Positions 1 through 45,641 of a stretch of 45,641 bases of DNA are shown piece after piece. The notes below the pieces were generated by a model. That model made no database searches, was not told the DNA's origin, and was given only the letters and a program-made list of their open reading frames with translations. The stretch comes from Dehalococcoidia bacterium. GTDB lineage: Bacteria; Chloroflexota; Dehalococcoidia; Lucifugimonadales; VXLM01. The stretch lies in the NCBI GenBank assembly GCA_009841605.1, contig VXLM01000047.1, positions 15,924 through 61,564 of the forward strand. Reading direction: 5' to 3'. Both the position numbers and the translations under genes were made by a program. Numbering within the stretch: position 1 is the first letter of the stretch; the number at the start of each line of letters is the position of its first letter.

Positions 1-39
1 CCCCCCGTTCTTTTCCCTTACACATCTGTAGGGCGCCAT

Positions 40-68
40 AAAAACCGCCCCCGGTTGTGCGGGGGGGG
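40..68 (-). terminator. Rho-independent terminator of the leftmost lipoprotein gene
   Basis: Read on the minus strand, a C-rich arm (68-61), an 8-nt loop and a G-rich arm (52-45) are followed directly by five T. It lies about 35 nt beyond the stop codon of the minus-strand solute-binding protein gene. Confidence 0.65.
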
Positions 69-102
69 CCTTCCGTTCGCCTGGCTTAGCTCCTCGAACC
101 GG

Positions 103-2466
103 CTACTGGGCGTCGAAGTAGTCGGGATCCAGGAAGCTCACGCTCCTGTACTTCTGGGAGCGGTTGCCGGGGTTGTTCATGTTGTCCTTTCCGTCCTCGA
201 AGTAGTAGTTCCAACTCATGTAGCCGAAGTGGTCGAGGACGTGGGTCTTGGGGACGTTCCGCATGTTGTTCCGCTTGACGGCAACTCCCCTGAAGAATCC
301 GCTGAACCCCACCATGCCGTTGGTGATCATTTCCTCCGTGTGGGTACGATAGATCTCCTTGCCGTACTCGGCTCGTTCGGGCGAGAACTGCGGGTGCTGC
401 CGGCCTTCGAGCCATATATCGGTAAGGTGCTTCAGTTTCCCCGACGGGTCGGCCGGGAAGTTCTCCGCGGGCGCCAGCGGCAGGAACGACGGGTCCGGTC
501 CGGGGGGCATACCCTCCTTGCCCTTCGACAGGTACCAGATGCCAATCATCGGCGCCTGTACGAAGTTTTGGCCGAGTGGCGCGACTGTCGTGTTGTCGAG
601 TATCCACGGATTGTACTCGTAGCCCGCACTCGCTAAGCCCATGTAGTGCTCGCCTTGGCGAACGCGGTTTGGCACGTTATTCCACTTCAACTCGATGCCG
701 ACGTCCCTGAGCTGTGTGACCCACACTTCCATCTGTTTATCCAACAGAGACCAGTTGAAGTTCATCTCCATCTTGAACCGCTGGCCGTCGGGCCTGAGCC
801 TGAACCCCTCGTCGTCCCTTTGGTCGAGCCCGAGTGCGTCCAGCATCTGGTTGGCCTTGGCGAGGTCCCGTTCGACGTAGAGGTCCCTTATGTCGTCACC
901 CGGGTAGAAGGGATTGTCGGGTCGGGGAGCCCACATCTGCGGAACACCAAACCCGTTGAAGGCGACTTCGTTGATCTCATCGCGATCGAAGGCCAGGGCC
1001 AACGCAATCCGGAAGTCCTTTGTACGAAACAATTCGCCTAGGAACGGGTCCTCGTTCCACGTGGCGGCGAGACCCAGCCCTGAGTCGTTCCCTGCCATGG
1101 CGGGCCAGCGGTACACGCTGTAGTCGCCCGCCTCCATGTTCTGGATATAGGAAGGCACCTCATCAAGGGAGCCGGCTGCGGTTGCAGGAATGTCGTGCTC
1201 GCCCGCAAACCAGCGGAAGACGGCCACCGGCCGGCTCTCCATTCGGAACTGCTGGACGCCGTCGAGGTACGGTAGCTGGTTCCCCTCGGGGTCGAAGCCC
1301 CAGAAGTAGTGGTTGCGGGTTATGATGCCTGTGGAACTGGAGTCGTACACCTCAAGACACCACGCGCGGGCGCAGGGAGAGTCCGCATTAAAGTAGGAGT
1401 ACGTGTTCTGGTTCCAGAAATCGTTGAACTCCGCGAAGTCCATCTCCTTCATCATCTGGTCGATCTTCGCTTGTCCCGCGTACTCCGGCATGAACTGCGT
1501 CAGGAAGTGCTTCGGGGAGTACCAGCACATTTGATTGATCCAGCAGTCGGGTCCCCTGTTCATCCGGGACTCCATGATGTTGTATACGGGGGAGTCGAAC
1601 CTCAGCGCGAAGTTGAGATCGTCGATCTTGCTCCACTTCACGTCGTTTCCGGTAACCGGGTCCCGGTACCTGACCGGGAAAGTCCCCATGTACGGCGGCT
1701 GCTTGAGGTCGGTCCAGGCGAACTCCACGTCCTCCATATCGAAGTCCTCGCCATCCGACCACTTCAGGCCGTCACGCATCGTGAAGACAAGAAGGCGCCC
1801 GTCATCTTCGAATTGCCAGCTCTTGCCAACGAAGGGGTGCCAAATGAAGCCGTCCGCTTCGCGCTCGCCGAAGTTGGACAGAGCCAGCTCGCCCATGAAG
1901 ACGAAGTGCATCGTCTGCCGCCCGACACCGCCGTAGACGCCAATCTCATCGTGGGGAGCCGAGTACATGCGGTCCTCAGGAATGGGCACACGCTCATCCA
2001 GAGGAGGAAGCTTTCCCGCTTTTACGAGTTCGGCCGACATAGGCGACTCGTAGAACTTGGTGGGGCGAACTCCCTCGTATTGCCAGACCGCGAAGTCTCC
2101 CGGCGGTATGGTCGGAGCAATCCACGTGTGAGGGCTGGCCTCCGGACACGAGGTCACCTGCTCTCCCTTGATATAACAGGTAGCCGGGATGATCGGCCGC
2201 GCCGCCGGTGGCGGCGGGGGCGGAGGAGCCGGCGCGGGCTTAATCATCGAGGGTGCCTGGGCGGGCGCCGCCGGTGCGGGTGCCGGAGCCGGTGCGGGAG
2301 CCGGCGCCGCCGCTGGGGCAGCTGCTGGCGCGGGGGCCGGAGCGGGAGCGGGTGCTGCCGCTGGCTCGTCTTCATCGTCCGCGCCGCAGGATACCAAAAT
2401 AAATGCGAGTAGCACTCCAATTACCAGTACTAACGGGTACCTAGCCTTCGAAATCATTTTCATCAT
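103..2466 (-). CDS. Family-5 (peptide/oligosaccharide-type) ABC solute-binding lipoprotein
   Basis: 787 aa. A hydrophobic signal segment (about residues 9-26) ends in a lipobox LVSC with Cys27 as the predicted lipidated residue, so the protein should be anchored on the outer face of the cytoplasmic membrane. Residues 34-90 are a Pro/Ala low-complexity tether, followed by a conserved Cys pair (C97, C107; ATC...TSCP) and then a large SBP_bac_5 domain with the family-typical region ESPMSAELVKAGKLPP. The family delivers peptides, sugars or metals to ABC permeases; the substrate here cannot be read. GAGGAGGAGG lies just before the ATG at 2466. At almost 790 aa it is longer than the usual 500-600. 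No permease or ATPase gene is nearby, so its partner must be encoded elsewhere. It is a diverged homologue of the tandem pair at 5.9-11 kb. Confidence 0.88.
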   Translation of the reverse strand: MMKMISKARYPLVLVIGVLLAFILVSCGADDEDEPAAAPAPAPAPAPAAAPAAAPAPAPAPAPAPAAPAQAPSMIKPAPAPPPPPPPAARPIIPATCYIKGEQVTSCPEASPHTWIAPTIPPGDFAVWQYEGVRPTKFYESPMSAELVKAGKLPPLDERVPIPEDRMYSAPHDEIGVYGGVGRQTMHFVFMGELALSNFGEREADGFIWHPFVGKSWQFEDDGRLLVFTMRDGLKWSDGEDFDMEDVEFAWTDLKQPPYMGTFPVRYRDPVTGNDVKWSKIDDLNFALRFDSPVYNIMESRMNRGPDCWINQMCWYSPKHFLTQFMPEYAGQAKIDQMMKEMDFAEFNDFWNQNTYSYFNADSPCARAWCLEVYDSSSTGIITRNHYFWGFDPEGNQLPYLDGVQQFRMESRPVAVFRWFAGEHDIPATAAGSLDEVPSYIQNMEAGDYSVYRWPAMAGNDSGLGLAATWNEDPFLGELFRTKDFRIALALAFDRDEINEVAFNGFGVPQMWAPRPDNPFYPGDDIRDLYVERDLAKANQMLDALGLDQRDDEGFRLRPDGQRFKMEMNFNWSLLDKQMEVWVTQLRDVGIELKWNNVPNRVRQGEHYMGLASAGYEYNPWILDNTTVAPLGQNFVQAPMIGIWYLSKGKEGMPPGPDPSFLPLAPAENFPADPSGKLKHLTDIWLEGRQHPQFSPERAEYGKEIYRTHTEEMITNGMVGFSGFFRGVAVKRNNMRNVPKTHVLDHFGYMSWNYYFEDGKDNMNNPGNRSQKYRSVSFLDPDYFDAQ

Positions 2467-2809
2467 CGGTCCTCCTCCTCTGTCTCCACGATGGAGCTAA
2501 CTCTGCGGCTGCCGACGATCGATTAACTTCGACTACATTGGGCTGCGAACGATACTGTGGCCGACCTCCTTCTTAAAAATCGGGGCCCCTCAATGAGGCT
2601 CTTATCGGGCTTCCAAGCCTATTCCACGTGTGGCCGACATACTAGTGGTCTTTTCGGCGGATGTCAATTTGAAATTGTGGATAACCGTAGTTGTTCAAGA
2701 CAATATTCTGACTTCTCTGACGATTACCATCGCGAGAGGGGACGCACAAGAACGGTATCGACACACGGCTGTCGCTTCAACTCATCCTGCCAATGCCGTC
2801 GAGAGTCTT
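2467..2809. other. Intergenic region, minus-strand gene to minus-strand gene
   Basis: About 340 bp between two minus-strand genes. It should hold the promoter of the lipoprotein gene ending at 103, but I see no convincing -35/-10 pair. Reading frames across it have no ribosome-binding site or family resemblance. No terminator is evident for the gene ending at 2810. Confidence 0.4.
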
Positions 2810-4321
2810 CTATTCCTTGGGCGGCGGACTCAGTGCGGACGGATACCTGCCATACTCGATGACGACCTCGACGCTCTCGACAGTGATGCCGGCATTCAGC
2901 CCCGAGGGCCTCTCGTCCAGTGAGACTGCCAAAACGTTGTGCCCCGTGCGTGGCCGCGCCTCAGCGAGGTCGAACTCCAGCAATTGCGCGCTGTAGGGAC
3001 TCACCCCCGGCCGAGGACTCCTCATGCACCTTTCGCCGTCAAGCGATTCTCCGTTGAGAAGGATAGTCACCCGGTCTGCGGTCACGAGCTCTCCGACCAC
3101 GAGCTTGAGCGCGATACGACGTATGCGGCGCGCCTCTCGTTCGATATCGTCAGAGATGTGGAACGGGACCTCGTACAGTTCTCCCGGATGCCCAAGAGGG
3201 ACCTCAAGCGGAAGCCCCGCGTGCTCGCAGCCAACCTCGTCCGCGCTTTCGTCTCGTCTACGCAGGATGTAGTGCTTGTCCCCTCTTCCGAGCGATTCGT
3301 GATCGCCAAGCTCCGTCAGCATAGCGCGCTGCTCGTCGCCCAGCGGCCAGGGGAGAAAACAGGTGAGGAGACCGTCGGCCCCACGGTCGAGATAGTTGGC
3401 CGCCGCGGCCCGGTACATGCTCGCCGTCGCGAACTCTTTCGTGCGAGACCCGGTCCAGGCGTTGATGTATGGGGCCAGCGGTGGGTATACCGACACGTCG
3501 TTGGCGTGCGCGGCCTCCACGATCCAGTCCAATGGCAGATCGGGGTCGAGATCCAAGGGGTAGTAGAAGACCGCCGGAGTCACGTAATCCAGCAGCCCTT
3601 GGTTGAGCCATGACCGAACGTCAATTCCGCGGTCGAGGTTCATCTCCTCCGTAGGAAAGACCTTTGCGCCAACTGCAAGTCGACCTTGCCGCTTGCTGCG
3701 CACCATCGAGGCGGTCTTCTCGACGAGCTCGGTGAGCAGTGGGATGTTCTCCCGCGCCTCCTCGCGACGAAAGACGTCCCATGAGGCTGGGGGCGAGGAG
3801 AAGTCCAGCTCGATTCCGTCGATGTCGTACTCGGTGACCAGTTCCTCGGCAATCGAGAAGTTGAGGTCTCTAACTTCAGGGTGGGCGAGCATCCCTCCAC
3901 CTTGCGTCCCCATGTGGGCGGGCTCCGTCGTGTCGAGGGCGCCTATTCGAAGGCTGGCGATGAATTCCATGTCCTTCTCGTGAGCCCGGTCGACCAGTAC
4001 CTTCAGCGGGTCCAGTCCCCGTTCCATCAGACCCTTCATGTTCTCCCACGCCCTCCAGGTAGACGCTCCATCGAAGGGACTCCTGAACATCGCATTTGAA
4101 TACGGCCCGCTTGCCGTGCCTTCCACCGCACCGAACTGATTGCCGACCTTGGTCGGATAGAACAGTCCCCCGCAGGCCACGCCGTACACGAACGTGTCAA
4201 CGCCCGTTCCCGAGACTTGGTCGATCGGAGTCCAGGCCTCTTCCATCGTCATCGGCGGCTCGAAGACGTACAGGTAGTAGTGACGGGCGTCGTCGAGGTA
4301 CATCGTGCGTTGTCTTCTCAT
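2810..4321 (-). CDS. TIM-barrel glycosidase-like protein (glycosyl-hydrolase-like family 10 type)
   Basis: 503 aa from the ATG at 4321, chosen because GAGGAGG lies 6-7 nt upstream; an in-frame ATG 54 nt earlier has none and falls inside the preceding gene. The body looks like a (beta/alpha)8 barrel: VDTFVYGVACG near the start, a strand ending in YDIDGIELDFSSPP that places acidic residues at a barrel mouth as in GHL10/DUF4434-type hydrolases, then LLDYVTPAVFYYP. The last ~130 residues look like a separate beta-rich domain. No signal peptide is visible, so it is probably cytoplasmic. It follows the sialidase-like gene by 14 nt in one operon, which supports a carbohydrate role. The substrate is unknown and catalytic activity is inferred. 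Confidence 0.65.
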   Translation of the reverse strand: MRRQRTMYLDDARHYYLYVFEPPMTMEEAWTPIDQVSGTGVDTFVYGVACGGLFYPTKVGNQFGAVEGTASGPYSNAMFRSPFDGASTWRAWENMKGLMERGLDPLKVLVDRAHEKDMEFIASLRIGALDTTEPAHMGTQGGGMLAHPEVRDLNFSIAEELVTEYDIDGIELDFSSPPASWDVFRREEARENIPLLTELVEKTASMVRSKRQGRLAVGAKVFPTEEMNLDRGIDVRSWLNQGLLDYVTPAVFYYPLDLDPDLPLDWIVEAAHANDVSVYPPLAPYINAWTGSRTKEFATASMYRAAAANYLDRGADGLLTCFLPWPLGDEQRAMLTELGDHESLGRGDKHYILRRRDESADEVGCEHAGLPLEVPLGHPGELYEVPFHISDDIEREARRIRRIALKLVVGELVTADRVTILLNGESLDGERCMRSPRPGVSPYSAQLLEFDLAEARPRTGHNVLAVSLDERPSGLNAGITVESVEVVIEYGRYPSALSPPPKE

Positions 4322-4335
4322 GTTGGCCTCCTCGC

Positions 4336-5442
4336 CTATGGGGAATTGGATAATGCGGCGTCGATCACAACCCACTTGATGGAGTGATAAGGAAGCTCAT
4401 AGACGCTCGACGGCTCCGTGAAGGACGAGTGAGAGTAGGCGACATAGAGCTTGCCGTCTCGCTCCATGTTCGACGTGTAGGAGCAGCCCGGCCCCGTATG
4501 GAAGGAAAAGGGGTACTCCCACTTCTCTCCTGTCCCATCGATGCTGAACATGACGTGCGTGACCTGGGGATGTCCATAAACGCCCCGTCCCGAACTGCAC
4601 GCCAGGACGCCGTTGCTCAGGAGCCGAAGATGTGGTTTTACCCCCGGCCACCCAACGGATACGGGCTCGCTCCACGTCAGGCCCCCGTCCGTAGATCTGG
4701 ACTGGTGCATGGGAGTGTGAGAACCCGTTCTCATCATGCAGAGGATATCCCCATTGGCCAGGACCTCCAGATCGGCCTCGGCGTACACCTGATCGCCACC
4801 GTCTTCGTTTTCCGCCTCGTAGCCGAAGGCCGTTACGAATTCGAAGCTCTCTCCGCCGTCTTTGGACCGCACGATGAAGCTCTTGTGCGTTGCGGAGGCT
4901 GCGCCCACCTGACCCCCGAACGCGGTTAGCAGATCGCCGTTCTCCAAGGTCAACAGAGTCCCGTACAGCTCGTAGGAGGCCAAGTCCCAGGGTATCCCGT
5001 TGACCTTGAAAGTATCGTCCGCCAACAACTTCCCCATCCCGGAGAACCGGCGGAGTCTGAATGTGGGGTCCTCTACTTTCGCTACCTGGTGATACGGGCC
5101 TTTGGCCTGCGACCAACCCGCGTTCACGGGAAACACGTCGATGTATGCAATCGTGTCGTCCCTCATATAACCCAGGATCCCCGACGTCTCAACGTTATCG
5201 GCCATGGGGAAGCCGGGAGGGGAATCCGTCCATGTCCGTCCAAAATCTTCGGAGACCGCCACCGGGCGCGTCTCGACACCCTTGTGTCTGCCTTTGCCGT
5301 AGGCGAGTACCAGACGGTCTCCTTCGAGCTCGATGATGCGGGGGAAGTTCAGTATCTCGTCCGACTTGAGCAGTACCTCGGTTCTTTCTACTGAGACCTT
5401 CAAGTCTTGCCCATCGCTGGAATAGAGCGCGCCTCGCAGCAT
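4336..5442 (-). CDS. Sialidase-fold (BNR/Asp-box) exo-glycosidase-like protein
   Basis: 368 aa. Three Asp-box motifs (SxDxGxTW type) are readable: SEDFGRTW, SKDGGESF and STDGGLTW, spaced as in a six-bladed propeller. The sialidase family removes terminal sialic or related acidic sugars; bacterial relatives also act on other glycans, so the substrate is open. The ATG at 5442 has AAAGGAGG 6 nt upstream; an in-frame ATG 30 nt earlier lacks this. There is no signal peptide, unlike secreted sialidases. It is the first gene of a two-gene operon with the TIM-barrel protein and diverges from the lipoprotein gene at 5937. It may use sugars brought in by the neighbouring binding proteins, but that is context only. 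Confidence 0.75.
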   Translation of the reverse strand: MLRGALYSSDGQDLKVSVERTEVLLKSDEILNFPRIIELEGDRLVLAYGKGRHKGVETRPVAVSEDFGRTWTDSPPGFPMADNVETSGILGYMRDDTIAYIDVFPVNAGWSQAKGPYHQVAKVEDPTFRLRRFSGMGKLLADDTFKVNGIPWDLASYELYGTLLTLENGDLLTAFGGQVGAASATHKSFIVRSKDGGESFEFVTAFGYEAENEDGGDQVYAEADLEVLANGDILCMMRTGSHTPMHQSRSTDGGLTWSEPVSVGWPGVKPHLRLLSNGVLACSSGRGVYGHPQVTHVMFSIDGTGEKWEYPFSFHTGPGCSYTSNMERDGKLYVAYSHSSFTEPSSVYELPYHSIKWVVIDAALSNSP

Positions 5443-5936
5443 GGCTGCCTCCTTTCCAAGTGACTCTCGCAAGATCCGAGTCGGTGCCGACGACCAAAGC
5501 GTATAATACCACTACCTATTAATTAAAGAACTTTCCAACGACGCTAAGTCGACGACGAGCTTGGTCATATGAATTCACGTCGGAGTGGACGGATACCGAT
5601 TCAAAAGGCCCCGCTCACCCTACCTTCGGAAGTACCTGACAAGCCTTCACTTGCCCAAGGCGCCCCGAAATCCGTCTGCTCACCGCGCTCGTAGAATTCA
5701 CCGACGGGGTTTCAGAGAGAGGCTCCCCCGGATTGCCCGGTTGGAAAAGGAACGGAGTGCGGAAATCATGAGGAGGACTCGCAGAATCGTCCGTCGGCTG
5801 GTATTTGACATGCGCTTGATTGAAGCTGTGGCGCGTTGACCGCCTTGCAAATGCTGCGATAGAGTCCGTCGGTAGCGATTTTGGAGATCTGAGTTTAGTG
5901 AAGGATTGGCCTTTTTGAGCAATGAGGAGGTTACGA
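5443..5936. other. Divergent intergenic region
   Basis: About 490 bp between divergent genes. The right half holds the promoter of the plus-strand lipoprotein gene (5836-5865). The left half is locally AT-rich (around 5505-5530), with a TATTAT-like -10 on the minus strand but no good -35 for the sialidase operon. No other gene or RNA is recognisable. Confidence 0.5.
5836..5865 (+). promoter_or_regulatory. Sigma-70-type promoter of first tandem lipoprotein gene
   Basis: TTGACC (5836-5841), 18-bp spacer, TAGAGT (5860-5865). The paralogous gene downstream has the same layout (TTGACA, 18 bp, TAGAGT at 8460-8489), which supports both. Transcription would start near 5872, giving a leader of about 65 nt. 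Confidence 0.6.
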
Positions 5937-8360
5937 ATGGTGAACCGAAAGTTTATGTTCTCAATAGTTGCCGGTCTTGCACTGGCGTTGGCGCTTGTCG
6001 CATGTAGCAGCGGCGATGACACGGATACCGCTGCACCCGCGCCTGCAGCACCGGCCCCGGCTGGACCAGCACCGGCCCCGGCTGGGCCCGCACCGGCGCC
6101 CGCGCCTGCACCCGCGCCTGCAGCCGCTCCGGTGACCCAGGCTCCGGCGCCCGCGCCTGCAGCCGCGCCCGCGCCTGCAGCAAGACCTGCTCCGGCCCCT
6201 GCGCCTGAAGCAGGGCCATCGATACCGGCAACCTGTGTGATCTTTGGCGACGTAGTCACTGACTGCCCGCTCCGAAGCCCGCACCAGTGGAAGCCCGTCA
6301 AGCAGCAGGTTCCTGGCGAGGTCTGGGTGTTCCAGGACTACGACGGGCCCCGGCCGACGCAGTTCTTCGAGTCTCCGCACTCGGCACAGCTCGTGAAGGC
6401 TGGCGAGATTCCTCCTCTGATGGAGCGGCTCCCCGTTCCTGAGGACGTAGCGGTCATCGCCGGGCCGGACGGCATCGGCGAATACGGTGGGTTCTATCGC
6501 CAGATCCAGCCCCACCACTACGTCGGCGAGTGGATCCTCGCCAGCTGGAACCGGCGTGACTCGCTCGGTGGTCTGAAGTGGTTCCCCTGGATCGGCAAGG
6601 GCTGGGAAGTCAGCGACGACGGCACCGTCTGGACCTTCACGAACCGGCGCGGCCTCAAGTGGTTTGACGGTCACCCACTCGACATGGAGTCCGTGGAGTT
6701 CGCGTGGGAAGTGAATCTTACCCCGGCCCTCTTCGGCGGCCCGCTCCCCCTGGAGTACAGCGACCCTGTGACGCAGAATCCGCCCAAGTTTAATGTGGTG
6801 GACGACGTCACGTGGACGCTCACCTACGACACTCCGATCTTCACGATCATGGAAGCACGGTCCACTCCAAGCAACTACTGTACCCCTGGCTCCGTGTGCA
6901 TAGTATGGCACCCGGCTCTGAAAGAGTTCTACCCCCAATATGCCGGGCAGGCGGCTATCGACAAGCTCATGGCGGAAGGCGGTCATCCCGACCTCAAGAC
7001 ATTCTTGAAGTCTAAGTTTGACTTCTGGCCCAACCCTCCGGGATTGGCGCATCCTGGGTGCGCTGCACCGTATTGCACCGTCGCACATAGTGATTCGCAG
7101 ACCTCGTTCCTGAAGAACCAGTTCCACTGGTTCGTCGACCCCGAGGGCAACCAGATCCCCTACAACGACGGCGCGATCATGGACAAGTTGGAAAGCCAGG
7201 ACGTCATCAAGTTCCGCGCCATGTCCGGTGAGGAAGACGGACGAACGTCATCGTTCATCCCCGGCGAGCTTCCGCTCTACATCGAGAACATGGAGCGCGG
7301 CGACTTCTCGATCTACCACTGGCCGAGCAGCGGCGGCGCCGATCTGACCACGACGATGCAGCAGACCTACAACGATGACCCGCGCATCGGCGAGCTCATC
7401 CGAACGCAGGACTACCGCATCGCCCTGTCGCACACGGTGGACAAGGAAGTGCTGAACGACCTCGTCCTCTCGGGTGTCGGCGTGGTGCAGAACCGAGTCC
7501 CGCGACCGAACAACCCGTACTACCCGGGCGACGAGTTCCGTATGCTCCACATGGAGAAGGACATCAACAAGGCCAACCAGATGCTCGACGGTCTGGGGCT
7601 GAATGCAAAAGACGCTGACGGCTTCAGGCTGCACAAGGACGGTTCCGGCACGATCGAGATGCAGATTACGGTCGGCACGAACCCCAACCCTGCAGTCTCG
7701 CAGGCCGCCGAGATTCTCAAGGCTGCTTGGGAGGGTGTCGGCATCAAGACGAACATCGCGTCGGTCAAGCAGGAGACTCGGGACAGTATCCATACCACAG
7801 GGATCGCCCGCGACTACTCCGCATACCAGTACAACCCCTGGACCGTCCAGTGGACGAGCCTCGCGCCTTTGACCCGCGGCGACCTTGCCGGCGAGATCGG
7901 CAAGTGGTACGCCTCACGCGGTGAAGAGGGCATGGCCCCCTCCGGCGGCGACCCCGACTGGCTCCCGCTGGCAGGAGCAGGCGAGTTCCCCGCTGATGCT
8001 GGCGGACTGCTGATGCGACAGTCGCAGATGTGGATCGAAGGCCTCGGCGTCAGCAACCTCGACCCGCGGCGAATCGAGATGGGCAAGGAGATGTTCTCCA
8101 CCAACGCCGACCAGCTCTGGGGCCTGAACTGCTGCGCCTACTCCGGCGTGTTCCGCGGTGTCTACATCACCAGGAACAACTTCCGCAATAAGCCGATCAC
8201 GCACGAACGCGACCACAACGGCTTCACGGCCTGGGCGCGCTTCTTCGAGGACGGTTTGGACAACTTCCACCATCCGGGCAACCGGTCCAAGTACTGCGGC
8301 AGTTGGGCGTTCGTCCAGGGCGGCAGTCCCTACGACAAGTGCACGAAGACCCTTTGGTAG
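5937..8360 (+). CDS. Family-5 ABC solute-binding lipoprotein, tandem copy A
   Basis: 807 aa from the ATG at 5937 (GAGGAGG at 5924-5930; an in-frame ATG at 5922 overlaps that site and is rejected). Signal segment 5-22, lipobox LVAC with Cys23, then a Pro/Ala tether (about 32-93), a Cys pair C98/C108 (ATCVIFGDVVTDCP) and the SBP_bac_5 domain. The C-terminus carries further cysteines (GLNCC, KYCGSW, YDKCTKTLW), suggesting extracytoplasmic disulphides. It is very similar along its length to the next gene, with long identical runs, and diverged from the minus-strand copy at 103-2466. It has its own promoter and terminator, so it is a single-gene unit. No transporter membrane genes are adjacent. 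Substrate unknown. Confidence 0.9.
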   Translation: MVNRKFMFSIVAGLALALALVACSSGDDTDTAAPAPAAPAPAGPAPAPAGPAPAPAPAPAPAAAPVTQAPAPAPAAAPAPAARPAPAPAPEAGPSIPATCVIFGDVVTDCPLRSPHQWKPVKQQVPGEVWVFQDYDGPRPTQFFESPHSAQLVKAGEIPPLMERLPVPEDVAVIAGPDGIGEYGGFYRQIQPHHYVGEWILASWNRRDSLGGLKWFPWIGKGWEVSDDGTVWTFTNRRGLKWFDGHPLDMESVEFAWEVNLTPALFGGPLPLEYSDPVTQNPPKFNVVDDVTWTLTYDTPIFTIMEARSTPSNYCTPGSVCIVWHPALKEFYPQYAGQAAIDKLMAEGGHPDLKTFLKSKFDFWPNPPGLAHPGCAAPYCTVAHSDSQTSFLKNQFHWFVDPEGNQIPYNDGAIMDKLESQDVIKFRAMSGEEDGRTSSFIPGELPLYIENMERGDFSIYHWPSSGGADLTTTMQQTYNDDPRIGELIRTQDYRIALSHTVDKEVLNDLVLSGVGVVQNRVPRPNNPYYPGDEFRMLHMEKDINKANQMLDGLGLNAKDADGFRLHKDGSGTIEMQITVGTNPNPAVSQAAEILKAAWEGVGIKTNIASVKQETRDSIHTTGIARDYSAYQYNPWTVQWTSLAPLTRGDLAGEIGKWYASRGEEGMAPSGGDPDWLPLAGAGEFPADAGGLLMRQSQMWIEGLGVSNLDPRRIEMGKEMFSTNADQLWGLNCCAYSGVFRGVYITRNNFRNKPITHERDHNGFTAWARFFEDGLDNFHHPGNRSKYCGSWAFVQGGSPYDKCTKTLW

Positions 8361-8407
8361 AAGCTGAGCGGACAAGACTAGGCACATAGCCTAAAGTAGC
8401 AGGCCCG
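8361..8407 (+). repeat. Conserved 3' untranslated segment, copy A
   Basis: The 47 nt after the stop codon match 10974-11020 with two differences and include a small dyad (AGGC, 5 nt, GCCT) ahead of the terminator. The conservation shows the duplication unit included the 3' UTR. Confidence 0.75.
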
Positions 8408-8435
8408 TCGGATCCCGGCGGGCCTGTTCTATTTT
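8400..8435 (+). terminator. Rho-independent terminator, lipoprotein copy A
   Basis: A strong hairpin with arms CAGGCCCG...CGGGCCTG, a GATCCC-type centre and a following TTCTATTTT tract, 40 nt after the stop codon. Confidence 0.88.
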
Positions 8436-8459
8436 GCCTCTACCTTGCGTTCCTACGCA

Positions 8460-8489
8460 TTGACAGCCGCTCAATCACTATGCTAGAGT
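8460..8489 (+). promoter_or_regulatory. Sigma-70-type promoter of second tandem lipoprotein gene
   Basis: TTGACA (8460-8465), 18-bp spacer, TAGAGT (8484-8489), about 60 nt ahead of the ATG at 8556. It matches the arrangement before copy A. Confidence 0.65.
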
Positions 8490-8555
8490 CGCTCGGAATC
8501 ACTTGGAAAGGGTCGATTCGACAAGTTTTGGCTTTAATGAAGAGGAGGTAATCGA

Positions 8556-10973
8556 ATGCCAAACCGTAGGTTTATATTCTCATTAGTCGCCGGTCTTGTA
8601 CTGGCGTTAGCGCTGGTCGCGTGTAGCAGCGATGACGATGACACCGGAACCACCGCTGCTCCTGCGCCCGCTCCTGCACCAGCAGCTGGACCTGCACCAG
8701 CAGCTGGGCCCGCTCCTGCACCTGCGCCCGCACCTGCGCCCGCAGCGGCGCCTGTGACTCAGGCGCCTGCCCCGGCACCCGCAGCAGCGGCTGCTCCGGC
8801 TCCGGCTCCGTCACCGGCTATGGAGTCCGAGCCAATGGCAATGGTGCCCGCAACGTGCGTGATTTTGGGCGACGTAGTCACCGACTGCCCGCTCCGAAGC
8901 CCGCATGCATGGAAGCCTGCCAAGCAGCAGGTACCGGGCGAGGTCTGGGTATTCCAGGCCTATGACGGCCCGCGTCCGACACAGTTCTTCGAGTCCCCGC
9001 ACTCGGCACAGCTCGTGAAGGCTGGCGAGATTCCTCCGCTGATGGAGCGGCTCCCCGTTCCTGAGGACGTGGAAGTGATCGCCGGGCCGGACGGCATCGG
9101 CGAGTACGGCGGATTCTACCAGCAGACGCAGCCCCACTCCTACATCGGTGAGTGGATTCTCGCCAGCTGGAACCGCCGCGACTCTCTCGGCGGCCTGATT
9201 TGGTTCCCGTGGATCGGCAAGGGCTGGGAAGTCAGCGATGACGGAACGCTCTGGACGTTCACGATGCGCGAGGGCCTCAAGTGGAGCGACGGCTACCCGC
9301 TCGACATGGAATCTGTCGAGTTCGGTTGGGAAGTCAACCTCAACCCCGCCCTCTTTGGCGGACCGCTGCCGTTGTGGGCCAGCGACCCGGTAACGGGCAA
9401 CCCGCCCAAGTTCTCGGTCGTCGACGACCTGACATGGACCCTGCAGTACGAAACTCCGATCTTTACGATCATGGAGTCCCGCTCGACGCCGAGCACGCTG
9501 TGTTCGCCCGGCCGTGTATGCATGGTCTGGCATCCGAGAATGAAGTACCTCTACCCGCAGTACGCGGGACAGGCAGCCGTTGACAAGCTCATCTCGGACG
9601 GAAACTACGCCGACTTCCAGGACATGCTCAAGGGCGAGTTGGCTTTCTGGCAGAACATCGACAGCAACCCCTGCGCCGCTCCGTACTGCAACGTAGAGGA
9701 GACCGACTCTCAGGGCCTGTTCATGAAGAACCAGTACCACTGGTTCGTAGACCCCGAGGGCAACCAGATTCCCTACACCGACGGCGCTGTGATGACCAAG
9801 CAGGAGAGCCAGGACGTCATCAAGTTCCGCGCAATGGCCGGTGAGGAAGACGGACGAACGTCATCCTTCATCCCCGGCGAGCTTCCGCTCTATATCGAGA
9901 ACATGGAGCGCGGCGACTACTCGATCTACCACTGGCCGAGCAGCGGCGGCGCCGACCTGACGACGACGATGCAGCAGACCTACAATGATGACCCGCGCAT
10001 CGGCGAGCTCATTCGAACGCAGGACTTCCGCATCGCCCTGTCGCACACCGTCGACAAGGAAGTGCTGAACGACCTAGTGCTCTCGGGCGTCGGCGTGGTG
10101 CAGAACCGCGTTCCGCGACCGAACAACCCCTACTACCCTGGCGACGAGTACCGCATGCTCCACATGGAGCAGGACCTCGGCAAGGCCAACTCGATGCTCG
10201 ACTCGCTTGGCCTGAGTGCAAAGGATGAAGAGGGGTTCCGCATGCACAAGGACGGGTCAGGCACGGTCGAGATGCAAATCACGGTCGGACCGAGCCCCAA
10301 CCCTGCTGTCTCACAGGCCGCTGAGATCCTCAAGTCTGCCTGGGAGAGCGTAGGCATCAAGACCAACATCGCGGCGGTCCGCCAGACGACGCGTGACAGC
10401 CTCCAGACGACGGGCATCTCCCGCGACTACTCCGCCTACCAGTACAACCCCTGGATGGTGCAGTGGACGAGCCTTGCTCCCCTGACCCGCGGCGACCTTG
10501 CCGGCGAGATCGGCAAGTGGTATGCCTCACGCGGTGAAGAGGGCATGGCCCCCACCGGCGGCGATCCCGGCTGGCTCCCGCTGGCGGGACCGAACGAATT
10601 CCCGGCGGACGCCGGCGGACGCCTGATGCGACAGTCCCAGCTCTGGATCAGTGGCTTGGGCGTAAGCAACCTCGACCCGAAGAGAGTTGAGATGGGCAAG
10701 GAGATGTTCGCCACCAACGCCGACCAGCTTTGGGGCCTGAACTGCTGCGCCTACTCCGGCGTGTTCCGCGGCGTCCTCATCACGAGGAACAACTTCCGCA
10801 ACAAGCCGATCACGCACGAGCGCGACCACAACGGCTTCACGGCCTGGGCGCGATTCTTCGAGGATGGCCTGGACAACTTCCATAATCCTGGCAATCGTTC
10901 GAAGTACTGCGGCAGCTGGGCCTTCATCCAAGGCGGTAGCCCGTACGATAAGTGCACGAAGACCCTTTGGTAG
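8556..10973 (+). CDS. Family-5 ABC solute-binding lipoprotein, tandem copy B
   Basis: 805 aa; ATG preceded by GAGGAGG. Signal segment 5-22, lipobox LVAC with Cys23, Pro/Ala tether (about 34-88), Cys pair C101/C111, then an SBP_bac_5 domain nearly colinear with copy A. The divergence is greatest in the tether and in a stretch around residues 330-380. Function as for copy A: capture of an unknown solute outside the membrane for an ABC importer encoded elsewhere. Separate promoter and terminator allow independent expression. The pair looks like a tandem duplication with later drift, perhaps with different ligands. Confidence 0.9.
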   Translation: MPNRRFIFSLVAGLVLALALVACSSDDDDTGTTAAPAPAPAPAAGPAPAAGPAPAPAPAPAPAAAPVTQAPAPAPAAAAAPAPAPSPAMESEPMAMVPATCVILGDVVTDCPLRSPHAWKPAKQQVPGEVWVFQAYDGPRPTQFFESPHSAQLVKAGEIPPLMERLPVPEDVEVIAGPDGIGEYGGFYQQTQPHSYIGEWILASWNRRDSLGGLIWFPWIGKGWEVSDDGTLWTFTMREGLKWSDGYPLDMESVEFGWEVNLNPALFGGPLPLWASDPVTGNPPKFSVVDDLTWTLQYETPIFTIMESRSTPSTLCSPGRVCMVWHPRMKYLYPQYAGQAAVDKLISDGNYADFQDMLKGELAFWQNIDSNPCAAPYCNVEETDSQGLFMKNQYHWFVDPEGNQIPYTDGAVMTKQESQDVIKFRAMAGEEDGRTSSFIPGELPLYIENMERGDYSIYHWPSSGGADLTTTMQQTYNDDPRIGELIRTQDFRIALSHTVDKEVLNDLVLSGVGVVQNRVPRPNNPYYPGDEYRMLHMEQDLGKANSMLDSLGLSAKDEEGFRMHKDGSGTVEMQITVGPSPNPAVSQAAEILKSAWESVGIKTNIAAVRQTTRDSLQTTGISRDYSAYQYNPWMVQWTSLAPLTRGDLAGEIGKWYASRGEEGMAPTGGDPGWLPLAGPNEFPADAGGRLMRQSQLWISGLGVSNLDPKRVEMGKEMFATNADQLWGLNCCAYSGVFRGVLITRNNFRNKPITHERDHNGFTAWARFFEDGLDNFHNPGNRSKYCGSWAFIQGGSPYDKCTKTLW

Positions 10974-11020
10974 AAGCTAAGCGGACAGGACTAGGCACAT
11001 AGCCTAAAGTAGCAGGCCCG
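10974..11020 (+). repeat. Conserved 3' untranslated segment, copy B
   Basis: Matches 8361-8407 with two differences in 47 nt. Confidence 0.75.
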
Positions 11021-11045
11021 CCCGGTTCGGCGGGCCTGTTTTTTG
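11013..11045 (+). terminator. Rho-independent terminator, lipoprotein copy B
   Basis: Arms CAGGCCCGCC and GGCGGGCCTG around a CGGTTC loop, followed by a run of T. Confidence 0.92.
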
Positions 11046-11124
11046 TCTCCCACTATTGCCATGTCCGACCGACCGACGTACCATAAGCGGCGCTAATCCA
11101 GACTCCTTGCCGGAGGTACGCCAC

Positions 11125-11952
11125 TTGCTCTCACCAGGTCAGGTCGCACACTTCAAAGCGTTCGGATTCCTGTTCATCCCCCAGCTATTCTCCACCGATG
11201 AAGTGGCGCACATAAGGTCCACCGCGGACAGCCTGTGGCTCAAGCTCCGCGACGGCAAGCCCCTCGATCCCGAGCAGGGCCAGGCCGAAGGCAGGTTCGT
11301 CGAGCGGGACGCCGCGCTCACGAAGATAGTCACCGACGATCGCATCTTCGAGGCCGCCGAGAGCATTCTCGGTCCCGGTTTCATCTGGGCGGGCTCCGAA
11401 GGCAACGTCACGGTAAACTCCGAGCACCCCTGGCACCCCGACCGCCCCGGCGACCACGACGAGGTCTCGTACACCCGCCTCAAGATCAACCTCTACCTGG
11501 ATCCCATCACTGAGGAAAACGGTTGCCTGCGCGTCATTCCCGGCTCCCACCGGATGCCCCTTCACGCCGAGATCGAGCCCGAAGCCAGGCACCAGCGCCG
11601 GGGGCTGCCCGTTCGCCCGTTCGAAGTGCCGGGTCCGAACATGCCGGGGGTCTCGCTGGAGTCAAACCCCGGCGACGCCATCTTCTTCAACCAGAGCATC
11701 TGGCATGCCATCTTCAACGGCTGGGCGGGCCGACGTTACATCGCCCTCAAATTCGCCGCCCGACCGCAGACCGACAACCATATCGCCTCTCTGCGCCACT
11801 ATGCGGGCACGATATTCGACCCTGATCCCGGTTGGCTCGCCAGCGACGACGAAAGAATCCAGTCTATGGTCGGTGAACTCCCGACCTTCGGTGCAAAGAA
11901 GGTCCACGAGTTCGTGGAATTCCGCGACGACTCCCCAAACAGGACGAACTGA
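11125..11952 (+). CDS. Phytanoyl-CoA dioxygenase (PhyH) family Fe(II)/2-oxoglutarate oxygenase
   Basis: 275 aa from the TTG at 11125, which has GGAGG (11112-11116) at 8-nt spacing and gives the usual family opening LSPGQVAHFKAFGFLFIP. A TTG at 11056 is in frame but has no ribosome-binding site and sits just after the terminator. Iron ligands fit the HxD...H facial triad: H104-x-D106 (WHPDRPG) and H194 (IWHAIFNGW), with Arg203/204 (GRRY) as likely 2-oxoglutarate anchor. Family members hydroxylate small organic substrates using O2 and 2-oxoglutarate; the substrate here is unknown. It is cytoplasmic, and the following gene starts 65 nt downstream, so co-transcription is possible. Confidence 0.85.
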   Translation: MLSPGQVAHFKAFGFLFIPQLFSTDEVAHIRSTADSLWLKLRDGKPLDPEQGQAEGRFVERDAALTKIVTDDRIFEAAESILGPGFIWAGSEGNVTVNSEHPWHPDRPGDHDEVSYTRLKINLYLDPITEENGCLRVIPGSHRMPLHAEIEPEARHQRRGLPVRPFEVPGPNMPGVSLESNPGDAIFFNQSIWHAIFNGWAGRRYIALKFAARPQTDNHIASLRHYAGTIFDPDPGWLASDDERIQSMVGELPTFGAKKVHEFVEFRDDSPNRTN

Positions 11953-12017
11953 TCTCGTTTCTGCCCGACTCTTTCATAGAAACCAGCCGCCCATAGCGTT
12001 GCAATAGGAGCAAACTC

Positions 12018-14105
12018 ATGACAACCTTCCCTCGCCCCATACAGGCTGGCAACGCTGGAGACGGGTCACCCCTCGTACTTGGCGATGAAAACGTCATCGG
12101 CGACCTCTTTGCGGGAGGCTCCGCCGTGAGAGTCCTGGACTGGGACGCCGACGGCGAGCCCGAAGTCGTTGTCACCGGCGGCAACGGCGATATCTACAGC
12201 TACAAGTTCATCGGAGAGATCGCTGACGGGACCCCCATCGTCGACCGCGGCCTCCAGTGGGGTGAGGTGTCGCGGTCCCTCCACCGTAACGAAAGGGACA
12301 AAGGCCTCGTCGGCGCCGTGGTCGTAGCCGCGGACTTCGATGGCGACGGGCAGATCGAAGTGATTCTGTCCCCACGCGGATACTCACAGAAATCCGTCAC
12401 GGCCATATCCGTAGAGAACGGCCCTCCCGCGACCCGCGACGAAGGACGGCCCGTAACCCTCAAGGGGCGGGAAGGGGACGCCGGTTTCGGCAGGGGAGCG
12501 ACGGCCGCCCTCGACTGGAACGGCGACGGTGTGGTCGATCTCGTCGTGCTCGAGACCGAGGATGGAGTCATGTGGGCCAAGAGCCCGGAAGGCATCGTTC
12601 CCGAGGACCAGCGCGACCGCTACGACAAGGACGGCAAGTGGTTCTCCGAGTTCGGCACGGGTTCCCTGCACCTCTATCGCAACACGAGCAGCGGCGGCGA
12701 TATCGAGTTCACCTACGCGGGCAAGGTCGATGTCGAAGTGCCCCGGCACACTTTCCACATCAGCGAGGTCACCTCCGACGACCCGACGGCCGGCCTCCTG
12801 CTGCTCAACTACTACGGCCACATCAACCACGTACCCATCCTCTCGGTAGGCGACGACCCCGAATGGGGCGAACCTGCCGAGATTTTCACGCTCCACGGCG
12901 AGCCCTTCAGCCGCATCGCTACCTTCCAGGGAGCAATAGGAGTCTCAGACGCCCTCGAAGCCGGGCGATACGACATCTTCGCGGGTGACAACGCCGGGAA
13001 CGTCGAGTGGGCGCGCTGCCGCGGCCAGGACGCCGAGGGCAGGCCCGTCTATGACACGCCCCGCAAGCTCAAGCAGCACAACCCCCACGTCAACGGCGGC
13101 TACTTCTCCGTTCCCACGGTCGGCGACTGGCGCGACACGAGAATGCAGGACATCCTCGTCGGCAGCATCGAGGGATACATCTTCTGGTACAAGACCCTCT
13201 CGACCGACCCCCTGCGGTTCGCCCCGCCCGAACGCGTTCGCTACGGCACCACCGAGATCCGCCGCCTCGCTACCCCATACCCCTCCGGCGGACAGTACTG
13301 GGGCGGCTCCCAAAGCCCCTACGACGGCGACACCGGCGGCTACAGCAACCCTGTCCTCGCCGACTGGAACGGCAACGGCCTCCTTGATCTCGTCGTATGC
13401 GACATGGTGAGCCTCTTCGAGTGGTACCCGAACTGGGGCACCAAGACGACGCCCGAGCTCGGCCCTCCTCAGCGACTTCACATCACCGACGGCTCCCCCC
13501 TCATCGGCCCCTGGAGACAGCAGCCCGGCATCGGCCACCTGACCGACGGCGATCTGCCCGACATCGTCACCCAGGACCTCGACCTCGACGTTGCCCTCTA
13601 CAGGCGCGCGAGCGGTGACGACCTCACCGCACTCCTCCCCGGCGAAAAACTCCGTTACGAGGACGGTTCCACCATCAAGACGCACGGCATCTACACCCCC
13701 GCAGGCGGGGACGGACGCGGCAGGACGAAGTTCAACCTCGTCGACTGGGACGGCGATGGCCTCCTCGACCTGCTCATAGGCGTTGGCCCCCAGCACGGAA
13801 GCCCCTACCGCGGCAGCTACATCCTCTTCGCCAAGAACGTGGGCACCAAGACGGAACCGGTGTTCAGGAAGCCCATCGTCCTCGTGTTCGACGCGGACGG
13901 GAACCCCCTGGAGTTCTGGCGGCACGGAGTCCACATGGCCCCTGTAGACTGGCAGGACGACGGCAACCTCGGCCTCATTGCCGGGGCCGACCACGGCCAT
14001 ATCTGGTACTGGCGTCCTCAGCACTTCGGCAGCCCCGCGAGCGGCGATCCCACCGCGCTGGAACGCCCTATCGGAGAAGAGGGCTTCGGCCCGCGCGAAG
14101 ACTGA
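12018..14105 (+). CDS. FG-GAP/VCBS repeat beta-propeller protein
   Basis: 695 aa; ATG at 12018 preceded by AGGAG. At least five Ca-binding-loop-like repeats of the FG-GAP/VCBS type are seen: DWDADGEPEVVV, DFDGDGQIEVIL, DWNGDGVVDLVV, DWNGNGLLDLVV and DWDGDGLLDLLI, plus a degenerate DWQDDGNLGLI near the C-terminus. These form integrin-like propeller blades that usually bind Ca2+ and ligands or proteins. Such proteins are normally exported, but the N-terminus (MTTFPRPIQAG...) shows no signal peptide, so either it is cytoplasmic or exported by another route. It lies between the dioxygenase and the JAMM protease; no joint function is apparent. Confidence 0.8.
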   Translation: MTTFPRPIQAGNAGDGSPLVLGDENVIGDLFAGGSAVRVLDWDADGEPEVVVTGGNGDIYSYKFIGEIADGTPIVDRGLQWGEVSRSLHRNERDKGLVGAVVVAADFDGDGQIEVILSPRGYSQKSVTAISVENGPPATRDEGRPVTLKGREGDAGFGRGATAALDWNGDGVVDLVVLETEDGVMWAKSPEGIVPEDQRDRYDKDGKWFSEFGTGSLHLYRNTSSGGDIEFTYAGKVDVEVPRHTFHISEVTSDDPTAGLLLLNYYGHINHVPILSVGDDPEWGEPAEIFTLHGEPFSRIATFQGAIGVSDALEAGRYDIFAGDNAGNVEWARCRGQDAEGRPVYDTPRKLKQHNPHVNGGYFSVPTVGDWRDTRMQDILVGSIEGYIFWYKTLSTDPLRFAPPERVRYGTTEIRRLATPYPSGGQYWGGSQSPYDGDTGGYSNPVLADWNGNGLLDLVVCDMVSLFEWYPNWGTKTTPELGPPQRLHITDGSPLIGPWRQQPGIGHLTDGDLPDIVTQDLDLDVALYRRASGDDLTALLPGEKLRYEDGSTIKTHGIYTPAGGDGRGRTKFNLVDWDGDGLLDLLIGVGPQHGSPYRGSYILFAKNVGTKTEPVFRKPIVLVFDADGNPLEFWRHGVHMAPVDWQDDGNLGLIAGADHGHIWYWRPQHFGSPASGDPTALERPIGEEGFGPRED

Positions 14106-14149
14106 TAGCCGTGCGCTACCGATAATCTCGCCGAGGCCATACCTCTTAA

Positions 14150-14629
14150 ATGCCGACACCACTGGAAGTGCCCCGCCACATCCTCGAAGATATCTATCGC
14201 CACGCCCGCCGCGAGTACCCCAGCGAGTGCTGCGGCTGGCTTGCGGGCGACAAGGACGGTTCGTCCGTAACCACCGTCAGGGCCTGCGTCAACATGCAAG
14301 CGCAGGGAAACCACCCTTCCGCTCCCAGCCGAACGGCAGAGACCGCCTACGTCTTCGGCGCACAGGACCTCATCGAGCTGAACAACAGCCTCGACACCGA
14401 CACCCCCGCCCGCATCATCTACCACTCTCACCCCAACGGAATGGCATACCTCTCGGAAATAGACCGAGGAGTCGCCATCAGTCCCTGGGGAGACGGCCCC
14501 GCCTACCCCGTCCAGCAGCTTGTCATAGGCATCGACGCCCACCGAGTCGTTGCCGCCGCCCTCTACGACTGGTCCGACACCGACGGCGACTTCATCCAGA
14601 TCGCCAGCTTCACGGGGGCCGAGATTTGA
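14150..14629 (+). CDS. JAMM/MPN (Mov34) family zinc metalloprotease
   Basis: 159 aa. The full JAMM motif is visible: Glu26 (YPSECCGWL), then H92-S-H94-P-N and S102-x-x-D105. The family cleaves isopeptide or C-terminal peptide bonds; short bacterial versions often process ThiS/MoaD-like sulfur carriers for cysteine, thiamine or molybdopterin synthesis. No sulfur-carrier or ThiF-like gene is adjacent, so the role here is open. The family often has a ~130-150 aa single domain, matching this length. The start ATG at 14150 lacks a strong ribosome-binding site but the sequence opens like other members. Confidence 0.82.
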   Translation: MPTPLEVPRHILEDIYRHARREYPSECCGWLAGDKDGSSVTTVRACVNMQAQGNHPSAPSRTAETAYVFGAQDLIELNNSLDTDTPARIIYHSHPNGMAYLSEIDRGVAISPWGDGPAYPVQQLVIGIDAHRVVAAALYDWSDTDGDFIQIASFTGAEI

Positions 14630-14638
14630 TTTTCCCCA

Positions 14639-14667
14639 TTGAATTAACACCCCCGTCCGACTACAAT
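14639..14667 (+). promoter_or_regulatory. Sigma-70-type promoter upstream of the interrupted oxidoreductase gene
   Basis: TTGAAT (14639-14644), 17-bp spacer, TACAAT (14662-14667). A short CCCCGG...CCGGGG dyad precedes the GGAGG ribosome-binding site of the gene at 14718. Confidence 0.6.
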
Positions 14668-14717
14668 CTTGCGAATCATTCACACTGTCCCCGGCGTCTG
14701 ACCGGGGCGGAGGAAAC

Positions 14718-15809
14718 ATGGCCGACGAAAAGTTGAGAGTTGCGATCATTGGCTGCGGCCGTATGGGCCAGCACTACACCGAGGTCTACAACACCTTCGA
14801 GAATACCGAGGTCGTCGCCATCGCCGAGTACAACGACGACAGGCGGAACGTCGTCGGCGAGCGTTTCGGCGTCACGGCGCTTTTCAAGGACGCCGAGGAG
14901 ATGTACCAGCAGATGGAAGAGGTCCCCGACCTCGCCGTCGTCGTCCTCCCCGGCAAGTTCATCAAGGACGCGGTCATCGCCTCGGCCCAGGCGGGCGTGC
15001 GCGGAGTCTCCACCGACAAGCCCATAGGCGCGAAACTCTCCGACGTGGACGAGATGATCGCCGCCTGCGAGGAGAGCGGCACCGTCTTCCACGGCGGCAA
15101 CCTCCAGCGCTCTCGCGCCGATGTGCAGGCGGCCGCCAGCTGCCTCCGCCTCGGCGACTAGCGCCCGCTGCCCGGGCGCCCCGGCCCCGGGTGGGGCGCA
15201 GAGATATCCGGCGGCGGATGCCAGCACATCGCCGTCCTTCGGCTCCTTACCAACGCCGAGATCACCGAGGTCATCGCCTGGGGCAAGCCGCAGGAGTCCC
15301 TTGAGGCCAATGAGGACAGTGGACTCATCATCAACGGTCGGTTCAAGATGAGCACCGGAATCGAGACGACCGTCTACGGCGAGCCGACCCCTCACCGCGG
15401 CGTCGATGTCTGGACGGAGGACTCCCTCCTGCGCTGGGACTGGGGCGACGTCATGGATATCTACCAGGGGTTCGACGACAACGGCGCGCGCATCAAGTCC
15501 GACCGCCAGTTCACACCCTTCGCCTGGCCGAAGTACGGCTACCTCGCAAGCTCGATCCTGTCCTTCATCTCCGCCGTCGAGAACGGCACCGAGATGGCCA
15601 TATCCGGCTACGACCTGCTCAGGTCGCTCGAAGCCGCGGTTGCTGCCAAGCACTCGGCGCTCTGGGGCTCGGTCCCCCTCTCGCTGCCGCTGGAGGACCG
15701 CTCTCTGACCCTCTACCCGCGCCCGTATCGCTGGCTTGGAGGCGACCAGTCCGGCAGATACCAGACGCCGGACGAGGCCCGCGCATACGAGCTTTTCGCT
15801 AAGGGATAG
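14718..15809 (+). pseudogene. Gfo/Idh/MocA family oxidoreductase interrupted by an in-frame amber codon
   Basis: The frame opens at 14718 after CGGAGG and reads a Rossmann nucleotide site (AIIGCGRMGQHY), an EKP-like motif (TDKPIG) and HGGNLQRS, then meets TAG at 15159-15161. The same frame continues without indel: WGAEISGGGCQHIAVLRLL and the usual C-terminal substrate domain to 15809. Together they make a normal ~363-residue Gfo/Idh/MocA protein, a family of NAD(P)-dependent sugar or cyclitol dehydrogenases. Residues just after the stop (RPLPGRPGPG) look unlike the family, and the DNA at 15162-15195 is extremely GC-rich, so either a nonsense-mutated pseudogene or a local sequence error is possible. 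Closest companion in the window is the intact gene at 21083. If unrepaired, the N-terminal product would be 147 aa and probably inactive. Confidence 0.75.
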
Positions 15810-15908
15810 GACACCCCTACCACAACCACTCAGCGATCTCTGCGGTGGACTCCCTCGTCGTACTCAACAACATGGTGTCCGGCGGTGGGATGACTTGCGG
15901 CTAGGTGC

Positions 15909-16979
15909 CTACCCACACGACTCCGCCATCGTCAACACTCTCGCCGGATTGTGAATCAGCAGCCGGTCAATATCCTCGTCCGAGAACCCTCGTGTCCTCA
16001 ACCACGGCACGACCCGCCTGACTATATAAAAATACCCCGGCCCGCCGTACGCCGTGAGCCTGCGCTTCGACGCCACGTCGTGTCCCGTGAGAATCTTGTC
16101 GCCGTAGCCCCGCTCGATCATGAAAGCGATCACCTCCGCGCGGTCCGCGTCGTTCAGCATCGTGATCTTGGGATTAGGCGGATAGAACGGCAGACCTGAA
16201 CTGAAGTGGTCCCATTCCAGGTAGCACCCGGCCTCGGCGATGCGGAGCAGCACCTGCCTGTCCATCACTGTCCTATCGAGATGGCCGATGATGGTGCGTC
16301 CCGGATCGCCGCCCGCGTCCACGATGACACCGATGATCTCCTCCGGTGAAGGCTCGTCCCGCCCCGGATGGATCAGTATCGCCGCCCCTGTCGCCTGCTG
16401 CGCCCTCGCCGACGCGCGCAGCACCTTGTGCTCGTTGTCCGACAGTGGATAGGAGCACCCGACCTCTCCGATGATCCCAGCCCTGATTCCCGTCGAGCCC
16501 ACACCGTCCGTGATATCACGGATGATCTCCTCGAAGATAGCCTCCTCCGAGATGTCGTCCATATCGGGCGGATGGGCCTCTTTCACGTAGTACGAGGATC
16601 CCATGACGATGTGGACTCCCGTCGCCCGTGATACGCGCGCGAGACCCTCCGGATTCCGGCTCAGCCCTATGCTGGAAGCCTCCACAATCGCCCCGCCACC
16701 GTGACGCTTGTACAGCCCGATCTCCGCAATGGCCGTATCCACGTCGTCCAGCCGCAGATTGTCGAGATTGGCCGCAAAGTAGTAGCTGAGATAACCAAGG
16801 ATGTCCATCCGCATCGGCGCGTGGAACATCTCGCGCTCAAACGGGTCGTCCGGCTCGACGGCGATATTCGACAGGTCGGAGAGGATGTGCTCATGCGTAT
16901 GCGTCACACCCAGAGCTTCAGGCTCCACCGGCCCCAGCACCGTCTGAACGTATCCGGCCATTTTCTCGTTATCAAGCAT
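15909..16979 (-). CDS. Phosphotriesterase-family (amidohydrolase) metal-dependent hydrolase
   Basis: About 356 aa from the ATG at 16979; a GTG at 17000 is in frame and no start has a clear ribosome-binding site. The amidohydrolase signature VTHTHEH is near the N-terminus, followed by IGEVGCSYPLS, LIHPGR, IGHLDR and the final metal Asp in LTGHDVA. The position of the carbamylated lysine of true phosphotriesterases reads Glu (IGEVG), as in the E. coli Php-like branch, so a lactonase, esterase or other hydrolase activity is more likely than organophosphate hydrolysis. Convergent with the interrupted oxidoreductase. Substrate unknown. Confidence 0.82.
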   Translation of the reverse strand: MLDNEKMAGYVQTVLGPVEPEALGVTHTHEHILSDLSNIAVEPDDPFEREMFHAPMRMDILGYLSYYFAANLDNLRLDDVDTAIAEIGLYKRHGGGAIVEASSIGLSRNPEGLARVSRATGVHIVMGSSYYVKEAHPPDMDDISEEAIFEEIIRDITDGVGSTGIRAGIIGEVGCSYPLSDNEHKVLRASARAQQATGAAILIHPGRDEPSPEEIIGVIVDAGGDPGRTIIGHLDRTVMDRQVLLRIAEAGCYLEWDHFSSGLPFYPPNPKITMLNDADRAEVIAFMIERGYGDKILTGHDVASKRRLTAYGGPGYFYIVRRVVPWLRTRGFSDEDIDRLLIHNPARVLTMAESCG

Positions 16980-17018
16980 GTCTGAATTCACTGCCGACAC
17001 GTCGCGACACAGTCAGAC

Positions 17019-17744
17019 CTACGAGTCTACGGCTATGGCCTCTGGCGGTTTGGCAACAATAGCCTCAAGTCGCTCACGGGTTTCCGGCTGTTCGGAGTCG
17101 GCGTCCAATAGGCCTTGGAGCGAGTCCGCGAGTCTTTGAGAATCTATCGCCCTTAGCTGACTAGGCAGTTCACGTCTCGAAGCAGGGAATGTGCCGGCTT
17201 CCAAGAGTTTCGCCCAGGCCAGATGCGTTACATATGATATGGCCTGCTCAAGTGCGGCATCTAAGTCCCCTATTTCAAGAACGTTCAAGAACCGTCTGCG
17301 TGTCTCCCTTGCTCTCATGCGAGGAGTCTCAGGAGAGGGCAGAGGTAGGTCATCCTTCCAACGACTCAGAGTCATGTCCCAGAAACCGCTTCGTTGGAAT
17401 AAGACTTGACCGAACTTGATAGCCCACCCTAGAACGTCATGCCCTTCGGCTATTAGTCTATCGACGTCATTAGTCCTATAGACGCGCAGGTCAACCTCCA
17501 TGGGGCGGGAACGGTTGAGGTTCAGGGGTTCCCTGCATATCACCACGAGATCAAGGTCTGCGGCCCCTCCATTCGGTCGAACCGCAGAACCAATGGCTAT
17601 CACCGCTGAGATGCTGAGACCGTCCCGTGCCGAGGCCAAGAAGCTCTCAGTCCACTGCATAGACGCAGCCGTGGGCCACCGGATTGTCAGACCATGCGAA
17701 ATCATGTCGATTAATCCATTAGTTAAATAGACTTTGCCCGTCAT
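17019..17744 (-). CDS. MNT-type nucleotidyltransferase-domain protein
   Basis: 241 aa. The pol-beta-like nucleotidyltransferase motif is clear at IAIGSAVRPNGGAADLDLVV (Gly-Ser, then DxD), with a further Asp in EVDLRVYR. The C-terminal half is helical and could hold a substrate or partner-binding domain; the whole protein is longer than minimal MntA antitoxins (~100-140 aa). Its ATG at 17744 overlaps the end of the HEPN-like gene by 26 nt; an ATG at 17705 is an alternative start without overlap. In HEPN/MNT toxin-antitoxin pairs the MNT partner silences the HEPN RNase by nucleotidylation; that role is inferred from the arrangement. Codon use is less GC-biased than most neighbours, consistent with transfer. 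Confidence 0.68.
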   Translation of the reverse strand: MTGKVYLTNGLIDMISHGLTIRWPTAASMQWTESFLASARDGLSISAVIAIGSAVRPNGGAADLDLVVICREPLNLNRSRPMEVDLRVYRTNDVDRLIAEGHDVLGWAIKFGQVLFQRSGFWDMTLSRWKDDLPLPSPETPRMRARETRRRFLNVLEIGDLDAALEQAISYVTHLAWAKLLEAGTFPASRRELPSQLRAIDSQRLADSLQGLLDADSEQPETRERLEAIVAKPPEAIAVDS

Positions 17745-18111
17745 CCGAGTCCACTAACTCTTCGACTGCCTCAACATACCGTTCTATTTCTATCGCCACG
17801 TCTCGGTCTTCAAAATCAGCCGCCTCGACGTCTCCGTAGGCGACCGCCTTTCTACTATCGTTGAGGTCGTTTAGCAGATCATAGATGCCAGGAAGCCCAT
17901 GCTGCGTATGTAATTCATGCGCAACGTTCGCCTTTTCCCAATGCTGCTTCGTCACCTTTATTTGAACATGGAGGGCCGCAGCCTCGACGGCCGCTTCAAG
18001 GCAATAGAGTCCATAGATCGAAAGGTCGTCTAGGTCCTCTGGATCTAACTGGATCCTAGCCAAGTGGCGTCGAGCAAGCATGAGTTTTTCTTGCACGGTT
18101 GGCATTTTCAC
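17719..18111 (-). CDS. HEPN-like helical protein, partner of the nucleotidyltransferase
   Basis: 130 aa, all-helical in appearance. The C-terminal part LNDSRKAVAYGD resembles the region of HEPN domains that carries the RNase motif Rx4-6H, but here the expected His is Tyr/absent, so RNase activity is doubtful. First gene of a two-gene unit with the MNT protein, driven by an extended -10 promoter. Could be a toxin with altered chemistry, a non-enzymatic HEPN used for substrate binding, or a decayed toxin. Low GC relative to the window. Confidence 0.55.
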   Translation of the reverse strand: MKMPTVQEKLMLARRHLARIQLDPEDLDDLSIYGLYCLEAAVEAAALHVQIKVTKQHWEKANVAHELHTQHGLPGIYDLLNDLNDSRKAVAYGDVEAADFEDRDVAIEIERYVEAVEELVDSDDGQSLFN

Positions 18112-18167
18112 TCTGATTGGGACAACAACCGGCTCGTGTCTTAGGTGGTGACGCCCCCTTGAACGTG

Positions 18168-18176
18168 ATTATAGCA
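18168..18176 (-). promoter_or_regulatory. Extended -10 promoter for the HEPN/MNT pair
   Basis: On the minus strand a perfect extended -10, TGCTATAAT, lies about 57 nt upstream of the HEPN-like start codon. No good -35 is seen, as is common with extended -10 promoters. Confidence 0.6.
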
Positions 18177-18249
18177 AACGTCTTCCCATGGAAATTACCC
18201 TCAAGGACTCGCTCGGTGAAGACGAGCGCATCCACGTTCCCCAAACCTC

Positions 18250-19017
18250 TCACTCCGCCAGGAATCCCCCGTCGATCACCAGCTCCGCCCCTGTGATGAA
18301 CGACGATTCGTCCGACGCAAGGAACAGGATGCCGTTGGCTATCTCATCGACAGTTCCGAGCCGGCGCATGGGTACCATCTGCAGGCGAGGGCCGATGATC
18401 TCCGGCACATTGAAAATATCAACGGTGAGCGGTGTCATGACGAAGCCTGGATGCACCGAGTTGACCCGAATGCCCTCGGCCGCGTACTGGATCGCTGCCG
18501 CCTTCGTGAAGTTGCGCTTCGCCCCCTTCGCCGTCGGGTACGAGGACGACGCCGATCCGACGATGCCGTATATCGACGACACGATGACGATCGACCCGCC
18601 TCCTGCCTCGCGCATACGCGGAATCGCGTGCTTCGCCCCCAGAAACGCTCCTCTGGCGTGTACCGCCATCTCCAGGTCGAAGGCCTCGACCGGAGTCTCC
18701 TCCACCTTGTAGCGTATGGATGTCCCCGCAGCATTTACCAGCACGTCGAGCTTTCCGAACCGGTCGACCGCAGCCGCAACTGCGGCTATCCAATCTCCTT
18801 CTTCCGTCACATCGAGGTGGACGTAGAGCGCCTCACCGCCCTCGGCCCTGATCTCCGCCGCCGTCTGCTCGCCGACCTCGTCCTTGATGTCCGCGATGAC
18901 GACCTGCGCGCCCTCACGCGCGAATCGTCGCACCGCTGCGCCACCGATACCCATCAGATGCCCCTCGACACCCGAAGCCCCGCCCACGATCAACGCCGTC
19001 TTGCCATTGAGTCGCAT
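18250..19017 (-). CDS. Short-chain dehydrogenase/reductase with an enlarged glycine loop
   Basis: 255 aa, classical SDR size. The catalytic residues are present: Ser147/148 (IVSSIYG), Tyr160 and Lys164 (SYPTAKG), NAAG at 95-98 and a C-terminal ITGAELVIDGG. Asp43 (VIADI) after the second strand favours NAD(H). The dinucleotide loop is odd: usual TGGASGIG reads VGGASGVEGHLMGIGGA, about six residues longer and without the leading Thr. The last gene of an operon pyrF-DUF951-SDR, 10 nt after the DUF951 stop. Substrate unknown, likely a secondary alcohol or sugar. Confidence 0.87.
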   Translation of the reverse strand: MRLNGKTALIVGGASGVEGHLMGIGGAAVRRFAREGAQVVIADIKDEVGEQTAAEIRAEGGEALYVHLDVTEEGDWIAAVAAAVDRFGKLDVLVNAAGTSIRYKVEETPVEAFDLEMAVHARGAFLGAKHAIPRMREAGGGSIVIVSSIYGIVGSASSSYPTAKGAKRNFTKAAAIQYAAEGIRVNSVHPGFVMTPLTVDIFNVPEIIGPRLQMVPMRRLGTVDEIANGILFLASDESSFITGAELVIDGGFLAE

Positions 19018-19027
19018 ACCTTGTCCT

Positions 19028-19225
19028 CTAAGTCGCTTTCTCCGCCGAGAGCCGGGCCTTCATCCGCTTCTCCAGCGTGGATCGCGCCATCATCAATTGC
19101 CGCGAGCACGTCACGCACCGAATCCCGATGTCCGCCCCGAGCCGCGTGACCTCCCACTGGAACCCACCGCACGGATGCTTCTTCCGCAACGCCAGCCGCT
19201 CTCCCATGCGGAAATCTACGACCAT
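19028..19225 (-). CDS. DUF951 family small zinc-ribbon-like protein
   Basis: 65 aa. It matches the DUF951 pattern: HPCGGFQWEVTRLGADIGIRCVTCSRQLMMARS, with Cys residues in a CG...CxxC arrangement that could bind zinc, and a basic C-terminus (FEKR-like TLEKRMKA). Members are widespread in Firmicutes and Chloroflexota and often encoded beside housekeeping genes; the function is unestablished, with nucleic-acid binding a reasonable guess. The ATG at 19225 overlaps the last codons of pyrF by 10 nt, implying translational coupling. Confidence 0.87.
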   Translation of the reverse strand: MVVDFRMGERLALRKKHPCGGFQWEVTRLGADIGIRCVTCSRQLMMARSTLEKRMKARLSAEKAT

Positions 19226-20055
19226 GAATGCCCCCCAGCTTCGAGCACGGCATTGATGCTGTCTCGCAGGCTTACCGCCGCGCTCCGGGCCGCATCGATA
19301 TAGTCGACCGGGTCCGAGGAGGCATACAGCACGCCCCGGGAACTGCTGACCAGCAAATTCCGTCCTGCACGGTCTACGCCCGCCTCGACCGAGGCACGCA
19401 GCGAACCCTCCTGCGCTCCGACTCCTGGCAGCAGAATCGGCGCATCAGGCGCGATGGCGCGCACTTCCGCAAGCTCCTTCGGATACGTTGCCCCCACGAC
19501 GAGTCCCACGCTGCCATTCGGCCCCCACTCGACGGCCCTCTGAGCCAAAGCTTGGTAAAACAGAATCGTCGCGCCGTCCGACTGCACCGGCAGGTCCTGA
19601 AGCTCGGCAGCACCTTCATTAGATGACCGGCACCATACGAACACCGCCTTGCCCTCGTAGGCCAGAAACGGCCCAAGGTCCGCGCCGCCCGCGTAGCCGT
19701 TGATGGTCGCCGCGTCCGCGCCCCACGTCTCGAAGAGCGCCTTGGCGTACGCCGCATTCGTCAACCCGATATCCCCGCGCTTCCCATCCACCAGCACCAT
19801 CACCGACGGCGCAACGTCTCGGATATGTGCAATCGTCCGCTCAAGCTCCCTGATCCCTACACTGCCACGCGCCTCGTAGAACCCCACATTCGGCTTGTAG
19901 GCGCACACAAGGTCGCGCGTCGCGTCCACGATGGCGGAGTTGAAAGCCACAACGTCCCCAATCGGCATCCTGGCCGGGTCGGGATCCAGTCCGACGCAGA
20001 GCAGGCTCCGGTTCGTCTCGCAGGCGTTCAGTAGCCGCTCAACAAAGGTCGTCAC
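19216..20055 (-). CDS. pyrF: Orotidine 5'-phosphate decarboxylase, type 2
   Basis: 279 aa from the GTG at 20055, chosen because GCGAGG lies 5 nt upstream and it gives the normal family length; upstream in-frame codons would overlap the divergent gene and encode an unlikely leader. It converts OMP to UMP, the last step of pyrimidine synthesis. The type 2 signature is present: LCVGLDPDP near the N-terminus, YKPNVGFYE, and the catalytic segment VDGKRGDIG with Lys92. The C-terminal LVSSSRGVLYA closes the phosphate site. Other pyr genes are not in the window. Head of an operon with DUF951 and SDR. Confidence 0.92.
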   Translation of the reverse strand: MTTFVERLLNACETNRSLLCVGLDPDPARMPIGDVVAFNSAIVDATRDLVCAYKPNVGFYEARGSVGIRELERTIAHIRDVAPSVMVLVDGKRGDIGLTNAAYAKALFETWGADAATINGYAGGADLGPFLAYEGKAVFVWCRSSNEGAAELQDLPVQSDGATILFYQALAQRAVEWGPNGSVGLVVGATYPKELAEVRAIAPDAPILLPGVGAQEGSLRASVEAGVDRAGRNLLVSSSRGVLYASSDPVDYIDAARSAAVSLRDSINAVLEAGGHSWS

Positions 20056-20106
20056 ATATGCCTCGCACACTTGAAGGTCAAGCAGTAACAGCGTAAAACG
20101 TACGGC

Positions 20107-20790
20107 ATGAAAGGTAAAGCCAAACACTCCCCCATGCACGACCGCCTGACCGACATCTACGACCGCCTGCTCGAGCGCTACGGCCCCCGTGACTGGTGGC
20201 CCGCCGACTCCCGATTCGAGGTCATGGTCGGCGCCGTCCTCGTCCAGAACACCGCGTGGAGCAATGCAGAGAAGGCTATCCGCGCCCTGTCAGAGGCAGG
20301 ACTGCTCTCACCTCAGGCGCTCAGAAGCACCGGACAAGACCAGATCGCGCAACTCATCTATTCATCCGGCTACTACAACATGAAGGCGAAGAAGCTCAAG
20401 GCCCTCGTGGAGTGGCTCGGCGAGCGCGACGACGACATCGAAGCGCTCATGGCCGAAGACCCGGCCACCCTCCGCGAAGATCTGCTCGCCATCCACGGCA
20501 TCGGCGAGGAGACTGCCGACGACATCCTCCTCTACGCCCTCGACATGCCGGTCTTCGTCATCGACCACTACACCAAGCGCCTGCTCCACCGCCTCGGCCT
20601 CGCGCCCGAAAAAGGCCCCTACGCCCTCTACCAGCGCCTATTCACCGACCACCTCCCGCCCGACGTCCCCCTCTTCAACGAGTACCACGCGCTCATCGTT
20701 ACCCACGCCGCGAGGGTGTGCAAGAAGGAACCGGTGTGCGGCGAGTGCTGCCTGCTGTCGCTCTGTCCGACGGGCAAGGCGCGGACCTGA
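20107..20790 (+). CDS. EndoIII-superfamily DNA glycosylase (MagIII/MpgII-like)
   Basis: 227 aa. HhH-GPD fold: LVQNTAWSNAEKAI, helix-hairpin-helix at LLAIHGIGEETADDIL, catalytic Asp153 (FVIDHYTKR). At the position of the EndoIII lyase Lys, Glu135 is found, so it should be a monofunctional glycosylase as in the 3-methyladenine-removing MagIII branch. Four C-terminal cysteines (C205-x5-C211-x2-C214-x5-C220) suit a [4Fe-4S] cluster with one residue fewer than the EndoIII spacing. The start is uncertain: no clear ribosome-binding site precedes the ATG at 20107, and an ATG at 20134 is also possible. Divergent from pyrF. Confidence 0.83.
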   Translation: MKGKAKHSPMHDRLTDIYDRLLERYGPRDWWPADSRFEVMVGAVLVQNTAWSNAEKAIRALSEAGLLSPQALRSTGQDQIAQLIYSSGYYNMKAKKLKALVEWLGERDDDIEALMAEDPATLREDLLAIHGIGEETADDILLYALDMPVFVIDHYTKRLLHRLGLAPEKGPYALYQRLFTDHLPPDVPLFNEYHALIVTHAARVCKKEPVCGECCLLSLCPTGKART

Positions 20791-20836
20791 CCTCTTCATT
20801 CCCGTCTACGGATACCCCTGCAAAAATCCCGGCACC

Positions 20837-20880
20837 TGTCATTCCGAACGCAGCGAAGCGTAGTGAGGAATCTAAAATCC
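20837..20880 (+). repeat. Dispersed extragenic repeat family 1
   Basis: TGTCATTCCGAACG ... GAGGAATCTAAAATCC. Related copies on either strand at 26568-26600, 27041-27084, 34243-34278, 34376-34420 and 37798-37843. Always between genes. Confidence 0.82.
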
Positions 20881-20906
20881 TCCCTCTCCGCGCCATCTGT
20901 AGTAAA

Positions 20907-20945
20907 CTCCCTCTCCCGTTGTGGGAGAGGGCTGGGGTGAGGATG
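20907..20945 (+). repeat. Dispersed extragenic repeat family 2 (hairpin)
   Basis: CCCTCTCCCG, short loop, GGGAGAGGG followed by a GGGTGAGG tail. Related copies at 22229, 34450 and 43996. The hairpin could act on mRNA ends but has no T run. Confidence 0.82.
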
Positions 20946-21082
20946 AAACCCCCCATACAGCAACTTGACTTAATACCTCCCCCCTCTGCGCTCTCCGCTC
21001 CCTCTGCGGTGAATCCCCTCTTCCCTCCGCGAATGCGATATCATGAGGCCGCCTCTACTAACACCATCAAAGGAGGCCCCCA

Positions 21083-22207
21083 ATGACAGCCACCGCCAAA
21101 TACCAAGTTGGAATCGTCGGATGCGGACGACAGGGCACCCAGCACGGGCGCGGGTTCAACCTGCTTCCCGACACGCAGGTCGTAGCCATCGCCGATCCCG
21201 ACCCCGACAACCTCGAACTTGCCATGCGACGCTTCTCCGCCCGCGGCTACGCGACCGCCGAGGAGATGTACGCCAACGAGCAACTCGACATCGTCGACTG
21301 CGTCCTGCCCGTGCAGTACAACCCCGACATGGTCGTTCTGGCGGCGGAAACGTCCGGCGCGAAGGGCATCGTCTCCGAGAAGCCCATAGCCGCCAGTCTC
21401 GCCGACGCCGACCGCATGGTCGCCGCATGTGAGGCGAACGGCATCCCGTGGCAGGGCGGCAACGTCGACCGCAGCATCTCCCAGCTCTGGGAAGCCCGCG
21501 CCATGATCGAGGCCGGCGAGATCGGCGAAATCCTGACCATCAACCTCTACGAGATGACCATGCAGGGCGGATGCCAGGGCCTCAGCGTCGCGCACATGTT
21601 TGCTCAGGACGCCGACATCGACTGGGTCACCGGCTGGACCAACGGCGACCCGTTCGGTGAGAGCGACGACGAGTATCTCGGCATCGGCGGCTACATCCGC
21701 TACGCGAACGGTATCGAGTGCTTCATTCAGTCCAGGACCTCCGCCATGCGGGGCCTGGTCGTCACCGGCACCGAGGGCGTCTACGTGACCGACAAGAGAC
21801 ACCACCGCTTCTACCGCAAGATCGACGCCACCGACGCGGACCTCCTCTCCAATCTGCAATACGACGACTCCAAGACCTTCAAGCCGTTTCGCCCCCATGC
21901 CGAAGGCGGGTACGACGAGGACGGCTGGCTCTACCCCGGCGACCGGCTCATGAACGCCATGCAGTCCATCGTCGACTCCATCACCCACGGCATCGAGCCG
22001 AAGGCGCCGGGACATGTCCACCACAAGTCCTTCGAGGCAACCGTCGCCATGAGAGAGTCTGCCCGCCAGGGCCACGCGCCGGTCAAGCTCCCCCTGGAAG
22101 ACCGAAGCCTCACCCTCAAGCCTCAGATATGGCGATGGGTGAACAAGAAAGGTCTATTCGGAGAGGAGGAATACGCGAAGCAAATCGGCCGGGCGACCAA
22201 CTACTAG
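21083..22207 (+). CDS. Gfo/Idh/MocA family NAD(P)-dependent oxidoreductase
   Basis: 374 aa; ATG preceded by AAAGGAGG. Rossmann site VGIVGCGRQGTQHG, VVAIADPD after the second strand, EKP motif in VSEKPIAASL (substrate/nicotinamide Lys) and a full C-terminal alpha/beta substrate domain ending LPLEDRSLTLKPQ. Family members oxidise or epimerise sugars, inositols and related polyols. It shares the C-terminal LPLEDRSLTL motif with the interrupted gene at 14718, so the two are paralogues. Followed at 22332 by an enolase-superfamily gene, with a family 2 repeat in between; together they suggest sugar-acid or polyol catabolism. Confidence 0.88.
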   Translation: MTATAKYQVGIVGCGRQGTQHGRGFNLLPDTQVVAIADPDPDNLELAMRRFSARGYATAEEMYANEQLDIVDCVLPVQYNPDMVVLAAETSGAKGIVSEKPIAASLADADRMVAACEANGIPWQGGNVDRSISQLWEARAMIEAGEIGEILTINLYEMTMQGGCQGLSVAHMFAQDADIDWVTGWTNGDPFGESDDEYLGIGGYIRYANGIECFIQSRTSAMRGLVVTGTEGVYVTDKRHHRFYRKIDATDADLLSNLQYDDSKTFKPFRPHAEGGYDEDGWLYPGDRLMNAMQSIVDSITHGIEPKAPGHVHHKSFEATVAMRESARQGHAPVKLPLEDRSLTLKPQIWRWVNKKGLFGEEEYAKQIGRATNY

Positions 22208-22228
22208 ATGAGCCACGCCCTCGTCTAT

Positions 22229-22270
22229 CTCCCTCTCCCGTCGTGGGAGAGGGCTGGGGTGAGGGTGAAG
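22229..22270 (+). repeat. Dispersed extragenic repeat family 2
   Basis: CTCCCTCTCCCG...GGGAGAGGG with GTGAGGG tail, between the oxidoreductase and the enolase-superfamily gene. Confidence 0.8.
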
Positions 22271-22331
22271 ACACCACTCCCGACTTCCTACGCAATACTT
22301 TCTACTTTCTTCCCCCCAGGAGCGCCCCCAA

Positions 22332-23564
22332 ATGAAAATCACCGACATCGAAGTCTTCACCATCCTCCCACCACTGGCGAAGCGGTACCGAGACAACCCC
22401 GCCCGCAACGGCCACGAGCACCGCGTCGCCGCGAAAGTGACGACCGATGCCGGCATCGTCGGATACGGCGACTTCGACGGCGAGGCCCCACCTCCCGTCG
22501 AAACGTTCGAGCCGCTCATCGACACCGACCCCTTCGACTACATCGGCTCAGATCTGTACCCCTCTGTCGTGATGGCGATGTACGACATCATGGGCAAGTA
22601 CCTCGAGGTCCCCGCGTACAAGCTCATCGGCCAGAAGGTGCGCGACGGCATCTCCTCCGCGGCGTGGTGCTGGGGTGGCCCGACAGACCAGGAGCTGGCC
22701 GACGATATCGTCCGCGCGGCCAATGACGGCTACACCATCTTCAAGATACACACCAGCCCCCTGGGGGACGTCATTCGATGGACGAAGATCATCGAGGAGG
22801 TCGCCCCGCCGGGCTTCCGCGTCCACTACGACTTCACCGGACGTCGCGGGCGGACATTGGGCGGAGTCCTGCCCATCGTCGCACGCCTGGAACGCGACCA
22901 CCCAATAGTAGAGTGGATCGAGGACCCCTTCGACACCGCCGACGTCGAGAGCTGGCGCGAGCTCCGACGACGAACGCAGTTGACCGTCGTGCACGGCGGG
23001 TCATGGAAGCTCGGCGGCGGCCACGAGGCGCAACTCGGCATGGCCGACGCCTACATGATGTACCCGCCCATCGGCACTCTCATCGCCACGGCGACCACCT
23101 ATAGCAAGCTCAACCTCCAGACCATCTTCCAGATGTGCGGCGGGACGCTCGCCAAGTCCATGGCCATGCACGTCGCCTGCACCATGCCGACGGCAACCGG
23201 CCACTCCATCCACCTCGACGACCAGCTAGACGCCGAGGACGACATCACCCGGAAGCGGTTCCCCGTCCACGAGGGCTTCTCGCGCGTCTCCGAGGAGCCC
23301 GGCCTCGGCTTCGACGTCGACGAGACCCTGCTCTACAAATACCGCGACAACGTGCCCAACGAGATCGCTCCCTACGTCGGGGTCACCCGGTTCGGCAGCG
23401 GCCGCACCATCTACTCCCTCGGCCAGCCCCACCTGCCCAAGATCATGGGCCGGGAGGAGGGCACCGTCCGCAACTACACCTACAACCGCTGGTTCGACGA
23501 CGGCTCCGAAGAGTGGGCCACGACCTACGAGCGAGTCGGCAACGAAGAGTGGTACGTTGAGTAA
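22332..23564 (+). CDS. Enolase-superfamily (mandelate racemase/muconate lactonizing-like) protein with altered active site
   Basis: 410 aa; ATG preceded by a CAGGAGC-type site. The N-terminal capping domain (ITDIEVFTIL...GIVGYGD) and barrel follow the superfamily. By eye, the KxK acid/base motif reads K138-I-H140, the first metal ligand is probably Asp167 (VHYDFTG, lacking the usual DxN), the second Glu197 (WIEDPF), and the third carboxylate position appears to be His221 (VVHGGSW). With one ligand replaced, it may use a different mechanism, metal or none. The superfamily abstracts an alpha-proton from carboxylates, often sugar acids. Dispersed enolase paralogues are a known expansion in SAR202-type Chloroflexota. 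Confidence 0.8.
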   Translation: MKITDIEVFTILPPLAKRYRDNPARNGHEHRVAAKVTTDAGIVGYGDFDGEAPPPVETFEPLIDTDPFDYIGSDLYPSVVMAMYDIMGKYLEVPAYKLIGQKVRDGISSAAWCWGGPTDQELADDIVRAANDGYTIFKIHTSPLGDVIRWTKIIEEVAPPGFRVHYDFTGRRGRTLGGVLPIVARLERDHPIVEWIEDPFDTADVESWRELRRRTQLTVVHGGSWKLGGGHEAQLGMADAYMMYPPIGTLIATATTYSKLNLQTIFQMCGGTLAKSMAMHVACTMPTATGHSIHLDDQLDAEDDITRKRFPVHEGFSRVSEEPGLGFDVDETLLYKYRDNVPNEIAPYVGVTRFGSGRTIYSLGQPHLPKIMGREEGTVRNYTYNRWFDDGSEEWATTYERVGNEEWYVE

Positions 23565-23760
23565 CCCAGCCGCCAATCCTTAACCCGTCGTTCCCGCTGA
23601 GAAGGTGTCCAATAATTCCACTGCAACCGTTCGCGGCTCGCATATATACATGTGAACCTGGGCAAGTGGGTCTATTGGGGATCGGCAGGGCTCCAATTGG
23701 TGTAGAAAATTGGTGCTATACCGTATCCTTTGCTAGATAGCTTGTCTCTGGGGGTGTCCA

Positions 23761-24042
23761 ATGGAAGATAGGGAGCTCATATTCGCATTCATAGCCGTTG
23801 GGATAGCGGTCGGTGCTGTCGCTGTAGGAGCTATATGCTTATTGGTTGGGAAGTGCAAGATTAAGATTGGCACGTTTCGTCCTCAGGTCATGGTAGTCTT
23901 GCTGGCTCTTTCCGCCATTGCCTTGTGGGCGTTAAGTCATCCTAATCTAGAGAACGTAGGTACACTTGCGGTTGGAGGGTTGATCGCACTAGCAACACGG
24001 ATTATCGAGAAAGACGGAGGCGCAGGAAAGAGAGAAAAGTAA
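23761..24042 (+). CDS. Small membrane protein of unknown function
   Basis: 93 aa. Two clear transmembrane stretches (about 7-30 and 43-60) and a possible third (66-80), ending in a charged tail (RIIEKDGGAGKREK). GGGGGTG lies just before the ATG. It is in a lower-GC stretch than its neighbours. I do not recognise a family. Two flanking gaps of 190-200 bp show no other gene. Confidence 0.55.
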   Translation: MEDRELIFAFIAVGIAVGAVAVGAICLLVGKCKIKIGTFRPQVMVVLLALSAIALWALSHPNLENVGTLAVGGLIALATRIIEKDGGAGKREK

Positions 24043-24232
24043 TATCTCACTCAGGAAATCAGAGGTAGCGAGGGAGCTTCATTCCATTTGACCCATGGGG
24101 TACCGCACATCAACTAATGGCAACATTTGAGAGAGATGGCACCAATGGAAGCAGGAGTGTCGCGGCGACTATTCTCTTGTTGTCCAGACGGCGAAACCTT
24201 ACGCCCGCCTCGCCCTTATATCTTCAAGCAAA

Positions 24233-25483
24233 CTACCCCGTTGTCTCCCGCTTCGTCTGCACCGCCTCACGCACGGCCTCACCGAACTCCGCCAGCTCTT
24301 CTTTCGTCAGCTCCTCACCTGCCGCAAGACGCTTCTTGAAGTCCTCGTAGACCCAGTTCTCATAGCGCCCGCGAGGTATCTCAAAGAACTCCCGATCAAA
24401 GTGCGGCTTCTCGCCCGGGCCGAAGTGTCCCTTGTCCTTTAGCGTGAACCCTTCGAGCTCGTCAGTTCCCTTGCCGAGCACCTCGCCGGTCTCGACATAG
24501 TGGTCCATCACCGGCTTCATGCCGTACTTTTGCACCGGGCACACCTTCATGCAGATCGAGCACCCGTCGTACCGCCCCATGACCGGACGGCACCGCGCAT
24601 AGCTCACCTTGTTCTTCAGGGCACCGCGCCACCACAGCTTGTCGCGTGAGAGGGCGTTGCTGGGACACCGCGCCACGCACACCTGGCACTTGTCGCAATA
24701 ACGGTTGATCCCGTAGTCCACCGGCTTGTCGTACCGCACGGGCGCGTCCGTCGTAATCATCATCAGCCGCCCACGCGACCCGAAGTGCGGCATCAGGAGT
24801 TGGCCGTTCGCCCCAAGCTGGCCCAGCCCCGCGTTGATGAACATGGGGATGTACGGCGCACTGGAATCGCTGTGACTGTGCACCTGCGCGTGGTAGCCCA
24901 GCGACCGGATGTAGTCGGCAAGCTCCAGCGATACGGCACCTTCCGTCGTGTACGTCCCGAAGTGCGTGTGCTCCGCTTCCTCGCTCGGAATTTTTTGTGT
25001 GCCGTGGTACTCCTGCTCATAGGCGAGGCAGATGGCGTGCTGGAACTTCACCCACTTCTTCTTGCTGGCGTAGGTGTACCGGCGGTCGTACCTCGTGAAG
25101 CCGACCTCGCTGAACCCCAACTCGCGCGCCTTCTGACGGATATGCTCCGTCGGATCGAGGTCGGGGTCGGGCTCCCCGTGCGGGGGAATGTCGCCCGACA
25201 CGGCCGCCGCCTCCACCAGCGGCGTGTCCACCTTCTCGTGCTCCACGCGCCACTGCGCGAACGACTCCGTATACTGCGACCACAGCCACTCGCGGTCGGC
25301 GGAGTTCTCCACGAAGTGCGCCTCCAGCGGGTACTCGCGGCTGTAGAACGATACGTCGCCCTCCCGCACAGGAGCGCCCGGCTCCGTCACCAGGTCCTCC
25401 GCAACCGGTATCTCGATGTCGGGATCGCCCAGCCTATTGCCTGGACGCCTCACGACATGGTGCACCTTCTTCATCGCGCACAT
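24233..25483 (-). CDS. Reductive-dehalogenase-like 4Fe-4S protein (RdhA/QueG-related)
   Basis: 416 aa from the ATG at 25483, selected for GGAGG at 8-nt spacing; an ATG 21 nt earlier lacks one. The middle carries the cobalamin-binding-type core of the RdhA/QueG group (GYHAQVHSHSD, INAGLGQLGANGQLLMPHFG), followed by a ferredoxin segment CDKCQVCVARCPSNAL and a second cluster region C...GCSICMKVCPVQKYG: two [4Fe-4S] sites. No Tat signal and no RdhB anchor gene, so unlike respiratory dehalogenases it should be cytoplasmic. Possible reactions: reductive removal of halogen or another leaving group with B12. It could also be another corrinoid reductase; the epoxyqueuosine reductase role is less likely because of the long N-terminal and C-terminal extensions. 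Confidence 0.72.
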   Translation of the reverse strand: MCAMKKVHHVVRRPGNRLGDPDIEIPVAEDLVTEPGAPVREGDVSFYSREYPLEAHFVENSADREWLWSQYTESFAQWRVEHEKVDTPLVEAAAVSGDIPPHGEPDPDLDPTEHIRQKARELGFSEVGFTRYDRRYTYASKKKWVKFQHAICLAYEQEYHGTQKIPSEEAEHTHFGTYTTEGAVSLELADYIRSLGYHAQVHSHSDSSAPYIPMFINAGLGQLGANGQLLMPHFGSRGRLMMITTDAPVRYDKPVDYGINRYCDKCQVCVARCPSNALSRDKLWWRGALKNKVSYARCRPVMGRYDGCSICMKVCPVQKYGMKPVMDHYVETGEVLGKGTDELEGFTLKDKGHFGPGEKPHFDREFFEIPRGRYENWVYEDFKKRLAAGEELTKEELAEFGEAVREAVQTKRETTG

Positions 25484-25490
25484 GGCGGTG

Positions 25491-25556
25491 CCCTCCACGG
25501 TCATTCAGGGGGAGTCTATATCAGGCTCGTGTGAGAAAGCCACGACTCTATGCGAT
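25491..25556. repeat. Diverged direct repeat, left copy (flanks the TA module)
   Basis: Shares CGGTCATTCA, GGGAGTCTA and ATCAG blocks in order with 26389-26450. This copy covers the 5' end of the dehalogenase-like gene; the other lies beyond the toxin gene. Confidence 0.5.
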
Positions 25557-25644
25557 GCTTTTCTCACCATAAGATCCGGGAAGACCGGGCTAATCATTCC
25601 TGCTGCAGACGGGAGCGACATGGAGAATTGAATTCTCTTCCCTC

Positions 25645-25674
25645 TTTACACAGACTAGATACTTAGTTTACTAT
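25645..25674 (+). promoter_or_regulatory. Promoter of the Phd/PIN operon
   Basis: TTTACA (25645-25650), 18-bp spacer, TACTAT (25669-25674). Predicted start of transcription is at or near 25681, the second in-frame ATG of the antitoxin gene, suggesting a leaderless mRNA. Confidence 0.55.
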
Positions 25675-25680
25675 ATGGTC

Positions 25681-25932
25681 ATGTCGATCACGATGCTGAA
25701 TATCCATGAAGCAAAGACCCATCTGTCCAAGCACCTCGCCGATTTGAAAGCCGGTGACCGGATCATCCTGTGCCGCAGAAACCGGCCTGTGGCGGAGATA
25801 CTGCCCCTTGACGGCGGTATGGACGAACCTCGCCCTGTGGGTCTGGGAAGAGGCCTGGCCGAAGTGCCCGACTCGTTTTTCGACCCGCTCCCCGACGACA
25901 TCCTCGATGACTTCGAGGGAGTTGGCAGGTAA
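25681..25932 (+). CDS. Phd/YefM-family antitoxin
   Basis: 83 aa from the ATG at 25681; ATGs at 25675 and 25693 are alternatives and none has a ribosome-binding site. N-terminal Phd fold: MLNIHEAKTHLSKHLADLKAGDRIILCRRNRPVAEILPL, the DNA-binding and dimer part. The acidic C-terminal tail (FFDPLPDDILDDFEG) is the usual toxin-neutralising segment. Such antitoxins repress their own operon. The PIN toxin gene starts 19 nt downstream. Confidence 0.88.
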   Translation: MSITMLNIHEAKTHLSKHLADLKAGDRIILCRRNRPVAEILPLDGGMDEPRPVGLGRGLAEVPDSFFDPLPDDILDDFEGVGR

Positions 25933-25951
25933 GGTCTCTGTTGCGTAGCGC

Positions 25952-26338
25952 ATGAGGCTATTACTCGACACCGTTGCCTTCATATGGCTGGTTGATGGCA
26001 ACACACGCCTTGTGGAATCGGCTCGCGCGGCGATCACCGACCCCGCTAACGAACTCTACCTTAGCGCCGCCTCCGCGTGGGAGATCGCGATCAAGTATGA
26101 GCTTGGACGCCTTCGGTTACGTGTGCCTCCGCACGAGTACGTTGTCGAGCAGAGGCGGCTCCATAGAATCAACTCACTTCCGATTACCGAAGAATCTACC
26201 TTACAAGTGGGCAAGCTGCCCGGCCTGCATCGTGACCCCTTCGACCGAATTCTCGTTGCTCAAGCGATTGTTGAGGGCCTGACCATCGTCACTTCCGATC
26301 GTCTTGTAAGCATGTACCTCGTTAGGGTCATTTGGTGA
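25952..26338 (+). CDS. PIN-domain (VapC-type) RNase toxin
   Basis: 128 aa, full length. PIN carboxylates are in place: Asp6 (LLLDTVAF), Glu44 (SAASAWEIAIK), and Asp96/Asp100 (HRDPFDRILVAQA), with a final TSDR. VapC-type toxins cleave tRNA or rRNA with Mg2+. Paired with the Phd-type antitoxin just upstream, forming a type II module. It lies between diverged direct repeats and next to a repeat-rich zone, consistent with arrival by transfer. Confidence 0.88.
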   Translation: MRLLLDTVAFIWLVDGNTRLVESARAAITDPANELYLSAASAWEIAIKYELGRLRLRVPPHEYVVEQRRLHRINSLPITEESTLQVGKLPGLHRDPFDRILVAQAIVEGLTIVTSDRLVSMYLVRVIW

Positions 26339-26388
26339 TTCAAGCCGGAGCGAAGGGTCGTGTCCCATAGGTGTTTGTCCTCCGCCGC

Positions 26389-26450
26389 CCCCTGCGGTCA
26401 TTCAACGGGAGTCTACATCAGACAACTGCAAAACTCGACCTGTGCGATAC
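26389..26450. repeat. Diverged direct repeat, right copy
   Basis: Partner of 25491-25556, on the other side of the Phd/PIN module; see that entry. Confidence 0.5.
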
Positions 26451-26600
26451 GTAACTGTTCAGTCTTCGTGAGTTGAATCGCGAAGACCCCCTCTCTGTAT
26501 CTCTCCCCCGTCGGGATGACAGGGGTAGGTAAAAAGGATTTGCAGCTATGATTCAGCCCCGTCTCCCTGTCATTCCGAGCGTGGCGAGGAATCTAAAGTC

Positions 26601-26943
26601 GGTTCTGTTGTGTTGTGGTTGAACTAGAACCTCGCCTTCCGTTCACTCACGACGATCCCTTCGGGGGCAGTTCTCGCAGTATCCGCCTTGAGGGGGGAAC
26701 TTCCCCCCGCGCCGATCGTTGCAATAGGTTAGGTTGCCACATGGTTGTTGTGTAGCGTAGTACCCGTCAGGTTTGTGAACTAGGACGGGTTGTTGACTGT
26801 TGATTTCAAACGCTTCCCTTGCGGCCTTATCGTCTCTCATGTCGGCATTCAATGAGTGCTGTTTCCTCTTCACTCCCTTCGCCATGATTCCTCCTTGCTT
26901 AAGCCGTACCCTATTATCGTTTCAACCACAACACAACAGAACC
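26601..26943. mobile_element. 343-bp inverted-repeat element with an 8-bp target duplication and a passenger gene
   Basis: Perfect 23-bp terminal inverted repeats (26601-26623 and 26921-26943, outer ends GGTTCTGTTG/CAACAGAACC) bounded by direct repeats CTAAAGTC at 26593-26600 and 26944-26951. The related family 1 copy near 34271 has a single CTAAAGTC followed by the same CCAT context, serving as an empty site. There is no transposase, so it is MITE-like and must be moved in trans. GG-ended inverted repeats with 8-bp duplications fit IS1595- or ISL3-type transposases, by inference. Contains one 80-codon gene on the minus strand. Confidence 0.85.
26643..26885 (-). CDS. 80-aa Cys-containing passenger protein of the inverted-repeat element
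   Basis: The ATG at 26885 has AAGGAGG 5 nt upstream, a strong ribosome-binding site that argues for a real gene. The N-terminus is basic (MAKGVKRKQHS). The C-terminal half has four cysteines (C49-x5-C55-x14-C70-x2-C73) that could form a zinc knuckle, followed by a basic end (CPRRDRRE). I do not recognise a family. It occupies most of the element between its inverted repeats. A nucleic-acid-binding role would suit the composition but is a guess. Confidence 0.6.
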   Translation of the reverse strand: MAKGVKRKQHSLNADMRDDKAAREAFEINSQQPVLVHKPDGYYATQQPCGNLTYCNDRRGGKFPPQGGYCENCPRRDRRE

Positions 26944-27223
26944 CTAAAGTCCATGACTGCAAGACGGGTTAATCGGCGTGCCATCCGTATCCTCGCCGAC
27001 GGGATAGGAATTCTCCATGTCGGCGCTGCCTTAGGACGGGCATTTTAGATTCTTCACTCCGCTTCGCTGCGTTCAGAATGACAGTGACTGCGTTGTTTTC
27101 TCATCAATGGAGGCATGGGGCGATAGTCAAAAGCCTACCCCTGTCAGCCCTCACCTTTGGGTACACAAATCTTGAGTTTCAGTCCTTGGCTTGCCTGACA
27201 GGGGATGAAGTGTAGGTACGCCT

Positions 27224-27568
27224 TTATGTGCCCTCGTCCGCAGTGATGCATTTATAGATTTCCACTTCCACGGGCAAGAATGGGTACTCAAAAGGAATGA
27301 CGGAGCGAGAACTGCATAGAAAGCTAGGGCCAATGTACAATGCGGGCTTCTCTGTAAAGTGACTAGGGCCGTAATAAGTGCGGCTTGCGCTGATGCTGTA
27401 GAGGCCTGCCGGAATGTTCACTGTGCCACCCGCCATACTGACATACAGGCCGACCGACAACACCGCAGTGACTAACGCTACGGTTGTGATGGCCATGCCG
27501 ATAGCGTGCACGTTAGCGGGCGTACCACTGAAAAGTCTTCGTATGATCGTTCTTCCGTGTGCCATCAT
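27224..27568 (-). CDS. Possible small membrane-anchored protein, unknown
   Basis: 114 aa with one hydrophobic span (about residues 20-45, MAITTVALVTAVLSVGLYV) and a short outer domain. No family recognised and no clear ribosome-binding site at the ATG (27568). Lower GC than the neighbours. It may be real, or the frame may be fortuitous. Confidence 0.35.
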   Translation of the reverse strand: MMAHGRTIIRRLFSGTPANVHAIGMAITTVALVTAVLSVGLYVSMAGGTVNIPAGLYSISASRTYYGPSHFTEKPALYIGPSFLCSSRSVIPFEYPFLPVEVEIYKCITADEGT

Positions 27569-27654
27569 GGGCTAGACCATCTGAAAAGCAAGGCCGTTCA
27601 CTGGCAAACGAAGAGACATCCCCGACGACCCCGCCGTCTTTTTCACAAAGAACC

Positions 27655-28500
27655 CTACTCGTGGATCTCCTTCTGGCAGTGAGGACACAGCGTCGGCCCC
27701 TGCCTTCTCCTGTTCATCTCGTCCATGAACCCCGACCCCAGGATGCCCGCAGGCAGCGCGAACAGTCCTATCCCCAATATCGCTATCACCCCCGCGAGAA
27801 ACCGTCCCGTCACCGTTACCGGGACCGCGTCACCGTACCCCACGGTCGTCAGGGTGATGATGCTCCACCACATGGATTGAGGAATGTTGGCGAACTTGTC
27901 CGGCTGGGCCTCGGTTTCCGCGAAGTACATCAGCGACGACGCCATCAGCAGCAGTATCGACAGGAACACGATCACCGTAATCAGCTCAGCGCGCTTGGCG
28001 TGTATCACCCCGACCGATGTCCTCAACCCGGAGGAGTAGCGACTCAGCCGTGCGATCCGTGCCAGCAGGCGCACCGCCCGCAGGAATCGCAGGATTCGGA
28101 GGTCGAGCAGACCCACAGGGGCCATGAGCGCCACATAGAACGGCAGGATGGCCAGCAGGTCGATGAACAAGACGGGAGTCAGGGCAAACCTCAGTCTCCC
28201 CCACACCGGATGCCCGTACTTCTCCTCCACCGTGCAGGACCACAGCCGCAAGACATACTCGACCGTGAAGATCGCCACCGAGACCGTGTCGAAGATACGA
28301 AAAGCAAGCGGCGAGATATCGTGAATCTCATCGACGGTCTCAACAATCAGGGCTACGACGTTCAGGCAGATCAGCACGATGATGAATATGTCGAACCAGC
28401 TGAATCCGCCGTCCGACCGTTCCAAGACGCCATGGAGCCTTTGCTTCATCGACATGGATGACTGACGTGACTCTATCTGTTCATCTTGACGTTGCGACAT
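27655..28500 (-). CDS. Voltage-gated-type potassium channel with a Cys-pair tail
   Basis: 281 aa. Six membrane segments are recognisable: S1 at about 36-55, S2 at 68-88, S3 at 108-128, an Arg-rich S4 (LRILRFLRAVRLLARIARLSRY, about 134-155), S5 at 172-192, the selectivity filter TLTTVGYGD at 216-224 and S6 at 232-256. K+ permeates with TVGYGD filters. The short cytoplasmic tail ends CPHC (272-275) plus QKEIHE, half a zinc ribbon, which could pair across subunits of the tetramer. GAGG lies 10 nt before the ATG. Single gene; the modABC operon follows upstream on the same strand. Confidence 0.9.
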   Translation of the reverse strand: MSQRQDEQIESRQSSMSMKQRLHGVLERSDGGFSWFDIFIIVLICLNVVALIVETVDEIHDISPLAFRIFDTVSVAIFTVEYVLRLWSCTVEEKYGHPVWGRLRFALTPVLFIDLLAILPFYVALMAPVGLLDLRILRFLRAVRLLARIARLSRYSSGLRTSVGVIHAKRAELITVIVFLSILLLMASSLMYFAETEAQPDKFANIPQSMWWSIITLTTVGYGDAVPVTVTGRFLAGVIAILGIGLFALPAGILGSGFMDEMNRRRQGPTLCPHCQKEIHE

Positions 28501-28542
28501 GGTGAGTTGACCTCAACGATGCTGCGTTCAGCTACTCGCCCC

Positions 28543-29652
28543 TTACCGGTTGCCAGAACCTCCATCAAGCGCGTCCAGCGCCAGCACACTGTTGCTCTTC
28601 ACGATCAGATATACCTGCGTTCCCTCTCTTAACGCAAGGTCGGAAATCGCGCGCGGCGTGAGCTCCACTACCAGAACAGTCCCCACATCCACGTGCGCGA
28701 TGACGCGCGGCCCCTGCGCGTGAATCGCCTCGATCCTGCCGGGCAAGATATTCTGCGCGCTGATCCTCGTCGGCACGTCCAGCGTCAGGATGATATCACC
28801 TGCGCGGACCGACACCGTAAGCAGATCTCCCGGCCCGGCGTCGATTTCCGGCGCCGCAAGCTCCACGCCCCCAACGTCGATCACCGAAAGCCCCTGCTCC
28901 GAACGCCGCTCGACGACCGTCGCGTCCAGCAGGTTCTCCAGCGCCCCGTAGTCCGCCATCGTGCCGACGTCAGGACGCACCAGCACCTCCGACGGCGGCC
29001 CCTGTGCGACCGGTCTGCCCTCCGACAGCACCAGTATCTCGTCCGCAAGCGCCACCACCTCCGACACCGAGTGCGACACGTATATCATCGGCGTCTCAAG
29101 CTCCTGTCGCACCCGCTTCAGGTACCGGATGATGGCACCCTTGAAGGATACGTCCAGCGACGCCAGAGGCTCGTCCAGCAGGAGCAGACGCGGCGAGGTC
29201 GCCAGCGCACGCGCAAGGGCCACTCGCTGGCGTTCTCCCCCCGATAGCGTGTCCACGCTGCGGTCGAGCAGCCGCGTCAGGTCGAACAACTCGAAGAGCT
29301 GCTCCGGGTCCGTCGTGCGCTGCCCCTCTGGAGTCAGATGGTAGCCATACAGGATATTCTTCCGCACGTTCATGTTCGGAAACAGCGCCGACGACTGGAA
29401 CACGTACCCGAACCGCCGCTTTTCGGGCGGGACGACCTTTCGCTCGGAAGCCGAGAACAGTGTCGTCCCCATGACGGTGATCTGCCCGCTGTCCGGCCGT
29501 GTGAGGCCGGCGATGCAGTTCAGCAGCGTCGTCTTGCCGCTCCCGGACGGACCGAACACCGAGGTCGCGCCCGTCTCGAACGTCACGTCGCAGTCCAGCG
29601 TGAACTGCGAGAATCGCTTGGTGACGGCGATATGTGCAACCGGTACTGTCAT
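28543..29652 (-). CDS. modC: Molybdate ABC transporter ATP-binding protein
   Basis: 369 aa from the ATG at 29652 (GGAGG upstream), which overlaps the modB stop as ATGA; a longer upstream frame is spurious. Walker A GPSGSGKT (34-41), signature LSGGERQRVALARA, Walker B LLLLDEPLASLD and the switch His (VSHSVSEV) are present. The C-terminal ~130 residues look like the MOBE/TOBE region that binds oxyanion in ModC and gates transport. With ModB and ModA it powers molybdate (or tungstate) import. Last gene of modABC. Confidence 0.9.
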   Translation of the reverse strand: MTVPVAHIAVTKRFSQFTLDCDVTFETGATSVFGPSGSGKTTLLNCIAGLTRPDSGQITVMGTTLFSASERKVVPPEKRRFGYVFQSSALFPNMNVRKNILYGYHLTPEGQRTTDPEQLFELFDLTRLLDRSVDTLSGGERQRVALARALATSPRLLLLDEPLASLDVSFKGAIIRYLKRVRQELETPMIYVSHSVSEVVALADEILVLSEGRPVAQGPPSEVLVRPDVGTMADYGALENLLDATVVERRSEQGLSVIDVGGVELAAPEIDAGPGDLLTVSVRAGDIILTLDVPTRISAQNILPGRIEAIHAQGPRVIAHVDVGTVLVVELTPRAISDLALREGTQVYLIVKSNSVLALDALDGGSGNR

Positions 29653-30323
29653 GCCGCCTCCGGTCGAGGGGTCTTGGCCAGCAGCCAGTTGTGTACGACC
29701 AGCGTCGCCACCGCAATGGCGATGGCGATGGCCGTCAGAAGCAGGGCAGTCGAGTCGTCTCGGAGGATAACGGCGGAGTAGAGCGCCAGCGGAAGGGTCT
29801 GCGTCTTGCCCGCGATGTTCCCCGCCACCGTGATCGTCGCGCCGAACTCGCTGATAGCCCGCACGAACCCCAGCAGCACGCCCGCCAAGATGCCCTTTGA
29901 GGCCAGCGGAACGGTTATGGTGAAGAACACCCTCCACGGGCCAGCGCCGAGGCTCCGCGCCGACATTTCCAACCGCTCGTCAACCCCTGCCATGGCTACC
30001 ATCGTCGCCCGCGCCATGAGAGGGAACGATACCACCGCCGATGCCGCGACCGCCGCATACCATGTGAACACGATGTCCGCTCCCAGGAGCGCGTGCGTCA
30101 GGCCCCCAATCGGCCCCTCGCGTCCCAGCAGGAGGAGGAGGAAGAACCCGATGGCGATCGGCGGCACCGCAAGGGGAAGCGAGACCAGCACATCAACGAT
30201 CAAGCGGCCCGGCGCGCGCGTCTTGACCAGCAGCCAGCTGACGGCCAGCGCGAGGGGAATGTTGACCACGGTGGCAACCACCGCCACCCGGAACGTCAGC
30301 TCGAGGAGTGACCAGCTCAACAC
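29649..30323 (-). CDS. modB: Molybdate ABC transporter permease
   Basis: 224 aa. Five to six membrane helices with the binding-protein-dependent permease EAA-type loop: SLGAGPWRVFFTITVPLASKGILAGVLLGFVRAISEFG, typical of ModB/CysT-type subunits, so only short parts are cited: EFGAT and ARSLGAGP. The GTG start at 30323 comes 3 nt after the modA stop. Stop codon overlaps the modC start (ATGA). Forms a homodimer carrying the ModC ATPases. Confidence 0.9.
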   Translation of the reverse strand: MLSWSLLELTFRVAVVATVVNIPLALAVSWLLVKTRAPGRLIVDVLVSLPLAVPPIAIGFFLLLLLGREGPIGGLTHALLGADIVFTWYAAVAASAVVSFPLMARATMVAMAGVDERLEMSARSLGAGPWRVFFTITVPLASKGILAGVLLGFVRAISEFGATITVAGNIAGKTQTLPLALYSAVILRDDSTALLLTAIAIAIAVATLVVHNWLLAKTPRPEAA

Positions 30324-30326
30324 GAC

Positions 30327-31103
30327 CTACCTGATCGGCTCGAAGCCGTGAGCGCGGAATATCTCACCTGCCGCCTCGCCGGTGAGGAACTGCACAAAAT
30401 CGTCCGCTGCCTCGTTCCGTTCATCCGATACCACCGTGACGACCGGGTACACGATCGGCCCGTACGAGTCGTGCGGGAAGATGTCCACCGTCTCCAGCCC
30501 CTTTGCAATCACGGCGTCCGTCGCGTACACGATGCCGACGCTCGCGTTGCCCGCCTCCACGAAGGCCATGGCAGCCCGCACGTCCGGCGCCGTCACCATC
30601 TTCTCCTGCAGCGACTCCCACAGCCCCGCCGACTTCAGCGCCTCGCGTCCATACGCCCCGGCGGGAGCGATGTCCGGCGCGGCTATGGCGATCCGCTCTA
30701 CATTCGATAACGTGAGCGCAACGGGTGAGCGCTCTTCCAGCGACGTGTTCGTGACCACGACCAGCTTGTTCGTCAGCCACTCGGCCTCTTCCGCAACCAT
30801 CCCGCGTTCACGCAGGAACGCGACCGGTGGCGCGCCCGCCGAAACGAACACGCTCGCCGGAGCGCCGCTGGCTATCTGCTGCGCCAGCGCCTGCGATGCT
30901 GCATAGCTGGTCTGTACGTCCACGTCGTTCTCCCGCTCGTACAACGCCACCGCCTCGTCGAATGCGTCCGTCAGGCTCGTCGCCGCGAACACCAGCAACT
31001 CCTCCCGATCACCATCCGCCCCGCCCGAACACCCCACACCAAGCGCCGCGACCACCAAGGTTGCCGCCAACAGTGCTTTATATATACGACCGCTTCCGTT
31101 CAT
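30327..31103 (-). CDS. modA: Molybdate-binding lipoprotein
   Basis: 258 aa from the ATG at 31103. Signal segment followed by lipobox GVGC (Cys about 25) and SGGADGD. ModA hallmarks: VFAATSLTDAFDEA near the N-terminus, TSYAASQALAQQI, a Gly-Asn-x-x-x-G-I-V-Y-A-T-D segment (NASVGIVYATDA) and YPVVTVV. It captures molybdate outside the membrane. No strong ribosome-binding site at this ATG; an earlier ATG would put charged residues before the signal and is less likely. First gene of modABC. Tungstate specificity cannot be excluded. Confidence 0.9.
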   Translation of the reverse strand: MNGSGRIYKALLAATLVVAALGVGCSGGADGDREELLVFAATSLTDAFDEAVALYERENDVDVQTSYAASQALAQQIASGAPASVFVSAGAPPVAFLRERGMVAEEAEWLTNKLVVVTNTSLEERSPVALTLSNVERIAIAAPDIAPAGAYGREALKSAGLWESLQEKMVTAPDVRAAMAFVEAGNASVGIVYATDAVIAKGLETVDIFPHDSYGPIVYPVVTVVSDERNEAADDFVQFLTGEAAGEIFRAHGFEPIR

Positions 31104-31220
31104 AGTCGCCGTATACCGTACCGTCCAACCCCCCGTTCGGCAAGCGGCCTCCGTTGACACCACGTCAAACCCGTCGATAGACTACCTACAGACACCCACG
31201 CGCCGCTTCGCTGTGCCCCT

Positions 31221-32753
31221 ATGCCCCCCACCGCCTCACCCCTCGCCGACTACATCGCACGAGCGACCGAATCCGGCAGCGACCTGAACACCGGGTTCGT
31301 CGCCTTTCTCGCGTCGCTCGAACACATCCGCTCCGTCTCCCCCGAGGTCGCCGCCGCCGTCGTCGCGGAGCTCGACGACCAGTCCGGCAGCCTCAAGATG
31401 ATCGCCTCGGAGAACTACTCCTCCCTCGCCGTCCAGCTTGCCATGGGCAACCTCTTCACCGACAAGTACGCCGAGGGCTATCCCTACCACCGCTTCTACG
31501 CCGGATGCGACAACGTCGACGCCGTCGAGGGACGAGCCGTAGAGCTTGCGAAAGACCTCTTCGGCGCGGAACACGCCTACGTTCAGCCGCACTCCGGCGC
31601 GGACGCCAACCTCGTGGCTTACTGGGCCATCCTCGCCGCGAGGGTGCAGTCCCCCTTCATGGAAAGCGTCGGACAGACCGACCCCTCCAAGCTCTCCGAC
31701 GACGAGTGGGCGGAGCTTCGCCATGCCCTCGGCAACCAGCGAATGCTCGGCATGAACTACTACTCCGGAGGCCACCTCTCGCACGGCTACCGTCTCAACG
31801 CCTCGGCCACCATGTTCGAGGTCCAGTCCTACGACGTCGACCGCGAGACGAACCTGCTCGACTACGACGCCATACGCGACCACGTCAGGGCGTTCCGGCC
31901 CCTCATCCTCCTGGCCGGATACAGCGCGTACTCCCGCAGGATCGACTTCAGCGTCTTCCGTGAGATAGCCGATGAGGTCGGAGCCGTCCTCATGGTCGAT
32001 ATGGCACACTTCGCCGGTCTTGTCGCCGGCAAGGTCGACGGCTTCTCAGGCCCCTACGACCCCGTCGCACACGCCCACGTCGTCACCACCACGACCCACA
32101 AGACCCTGCGCGGACCGCGCGGCGGCATGGTGCTCTCCACAGACGAGTTCGGCGAGTACGTCGACAAGGGCTGCCCGATGGTGCTGGGAGGCCCCATGCC
32201 ACACGTCATGGCCGCCAAGGCGGTCGCCTTCACCGAGGCCGCCGCCCCGGAGTTCAAGGACTACGCCCGCGCCATCGTCGACAACGCCTCAGCACTCGCG
32301 TCCGCCTGCATCGACAACGGTATGGACATCCTCACCGGAGGCACCGACAACCACCTCATGCTCGCCAACATCGCCCCCTACGGCCTCACCGGACGTCAGG
32401 CCGAGTCGGCAGTACGAGAGGCCAACGTCACCCTCAACCGCAACAGCATCCCCTTCGACCCCAACGGCGCGTGGTACACGTCAGGCCTCCGCTTCGGTAC
32501 GCCCGCCCTCACCAGCAGAGGCATGGGCGCAAGCGAAATGACGGAAATCGCCTCAATCATGGCCTCCGTCCTCTCAGCAACAAAACCCCGTACTATCACC
32601 AGGGGCAAACTCGCCGGTCAGCTCAGCAAGGCCCGCGCTACCACCGACGCCGAAACCGTCAAGACCGCCCGCGCCCGTGTCGCCAACCTCCTCTCCGCGT
32701 TCCCCCTCTACCCCGACCTCGACCTCGACTACCTCAAGAAGTCGTTTGCGTAA
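31221..32753 (+). CDS. glyA: Serine hydroxymethyltransferase, long form
   Basis: 510 aa, longer than the usual ~420, due to an N-terminal extension and an insertion (about residues 142-178, ESVGQTDPSKLSDDEW...). Long forms are known in Chlamydiae and spirochaetes. PLP Lys294 in TTTTHKTLRGPRGG; folate/serine motifs SENYSS, YAEGYP, GADANL and MVDMAHFAG are conserved. It converts serine and tetrahydrofolate to glycine and 5,10-methylene-THF. The start at 31221 lacks a clear ribosome-binding site. Single gene divergent from modABC. Confidence 0.92.
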   Translation: MPPTASPLADYIARATESGSDLNTGFVAFLASLEHIRSVSPEVAAAVVAELDDQSGSLKMIASENYSSLAVQLAMGNLFTDKYAEGYPYHRFYAGCDNVDAVEGRAVELAKDLFGAEHAYVQPHSGADANLVAYWAILAARVQSPFMESVGQTDPSKLSDDEWAELRHALGNQRMLGMNYYSGGHLSHGYRLNASATMFEVQSYDVDRETNLLDYDAIRDHVRAFRPLILLAGYSAYSRRIDFSVFREIADEVGAVLMVDMAHFAGLVAGKVDGFSGPYDPVAHAHVVTTTTHKTLRGPRGGMVLSTDEFGEYVDKGCPMVLGGPMPHVMAAKAVAFTEAAAPEFKDYARAIVDNASALASACIDNGMDILTGGTDNHLMLANIAPYGLTGRQAESAVREANVTLNRNSIPFDPNGAWYTSGLRFGTPALTSRGMGASEMTEIASIMASVLSATKPRTITRGKLAGQLSKARATTDAETVKTARARVANLLSAFPLYPDLDLDYLKKSFA

Positions 32754-32914
32754 CAAACTTAGTACACCGAAGAAATGGCAGACGTCACATCACGGTCACC
32801 ACAGATGGTGTCGTTTGGCGGATCGGTCGGCTCGGGAGAATCGACCCTAACGAGGATAGGAACCCCTCTTACTTCCAAACTGCAGGGGATTCTTTGAAGA
32901 CTGCGGAGTGCAGC

Positions 32915-33268
32915 CTACTTCAGTAGTCCGTGGACGGGGACGAGCCGCTGGCCGTACGGGTCTACGGCTAGGAATGTGCCTTCCAAGGTGTATGCGCCGA
33001 GCAGGGCCGTATCATCCTCGCCGAAGATTACCCACGTAGTGGTTTCCCGATCGGCGACTTTCGCCCTCGCCTCGGCCATATCCAGTTCCACGCGCTGGCC
33101 ACCGGCGTACTCAAAGGTCTCGCGCTTGGTGGGAGCGATTCCGAGCCGCCTGAGAGTGGAGCCGGGAACAACGGTCGTGGTTGCGCCGGTATCGACCAGA
33201 GCTTCAACCATTTCATAGTTCTCGCCACCCATATCGCCGATAGCGATTTCTACGCTGAAAGTCCCCAC
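32915..33268 (-). CDS. Retropepsin-like single-domain aspartyl protease
   Basis: 117 aa from a GTG at 33268 with AGGAG 7 nt upstream. The protease motif is clear: EALVDTGATTTVVP with catalytic Asp26, and the second hydrophobic strand with LLGAYTLEG (89-97) in place of the usual LIGxDxLE. Like other retroviral-type bacterial proteins it would act as a homodimer. Target unknown. No signal peptide. It stands alone. Confidence 0.8.
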   Translation of the reverse strand: MGTFSVEIAIGDMGGENYEMVEALVDTGATTTVVPGSTLRRLGIAPTKRETFEYAGGQRVELDMAEARAKVADRETTTWVIFGEDDTALLGAYTLEGTFLAVDPYGQRLVPVHGLLK

Positions 33269-33381
33269 CTCATTGCTCCTACTGAACGGATCATCGCACC
33301 TGAGTATAGCTTACTACATAGCAGGTGCGGACGGATTGCAAAGAGGGTGTTTGCGAAGGTTCTATCTTGCAATGTCATGCG

Positions 33382-33405
33382 TTCGCCCTGAGCCTGTCGA
33401 AGGGC
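33382..33405 (+). repeat. Dispersed extragenic repeat family 3 (single copy here)
   Basis: GCCCT (33385-33389) and AGGGC (33401-33405) around CTGAGCCTGTCGA-type centre; this motif is frequent between genes in many environmental bacterial genomes. It lies beyond the 3' end of rnc. Confidence 0.5.
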
Positions 33406-33447
33406 AATTCAGCATCAAGCGTGATAGCTCTTGAGATAGAATTAGAC

Positions 33448-34143
33448 CTAACTGGACTGGGCGAACCCCCTCAGCGCCTCCACCGCCGCCGCCTGCTCCG
33501 CCAGCGACTTCCGCTTCCCCTCACCCCTGCCGGCCACCTCGCCACCGACCGTCACCTCCGCAACGAACAGCCGGTCGTGGTCCGCCCCCTCCTCGTGAAC
33601 GATCCGGTACGTCGGCGACGGCAGCCCCTCCGCCTGCACCGCCTCCTGCAGCGCCGATTTCGGATTCGCCGACATCTCCGGCTCACCCAGAGACGACAGC
33701 CACTCACCTAGTACCCTCAATACCACCTCACGCGCCACCTTATACCCCTGATCGAGGAACACAGCCCCAATCACCGCCTCCAGCCCCGCTGAGAGGTTCG
33801 ACGCCCGCTCACGCCCGCCTCCGGCCTCCTCGCCCCTTCCCATGCGCAACATCTCGCCCAGCCCGATATCCCGTGCCGCCTCAGCAAGCGTCGCCTCCTG
33901 CACCAGCGCCGCGCGCGCCTGCGTCAGCTTCCCCTCCGGCCAGTCGGGATTCGCAGCATAAAGCTCCTCCGCTACGACCATACCCAACACGGCGTCGCCC
34001 AAGAATTCCAATCGCTCGTTCGATTCTGGAAACACGCCGGGGTTCTCATTGATATAGGAGCTGTGCACCAGCGCGAGACGCAGCAGTCCGGCGTCCAGGA
34101 ATCGTACGCCTAGCGCTTCTTCCAACTCCTCCTCACGTACCAT
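33448..34143 (-). CDS. rnc: Ribonuclease III
   Basis: 231 aa; AGGAGG 8 nt before the ATG. RNase III signature NERLEFLGDAVLG at 42-54 with the catalytic acidic residues, then a dsRNA-binding domain (about 158-228, NPKSALQEAVQAEG...). It cleaves double-stranded RNA in rRNA and mRNA processing. By eye, the second metal site reads NLSAGLEAVIGA, keeping the Glu but with Ala where E. coli has Asp114; variation there occurs in the family. Single gene here. Confidence 0.92.
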   Translation of the reverse strand: MVREEELEEALGVRFLDAGLLRLALVHSSYINENPGVFPESNERLEFLGDAVLGMVVAEELYAANPDWPEGKLTQARAALVQEATLAEAARDIGLGEMLRMGRGEEAGGGRERASNLSAGLEAVIGAVFLDQGYKVAREVVLRVLGEWLSSLGEPEMSANPKSALQEAVQAEGLPSPTYRIVHEEGADHDRLFVAEVTVGGEVAGRGEGKRKSLAEQAAAVEALRGFAQSS

Positions 34144-34186
34144 TCAAACTTCCTCCTAAAAGACCTCTGCGTAACCCCTCCGCCGT

Positions 34187-34278
34187 TCGCAGGCAGGCAG
34201 GGGTAGGTAAAACGGAACTGTAGCTATAACTCTCCCCCCTTGCCTGTCATTCCGAGCGTAGCGAGGAATCTAAAGTCC
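34187..34278 (+). repeat. Composite family 1 repeat unit (empty-site counterpart)
   Basis: Starts GCAGGGGTAGGTAAAA and ends in the family 1 core GAGGAATCTAAAGTCC. It parallels 26518-26600 but without the 343-bp insertion. Confidence 0.7.
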
Positions 34279-34375
34279 ATAACCGTAGGACTCGACAGCC
34301 AGTGCCGCGCTTGCATCGTGACCAAGAGTGAACACAGCGTAAGAATGCCACATGTCAGCTTTACGTTGGGACAGA

Positions 34376-34420
34376 CATTTTAGATTCTTCGACTTCGCTG
34401 CGCTTCGCTCAGAATGACAA
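34376..34420 (-). repeat. Dispersed extragenic repeat family 1, inverted
   Basis: CATTTTAGATTCTTCGAC...CAGAATGACA, the mirror of the unit 100 bp to the left. Confidence 0.75.
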
Positions 34421-34449
34421 TGCCGGAGATGCGTTTTCGTCAACGTAGA

Positions 34450-34490
34450 CCCCCTCTCCCGCGAACGGGAGAGGGTAGGGGTGAGGGTAA
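34450..34490 (+). repeat. Dispersed extragenic repeat family 2
   Basis: CCCTCTCCCGCGAACGGGAGAGGG hairpin (shown here as arms CCCTCTCCCG and CGGGAGAGGG) with GGGTGAGGGT tail. Confidence 0.8.
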
Positions 34491-34552
34491 AAAGACTACA
34501 CAAGAATATCCCTCGCAGTCCAAAACACCGCAATCCGTCCCCATCGCCCCCT

Positions 34553-34606
34553 GTAACAGAGATGTAACAGAACGGCAACACCGAAGCAACAAGCCCCGAA
34601 TATAGT
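34553..34606 (+). promoter_or_regulatory. GlnR-like operator array and -10 of amtB
   Basis: GTAAC (34553), GTAAC (34564), GCAAC (34575) and GCAAC (34586), each separated by exactly 6 nt (11-bp period), then 10 nt to a -10-like TATAGT at 34601-34606; no -35. This fits the actinobacterial GlnR pattern gTnAc-n6-GaAAc and an activated promoter. The same layout occurs at 36332-36385. Confidence 0.78.
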
Positions 34607-34653
34607 CGTTCCGTTCCAATCAAATGCGTTTTCCGAAAAAGGAGGCTTCAAGA

Positions 34654-35973
34654 ATGAACGCATTGGCTAAAACGGCTCACCTAACCCCCACCAAGCTCCG
34701 GTTGATGATGATCGCCCTGCTCGGCATCGGCATCTTCTTCGGAACGATAGGAGTCGCCTACGCGCAGGGCGCCGTTTCCGCGGACGACGTCGACTCCAAG
34801 CTCAACGACTTCATCCTCGTCGCCGCCGCCGCGCTCGTCTTCTTCATGCAGGCCGGATTCGCCTTCCTCGGCGCGGGCCTCATCCGCTCCAAGAACACCG
34901 TCAACTACATGACCAAGTCGTTCCTCGACTTCTGCATAGCCTCCCTCGGCTTCTGGGCCTTCGGCTATGCGCTCATGATGGGTGGCGGAGCGGCCTCCGG
35001 CATCATCGGCCTCGAGGGCTTCTTCCTCCTCGACTTCGAGGACACCGACCTCGTCGCATGGTTCTTCCAGATGGTCTTCGCCGGCACCGCCGCAACCATC
35101 ATCGCGGGAGCCGTCGCCGAGCGCACCAAGATCAACGCATACTTCGCCTACAGCTTCATCGTCGGCGCGGTCGTCTACCCCATCTACGGCCACTGGGCGT
35201 GGAGCGATGAGGGCTGGCTGACGCAGATCGGCCCCGGCTTCGCCGACTACGCCGGTTCCGGTGTAGTCCACATGATCGGCGGCTTCCTCGCACTCGCCGG
35301 CGCGATAGTCGTCGGTCCTCGCAAGGGCTTCCGCGAGGGCGCCGACCTCAAGGGCCACAACATGCCCTACGTCGTCGTCGGCACCTTCATCCTCTTCTTC
35401 GGCTGGTTCGGCTTCAACATCAACTCCGACAGCCTCGGCCTCAACGCCGTCAACACCCTTCTGGCGGGCGCCGCGGGAGCCGTCTCCGCCATCTACATAG
35501 CCATGATCCGCACTGGCAAGGCCGACATCGAGATGGGCGCGAACGGCGCTCTGGCCGGTCTCGTCGGAATCACCGCCGGGTGCGCCTACGTCGACCCCTG
35601 GGCCGCCGTCGTGATCGGCCTCTTCGCCGGAGTCATCATGATCGCCGGAGTCCACATCATCAAGCTCGTCCTAAAGGTCGACGACCCCGTCAGCGCCATC
35701 ACCGTCCACGGCATCTGCGGCGCGTGGGGCCTGCTGGCCGTCGGCATCTTCGCATCCGGAAACAACGGCGTCGAAGGATTCATCGCCGGAGACTTTGAGC
35801 AGATTGTCCCGCAGATCGTCGGTATGCTCGTGGCCATCGCCTGGGGCCTCGGCGCGGGATTCATCCTCTTCAAGGCCATCGACCTCACCATCGGCATGAG
35901 GGCGTCCGAAGAAGAGGAAGAGCAGGGCCTCGACGTACCCGAGCACGGCAGGTCCGCATACCCCGAAATGTAG
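34654..35973 (+). CDS. amtB: Ammonium transporter
   Basis: 439 aa from the ATG at 34654 (AAAGGAGG upstream); an earlier in-frame ATG at 34624 overlaps the promoter leader and has no such site. Signal-like first helix ending VAYAQG, then about 11 membrane helices. Amt signatures: DYAGSGVVHMIGG with the conserved pore His, FFGWFGFN, and the second pore His in ITVHGICGAWG. It conducts ammonium/ammonia across the membrane. No PII gene (glnK) follows, unlike the common amtB-glnK pair. Its promoter carries the operator array, implying nitrogen control. Confidence 0.93.
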   Translation: MNALAKTAHLTPTKLRLMMIALLGIGIFFGTIGVAYAQGAVSADDVDSKLNDFILVAAAALVFFMQAGFAFLGAGLIRSKNTVNYMTKSFLDFCIASLGFWAFGYALMMGGGAASGIIGLEGFFLLDFEDTDLVAWFFQMVFAGTAATIIAGAVAERTKINAYFAYSFIVGAVVYPIYGHWAWSDEGWLTQIGPGFADYAGSGVVHMIGGFLALAGAIVVGPRKGFREGADLKGHNMPYVVVGTFILFFGWFGFNINSDSLGLNAVNTLLAGAAGAVSAIYIAMIRTGKADIEMGANGALAGLVGITAGCAYVDPWAAVVIGLFAGVIMIAGVHIIKLVLKVDDPVSAITVHGICGAWGLLAVGIFASGNNGVEGFIAGDFEQIVPQIVGMLVAIAWGLGAGFILFKAIDLTIGMRASEEEEEQGLDVPEHGRSAYPEM

Positions 35974-35983
35974 CTCCACCCCA

Positions 35984-36016
35984 ACGTCTCTCCCCCGCTC
36001 GACGGGGGAGAGACGT
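35984..36016. terminator. Perfect hairpin after amtB
   Basis: A near-perfect stem ACGTCTCTCCCCC/GGGGGAGAGACGT with a short loop, 10 nt after the amtB stop. There is no T run, so it may protect or attenuate the transcript rather than end it. It is related to family 2 repeats. Confidence 0.5.
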
Positions 36017-36059
36017 AGAGAGAGGCAAGGGGCCGACCAAAATTTTGGGGTTGAGAAAA

Positions 36060-36290
36060 ATGCTGCATATGGAGGCAAGAGACCAAATGTTGCATGATGA
36101 TCTGAGGTGGCAGGACTATTATCGAACGAAATGCTTGGCTGTAGGGCAAATCCGTCCAGGGTTTGCCGCCGGTTGGCGGGATGGTTGGGAAGGCCGTTCT
36201 CCGAAACCGAGAGCCAGAGCGGCGTCATACTGCAAGGAATACACCGAAGCATATCAGTTGGGACGTTCGGATAGAGAGAAAACGGTGTGA
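36060..36290 (+). CDS. Small basic protein of unknown function
   Basis: About 76 aa from the ATG at 36060; TTG at 36045 and ATGs at 36069 and 36087 are alternatives, the last with GGAGG 11 nt upstream. The sequence is rich in aromatic and basic residues: GFAAGWRDGWEGRSPKP then YTEAYQLGRSD. The Gly-Trp/Tyr-Arg spacing recalls ribosome-modulation-factor-like small proteins, but I cannot establish homology. It lies between amtB and the operator array of the next transcript. Confidence 0.42.
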   Translation: MLHMEARDQMLHDDLRWQDYYRTKCLAVGQIRPGFAAGWRDGWEGRSPKPRARAASYCKEYTEAYQLGRSDREKTV

Positions 36291-36291
36291 G

Positions 36292-36307
36292 TGTGCAGCA
36301 CTGCACA
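36292..36307. promoter_or_regulatory. Short perfect dyad before the second operator array
   Basis: TGTGCAG, 2 nt, CTGCACA, right after the small gene's stop codon and 24 nt before the first GTGAC box. It could be an additional operator; its binder is unknown. Confidence 0.3.
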
Positions 36308-36331
36308 ATGGGCCCTATAACCCGACCCCGT

Positions 36332-36385
36332 GTGACATATTTGTAACATCTGTGCAATACACTGGAAACACTGGTCTCCCATACT
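36332..36385 (+). promoter_or_regulatory. GlnR-like operator array and -10 before the microprotein/glutamine synthetase II
   Basis: GTGAC (36332), GTAAC (36343), GCAAT (36354) and GAAAC (36365) at exact 11-bp steps, then 10 nt to a -10-like CATACT (36380-36385). Spacing is identical to that at amtB. The boxes match gTnAc-n6-GaAAc even better here. Confidence 0.75.
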
Positions 36386-36424
36386 GGTACTTGGCAATCA
36401 TAAACATCGAGGTAACGACACGAT

Positions 36425-36520
36425 ATGGAAGTGGTAATTGGGGCGGTGGCGTTCATGGTCCTGTTCGCGGTCTGGGTAATTCTCCCAAGCCGAATTCGAA
36501 AGCAGAATAAGGACTCCTGA
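36425..36520 (+). CDS. Putative 31-aa single-span membrane microprotein
   Basis: ATG at 36425, stop TGA at 36518. The peptide opens MEVVIGAVAF, continues as one hydrophobic span (about residues 4-20) and ends basic (PSRIRKQNKDS), a positive-inside layout. GAGG lies 12 nt upstream, a weak site. It is the first frame after the predicted nitrogen-controlled transcription start (about 36392) and is followed by a hairpin. It might be a regulatory small protein for Amt/GS, or the transcript may act as RNA; unproven. Confidence 0.4.
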   Translation: MEVVIGAVAFMVLFAVWVILPSRIRKQNKDS

Positions 36521-36555
36521 TCGACCAATCCGCATAGGCTGGACCAAATTCTCCA

Positions 36556-36585
36556 AATGAACGGCCGGGCGGCAGGTCGTTCATT
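36556..36585 (+). terminator. Hairpin downstream of the microprotein
   Basis: AATGAACG (36556-36563) pairs perfectly with CGTTCATT (36578-36585) around a GC-rich 14-nt centre, followed by CTTTGTG. A possible weak terminator or attenuator before glutamine synthetase II. Confidence 0.45.
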
Positions 36586-36619
36586 CTTTGTGAGAGGGTC
36601 TACGACAATCGACATTTAC

Positions 36620-36649
36620 TTGACGAATCGCCGCCGATTCACGGAAAAT
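36620..36649 (+). promoter_or_regulatory. Possible second promoter of glutamine synthetase II
   Basis: TTGACG (36620-36625), 18 bp, GAAAAT (36644-36649), 30 nt before the ATG. The -10 is weak. Confidence 0.4.
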
Positions 36650-36678
36650 CTGAAGGATTAATCAACAGAGGGAGTTTT

Positions 36679-37704
36679 ATGGAATACTACAAGGCTGAAT
36701 ACATCTGGATAGACGGTTCGGAGCCGACCTCGAAGCTCCGGTCCAAGACCAAGATCGTCCCCAAGGGCGAGGAGCCTCCCATCTGGGGCTTCGACGGATC
36801 GAGCACCAACCAGGCCCCCGGCGAGAACTCGGACTGCGTGCTCAGGCCGGTCTACACCTGTCCCGACCCGATTCGCGGCGGCGACGACATCCTCGCCATG
36901 TGCGAGGTCCTCTTGACCGACCTGTCGCCTCACCCGTCCAACACGAGGGCAGCCTGTGCCGAGGCAGCCGAAAAGTACGCCGATTTCGATATGTGGTTCG
37001 GCATCGAGCAGGAATACACCTTCTTCGACGGCATCAAGCCGCTCGGCTGGCCCGACAACGGCTTCCCCGCCCCGCAGGGCGGCTACTACTGCGGCGTAGG
37101 CTCAGACGAGGTCTTCGGACGACCCATCGTCGAGGCCCACATGGACGCCTGCCTCCGCGCAGGACTGGGCATCTCCGGCATCAACGCCGAGGTCATGCCC
37201 GCGCAGTGGGAGTTCCAGATTGGACCCGTCGGCGCTCCCGCCGTCGGTGACGAGCTGTGGATCGCCCGCTGGCTCCTCTACCGCATCGGTGAGGATGTAC
37301 ACATCTCCGACAAGGAGAACACGGGCGTCTCCGCAAGGCTCGATCCCAAGCCGATGCAGGGCGACTGGAACGGCGCGGGCGCTCACTGCAACTTCTCAAC
37401 CGTCCAGATGCGCGAGAACTACGACGCCTGCATCGCCGCCGCCGAGGCCCTCAAGGGCAACCACGAGGCCCACATCGCCGAGTACGGCGACCGCATCGAA
37501 GAGCGCCTGACGGGACACCACGAGACCTGCTCCTACAAGGAGTTCAGGTACGGCGTGTCCGACAGGGGCGCGTCCGTCCGCATCCCCTGGCAAGTGGAGC
37601 AGGACGGCAAGGGGTACATCGAGGACAGGCGGCCAAACGCCAACTGCGACCCCTACAGGGTCACCCGACTCATACTCAACACGGTGTGCGGAGCAGCATC
37701 CTAA
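36679..37704 (+). CDS. glnII: Glutamine synthetase type II (eukaryotic-like)
   Basis: 341 aa; GAGGGAG-type site before the ATG. GSII marks: YIWIDGSEP, WGFDGSSTNQA, the catalytic FGIEQEYTFF, GAGAHCNFST, and an Arg-rich end (SYKEFRYGVSDRGASVRIP, cited in part as GVSDRGASVRIP). It forms decamers that make glutamine from glutamate, ammonium and ATP and is not adenylylated. GSII is normal in eukaryotes and found in Rhizobiales, Actinobacteria and some others, so this copy may come by transfer. It sits between amtB and a type I synthetase. Confidence 0.92.
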   Translation: MEYYKAEYIWIDGSEPTSKLRSKTKIVPKGEEPPIWGFDGSSTNQAPGENSDCVLRPVYTCPDPIRGGDDILAMCEVLLTDLSPHPSNTRAACAEAAEKYADFDMWFGIEQEYTFFDGIKPLGWPDNGFPAPQGGYYCGVGSDEVFGRPIVEAHMDACLRAGLGISGINAEVMPAQWEFQIGPVGAPAVGDELWIARWLLYRIGEDVHISDKENTGVSARLDPKPMQGDWNGAGAHCNFSTVQMRENYDACIAAAEALKGNHEAHIAEYGDRIEERLTGHHETCSYKEFRYGVSDRGASVRIPWQVEQDGKGYIEDRRPNANCDPYRVTRLILNTVCGAAS

Positions 37705-37745
37705 AGTCCCGCCCCCAATCGGGGCGCATCAACCGCCCGAAACGA

Positions 37746-37780
37746 AACGCCGTCGGTCCCAAACCGGTACCGGCGGCGTT
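37746..37780 (+). terminator. Hairpin terminator-like structure after glutamine synthetase II
   Basis: Twelve-bp stem AACGCCGTCGGT/ACCGGCGGCGTT (one G-T pair) followed by CTTG; T run is minimal. Confidence 0.55.
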
Positions 37781-37797
37781 CTTGCACAATCCAACAC

Positions 37798-37843
37798 CCT
37801 GTCATTTCGAACGCAGCGCAGCAAAGTGAGGAATCTAAAATCC
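37798..37843 (+). repeat. Dispersed extragenic repeat family 1
   Basis: CCTGTCATTTCGAACG...GAGGAATCTAAAATCC, most like the copy at 20837. Confidence 0.8.
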
Positions 37844-37896
37844 TCTGCACCGAAGGCCATCAATACTGTGGAATTCCGCTCAGACCCCCTGTCGTA

Positions 37897-37917
37897 GGGC
37901 AACCCTTGTGGTTGCCC
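37897..37917 (+). repeat. Extragenic hairpin repeat, family 4
   Basis: GGGCAACC, 5-nt loop, GGTTGCCC. Similar GTAGGGGCAACC...GGTTGCCC motifs are common between genes in many uncultured bacteria; one copy here. Confidence 0.5.
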
Positions 37918-37987
37918 GTCCCCAATACGGCAAGCATCCTGCACCGACCCGACAACCTCATTAATCCAATCGACACCGCAACGCCAA

Positions 37988-38017
37988 TTGACACAAAAAT
38001 TCATGAATAGCTATACT
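37988..38017 (+). promoter_or_regulatory. Strong sigma-70 promoter of glutamine synthetase I
   Basis: Consensus TTGACA (37988-37993), 18-bp spacer, TATACT (38012-38017). No 11-bp box array is evident, so unlike amtB this gene looks constitutive. Confidence 0.75.
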
Positions 38018-38079
38018 GAACGTTCCCCGTAGGCCCCATGAGGCCGGTGAGAACCTGGAGTCCCGGAAATACGGACACC

Positions 38080-39447
38080 ATGCCAGCTACCCTAGAGCGA
38101 GACCCAGAGGAGATCGAGTACGTCCTCCGCAAGGCGCGGGAGAACGACGTCAAGTTCATTCGCCTGTGGTTCACCGACATCCTCGGAAGCCTCAAGGGCT
38201 TGGCCGTCACTGTCGAGGAGCTGGAAATCGCCCTCACGCGGGGCATGAACTTCGACGGCTCCTCCATAGAGGGATTCGCTCGCTACCGCGAGACCGACAT
38301 GTACGCCCTTCCGGATCCCACCACGTTCAGCCTCCTGCCCTGGCGGCCGAAGACCAACGCAGTCGCCAGGATGTTCTGCGATCTCATCACCCCGACGGGA
38401 GAGCCTTTCGAGGGCGACCCGCGCGCCGTTCTGCGACGCAACCTCGAACGCGCCTCAAAGCTCGGCTACACCTACTACGTCGCGCCGGAGCTGGAGTATT
38501 TCTACTTCAAGGACTCCGACGGCGTTGAGTTCCTCGATGAGGCCGGCTACTTCGACCAGAACCCCCAGGACCTCGCGACGAATCTCCGACGTGAGACCGT
38601 CCTGACCCTGGAGGACCTCGAAATCCCCGTCGTCTACAGCCATCACGAGGTCGCCCCCAGCCAGCACGAGATAGACCTCAGGCACACCGACGCGCTCACC
38701 ATGGCCGACACCGTCATGACCTGCCGCGTGGTCATCAAGGAGGTCGCCGTCAGCCAGGGGTGCTACGCCACCTTCATGCCGAAGCCCGTCTACGGCATAA
38801 ACGGCAGTGGAATGCACACCCACCAGTCCCTCTCCAACGGGAACGGCAACGCCTTCCACGACCCCGACGACCCCGACCGGCTCTCGCAGGAGGCCAAGTG
38901 GTTCATCGCCGGGCTGCTCCGGCACGCCCCCGAGATCACCGCCATCACCAACCAGTGGGTCAACTCCTACAAGCGGCTCGTCCGCAGTCCCGACGACGCG
39001 CCCCTCGGCTACGAAGCGCCCGTCTACGTCTCCTGGGCCAACGTCAACCGCTCCGATCTCGTCCGCGTGCCGACCTTTAAAGAGGGCCGCGAGGAGTCCC
39101 GGCGCATCGAGTACCGCGCCCCAGACCCCGCGTGCAACCCTTATCTTGCCTTCAGTGTCATGCTCGCCGCCGGTTTGGAGGGCATCGAGAAGCAGTACGA
39201 ACTCCCGCCCGCCGCCGAGACGAACGTCTTCGACATGACCGACGAGCAGCGCCGCGACGCGGGAATATCCACCCTCCCGCGCTCCCTCGAAGAGGCCGTC
39301 GCCGCCACCGAGCGGAGCGACCTTGTGCGCAACGCCCTCGGCGACCACGTCTTCGAGAGCTTCATACACAACAAGAAAGTCGAGTGGGACCGCTACTCCA
39401 TGCAGGTCACCGACTACGAAATCGACCGCCACCTAGCCGACTTGTAA
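38080..39447 (+). CDS. glnA: Glutamine synthetase type I
   Basis: 455 aa from the ATG at 38080; an in-frame ATG at 38038 would add 14 residues and lies just after the predicted transcription start, so it is possible too. GSI signatures: NFDGSSIEGF, APELEYFYF, SQHEIDLR, NGSGMHTHQS, and EYRAPDPACNPYLAFSVML (cited in part as RAPDPACNPY). Around the site adenylylated in GSI-beta enzymes the sequence is NVFDMT, with Phe for the modified Tyr, so it should not be controlled by adenylylation (alpha type). It makes glutamine for the GOGAT encoded directly downstream (gltB begins 9 nt after the stop). Confidence 0.92.
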   Translation: MPATLERDPEEIEYVLRKARENDVKFIRLWFTDILGSLKGLAVTVEELEIALTRGMNFDGSSIEGFARYRETDMYALPDPTTFSLLPWRPKTNAVARMFCDLITPTGEPFEGDPRAVLRRNLERASKLGYTYYVAPELEYFYFKDSDGVEFLDEAGYFDQNPQDLATNLRRETVLTLEDLEIPVVYSHHEVAPSQHEIDLRHTDALTMADTVMTCRVVIKEVAVSQGCYATFMPKPVYGINGSGMHTHQSLSNGNGNAFHDPDDPDRLSQEAKWFIAGLLRHAPEITAITNQWVNSYKRLVRSPDDAPLGYEAPVYVSWANVNRSDLVRVPTFKEGREESRRIEYRAPDPACNPYLAFSVMLAAGLEGIEKQYELPPAAETNVFDMTDEQRRDAGISTLPRSLEEAVAATERSDLVRNALGDHVFESFIHNKKVEWDRYSMQVTDYEIDRHLADL

Positions 39448-39456
39448 ACCTCTATC

Positions 39457-42400
39457 ATGAACACTCCCTACCAATATCCAGACCTACCACGCCCAGAGAA
39501 GCAGGGCCTCTACGACCCGCGCTTCGAGCACGACGCTTGCGGCGTCGGCCTCGTCGCCGACATCAAGGGCAGGAAGTCCCACGACATCATCACCAAGGGC
39601 CTCGAAGCCCTCATCAACCTCGGGCACCGGGGGGCGGCAGGCGCAGACCCGGAGACCGGCGACGGCGCTGGCATCCTCATGCAGATGCCCCACGAGTTCT
39701 TCGCCAGGGAGGCCGCGTCGCTCGGTTTCGACCTCCCGGATCTCGGCGAATACGGCGTTGGCACGATCTTCCTGCCGCAGGACTCGGAAGACCGTGAAAG
39801 GTGCGTCCGCATCGTCGAGCGCACCGTTCGTGACGAGGGCTGCCGCCTCCTCGGCTGGCGCGACGTTCCCACGAACCCCGACGCCATCGGCGTCCTGTCA
39901 CGAGGCGTCATGCCGGTCATCCGGCAGTTCTTCGTCGATCGCCCTGAGGGTAGCGCGGACAATGTCCCCCTTGAGCTCCGCCTCTATGTCATCCGGCGCC
40001 GGATCGCAAATCGCGCCAGGGACGAGGGCCTGGACCCCTACATCGTCTGTCTCTCCGCGAACAGGATTATCTACAAGGGCCTCATCCTCGCCCGCCAGCT
40101 TGAACGCTTCTACCTCGACCTCGCCGACACGGACATCAAGACCTCCTTCGCGATGGTGCATTCGCGCTTCAGCACGAACACGCTAGGCACGTGGCGGCTC
40201 GCGCACCCCTATCGCCACGTCATCCACAACGGCGAGATCAACACCCTGCGCGGCAACATCAACTGGATGACCGCCCGCCATGCCATGCTGGAGTCCGAGG
40301 TTCTCGGCGACGACATCACCAAGCTGCTCCCCATCGTCGCCGACACCAACCAGAGCGACACCGCGACCTTCGACAATGTCCTGGAGCTGCTTCTGGCCAC
40401 CGGCCGGTCGCTCCCGCACTCCATGATGATGATGGTCCCCGAGGCGTGGGCCGACCACATCCCCATGAGCGAGGAGAAGAAGGCGTTCTACGAGTACCAC
40501 TCCACCCTCATGGAGCCGTGGGACGGCCCCGCCCTTATGATCGGCACCGACGGTACCCGCGTCTGCGCCATCCTCGACCGCAACGGCCTGCGTCCCTGCC
40601 GCTTCCTCGTCACCCGCGACGACCTGCTCGTCATGGCCTCCGAGACGGGAGTGCTGGATATCCCCGACGAGGACATCGTCTACAAGTCGCGCATCCAGCC
40701 GGGCCGTATGTTCATGCTCGACACCGAGCGCGGCAGACTGATTCCCGACGAGGAGATCAAGACCGAGCTCAGCTCCCAGCGCCCCTACAAACAGTGGCTT
40801 GCGGACAACGCCCGCGCGCTCGACGACCTGCCCGAGCCGGACGAAGTCCCCGGTCACGACTTCCTTACCCTCCAGCAACGCCAGGCCGCCTTCGGATACA
40901 CTCTCGAAGATACCAGCATGATCCTGGCCCCCATGGCCGAGACAGGAGCCGAAGCCGTCGGCTCTATGGGCAACGACACCCCGCTCGCCGTCCTCTCCGA
41001 CGAGGCCCCGCTCCTCTTCTGGTACTTCAAGCAGCTATTTGCCCAAGTCAGCAACCCACCGCTCGACGCGATCCGCGAAGAGCTTGTCACCTCCGTCGAG
41101 TCCTTCATCGGCTGCGAGGGCAACCTGTTCGACGAGACACCTGACCAGTGCCGCCAGTTGAAGCTCCATCGTCCCGTCCTCACCAACGCCGAGCTTGCAA
41201 AGATACGCGCCATAGAGGACGGCTACGCCAAGTCGACCACCATTGCCAGCGTCTTCCGTCCTGCCGACGGCCCCGGCGCCCTGGAACGCGCCATGGACGC
41301 CCTCTGTGAGGCCGCGTCTGCCGCCGTCGCCGATGGATGCACCATCATCATCCTCTCCGACCGCGATATGGACGCCGAGCACGCCCCCATACCCAGCCTT
41401 CTGGCGATTTCGGGCCTGCATCACCACCTCATCCGTGAGGGCCTGCGTACAAAGGTCGGCATCGTCGTCGAGTCCGGCGAGCCCAGGGACGTGGGCCAGA
41501 TATCTCTCCTCTTCGGCTACGGCGCGGCGGCAGTCAACCCCTACGTCGCCTTCGAGACCCTCGCCCAGATGGCGCGCGAGCGCTCCTACTCAAACGGAAC
41601 CGACTACAAGACTGCCGAGAAGAACTACGTCAAGGCCGTCCTCAAAGGCGTCGTGAAGGTCATGTCCAAGATGGGCATCTCCACCCTTCAGAGCTATCGC
41701 GGCGCGCAGATATTCGAGGCCGTCGGCCTTCACCAGGAGTTCGTCGACCGCTACTTCACGTGGACCCCTTCCCGCGTCGGTGGAATCGGCATCGAGGAGA
41801 TCGAGCGCGAGGCCGTCCGTCGCCACGCAGCCGCCTACGCCGTCCGCAACGGCAACGACGCTCACGACCTCGATGCGGGGGGCATGTACTACTGGCGTCG
41901 CGACGGCGAGTACCACATGTGGAACCCCGACACCATCGCAACCCTCCAGTACGCGGCCCGCGTCAACGACTACGATTCCTTTGAGCAGTTCACCTACGCC
42001 GCCAACGACTACAGCAGACGCCTCTGCACCATTCGCGGCCTCCTCGATCTCAAGAGCTCCGACGACCCCGTCCCCCTCGACGAGGTCGAGTCCGCCGCCG
42101 AAATCGTCAAGCGCTTCGCCACCGGCGCCGCATCGCTCGGCTCTATCAGCAAGGAAGCCCACGAGACCATGGCCATCGCCATGAACCGCATCGACGCCCG
42201 CAGCAACACGGGAGAGGGTGGCGAGGACTACCATCGCTACACCCCCGACGACAACGGCGACTCCCGCAACAGCGCCATGAAGCAGGTCGCCTCCGGCCGT
42301 TTCGGCGTCACTTCAACCTATCTTGCCAACGCCACCGACCTCCAGATCAAGATGGCACAGGGCTCTAAGCCCGGCGAGGGCGGACAGCTACCCGGCCACA

Positions 42401-44025
42401 AGGTCGACGACTACATCGGCTGGGTGCGCCACTCCACGCCCGGCGTGGAGCTGATATCGCCGCCCCCTCACCACGACATCTACTCCATCGAGGACCTCGC
42501 ACAGCTTATCCACGACCTCAAGAACTCCAACCCCGAGGCCCGCGTCCACGTCAAGCTCGTGGCCGAGGCAGGGGTCGGCACCATCGCCGCGGGCGTGTCC
42601 AAGGGACACGGCGACGTCGTCCTCATCAGCGGCGACTCCGGCGGCACCGGAGCGTCCCCTGAGTCGTCCATCAAGTACGCCGGACTCCCCTGGGAGCTTG
42701 GCGTGGCCGAGACCCAGCAGGTCCTCGTCATGAACGACCTTCGCGGCCGCATCGTCGTCCAGACCGATGGACAGCTCAAGACCGGGCGCGACGTTGCCAT
42801 AGCCTGCCTCCTGGGAGCCGAGGAGTTCGGCTTCGCCACGGCCCCGCTCATCGTCATGGGCTGCATCATGCTCCGCAAGTGTCACCTCAACACCTGCTCG
42901 GTCGGCATCGCTACTCAGGACCCCGTCCTCCGCGAAAAATTCGCCGGACAGCCTGAACACGTCATCAACTACTTCTTCTTCGTAGCAGATCAACTCCGCG
43001 AGATCATGGCCGACATGGGCTTCCGCACCATCGACGAGATGGTGGGCCGTGTAGACCGCCTCGACGCCTCAGCCGCCATAGACCACTGGAAGGCGCGCGG
43101 CCTCGACTTCTCAACCCTGCTCCACAGGCCCGAGGTCCCCGAAGGCATCGCCACGCACTTCGTTCCCGAGCAGACCCAGGACCACGGCATTGACGCCGCC
43201 CTCGACCACGAGCTCATCGAGCGGTGCAGGCCCGCCATCGAGGACGCCAAGCCCGTCCACTTCTCCCTCGACATCCGCAACCGCAATCGGACGCTCGGTA
43301 CCATGCTCAGCAATAAGATCGCCTTGCGCTATGGCGAGGACGGCCTGCCCGAAGACACCATCCAGATGGACCTCACCGGCTCCGGCGGACAGAGCTTCGC
43401 CGCCTTCCTCTCGCCCGGCATCACCATGCGACTCGAAGGCGACGCCAACGACTATTTTTGTAAAGGGCTATCGGGTGGGAAGGTGGTCGTGGTACCGCCG
43501 GAGCGCTCGACGTTTACGGCAGAGGAAAACACCATCGTCGGCAACGTCGCCCTCTACGGCGCGACGGGCGGCCAGGCCTACATCCGCGGCATCGCCGGAG
43601 AGCGCTTCTGCGTCCGAAACAGCGGCGTCGAGGCCGTCGTCGAGGGCGTTGGAGACCACGGCTGCGAGTACATGACCAGTGGCCGCGTCGTCGTGCTCGG
43701 CCCGACAGGACGCAACTTCGCCGCCGGCATGAGCGGTGGCGAGGCATACATCCTCGACGAGCAGGGAGTCTTCCCATCCCTCTGCAACACCGAGATGGTC
43801 GCCCTCGAACCCGTCGAGTCCCAAGAAGACGTCGCCACCCTCCGCCGCCTACTCGCCAACCACTTGCGGTATACTGGAAGCGCCCCGGCCGAGCGCGTGC
43901 TCGCAAACTGGGACGACATACTTCCGAAATTCATCAAGATCATGCCGCACGATTACAAGCGAGTCCTCATGGAGCGCGCCGCAAAAGCCGATCCATCCCC
44001 TCTCCCGCGAACGGGAGAGGGTTAG
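39457..44025 (+). CDS. gltB: Glutamate synthase large subunit
   Basis: 1522 aa. The N-terminal nucleophile is Cys28 in HDACGVG, so about 27 residues are removed by processing. Domains in order: glutaminase (to about 430), central linker, FMN-binding synthase domain with the 3Fe-4S cysteines CIMLRKCHLNTC, and the C-terminal GXGXG beta-helix (GGQAYIRGIAGERF). It converts glutamine and 2-oxoglutarate to two glutamates with electrons passed from GltD. The last codons (PSPLPRTGEG) and the stop are formed by a family 2 extragenic repeat. In an operon with glnA and gltD. A strong ribosome-binding site is not seen. Confidence 0.94.
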   Translation: MNTPYQYPDLPRPEKQGLYDPRFEHDACGVGLVADIKGRKSHDIITKGLEALINLGHRGAAGADPETGDGAGILMQMPHEFFAREAASLGFDLPDLGEYGVGTIFLPQDSEDRERCVRIVERTVRDEGCRLLGWRDVPTNPDAIGVLSRGVMPVIRQFFVDRPEGSADNVPLELRLYVIRRRIANRARDEGLDPYIVCLSANRIIYKGLILARQLERFYLDLADTDIKTSFAMVHSRFSTNTLGTWRLAHPYRHVIHNGEINTLRGNINWMTARHAMLESEVLGDDITKLLPIVADTNQSDTATFDNVLELLLATGRSLPHSMMMMVPEAWADHIPMSEEKKAFYEYHSTLMEPWDGPALMIGTDGTRVCAILDRNGLRPCRFLVTRDDLLVMASETGVLDIPDEDIVYKSRIQPGRMFMLDTERGRLIPDEEIKTELSSQRPYKQWLADNARALDDLPEPDEVPGHDFLTLQQRQAAFGYTLEDTSMILAPMAETGAEAVGSMGNDTPLAVLSDEAPLLFWYFKQLFAQVSNPPLDAIREELVTSVESFIGCEGNLFDETPDQCRQLKLHRPVLTNAELAKIRAIEDGYAKSTTIASVFRPADGPGALERAMDALCEAASAAVADGCTIIILSDRDMDAEHAPIPSLLAISGLHHHLIREGLRTKVGIVVESGEPRDVGQISLLFGYGAAAVNPYVAFETLAQMARERSYSNGTDYKTAEKNYVKAVLKGVVKVMSKMGISTLQSYRGAQIFEAVGLHQEFVDRYFTWTPSRVGGIGIEEIEREAVRRHAAAYAVRNGNDAHDLDAGGMYYWRRDGEYHMWNPDTIATLQYAARVNDYDSFEQFTYAANDYSRRLCTIRGLLDLKSSDDPVPLDEVESAAEIVKRFATGAASLGSISKEAHETMAIAMNRIDARSNTGEGGEDYHRYTPDDNGDSRNSAMKQVASGRFGVTSTYLANATDLQIKMAQGSKPGEGGQLPGHKVDDYIGWVRHSTPGVELISPPPHHDIYSIEDLAQLIHDLKNSNPEARVHVKLVAEAGVGTIAAGVSKGHGDVVLISGDSGGTGASPESSIKYAGLPWELGVAETQQVLVMNDLRGRIVVQTDGQLKTGRDVAIACLLGAEEFGFATAPLIVMGCIMLRKCHLNTCSVGIATQDPVLREKFAGQPEHVINYFFFVADQLREIMADMGFRTIDEMVGRVDRLDASAAIDHWKARGLDFSTLLHRPEVPEGIATHFVPEQTQDHGIDAALDHELIERCRPAIEDAKPVHFSLDIRNRNRTLGTMLSNKIALRYGEDGLPEDTIQMDLTGSGGQSFAAFLSPGITMRLEGDANDYFCKGLSGGKVVVVPPERSTFTAEENTIVGNVALYGATGGQAYIRGIAGERFCVRNSGVEAVVEGVGDHGCEYMTSGRVVVLGPTGRNFAAGMSGGEAYILDEQGVFPSLCNTEMVALEPVESQEDVATLRRLLANHLRYTGSAPAERVLANWDDILPKFIKIMPHDYKRVLMERAAKADPSPLPRTGEG

Positions 44026-44035
44026 GGTGAGGGTA
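43996..44035 (+). repeat. Dispersed extragenic repeat family 2 overlapping the gltB 3' end
   Basis: CCCTCTCCCG...CGGGAGAGGG with a GGGTGAGGGT tail; its left part is translated as the last gltB codons and contributes the TAG. Confidence 0.8.
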
Positions 44036-44075
44036 CCAGTACCCAGCACCTAACACCTAGCACCCGGAACCCACC

Positions 44076-45581
44076 ATGGGCAAGCCCACAGGCTTCATAG
44101 ACTATGCGCGGGTGCCGCTTCCCAAGCGGCCCATATCCGAGCGCGTCCAGGACTGGCAGGAGTTCCTCCTCGACTGGGACAACACCCAGGCGCGCGAGCA
44201 GGCCGGCCGGTGTATGAACTGCGCCGTCCCCATGTGCCACTCATTCACCGGATGCCCCCTCGGAAACCTCATCCCCGACTGGAACGACCTCGTCTACCGC
44301 GACCAGTGGGACAAGGCCATCGTCTCACTCCACTCGACCAACAACTTCCCCGAGTTCACCGGGCGCATCTGTCCCGCACCCTGCGAGACCGCCTGCATCG
44401 TCGGACGCCCCCGCCACTTCGACAACGGCCACGCGGAAGCCGACGACCCCGTAACCATTGAGTACATCGAGAAGTCCATAGCCGACCACGGCTGGGAAAA
44501 CGGCTGGATCACCCCTGAGCCGCCATCCTTCCGCACCGGCAAGACCGTCGCCGTCATAGGGTCCGGCCCCGCAGGACTCGCCGCCGCGCAGCAGCTCAAC
44601 CGCCGGGGCCACCGCGTCACCGTCTACGAGCGCGACGAGTACCTCGGCGGACTGCTACGGCTCGGCATCCCCGACTTCAAGCTCGAAAAGCACGTCGTGG
44701 AGCGCCGCGTCGACCAGATGGCAGATGAGGGCGTCGCCTTCAAGACCAGCACTTGGGTCGGCAAGGACTTCGACGCCCGCGACCTCCTCGAACAGTACGA
44801 CGCCGTCTGCCTCACCGGCGGCGCCACACAGGCCCGTGATCTCCCCGTGCCCGGACGCGAGCTATCCGGCGTACACTTCGCCATGGAGTACCTCACCCAG
44901 CAGAACCGCCTCAACTCCGGCCAGACCGTCGATCCCTCCCGCCGAATCGAGGCCGAGGGTAAGCGCGTCGTCATCCTCGGCGGAGGCGATACCGGAGCCG
45001 ACTGCCTCGGCACCGCCCACAGGCAGGGCGCGGAGGTCGTCTACCAGTTCGAAATCATGCCGGAGCCGCCCAAGGACCGCGCCAACAACAACCCCTGGCC
45101 CGAGTGGCCCCTCATTCTCAGGACGTCATCCGCCCACGAGGAGGGCGGCATCCGCGACTACAACATCTCCACGTCGAGCTTCACCGGCTCCAACGGTCGG
45201 GTCGAGCGACTGCACGGAGTCCGCGTCGAGCCCGGCGCGTGGCCGCCACAGCCCATTCCCGACACCGATTTCGAGCTTGACGCCGACCTCGTCCTCCTCG
45301 CCATGGGCTTCGTCCACCCCGAACACGACGGAATGCTCGACCAGCTTGGCGTGGACTACGACGCGCGCGGCAACGTCCTCGTCGACAACGAGATGCGCAC
45401 CAGCGTCCCTTCGGTCTTCTCCGCCGGCGACATGGCACGTGGACAGTCCCTCGTCGTCTGGGCCATCGCCGAAGGCCGTGACGCCGCAGCATGCATCGAC
45501 CGCTACCTCATGGGCCAGACACCCCTCCACCCCGTCCTCCACCGCCCCCGCCCCGGGACCACACCCCCCCACAACAGGTAG
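44076..45581 (+). CDS. gltD: Glutamate synthase small subunit
   Basis: 501 aa. N-terminal Fe-S region CMNCAVPMCHSFTGCP and CPAPCETAC for two [4Fe-4S] clusters, FAD-binding GSGPAGLAAA, NAD(P)H-binding GGGDTGADCLGTA, and a C-terminal FAD closing motif (VFSAGDMARGQSLVVWA). It passes electrons from NAD(P)H to GltB. It starts about 50 nt after gltB, across the rest of the repeat; no strong ribosome-binding site. Full length; the last 60 bp of the window after it show nothing. Confidence 0.94.
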   Translation: MGKPTGFIDYARVPLPKRPISERVQDWQEFLLDWDNTQAREQAGRCMNCAVPMCHSFTGCPLGNLIPDWNDLVYRDQWDKAIVSLHSTNNFPEFTGRICPAPCETACIVGRPRHFDNGHAEADDPVTIEYIEKSIADHGWENGWITPEPPSFRTGKTVAVIGSGPAGLAAAQQLNRRGHRVTVYERDEYLGGLLRLGIPDFKLEKHVVERRVDQMADEGVAFKTSTWVGKDFDARDLLEQYDAVCLTGGATQARDLPVPGRELSGVHFAMEYLTQQNRLNSGQTVDPSRRIEAEGKRVVILGGGDTGADCLGTAHRQGAEVVYQFEIMPEPPKDRANNNPWPEWPLILRTSSAHEEGGIRDYNISTSSFTGSNGRVERLHGVRVEPGAWPPQPIPDTDFELDADLVLLAMGFVHPEHDGMLDQLGVDYDARGNVLVDNEMRTSVPSVFSAGDMARGQSLVVWAIAEGRDAAACIDRYLMGQTPLHPVLHRPRPGTTPPHNR

Positions 45582-45641
45582 GCGTACCGAAACCCCTCGC
45601 TAGCCCCCCCGTGCCGACATTCCAGCGAACTCAGGAAAACA

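Follow-up and report, generated by a model that had tools for sequence, protein, structure and literature searches.

The locus examined here raises the question of whether a short segment bounded by inverted repeats is a mobile element and, if so, to which insertion sequence (IS) family its ends belong and whether it carries a gene of its own. The segment lies in a stretch of 45,641 nucleotides, referred to here as the window (G000:C101:15924-61564), which is part of a 3.23-Mb draft genome. The initial annotation interpreted it as an insertion that carries a passenger gene but lacks a transposase, pointed to an IS1595/ISL3-type relative, and considered that it may represent an undescribed class of cargo element. 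An inserted, transposase-less segment with a probable passenger gene was recovered in our analysis, whereas neither the proposed families nor the undescribed class was upheld.

The element is 343 bp long and occupies positions 26601-26943 of the window, its bounds being given by 23-bp inverted repeats and 8-bp duplications. The left terminal inverted repeat (GGTTCTGTTGTGTTGTGGTTGAA, 26601-26623, forward strand) and the right one (26921-26943, reverse strand) are identical at 23 of 23 positions, and the octamer CTAAAGTC borders the element on both sides (26593-26600 and 26944-26951), both as first annotated; empty paralogues contain these 8 bp once. The only coding content is an 80-aa orphan open reading frame (ORF) on the reverse strand (26643-26885), a putative passenger gene for a basic protein with four cysteines in the pattern C49-x5-C55-x14-C70-x2-C73. 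The Shine-Dalgarno sequence AAGGAGG (26890-26896, reverse strand) is located 4 nt ahead of its ATG, so that the ORF, the strong ribosome-binding site, and the four-Cys motif of the initial annotation are all present. Searches of Pfam, NCBIfam, and PHROGs gave no transposase match within the 343 bp.

The family to which the ends belong was approached through related ends and through an end profile. When 250 genomes of the order were searched for the 22-bp end, allowing 3 mismatches at most, three foreign matches were returned, about the number expected by chance, one of which is the exact right end of an IS6 element, L029 (JACPCK010000020; 1282 bp, with the 8-bp duplication TCTTCTCT and a transposase that exceeds the IS6 cut-off of NCBIfam). 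Its end shares 19 of 23 bases with the query end and is the closest match, identical ends having been found in no element; at the other two 3-mismatch matches, L025 and L026, there was no convincing element. The IS6 end profile was constructed from 15 non-redundant IS6 elements of Chloroflexota, each bordered by a perfect 8-bp duplication and taken from IS6 transposase loci; their ends are mostly of the GGTTC type. All 15, L029 included, were located via their transposases, so that similarity to the query played no part in assembling the profile; L029 had come to light through its transposase (as L014) ahead of the end search. The query end scored on this profile 25.9 bits, compared with 7.4 to 29.4 bits for the known members in leave-one-out analysis, it exceeded every other GG-starting 23-mer of the window, and none of 300,000 random ones reached its score.

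The query end (GGTTCTGTTG) starts with GG and carries cTGTt, as does the published IS6 end motif, which consists of a GG tip, cTGTt, and an inner 'caaa' with strong though incomplete conservation in the family (PMC7986276). This inner motif is missing from the query end, where GTGTT takes its place, and also from Chloroflexota IS6 ends such as those of L029 and L044; because its conservation across IS6 is incomplete (PMC7986276), it is not strictly defining. The direct target duplication of 8 bp is likewise that of an IS6 element. At 23/23, the arms of the query are more perfect than those of most autonomous relatives, a point against this assignment; both arms may derive from a single end that was duplicated.

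In our assessment, the 343-bp segment is likely a non-autonomous mobile insertion cassette of the IS6 family, in which IS6-type ends enclose a small passenger gene and no transposase. Should the 80-codon ORF be fortuitous or decayed, the same mobile ends would delimit a plain IS6-type miniature inverted-repeat transposable element (MITE), a reading that we regard as rather unlikely. It draws on the frequency of ATG-initiated ORFs of at least 80 codons in dinucleotide shuffles (4.7%; 16% for any start), on the codon use of the ORF, which is atypical and not host-like, on the homologue searches described below, and on the description of ORF-less MITEs in the IS6 family, 227 and 336 bp long (PMC7986276). 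Against it, an ORF of such length combined with any Shine-Dalgarno sequence arose in only 24 of 6000 shuffles, and with AAGGAGG in 1 of 6000; moreover, the ORF spans 71% of the element, and similarly atypical codon use is seen in some passenger ORFs of L012, the IS6 element resident in the same genome. We therefore favor the mobile insertion cassette, with the 80-aa ORF as its probable passenger gene, as judged from these sequence features.

No significant homologue of the 80-aa protein was detected in 98 near genomes, 393 genomes of the class, genome contigs, viral contigs, phages, or the PDB, and the profile searches proposed in the initial annotation also returned none in Pfam, NCBIfam, or PHROGs. 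Weak hits were judged to be chance, among them L174, which is antisense or adjacent to another ORF, and a miniaturised rubredoxin (E 1.1). Derivation of the ORF from the N-terminus of an IS6 transposase, as a relic, was suggested by a 9-residue match (PVLVHKPDG/PIYLHKPTG) but rejected, since a match of this quality was reached in 49 of 2000 shuffles. The predicted structure of the protein was unusable (mean pLDDT 49.9), and neither a sigma-70-type promoter nor a terminator was found on the strand of the gene. An RNA function of the element was also considered, the sole Rfam match being sub-threshold and attributed to chance.

Derivation from an IS1595-family element, one of the two origins initially suggested, is very improbable. 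IS1595 elements likewise start with GG and generate 8-bp duplications, and the same genome encodes four IS1595 transposases; however, the IS1595 ends of the order that are bordered by perfect 8-bp duplications (GGTAACTATCCCTTGACA, GGTGAGTATCCC, GGGGATTATGCAC, and similar sequences) are identical to the query at only 5-9 of 23 positions, and the query end scores -5.6 bits on the IS1595 profile. IS1595 ends of the order beginning GGTAACTATCCC-, like those beginning GGGGATTATGCAC-, are quite unlike the query (GGTTCTGTTGTGTTGTGG), and the surroundings of the four resident copies yielded no end resembling it. The IS1595 elements of the order (L142, L143, L151, L156, L157, L159, L165, and L166) measure 1.8-2.2 kb, with transposase frames of ~300-330 aa, and may therefore contain passenger genes too. 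An ISL3-family origin is more improbable still: GG ends and 8-bp duplications are typical of ISL3, but ISL3 transposases were found in none of 40 genomes (the genome under study and 39 relatives), and it is the IS6 profile that fits the query end.

That the 343 bp represent an insertion is confirmed by the repeats, the duplication, and the empty paralogous sites, which together lie far beyond chance. Both flanks are formed by a dispersed host repeat of ~180 bp (26564-27087, forward strand, with the element inside this span), which has 43 matches in the same genome. The host repeat has inverted ends (CTGTCATTCCGAGCG...GCTCAGAATGACAG) and is abundant in the congeners G001 and G003 as well; it is possibly itself a MITE family. 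For the count of empty sites, the flanks were joined with one 8-bp copy and aligned to the repeat copies, and places in the congeners were counted after overlapping loci had been dropped. The junction was crossed without an insert by 49 alignment rows; in the genome under study, 30 of 30 fetched repeat loci were uninterrupted at the junction, as were ~16 distinct repeat copies in two congeners. The counterpart within the window noted in the initial annotation is indeed uninterrupted (site 34270-34277, reading GGAATCTAAAGTCCATAAC, in a repeat copy at 34240-34420, forward strand), but it is a paralogous repeat copy and not the same locus. Paralogous empty sites of this kind strongly favor insertion over an ancestral state. 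An ancestral intergenic gene flanked by fortuitous inverted repeats, a reading to which the single copy and an uninformative orthologous locus (in G003 the contig starts at the match to 26980, and G001 lacks 25907-27642) would lend themselves, is contradicted by inverted repeats that match at 23 of 23 positions and abut the 8-bp duplication precisely, and by ~46 uninterrupted paralogues, and can scarcely be entertained. Just upstream of the insertion, at 25675-26338, there is a putative VapBC-like antitoxin/PIN-type toxin gene pair, identified by sequence appearance, the second gene of which is included in the part missing from the corresponding place in G001.

The initial annotation counted the lack of a second copy against its own reading, and in the available data there is indeed one copy in the 3.23-Mb assembly and none in 97 relatives; copies of the element DNA were also not found in plasmids, and the end sequence was absent from the viral contigs searched. 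An autonomous element with the same ends, which that annotation suggested looking for, was found neither in the same genome nor in 250 genomes of the order or the viral contigs. The resident IS6 element L012 (2179 bp, duplication CTTGCGGC) has ends that match those of the query at only 10-12 of 23 positions. Two same-genus genomes are public Chloroflexota MAGs, IRC4_bin_30 (L016, the same as L049) and APA_bin_48 (L015, the same as L041). The source of the cognate transposase may have been lost, may be unassembled, or may reside in another strain. As there is neither a second copy nor a partner with the same ends, it is from the target duplication and the empty sites that we infer mobility.

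IS6 transposition generates 8-bp duplications via a cointegrate resolved by RecA-dependent recombination (PMC7986276). By this route, an IS6 transposase acting in trans would have bound the 23-bp ends and joined them to a staggered 8-bp target, CTAAAGTC, within one of the dispersed host repeats; replication and recombination would then have produced the duplication of these 8 bp on either side of the element. The cassette itself may descend from a passenger-carrying IS6 element, a kind common in Chloroflexota, that lost its transposase, and the 80-aa gene would be expressed from near the right end of the element.

Among non-autonomous IS derivatives, MITEs and mobile insertion cassettes are already described and are told apart by whether they contain coding sequence (PMC5444012; also PMC3129680); here, IS ends surround a probable coding sequence and a transposase gene is absent, which corresponds to the latter. 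Within the IS6 family, two MITEs are listed, MITEBth2 and MITEHarch3 (PMC7986276, PMC6807381), of 227 and 336 bp and without ORFs (PMC7986276), and the IS6 review names a single member with a passenger, ISDsp3, which comes from Dehalococcoides (PMC7986276). With these on record, the suggestion of an undescribed class does not hold. The element unites IS6 ends, a probable passenger gene, and the absence of a transposase, i.e. two features known separately in IS6, and an IS6-ended cassette was not found in a literature search largely confined to papers outside subscription. Compared by description, it resembles MITEBth2 and MITEHarch3 in size, in its two IS6-type ends, and in the lack of a transposase, and differs from them in its probable 80-aa gene. 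With the Chloroflexota zinc-ribbon IS6 elements (L029, L032, L045, and the database member ISDsp3) it shares GGTTC-type ends, the TGGTTG inner motif, the 8-bp duplication, and the same order, and several of these relatives carry passenger ORFs; it differs in having no transposase gene, a length of 343 bp compared with 1.3-3.0 kb, perfect 23-bp ends, and a different passenger. A passenger between IS ends, no transposase, and presumed mobilization in trans are also features of the qnrS2 cassette of pAC3 (PMC5444012) and of Bacillus cereus MIC231 (cited in PMC2266710), which belongs to another family, IS231.

Among Chloroflexota IS6 elements (L012, L032-L050), 13 of the 15 whose target duplications are perfect have at least one extra ORF besides the transposase, often small, membrane-protein-like, and located just upstream of it. 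Two tandem arrays were also observed, each containing two different IS6 elements with one common 8-bp duplication present three times (CTTCTTGC in L034:744-3655 and GCCAATCC in L036:340-3942), as if the second element had targeted precisely the duplication bordering the first one. IS6 elements such as IS26 and IS257 move resistance genes. Taken with the extra ORFs in 13 of 15 IS6 elements, the cassette suggests that environmental branches of the family commonly carry cargo and that this has been under-recorded. A much more tentative proposal, which we consider doubtful at present, is that a population of IS6-ended cassettes shuttles small accessory genes in Chloroflexota and that their cargo includes the 80-aa four-Cys protein as a functional product under selection, such as a regulator that binds metal or nucleic acids. 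If this were true, the role of IS6 would widen from mobilizing resistance genes to carrying small genes in general within an environmental phylum.

Follow-up and report, generated by a model that had tools for sequence, protein, structure and literature searches.

A ladder of GTAAC-like boxes upstream of the ammonium transporter gene amtB of a Dehalococcoidia bacterium very probably serves as operator for an orphan response regulator of the GlnR type (L085), which would switch on the amt and glnII units by class II activation when nitrogen is scarce. This reading is drawn from sequence comparison, and we infer from it that the protein binds the ladder, that it activates and does not repress, and that the signal is a shortage of nitrogen. 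Control of the GlnR type is already known; its occurrence in Dehalococcoidia appears to be unreported in the literature that we searched, where no account of GlnR in Chloroflexi/Chloroflexota was found (subscription papers lay outside the search). The relevant features of the window, that is, the whole stretch of 45,641 nucleotides that was analysed, are the following:

34553..34590, forward strand: GlnR-type ladder before amtB (sequence, shuffles and genome-wide pattern search; 31.1 bits with the sequence model R1 described below)
34601..34606, forward strand: -10 element TATAGT of the amtB promoter, exactly 10 nt past the last box and without a -35
34654..35973, forward strand: amtB, ammonium transporter, 439 aa (PF00909, 402.7 bits; TIGR00836 above cut-off)
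36332..36369, forward strand: second ladder, GTGAC 36332, GTAAC 36343, GCAAT 36354 and GAAAC 36365, upstream of glnII (R1 match)
36380..36385, forward strand: -10 element CATACT of the second ladder, 10 nt past the last box
36425..36520, forward strand: microORF for 31 aa with a single transmembrane segment, MEVVIGAVAFMVLFAVWVILPSRIRKQNKDS, the first cistron after the second ladder (conserved; third-codon-position excess)
36679..37704, forward strand: glnII, type II glutamine synthetase, 341 aa (NF041605 GlnII, 594 bits, cut-off 500)
37988..38017, forward strand: ordinary sigma-70 promoter TTGACA-N18-TATACT before glnA (read from the sequence; no ladder)
38068..39447, forward strand: glnA, type I glutamine synthetase (TIGR00653, 480.5 bits, above cut-off), without a ladder

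The boxes upstream of amtB read GTAAC (34553-34557), GTAAC (34564-34568), GCAAC (34575-34579) and GCAAC (34586-34590), with a pitch of 11 bp and spacers of 6 nt, and re-reading the sequence placed them just as the preliminary description had claimed when it reported four GTAAC-like boxes with N6 spacers at exact 11-bp steps. Its claim that they end 10 nt before a -10-like element lacking a -35 was likewise borne out: TATAGT lies at 34601-34606, and no -35 was found for the amtB promoter, the position that a 17-bp spacer would assign to it (34578-34583) being occupied by ACACCG. The start codon is at 34654, with AGGAGG 5' of it at 34640-34645. The ladder consists of direct repeats and is not a palindrome, its reverse-strand scores being far lower. 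Shuffling the window gives an expected count of 0.00 for a run of three GYAAC boxes spaced by this pitch, and the four-box pattern with no mismatches occurs once in the 3.23-Mb genome, at the amtB ladder. Allowing up to three mismatches gave 29 sites genome-wide versus 23 for the reversed control, barely above it, so that only near-perfect sites stand out; this relaxed pattern was dropped in favour of R1. Copies of a dispersed repeat that resemble each other, TTAGATTCTTCGACTTCGCTGCG... and the inverse form, flank the nitrogen genes at 34383-34420 and 37802-37840 of the window.

Published GlnR boxes follow t/gTAAC-n6-Gc/aAAC in M. smegmatis and gTnAc-n6-GaAAc in an a-b-a-b arrangement in S. coelicolor, and the actinobacterial protein binds a-b box pairs (PMC10704036). 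GlnR additionally needs an AC-n9-AC spacing (PMC3662644), which is exactly that of the ladder in the window. The proposed match to the GlnR consensus gTnAc-n6-GaAAc thus holds, since both boxes and pitch agree with those published for the two species. The description of the operator as lying outside Actinobacteria is right as well, the closest named relatives belonging to Dehalococcoidia/SAR202; those nearest by AmtB come from Dehalococcoidia and SAR202 metagenome-assembled genomes, at 74-84% identity, and this kinship places the host in Chloroflexota.

The arrangement is conserved. A significant forward ladder (200 shuffles per upstream region, p <= 0.01) was found in 61 of 81 upstream regions, a count that includes the amtB and glnII promoters of the window. 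Upstream of amtB in relatives the ladders are often longer, typically of six boxes and up to eight, in which GTAAC, TTAAC or GTTAC alternates with GCAAC, GAAAC or GCAAT. In 43 of the 61 ladder-bearing promoters the last box is followed by TANNNT at an offset of exactly 10 nt; the next commonest offsets are 15 (seven promoters) and 21 (five, consistent with one missed box). Across species the letters of the spacers change while the box positions and the -10 phase are kept.

This promoter architecture suggests an activator role at amtB. Protomers of a regulator with the OmpR/PhoB fold would occupy successive 11-bp direct repeats on the same side of the helix, probably joining head to tail so that each dimer covers a pair of boxes, with the dimers stacked along the repeats. 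Because only 10 nt separate the last box from the -10, the bound protein would cover the missing -35, present an activating surface and recruit RNA polymerase (class II activation) when nitrogen is scarce. The predicted output is ammonium uptake, through amtB and a second amt gene, together with assimilation, through the unit of microprotein and glnII; how strongly a promoter is activated may depend on how many boxes it has.

To locate further targets we used R1, a sequence-only model trained on 30 ladders that stand before amtB in this genome and its relatives, among which the amtB ladder of the window (scored above) is one training row. Searched over the whole genome with E up to 10, R1 returned exactly three sites, all at nitrogen genes and two of them untrained. 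One untrained site is the second ladder of the window (26.7 bits, E 1.5e-5, second-best in the genome), which shares the design of the amtB ladder and had escaped the preliminary description. The other, at C125:3958 (14.8 bits, E 0.08), comprises two boxes only, GAAAC-n6-GTAAC, followed after 10 nt by TATCAT, and lies directly 5' of the second ammonium transporter gene of the genome (PF00909, 415 bits). The preliminary description had asked whether such boxes might be equally frequent at unrelated genes; they are not, the R1 sites being those of amtB, the glnII unit and the second amt. Within the window, ladders mark two of three neighbouring units (amtB and glnII), the third being glnA, at whose promoter R1 found no match. 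Three exact GYAAC boxes at 11-bp pitch elsewhere in the genome (L001 1501-1527; G000:C59:3418-3444, reverse strand) were set aside, having neither an R1 match nor a nitrogen gene; they lie near a transposase-like fragment and are probably a chance occurrence.

Across 39 relatives, an R1 site is present in 28 genomes, and the next gene encodes an ammonium transporter, a glutamine synthetase or P-II at 25 of 29 examined loci, a few of which coincide with training rows. A separate draw of further genomes of the class gave an amt, glutamine synthetase or P-II gene downstream at 18 of 19 loci. For these tallies whole genomes were used, and a baseline taken from R1 matches within amtB loci was discarded as biased, those loci having been chosen around amtB. 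Among the weaker sites, L194 precedes a fragment of a molybdopterin oxidoreductase, matched best in NCBIfam by NasC (assimilatory nitrate reductase) though below the full-length cut-off, and L191 an oligopeptide-type permease; no phosphate gene was identified among the ladder targets. A ladder-like site before a small CBS-domain-like ORF (L193; G055:C1:1857227-1857277, reverse strand) may mark a non-nitrogen target, and the ladder match L177 in one relative was rejected as a plain tandem repeat.

The genome encodes a candidate regulator. An OmpR-family GlnR homologue, for which the preliminary description had advised a search, is present as L085 (G000:C31:6035-6643), one of nine Trans_reg_C proteins in the genome and an OmpR-type protein whose effector domain matches PF00486 at 95 bits. 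Its best PDB matches are 8hig (E 1.2e-32), 8hih and 8hml (to 6e-29), which we take to be GlnR chains (the PDB title reads OmpR-family regulator), with RegX3 following at 3e-23. Maximum-likelihood analysis grouped 29 Dehalococcoidia-side orthologues with two actinobacterial GlnRs in a single clade, with support of 100/99, against a small outgroup of only ten other OmpR-family regulators. Two other regulators of the genome that were tested are closer to BaeR, RegX3, MtrA and PhoP than to GlnR. Most of the identity to actinobacterial GlnR falls in the DNA-binding domain; the effector domain is almost identical around the recognition helix (GGTRTVDVHIRRLRSK vs GGTRTVDVHVRRLRAK), and the receiver is only weakly similar. 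The receiver of L085 is degenerate, without the acidic pair and without the conserved Lys where typical regulators have KP; the alignment of orthologues shows D/E at the LVD position and an Asp kept at the position of the phosphorylation site. The receiver model PF00072 is matched by one of the 29 orthologues, and the GlnR N-terminal model PF21695 matches L085 weakly (20 bits vs a cut-off of 27), reaching E 0.01 in 10 of the 29 (best 6e-6). A motif scan of flanks of ~1.5 kb at 34 loci found no histidine kinase beside L085 or its orthologues.

Ladder and regulator also occur together. Among 47 genomes reached through their amtB loci, 25 of the 29 ladder-bearing ones have an orthologue vs 5 of the 18 with no ladder (Fisher p = 1e-4, shared ancestry ignored). 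In a 40-genome set, an R1 site is present in 27 of 32 genomes with an orthologue vs 2 of 8 without (p = 0.0026, phylogeny ignored), and at least one of the latter two is a tandem-repeat match. No orthologue was detected in the ladder-bearing genomes G004, G007, G014 and G033, all metagenome-assembled and of uncertain completeness. The glnR gene adjoins amtB in 11 of 80 loci, and in the class draw 10 of 19 loci have it no more than 1.5 kb from the ladder, often followed by amt, P-II or glnA. Strong orthologues (E < 1e-55) were found in 20 of 201 genomes drawn across the phylum; all 20 belong to Dehalococcoidia, of which 24 genomes were sampled, and the rest of the phylum sample had none.

Other readings of the ladder were weighed against these data. 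Another regulator of the OmpR/PhoB family, PhoB/PhoP or MtrA-like, might bind it, the nitrogen genes then being cross-regulated. Direct repeats of 11 bp are also used by PhoB/PhoP and MtrA-like proteins, PhoB-type operators likewise end about 10 nt before the -10, and eight other Trans_reg_C proteins are encoded in the genome. At amtB of Streptomyces, moreover, PhoP and GlnR compete (PMC10704036). However, the sites lie at amt, glutamine synthetase, P-II and a nitrate-reductase-like gene and at no identified phosphate gene, the ladders co-occur with and often adjoin the GlnR orthologue specifically, and the two other regulators tested resemble BaeR, RegX3, MtrA and PhoP more than GlnR. We consider this reading unlikely.

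That the ladder represses amtB as a roadblock would have a precedent in M. smegmatis, where GlnR can be a repressor (PMC3662644), but a -10 without a -35, with the ladder in a fixed upstream phase, is what is expected of an activator that substitutes for the -35, and the neighbouring glnA, free of a ladder, has a full TTGACA/TATACT promoter; repression thus seems very improbable. As for a chance or tandem-repeat tract devoid of regulatory function, the tandem repeat in one relative and the stray three-box match in a non-nitrogen region speak for it. Against it stand the expected count from the shuffles, the divergence of spacers under persistent boxes and -10 phase, and the target specificity; this conservation and specificity already refute the idea, to which we assign a vanishingly small probability. 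An operator for activation by the GlnR-type L085 is therefore our preferred reading.

Downstream of the second ladder, a leader of ~290 nt extends to glnII and holds the microORF. Rfam at gathering scores gave no match in the window, and hence no known riboswitch was seen in this leader. Related ORFs encode 27-43 aa with invariant F, W and P and a basic C-terminus; they occur in 59 of 80 amtB loci and in 2 of 59 control loci, both of which are re-fetched amtB or glnII loci. Differences by codon position (524/336/1119), together with 10 nucleotide vs 1 amino-acid difference in close pairs, indicate that the microORF looks like a coding sequence under selection. In a whole-genome search, 11 of 12 matches with E < 1e-5 sit 39-93 nt downstream of an R1 ladder, the one exception being the second copy of a tandem pair (G057). 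Tandem ladder-microORF copies, several in a row, were found at L021 5597-6924 and L023 5398-6432.

From this arrangement a GlnR ladder appears to switch on the microORF. A tie of the microORF to Amt is likely; it is not universal, because some members in other families of the phylum stand apart from nitrogen genes. Two such relatives (L240 and L241) have no amt, glutamine synthetase or P-II gene within about 4 kb, and in L244 (G207:C48:91014-91224) a lone ladder is followed 85 nt later by the microORF, with no nitrogen gene nearby. No convincing match was found in Pfam, NCBIfam or the PDB, and the microprotein, unnamed in the curated libraries searched, is the part of the system that is likeliest to be new. 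Tentatively, the microproteins driven by GlnR ladders could form a new family, each of ~30 aa and crossing the membrane once, that acts on ammonium transport or on the coupling of transport to glutamine synthesis; they might, for example, be small accessory or inhibitory subunits of Amt, or anchor glutamine synthetase or P-II to the membrane.

These results would show both halves of a GlnR-type nitrogen switch, its operator and its regulator, to be present in Dehalococcoidia, a class that includes deep-ocean SAR202 lineages and, probably, cultivated relatives, and they give a testable nitrogen regulon for lineages known mainly from metagenomes. Naturally occurring ladders, which range from 2 to 8 boxes at a fixed -10 phase, should be useful for studying how the activator works, and the analysis also exposes a microprotein family left unnamed by the curated libraries searched.

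Several known systems invite comparison. A small protein of the archaeon Methanosarcina mazei reportedly inhibits ammonium transport (PMC10714827). The microORF, with its likely tie to ammonium transport, may be compared with it, and differs in its bacterial host, in its 31 aa and in its location in glnII/amt units. Pho boxes are 11-bp direct repeats on which an OmpR-fold activator replaces the -35; the PhoB/PhoP systems thus share the fold, the repeat pitch and the -35 replacement with the ladder, whereas box sequence and targets differ, and PhoB works with a partner kinase and a receiver that can be phosphorylated, neither of which was seen for L085. GlnR/TnrA of Firmicutes, proteins of the MerR family with a palindromic operator, are alike in name and in nitrogen control, but the protein family is unrelated and the site described here is a direct repeat; NtcA operators are palindromic too, in contrast to the ladder. 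The regulon detectable here comprises about three units, whereas that of GlnR in M. smegmatis comprises over 100 genes (PMC3662644). Actinobacterial GlnR further differs in phylum and in its receiver, and the ladders of relatives reach up to 6-8 boxes at a rigid 10-nt distance to the -10, which may be a further difference. With GlnR of S. coelicolor, M. smegmatis and A. mediterranei, the system nevertheless has in common the box consensus, the 11-bp direct-repeat pitch and the a-b pairing, the targets (amtB, glnA, glnII, P-II and nitrate assimilation), and an orphan OmpR-type protein with a degenerate receiver.
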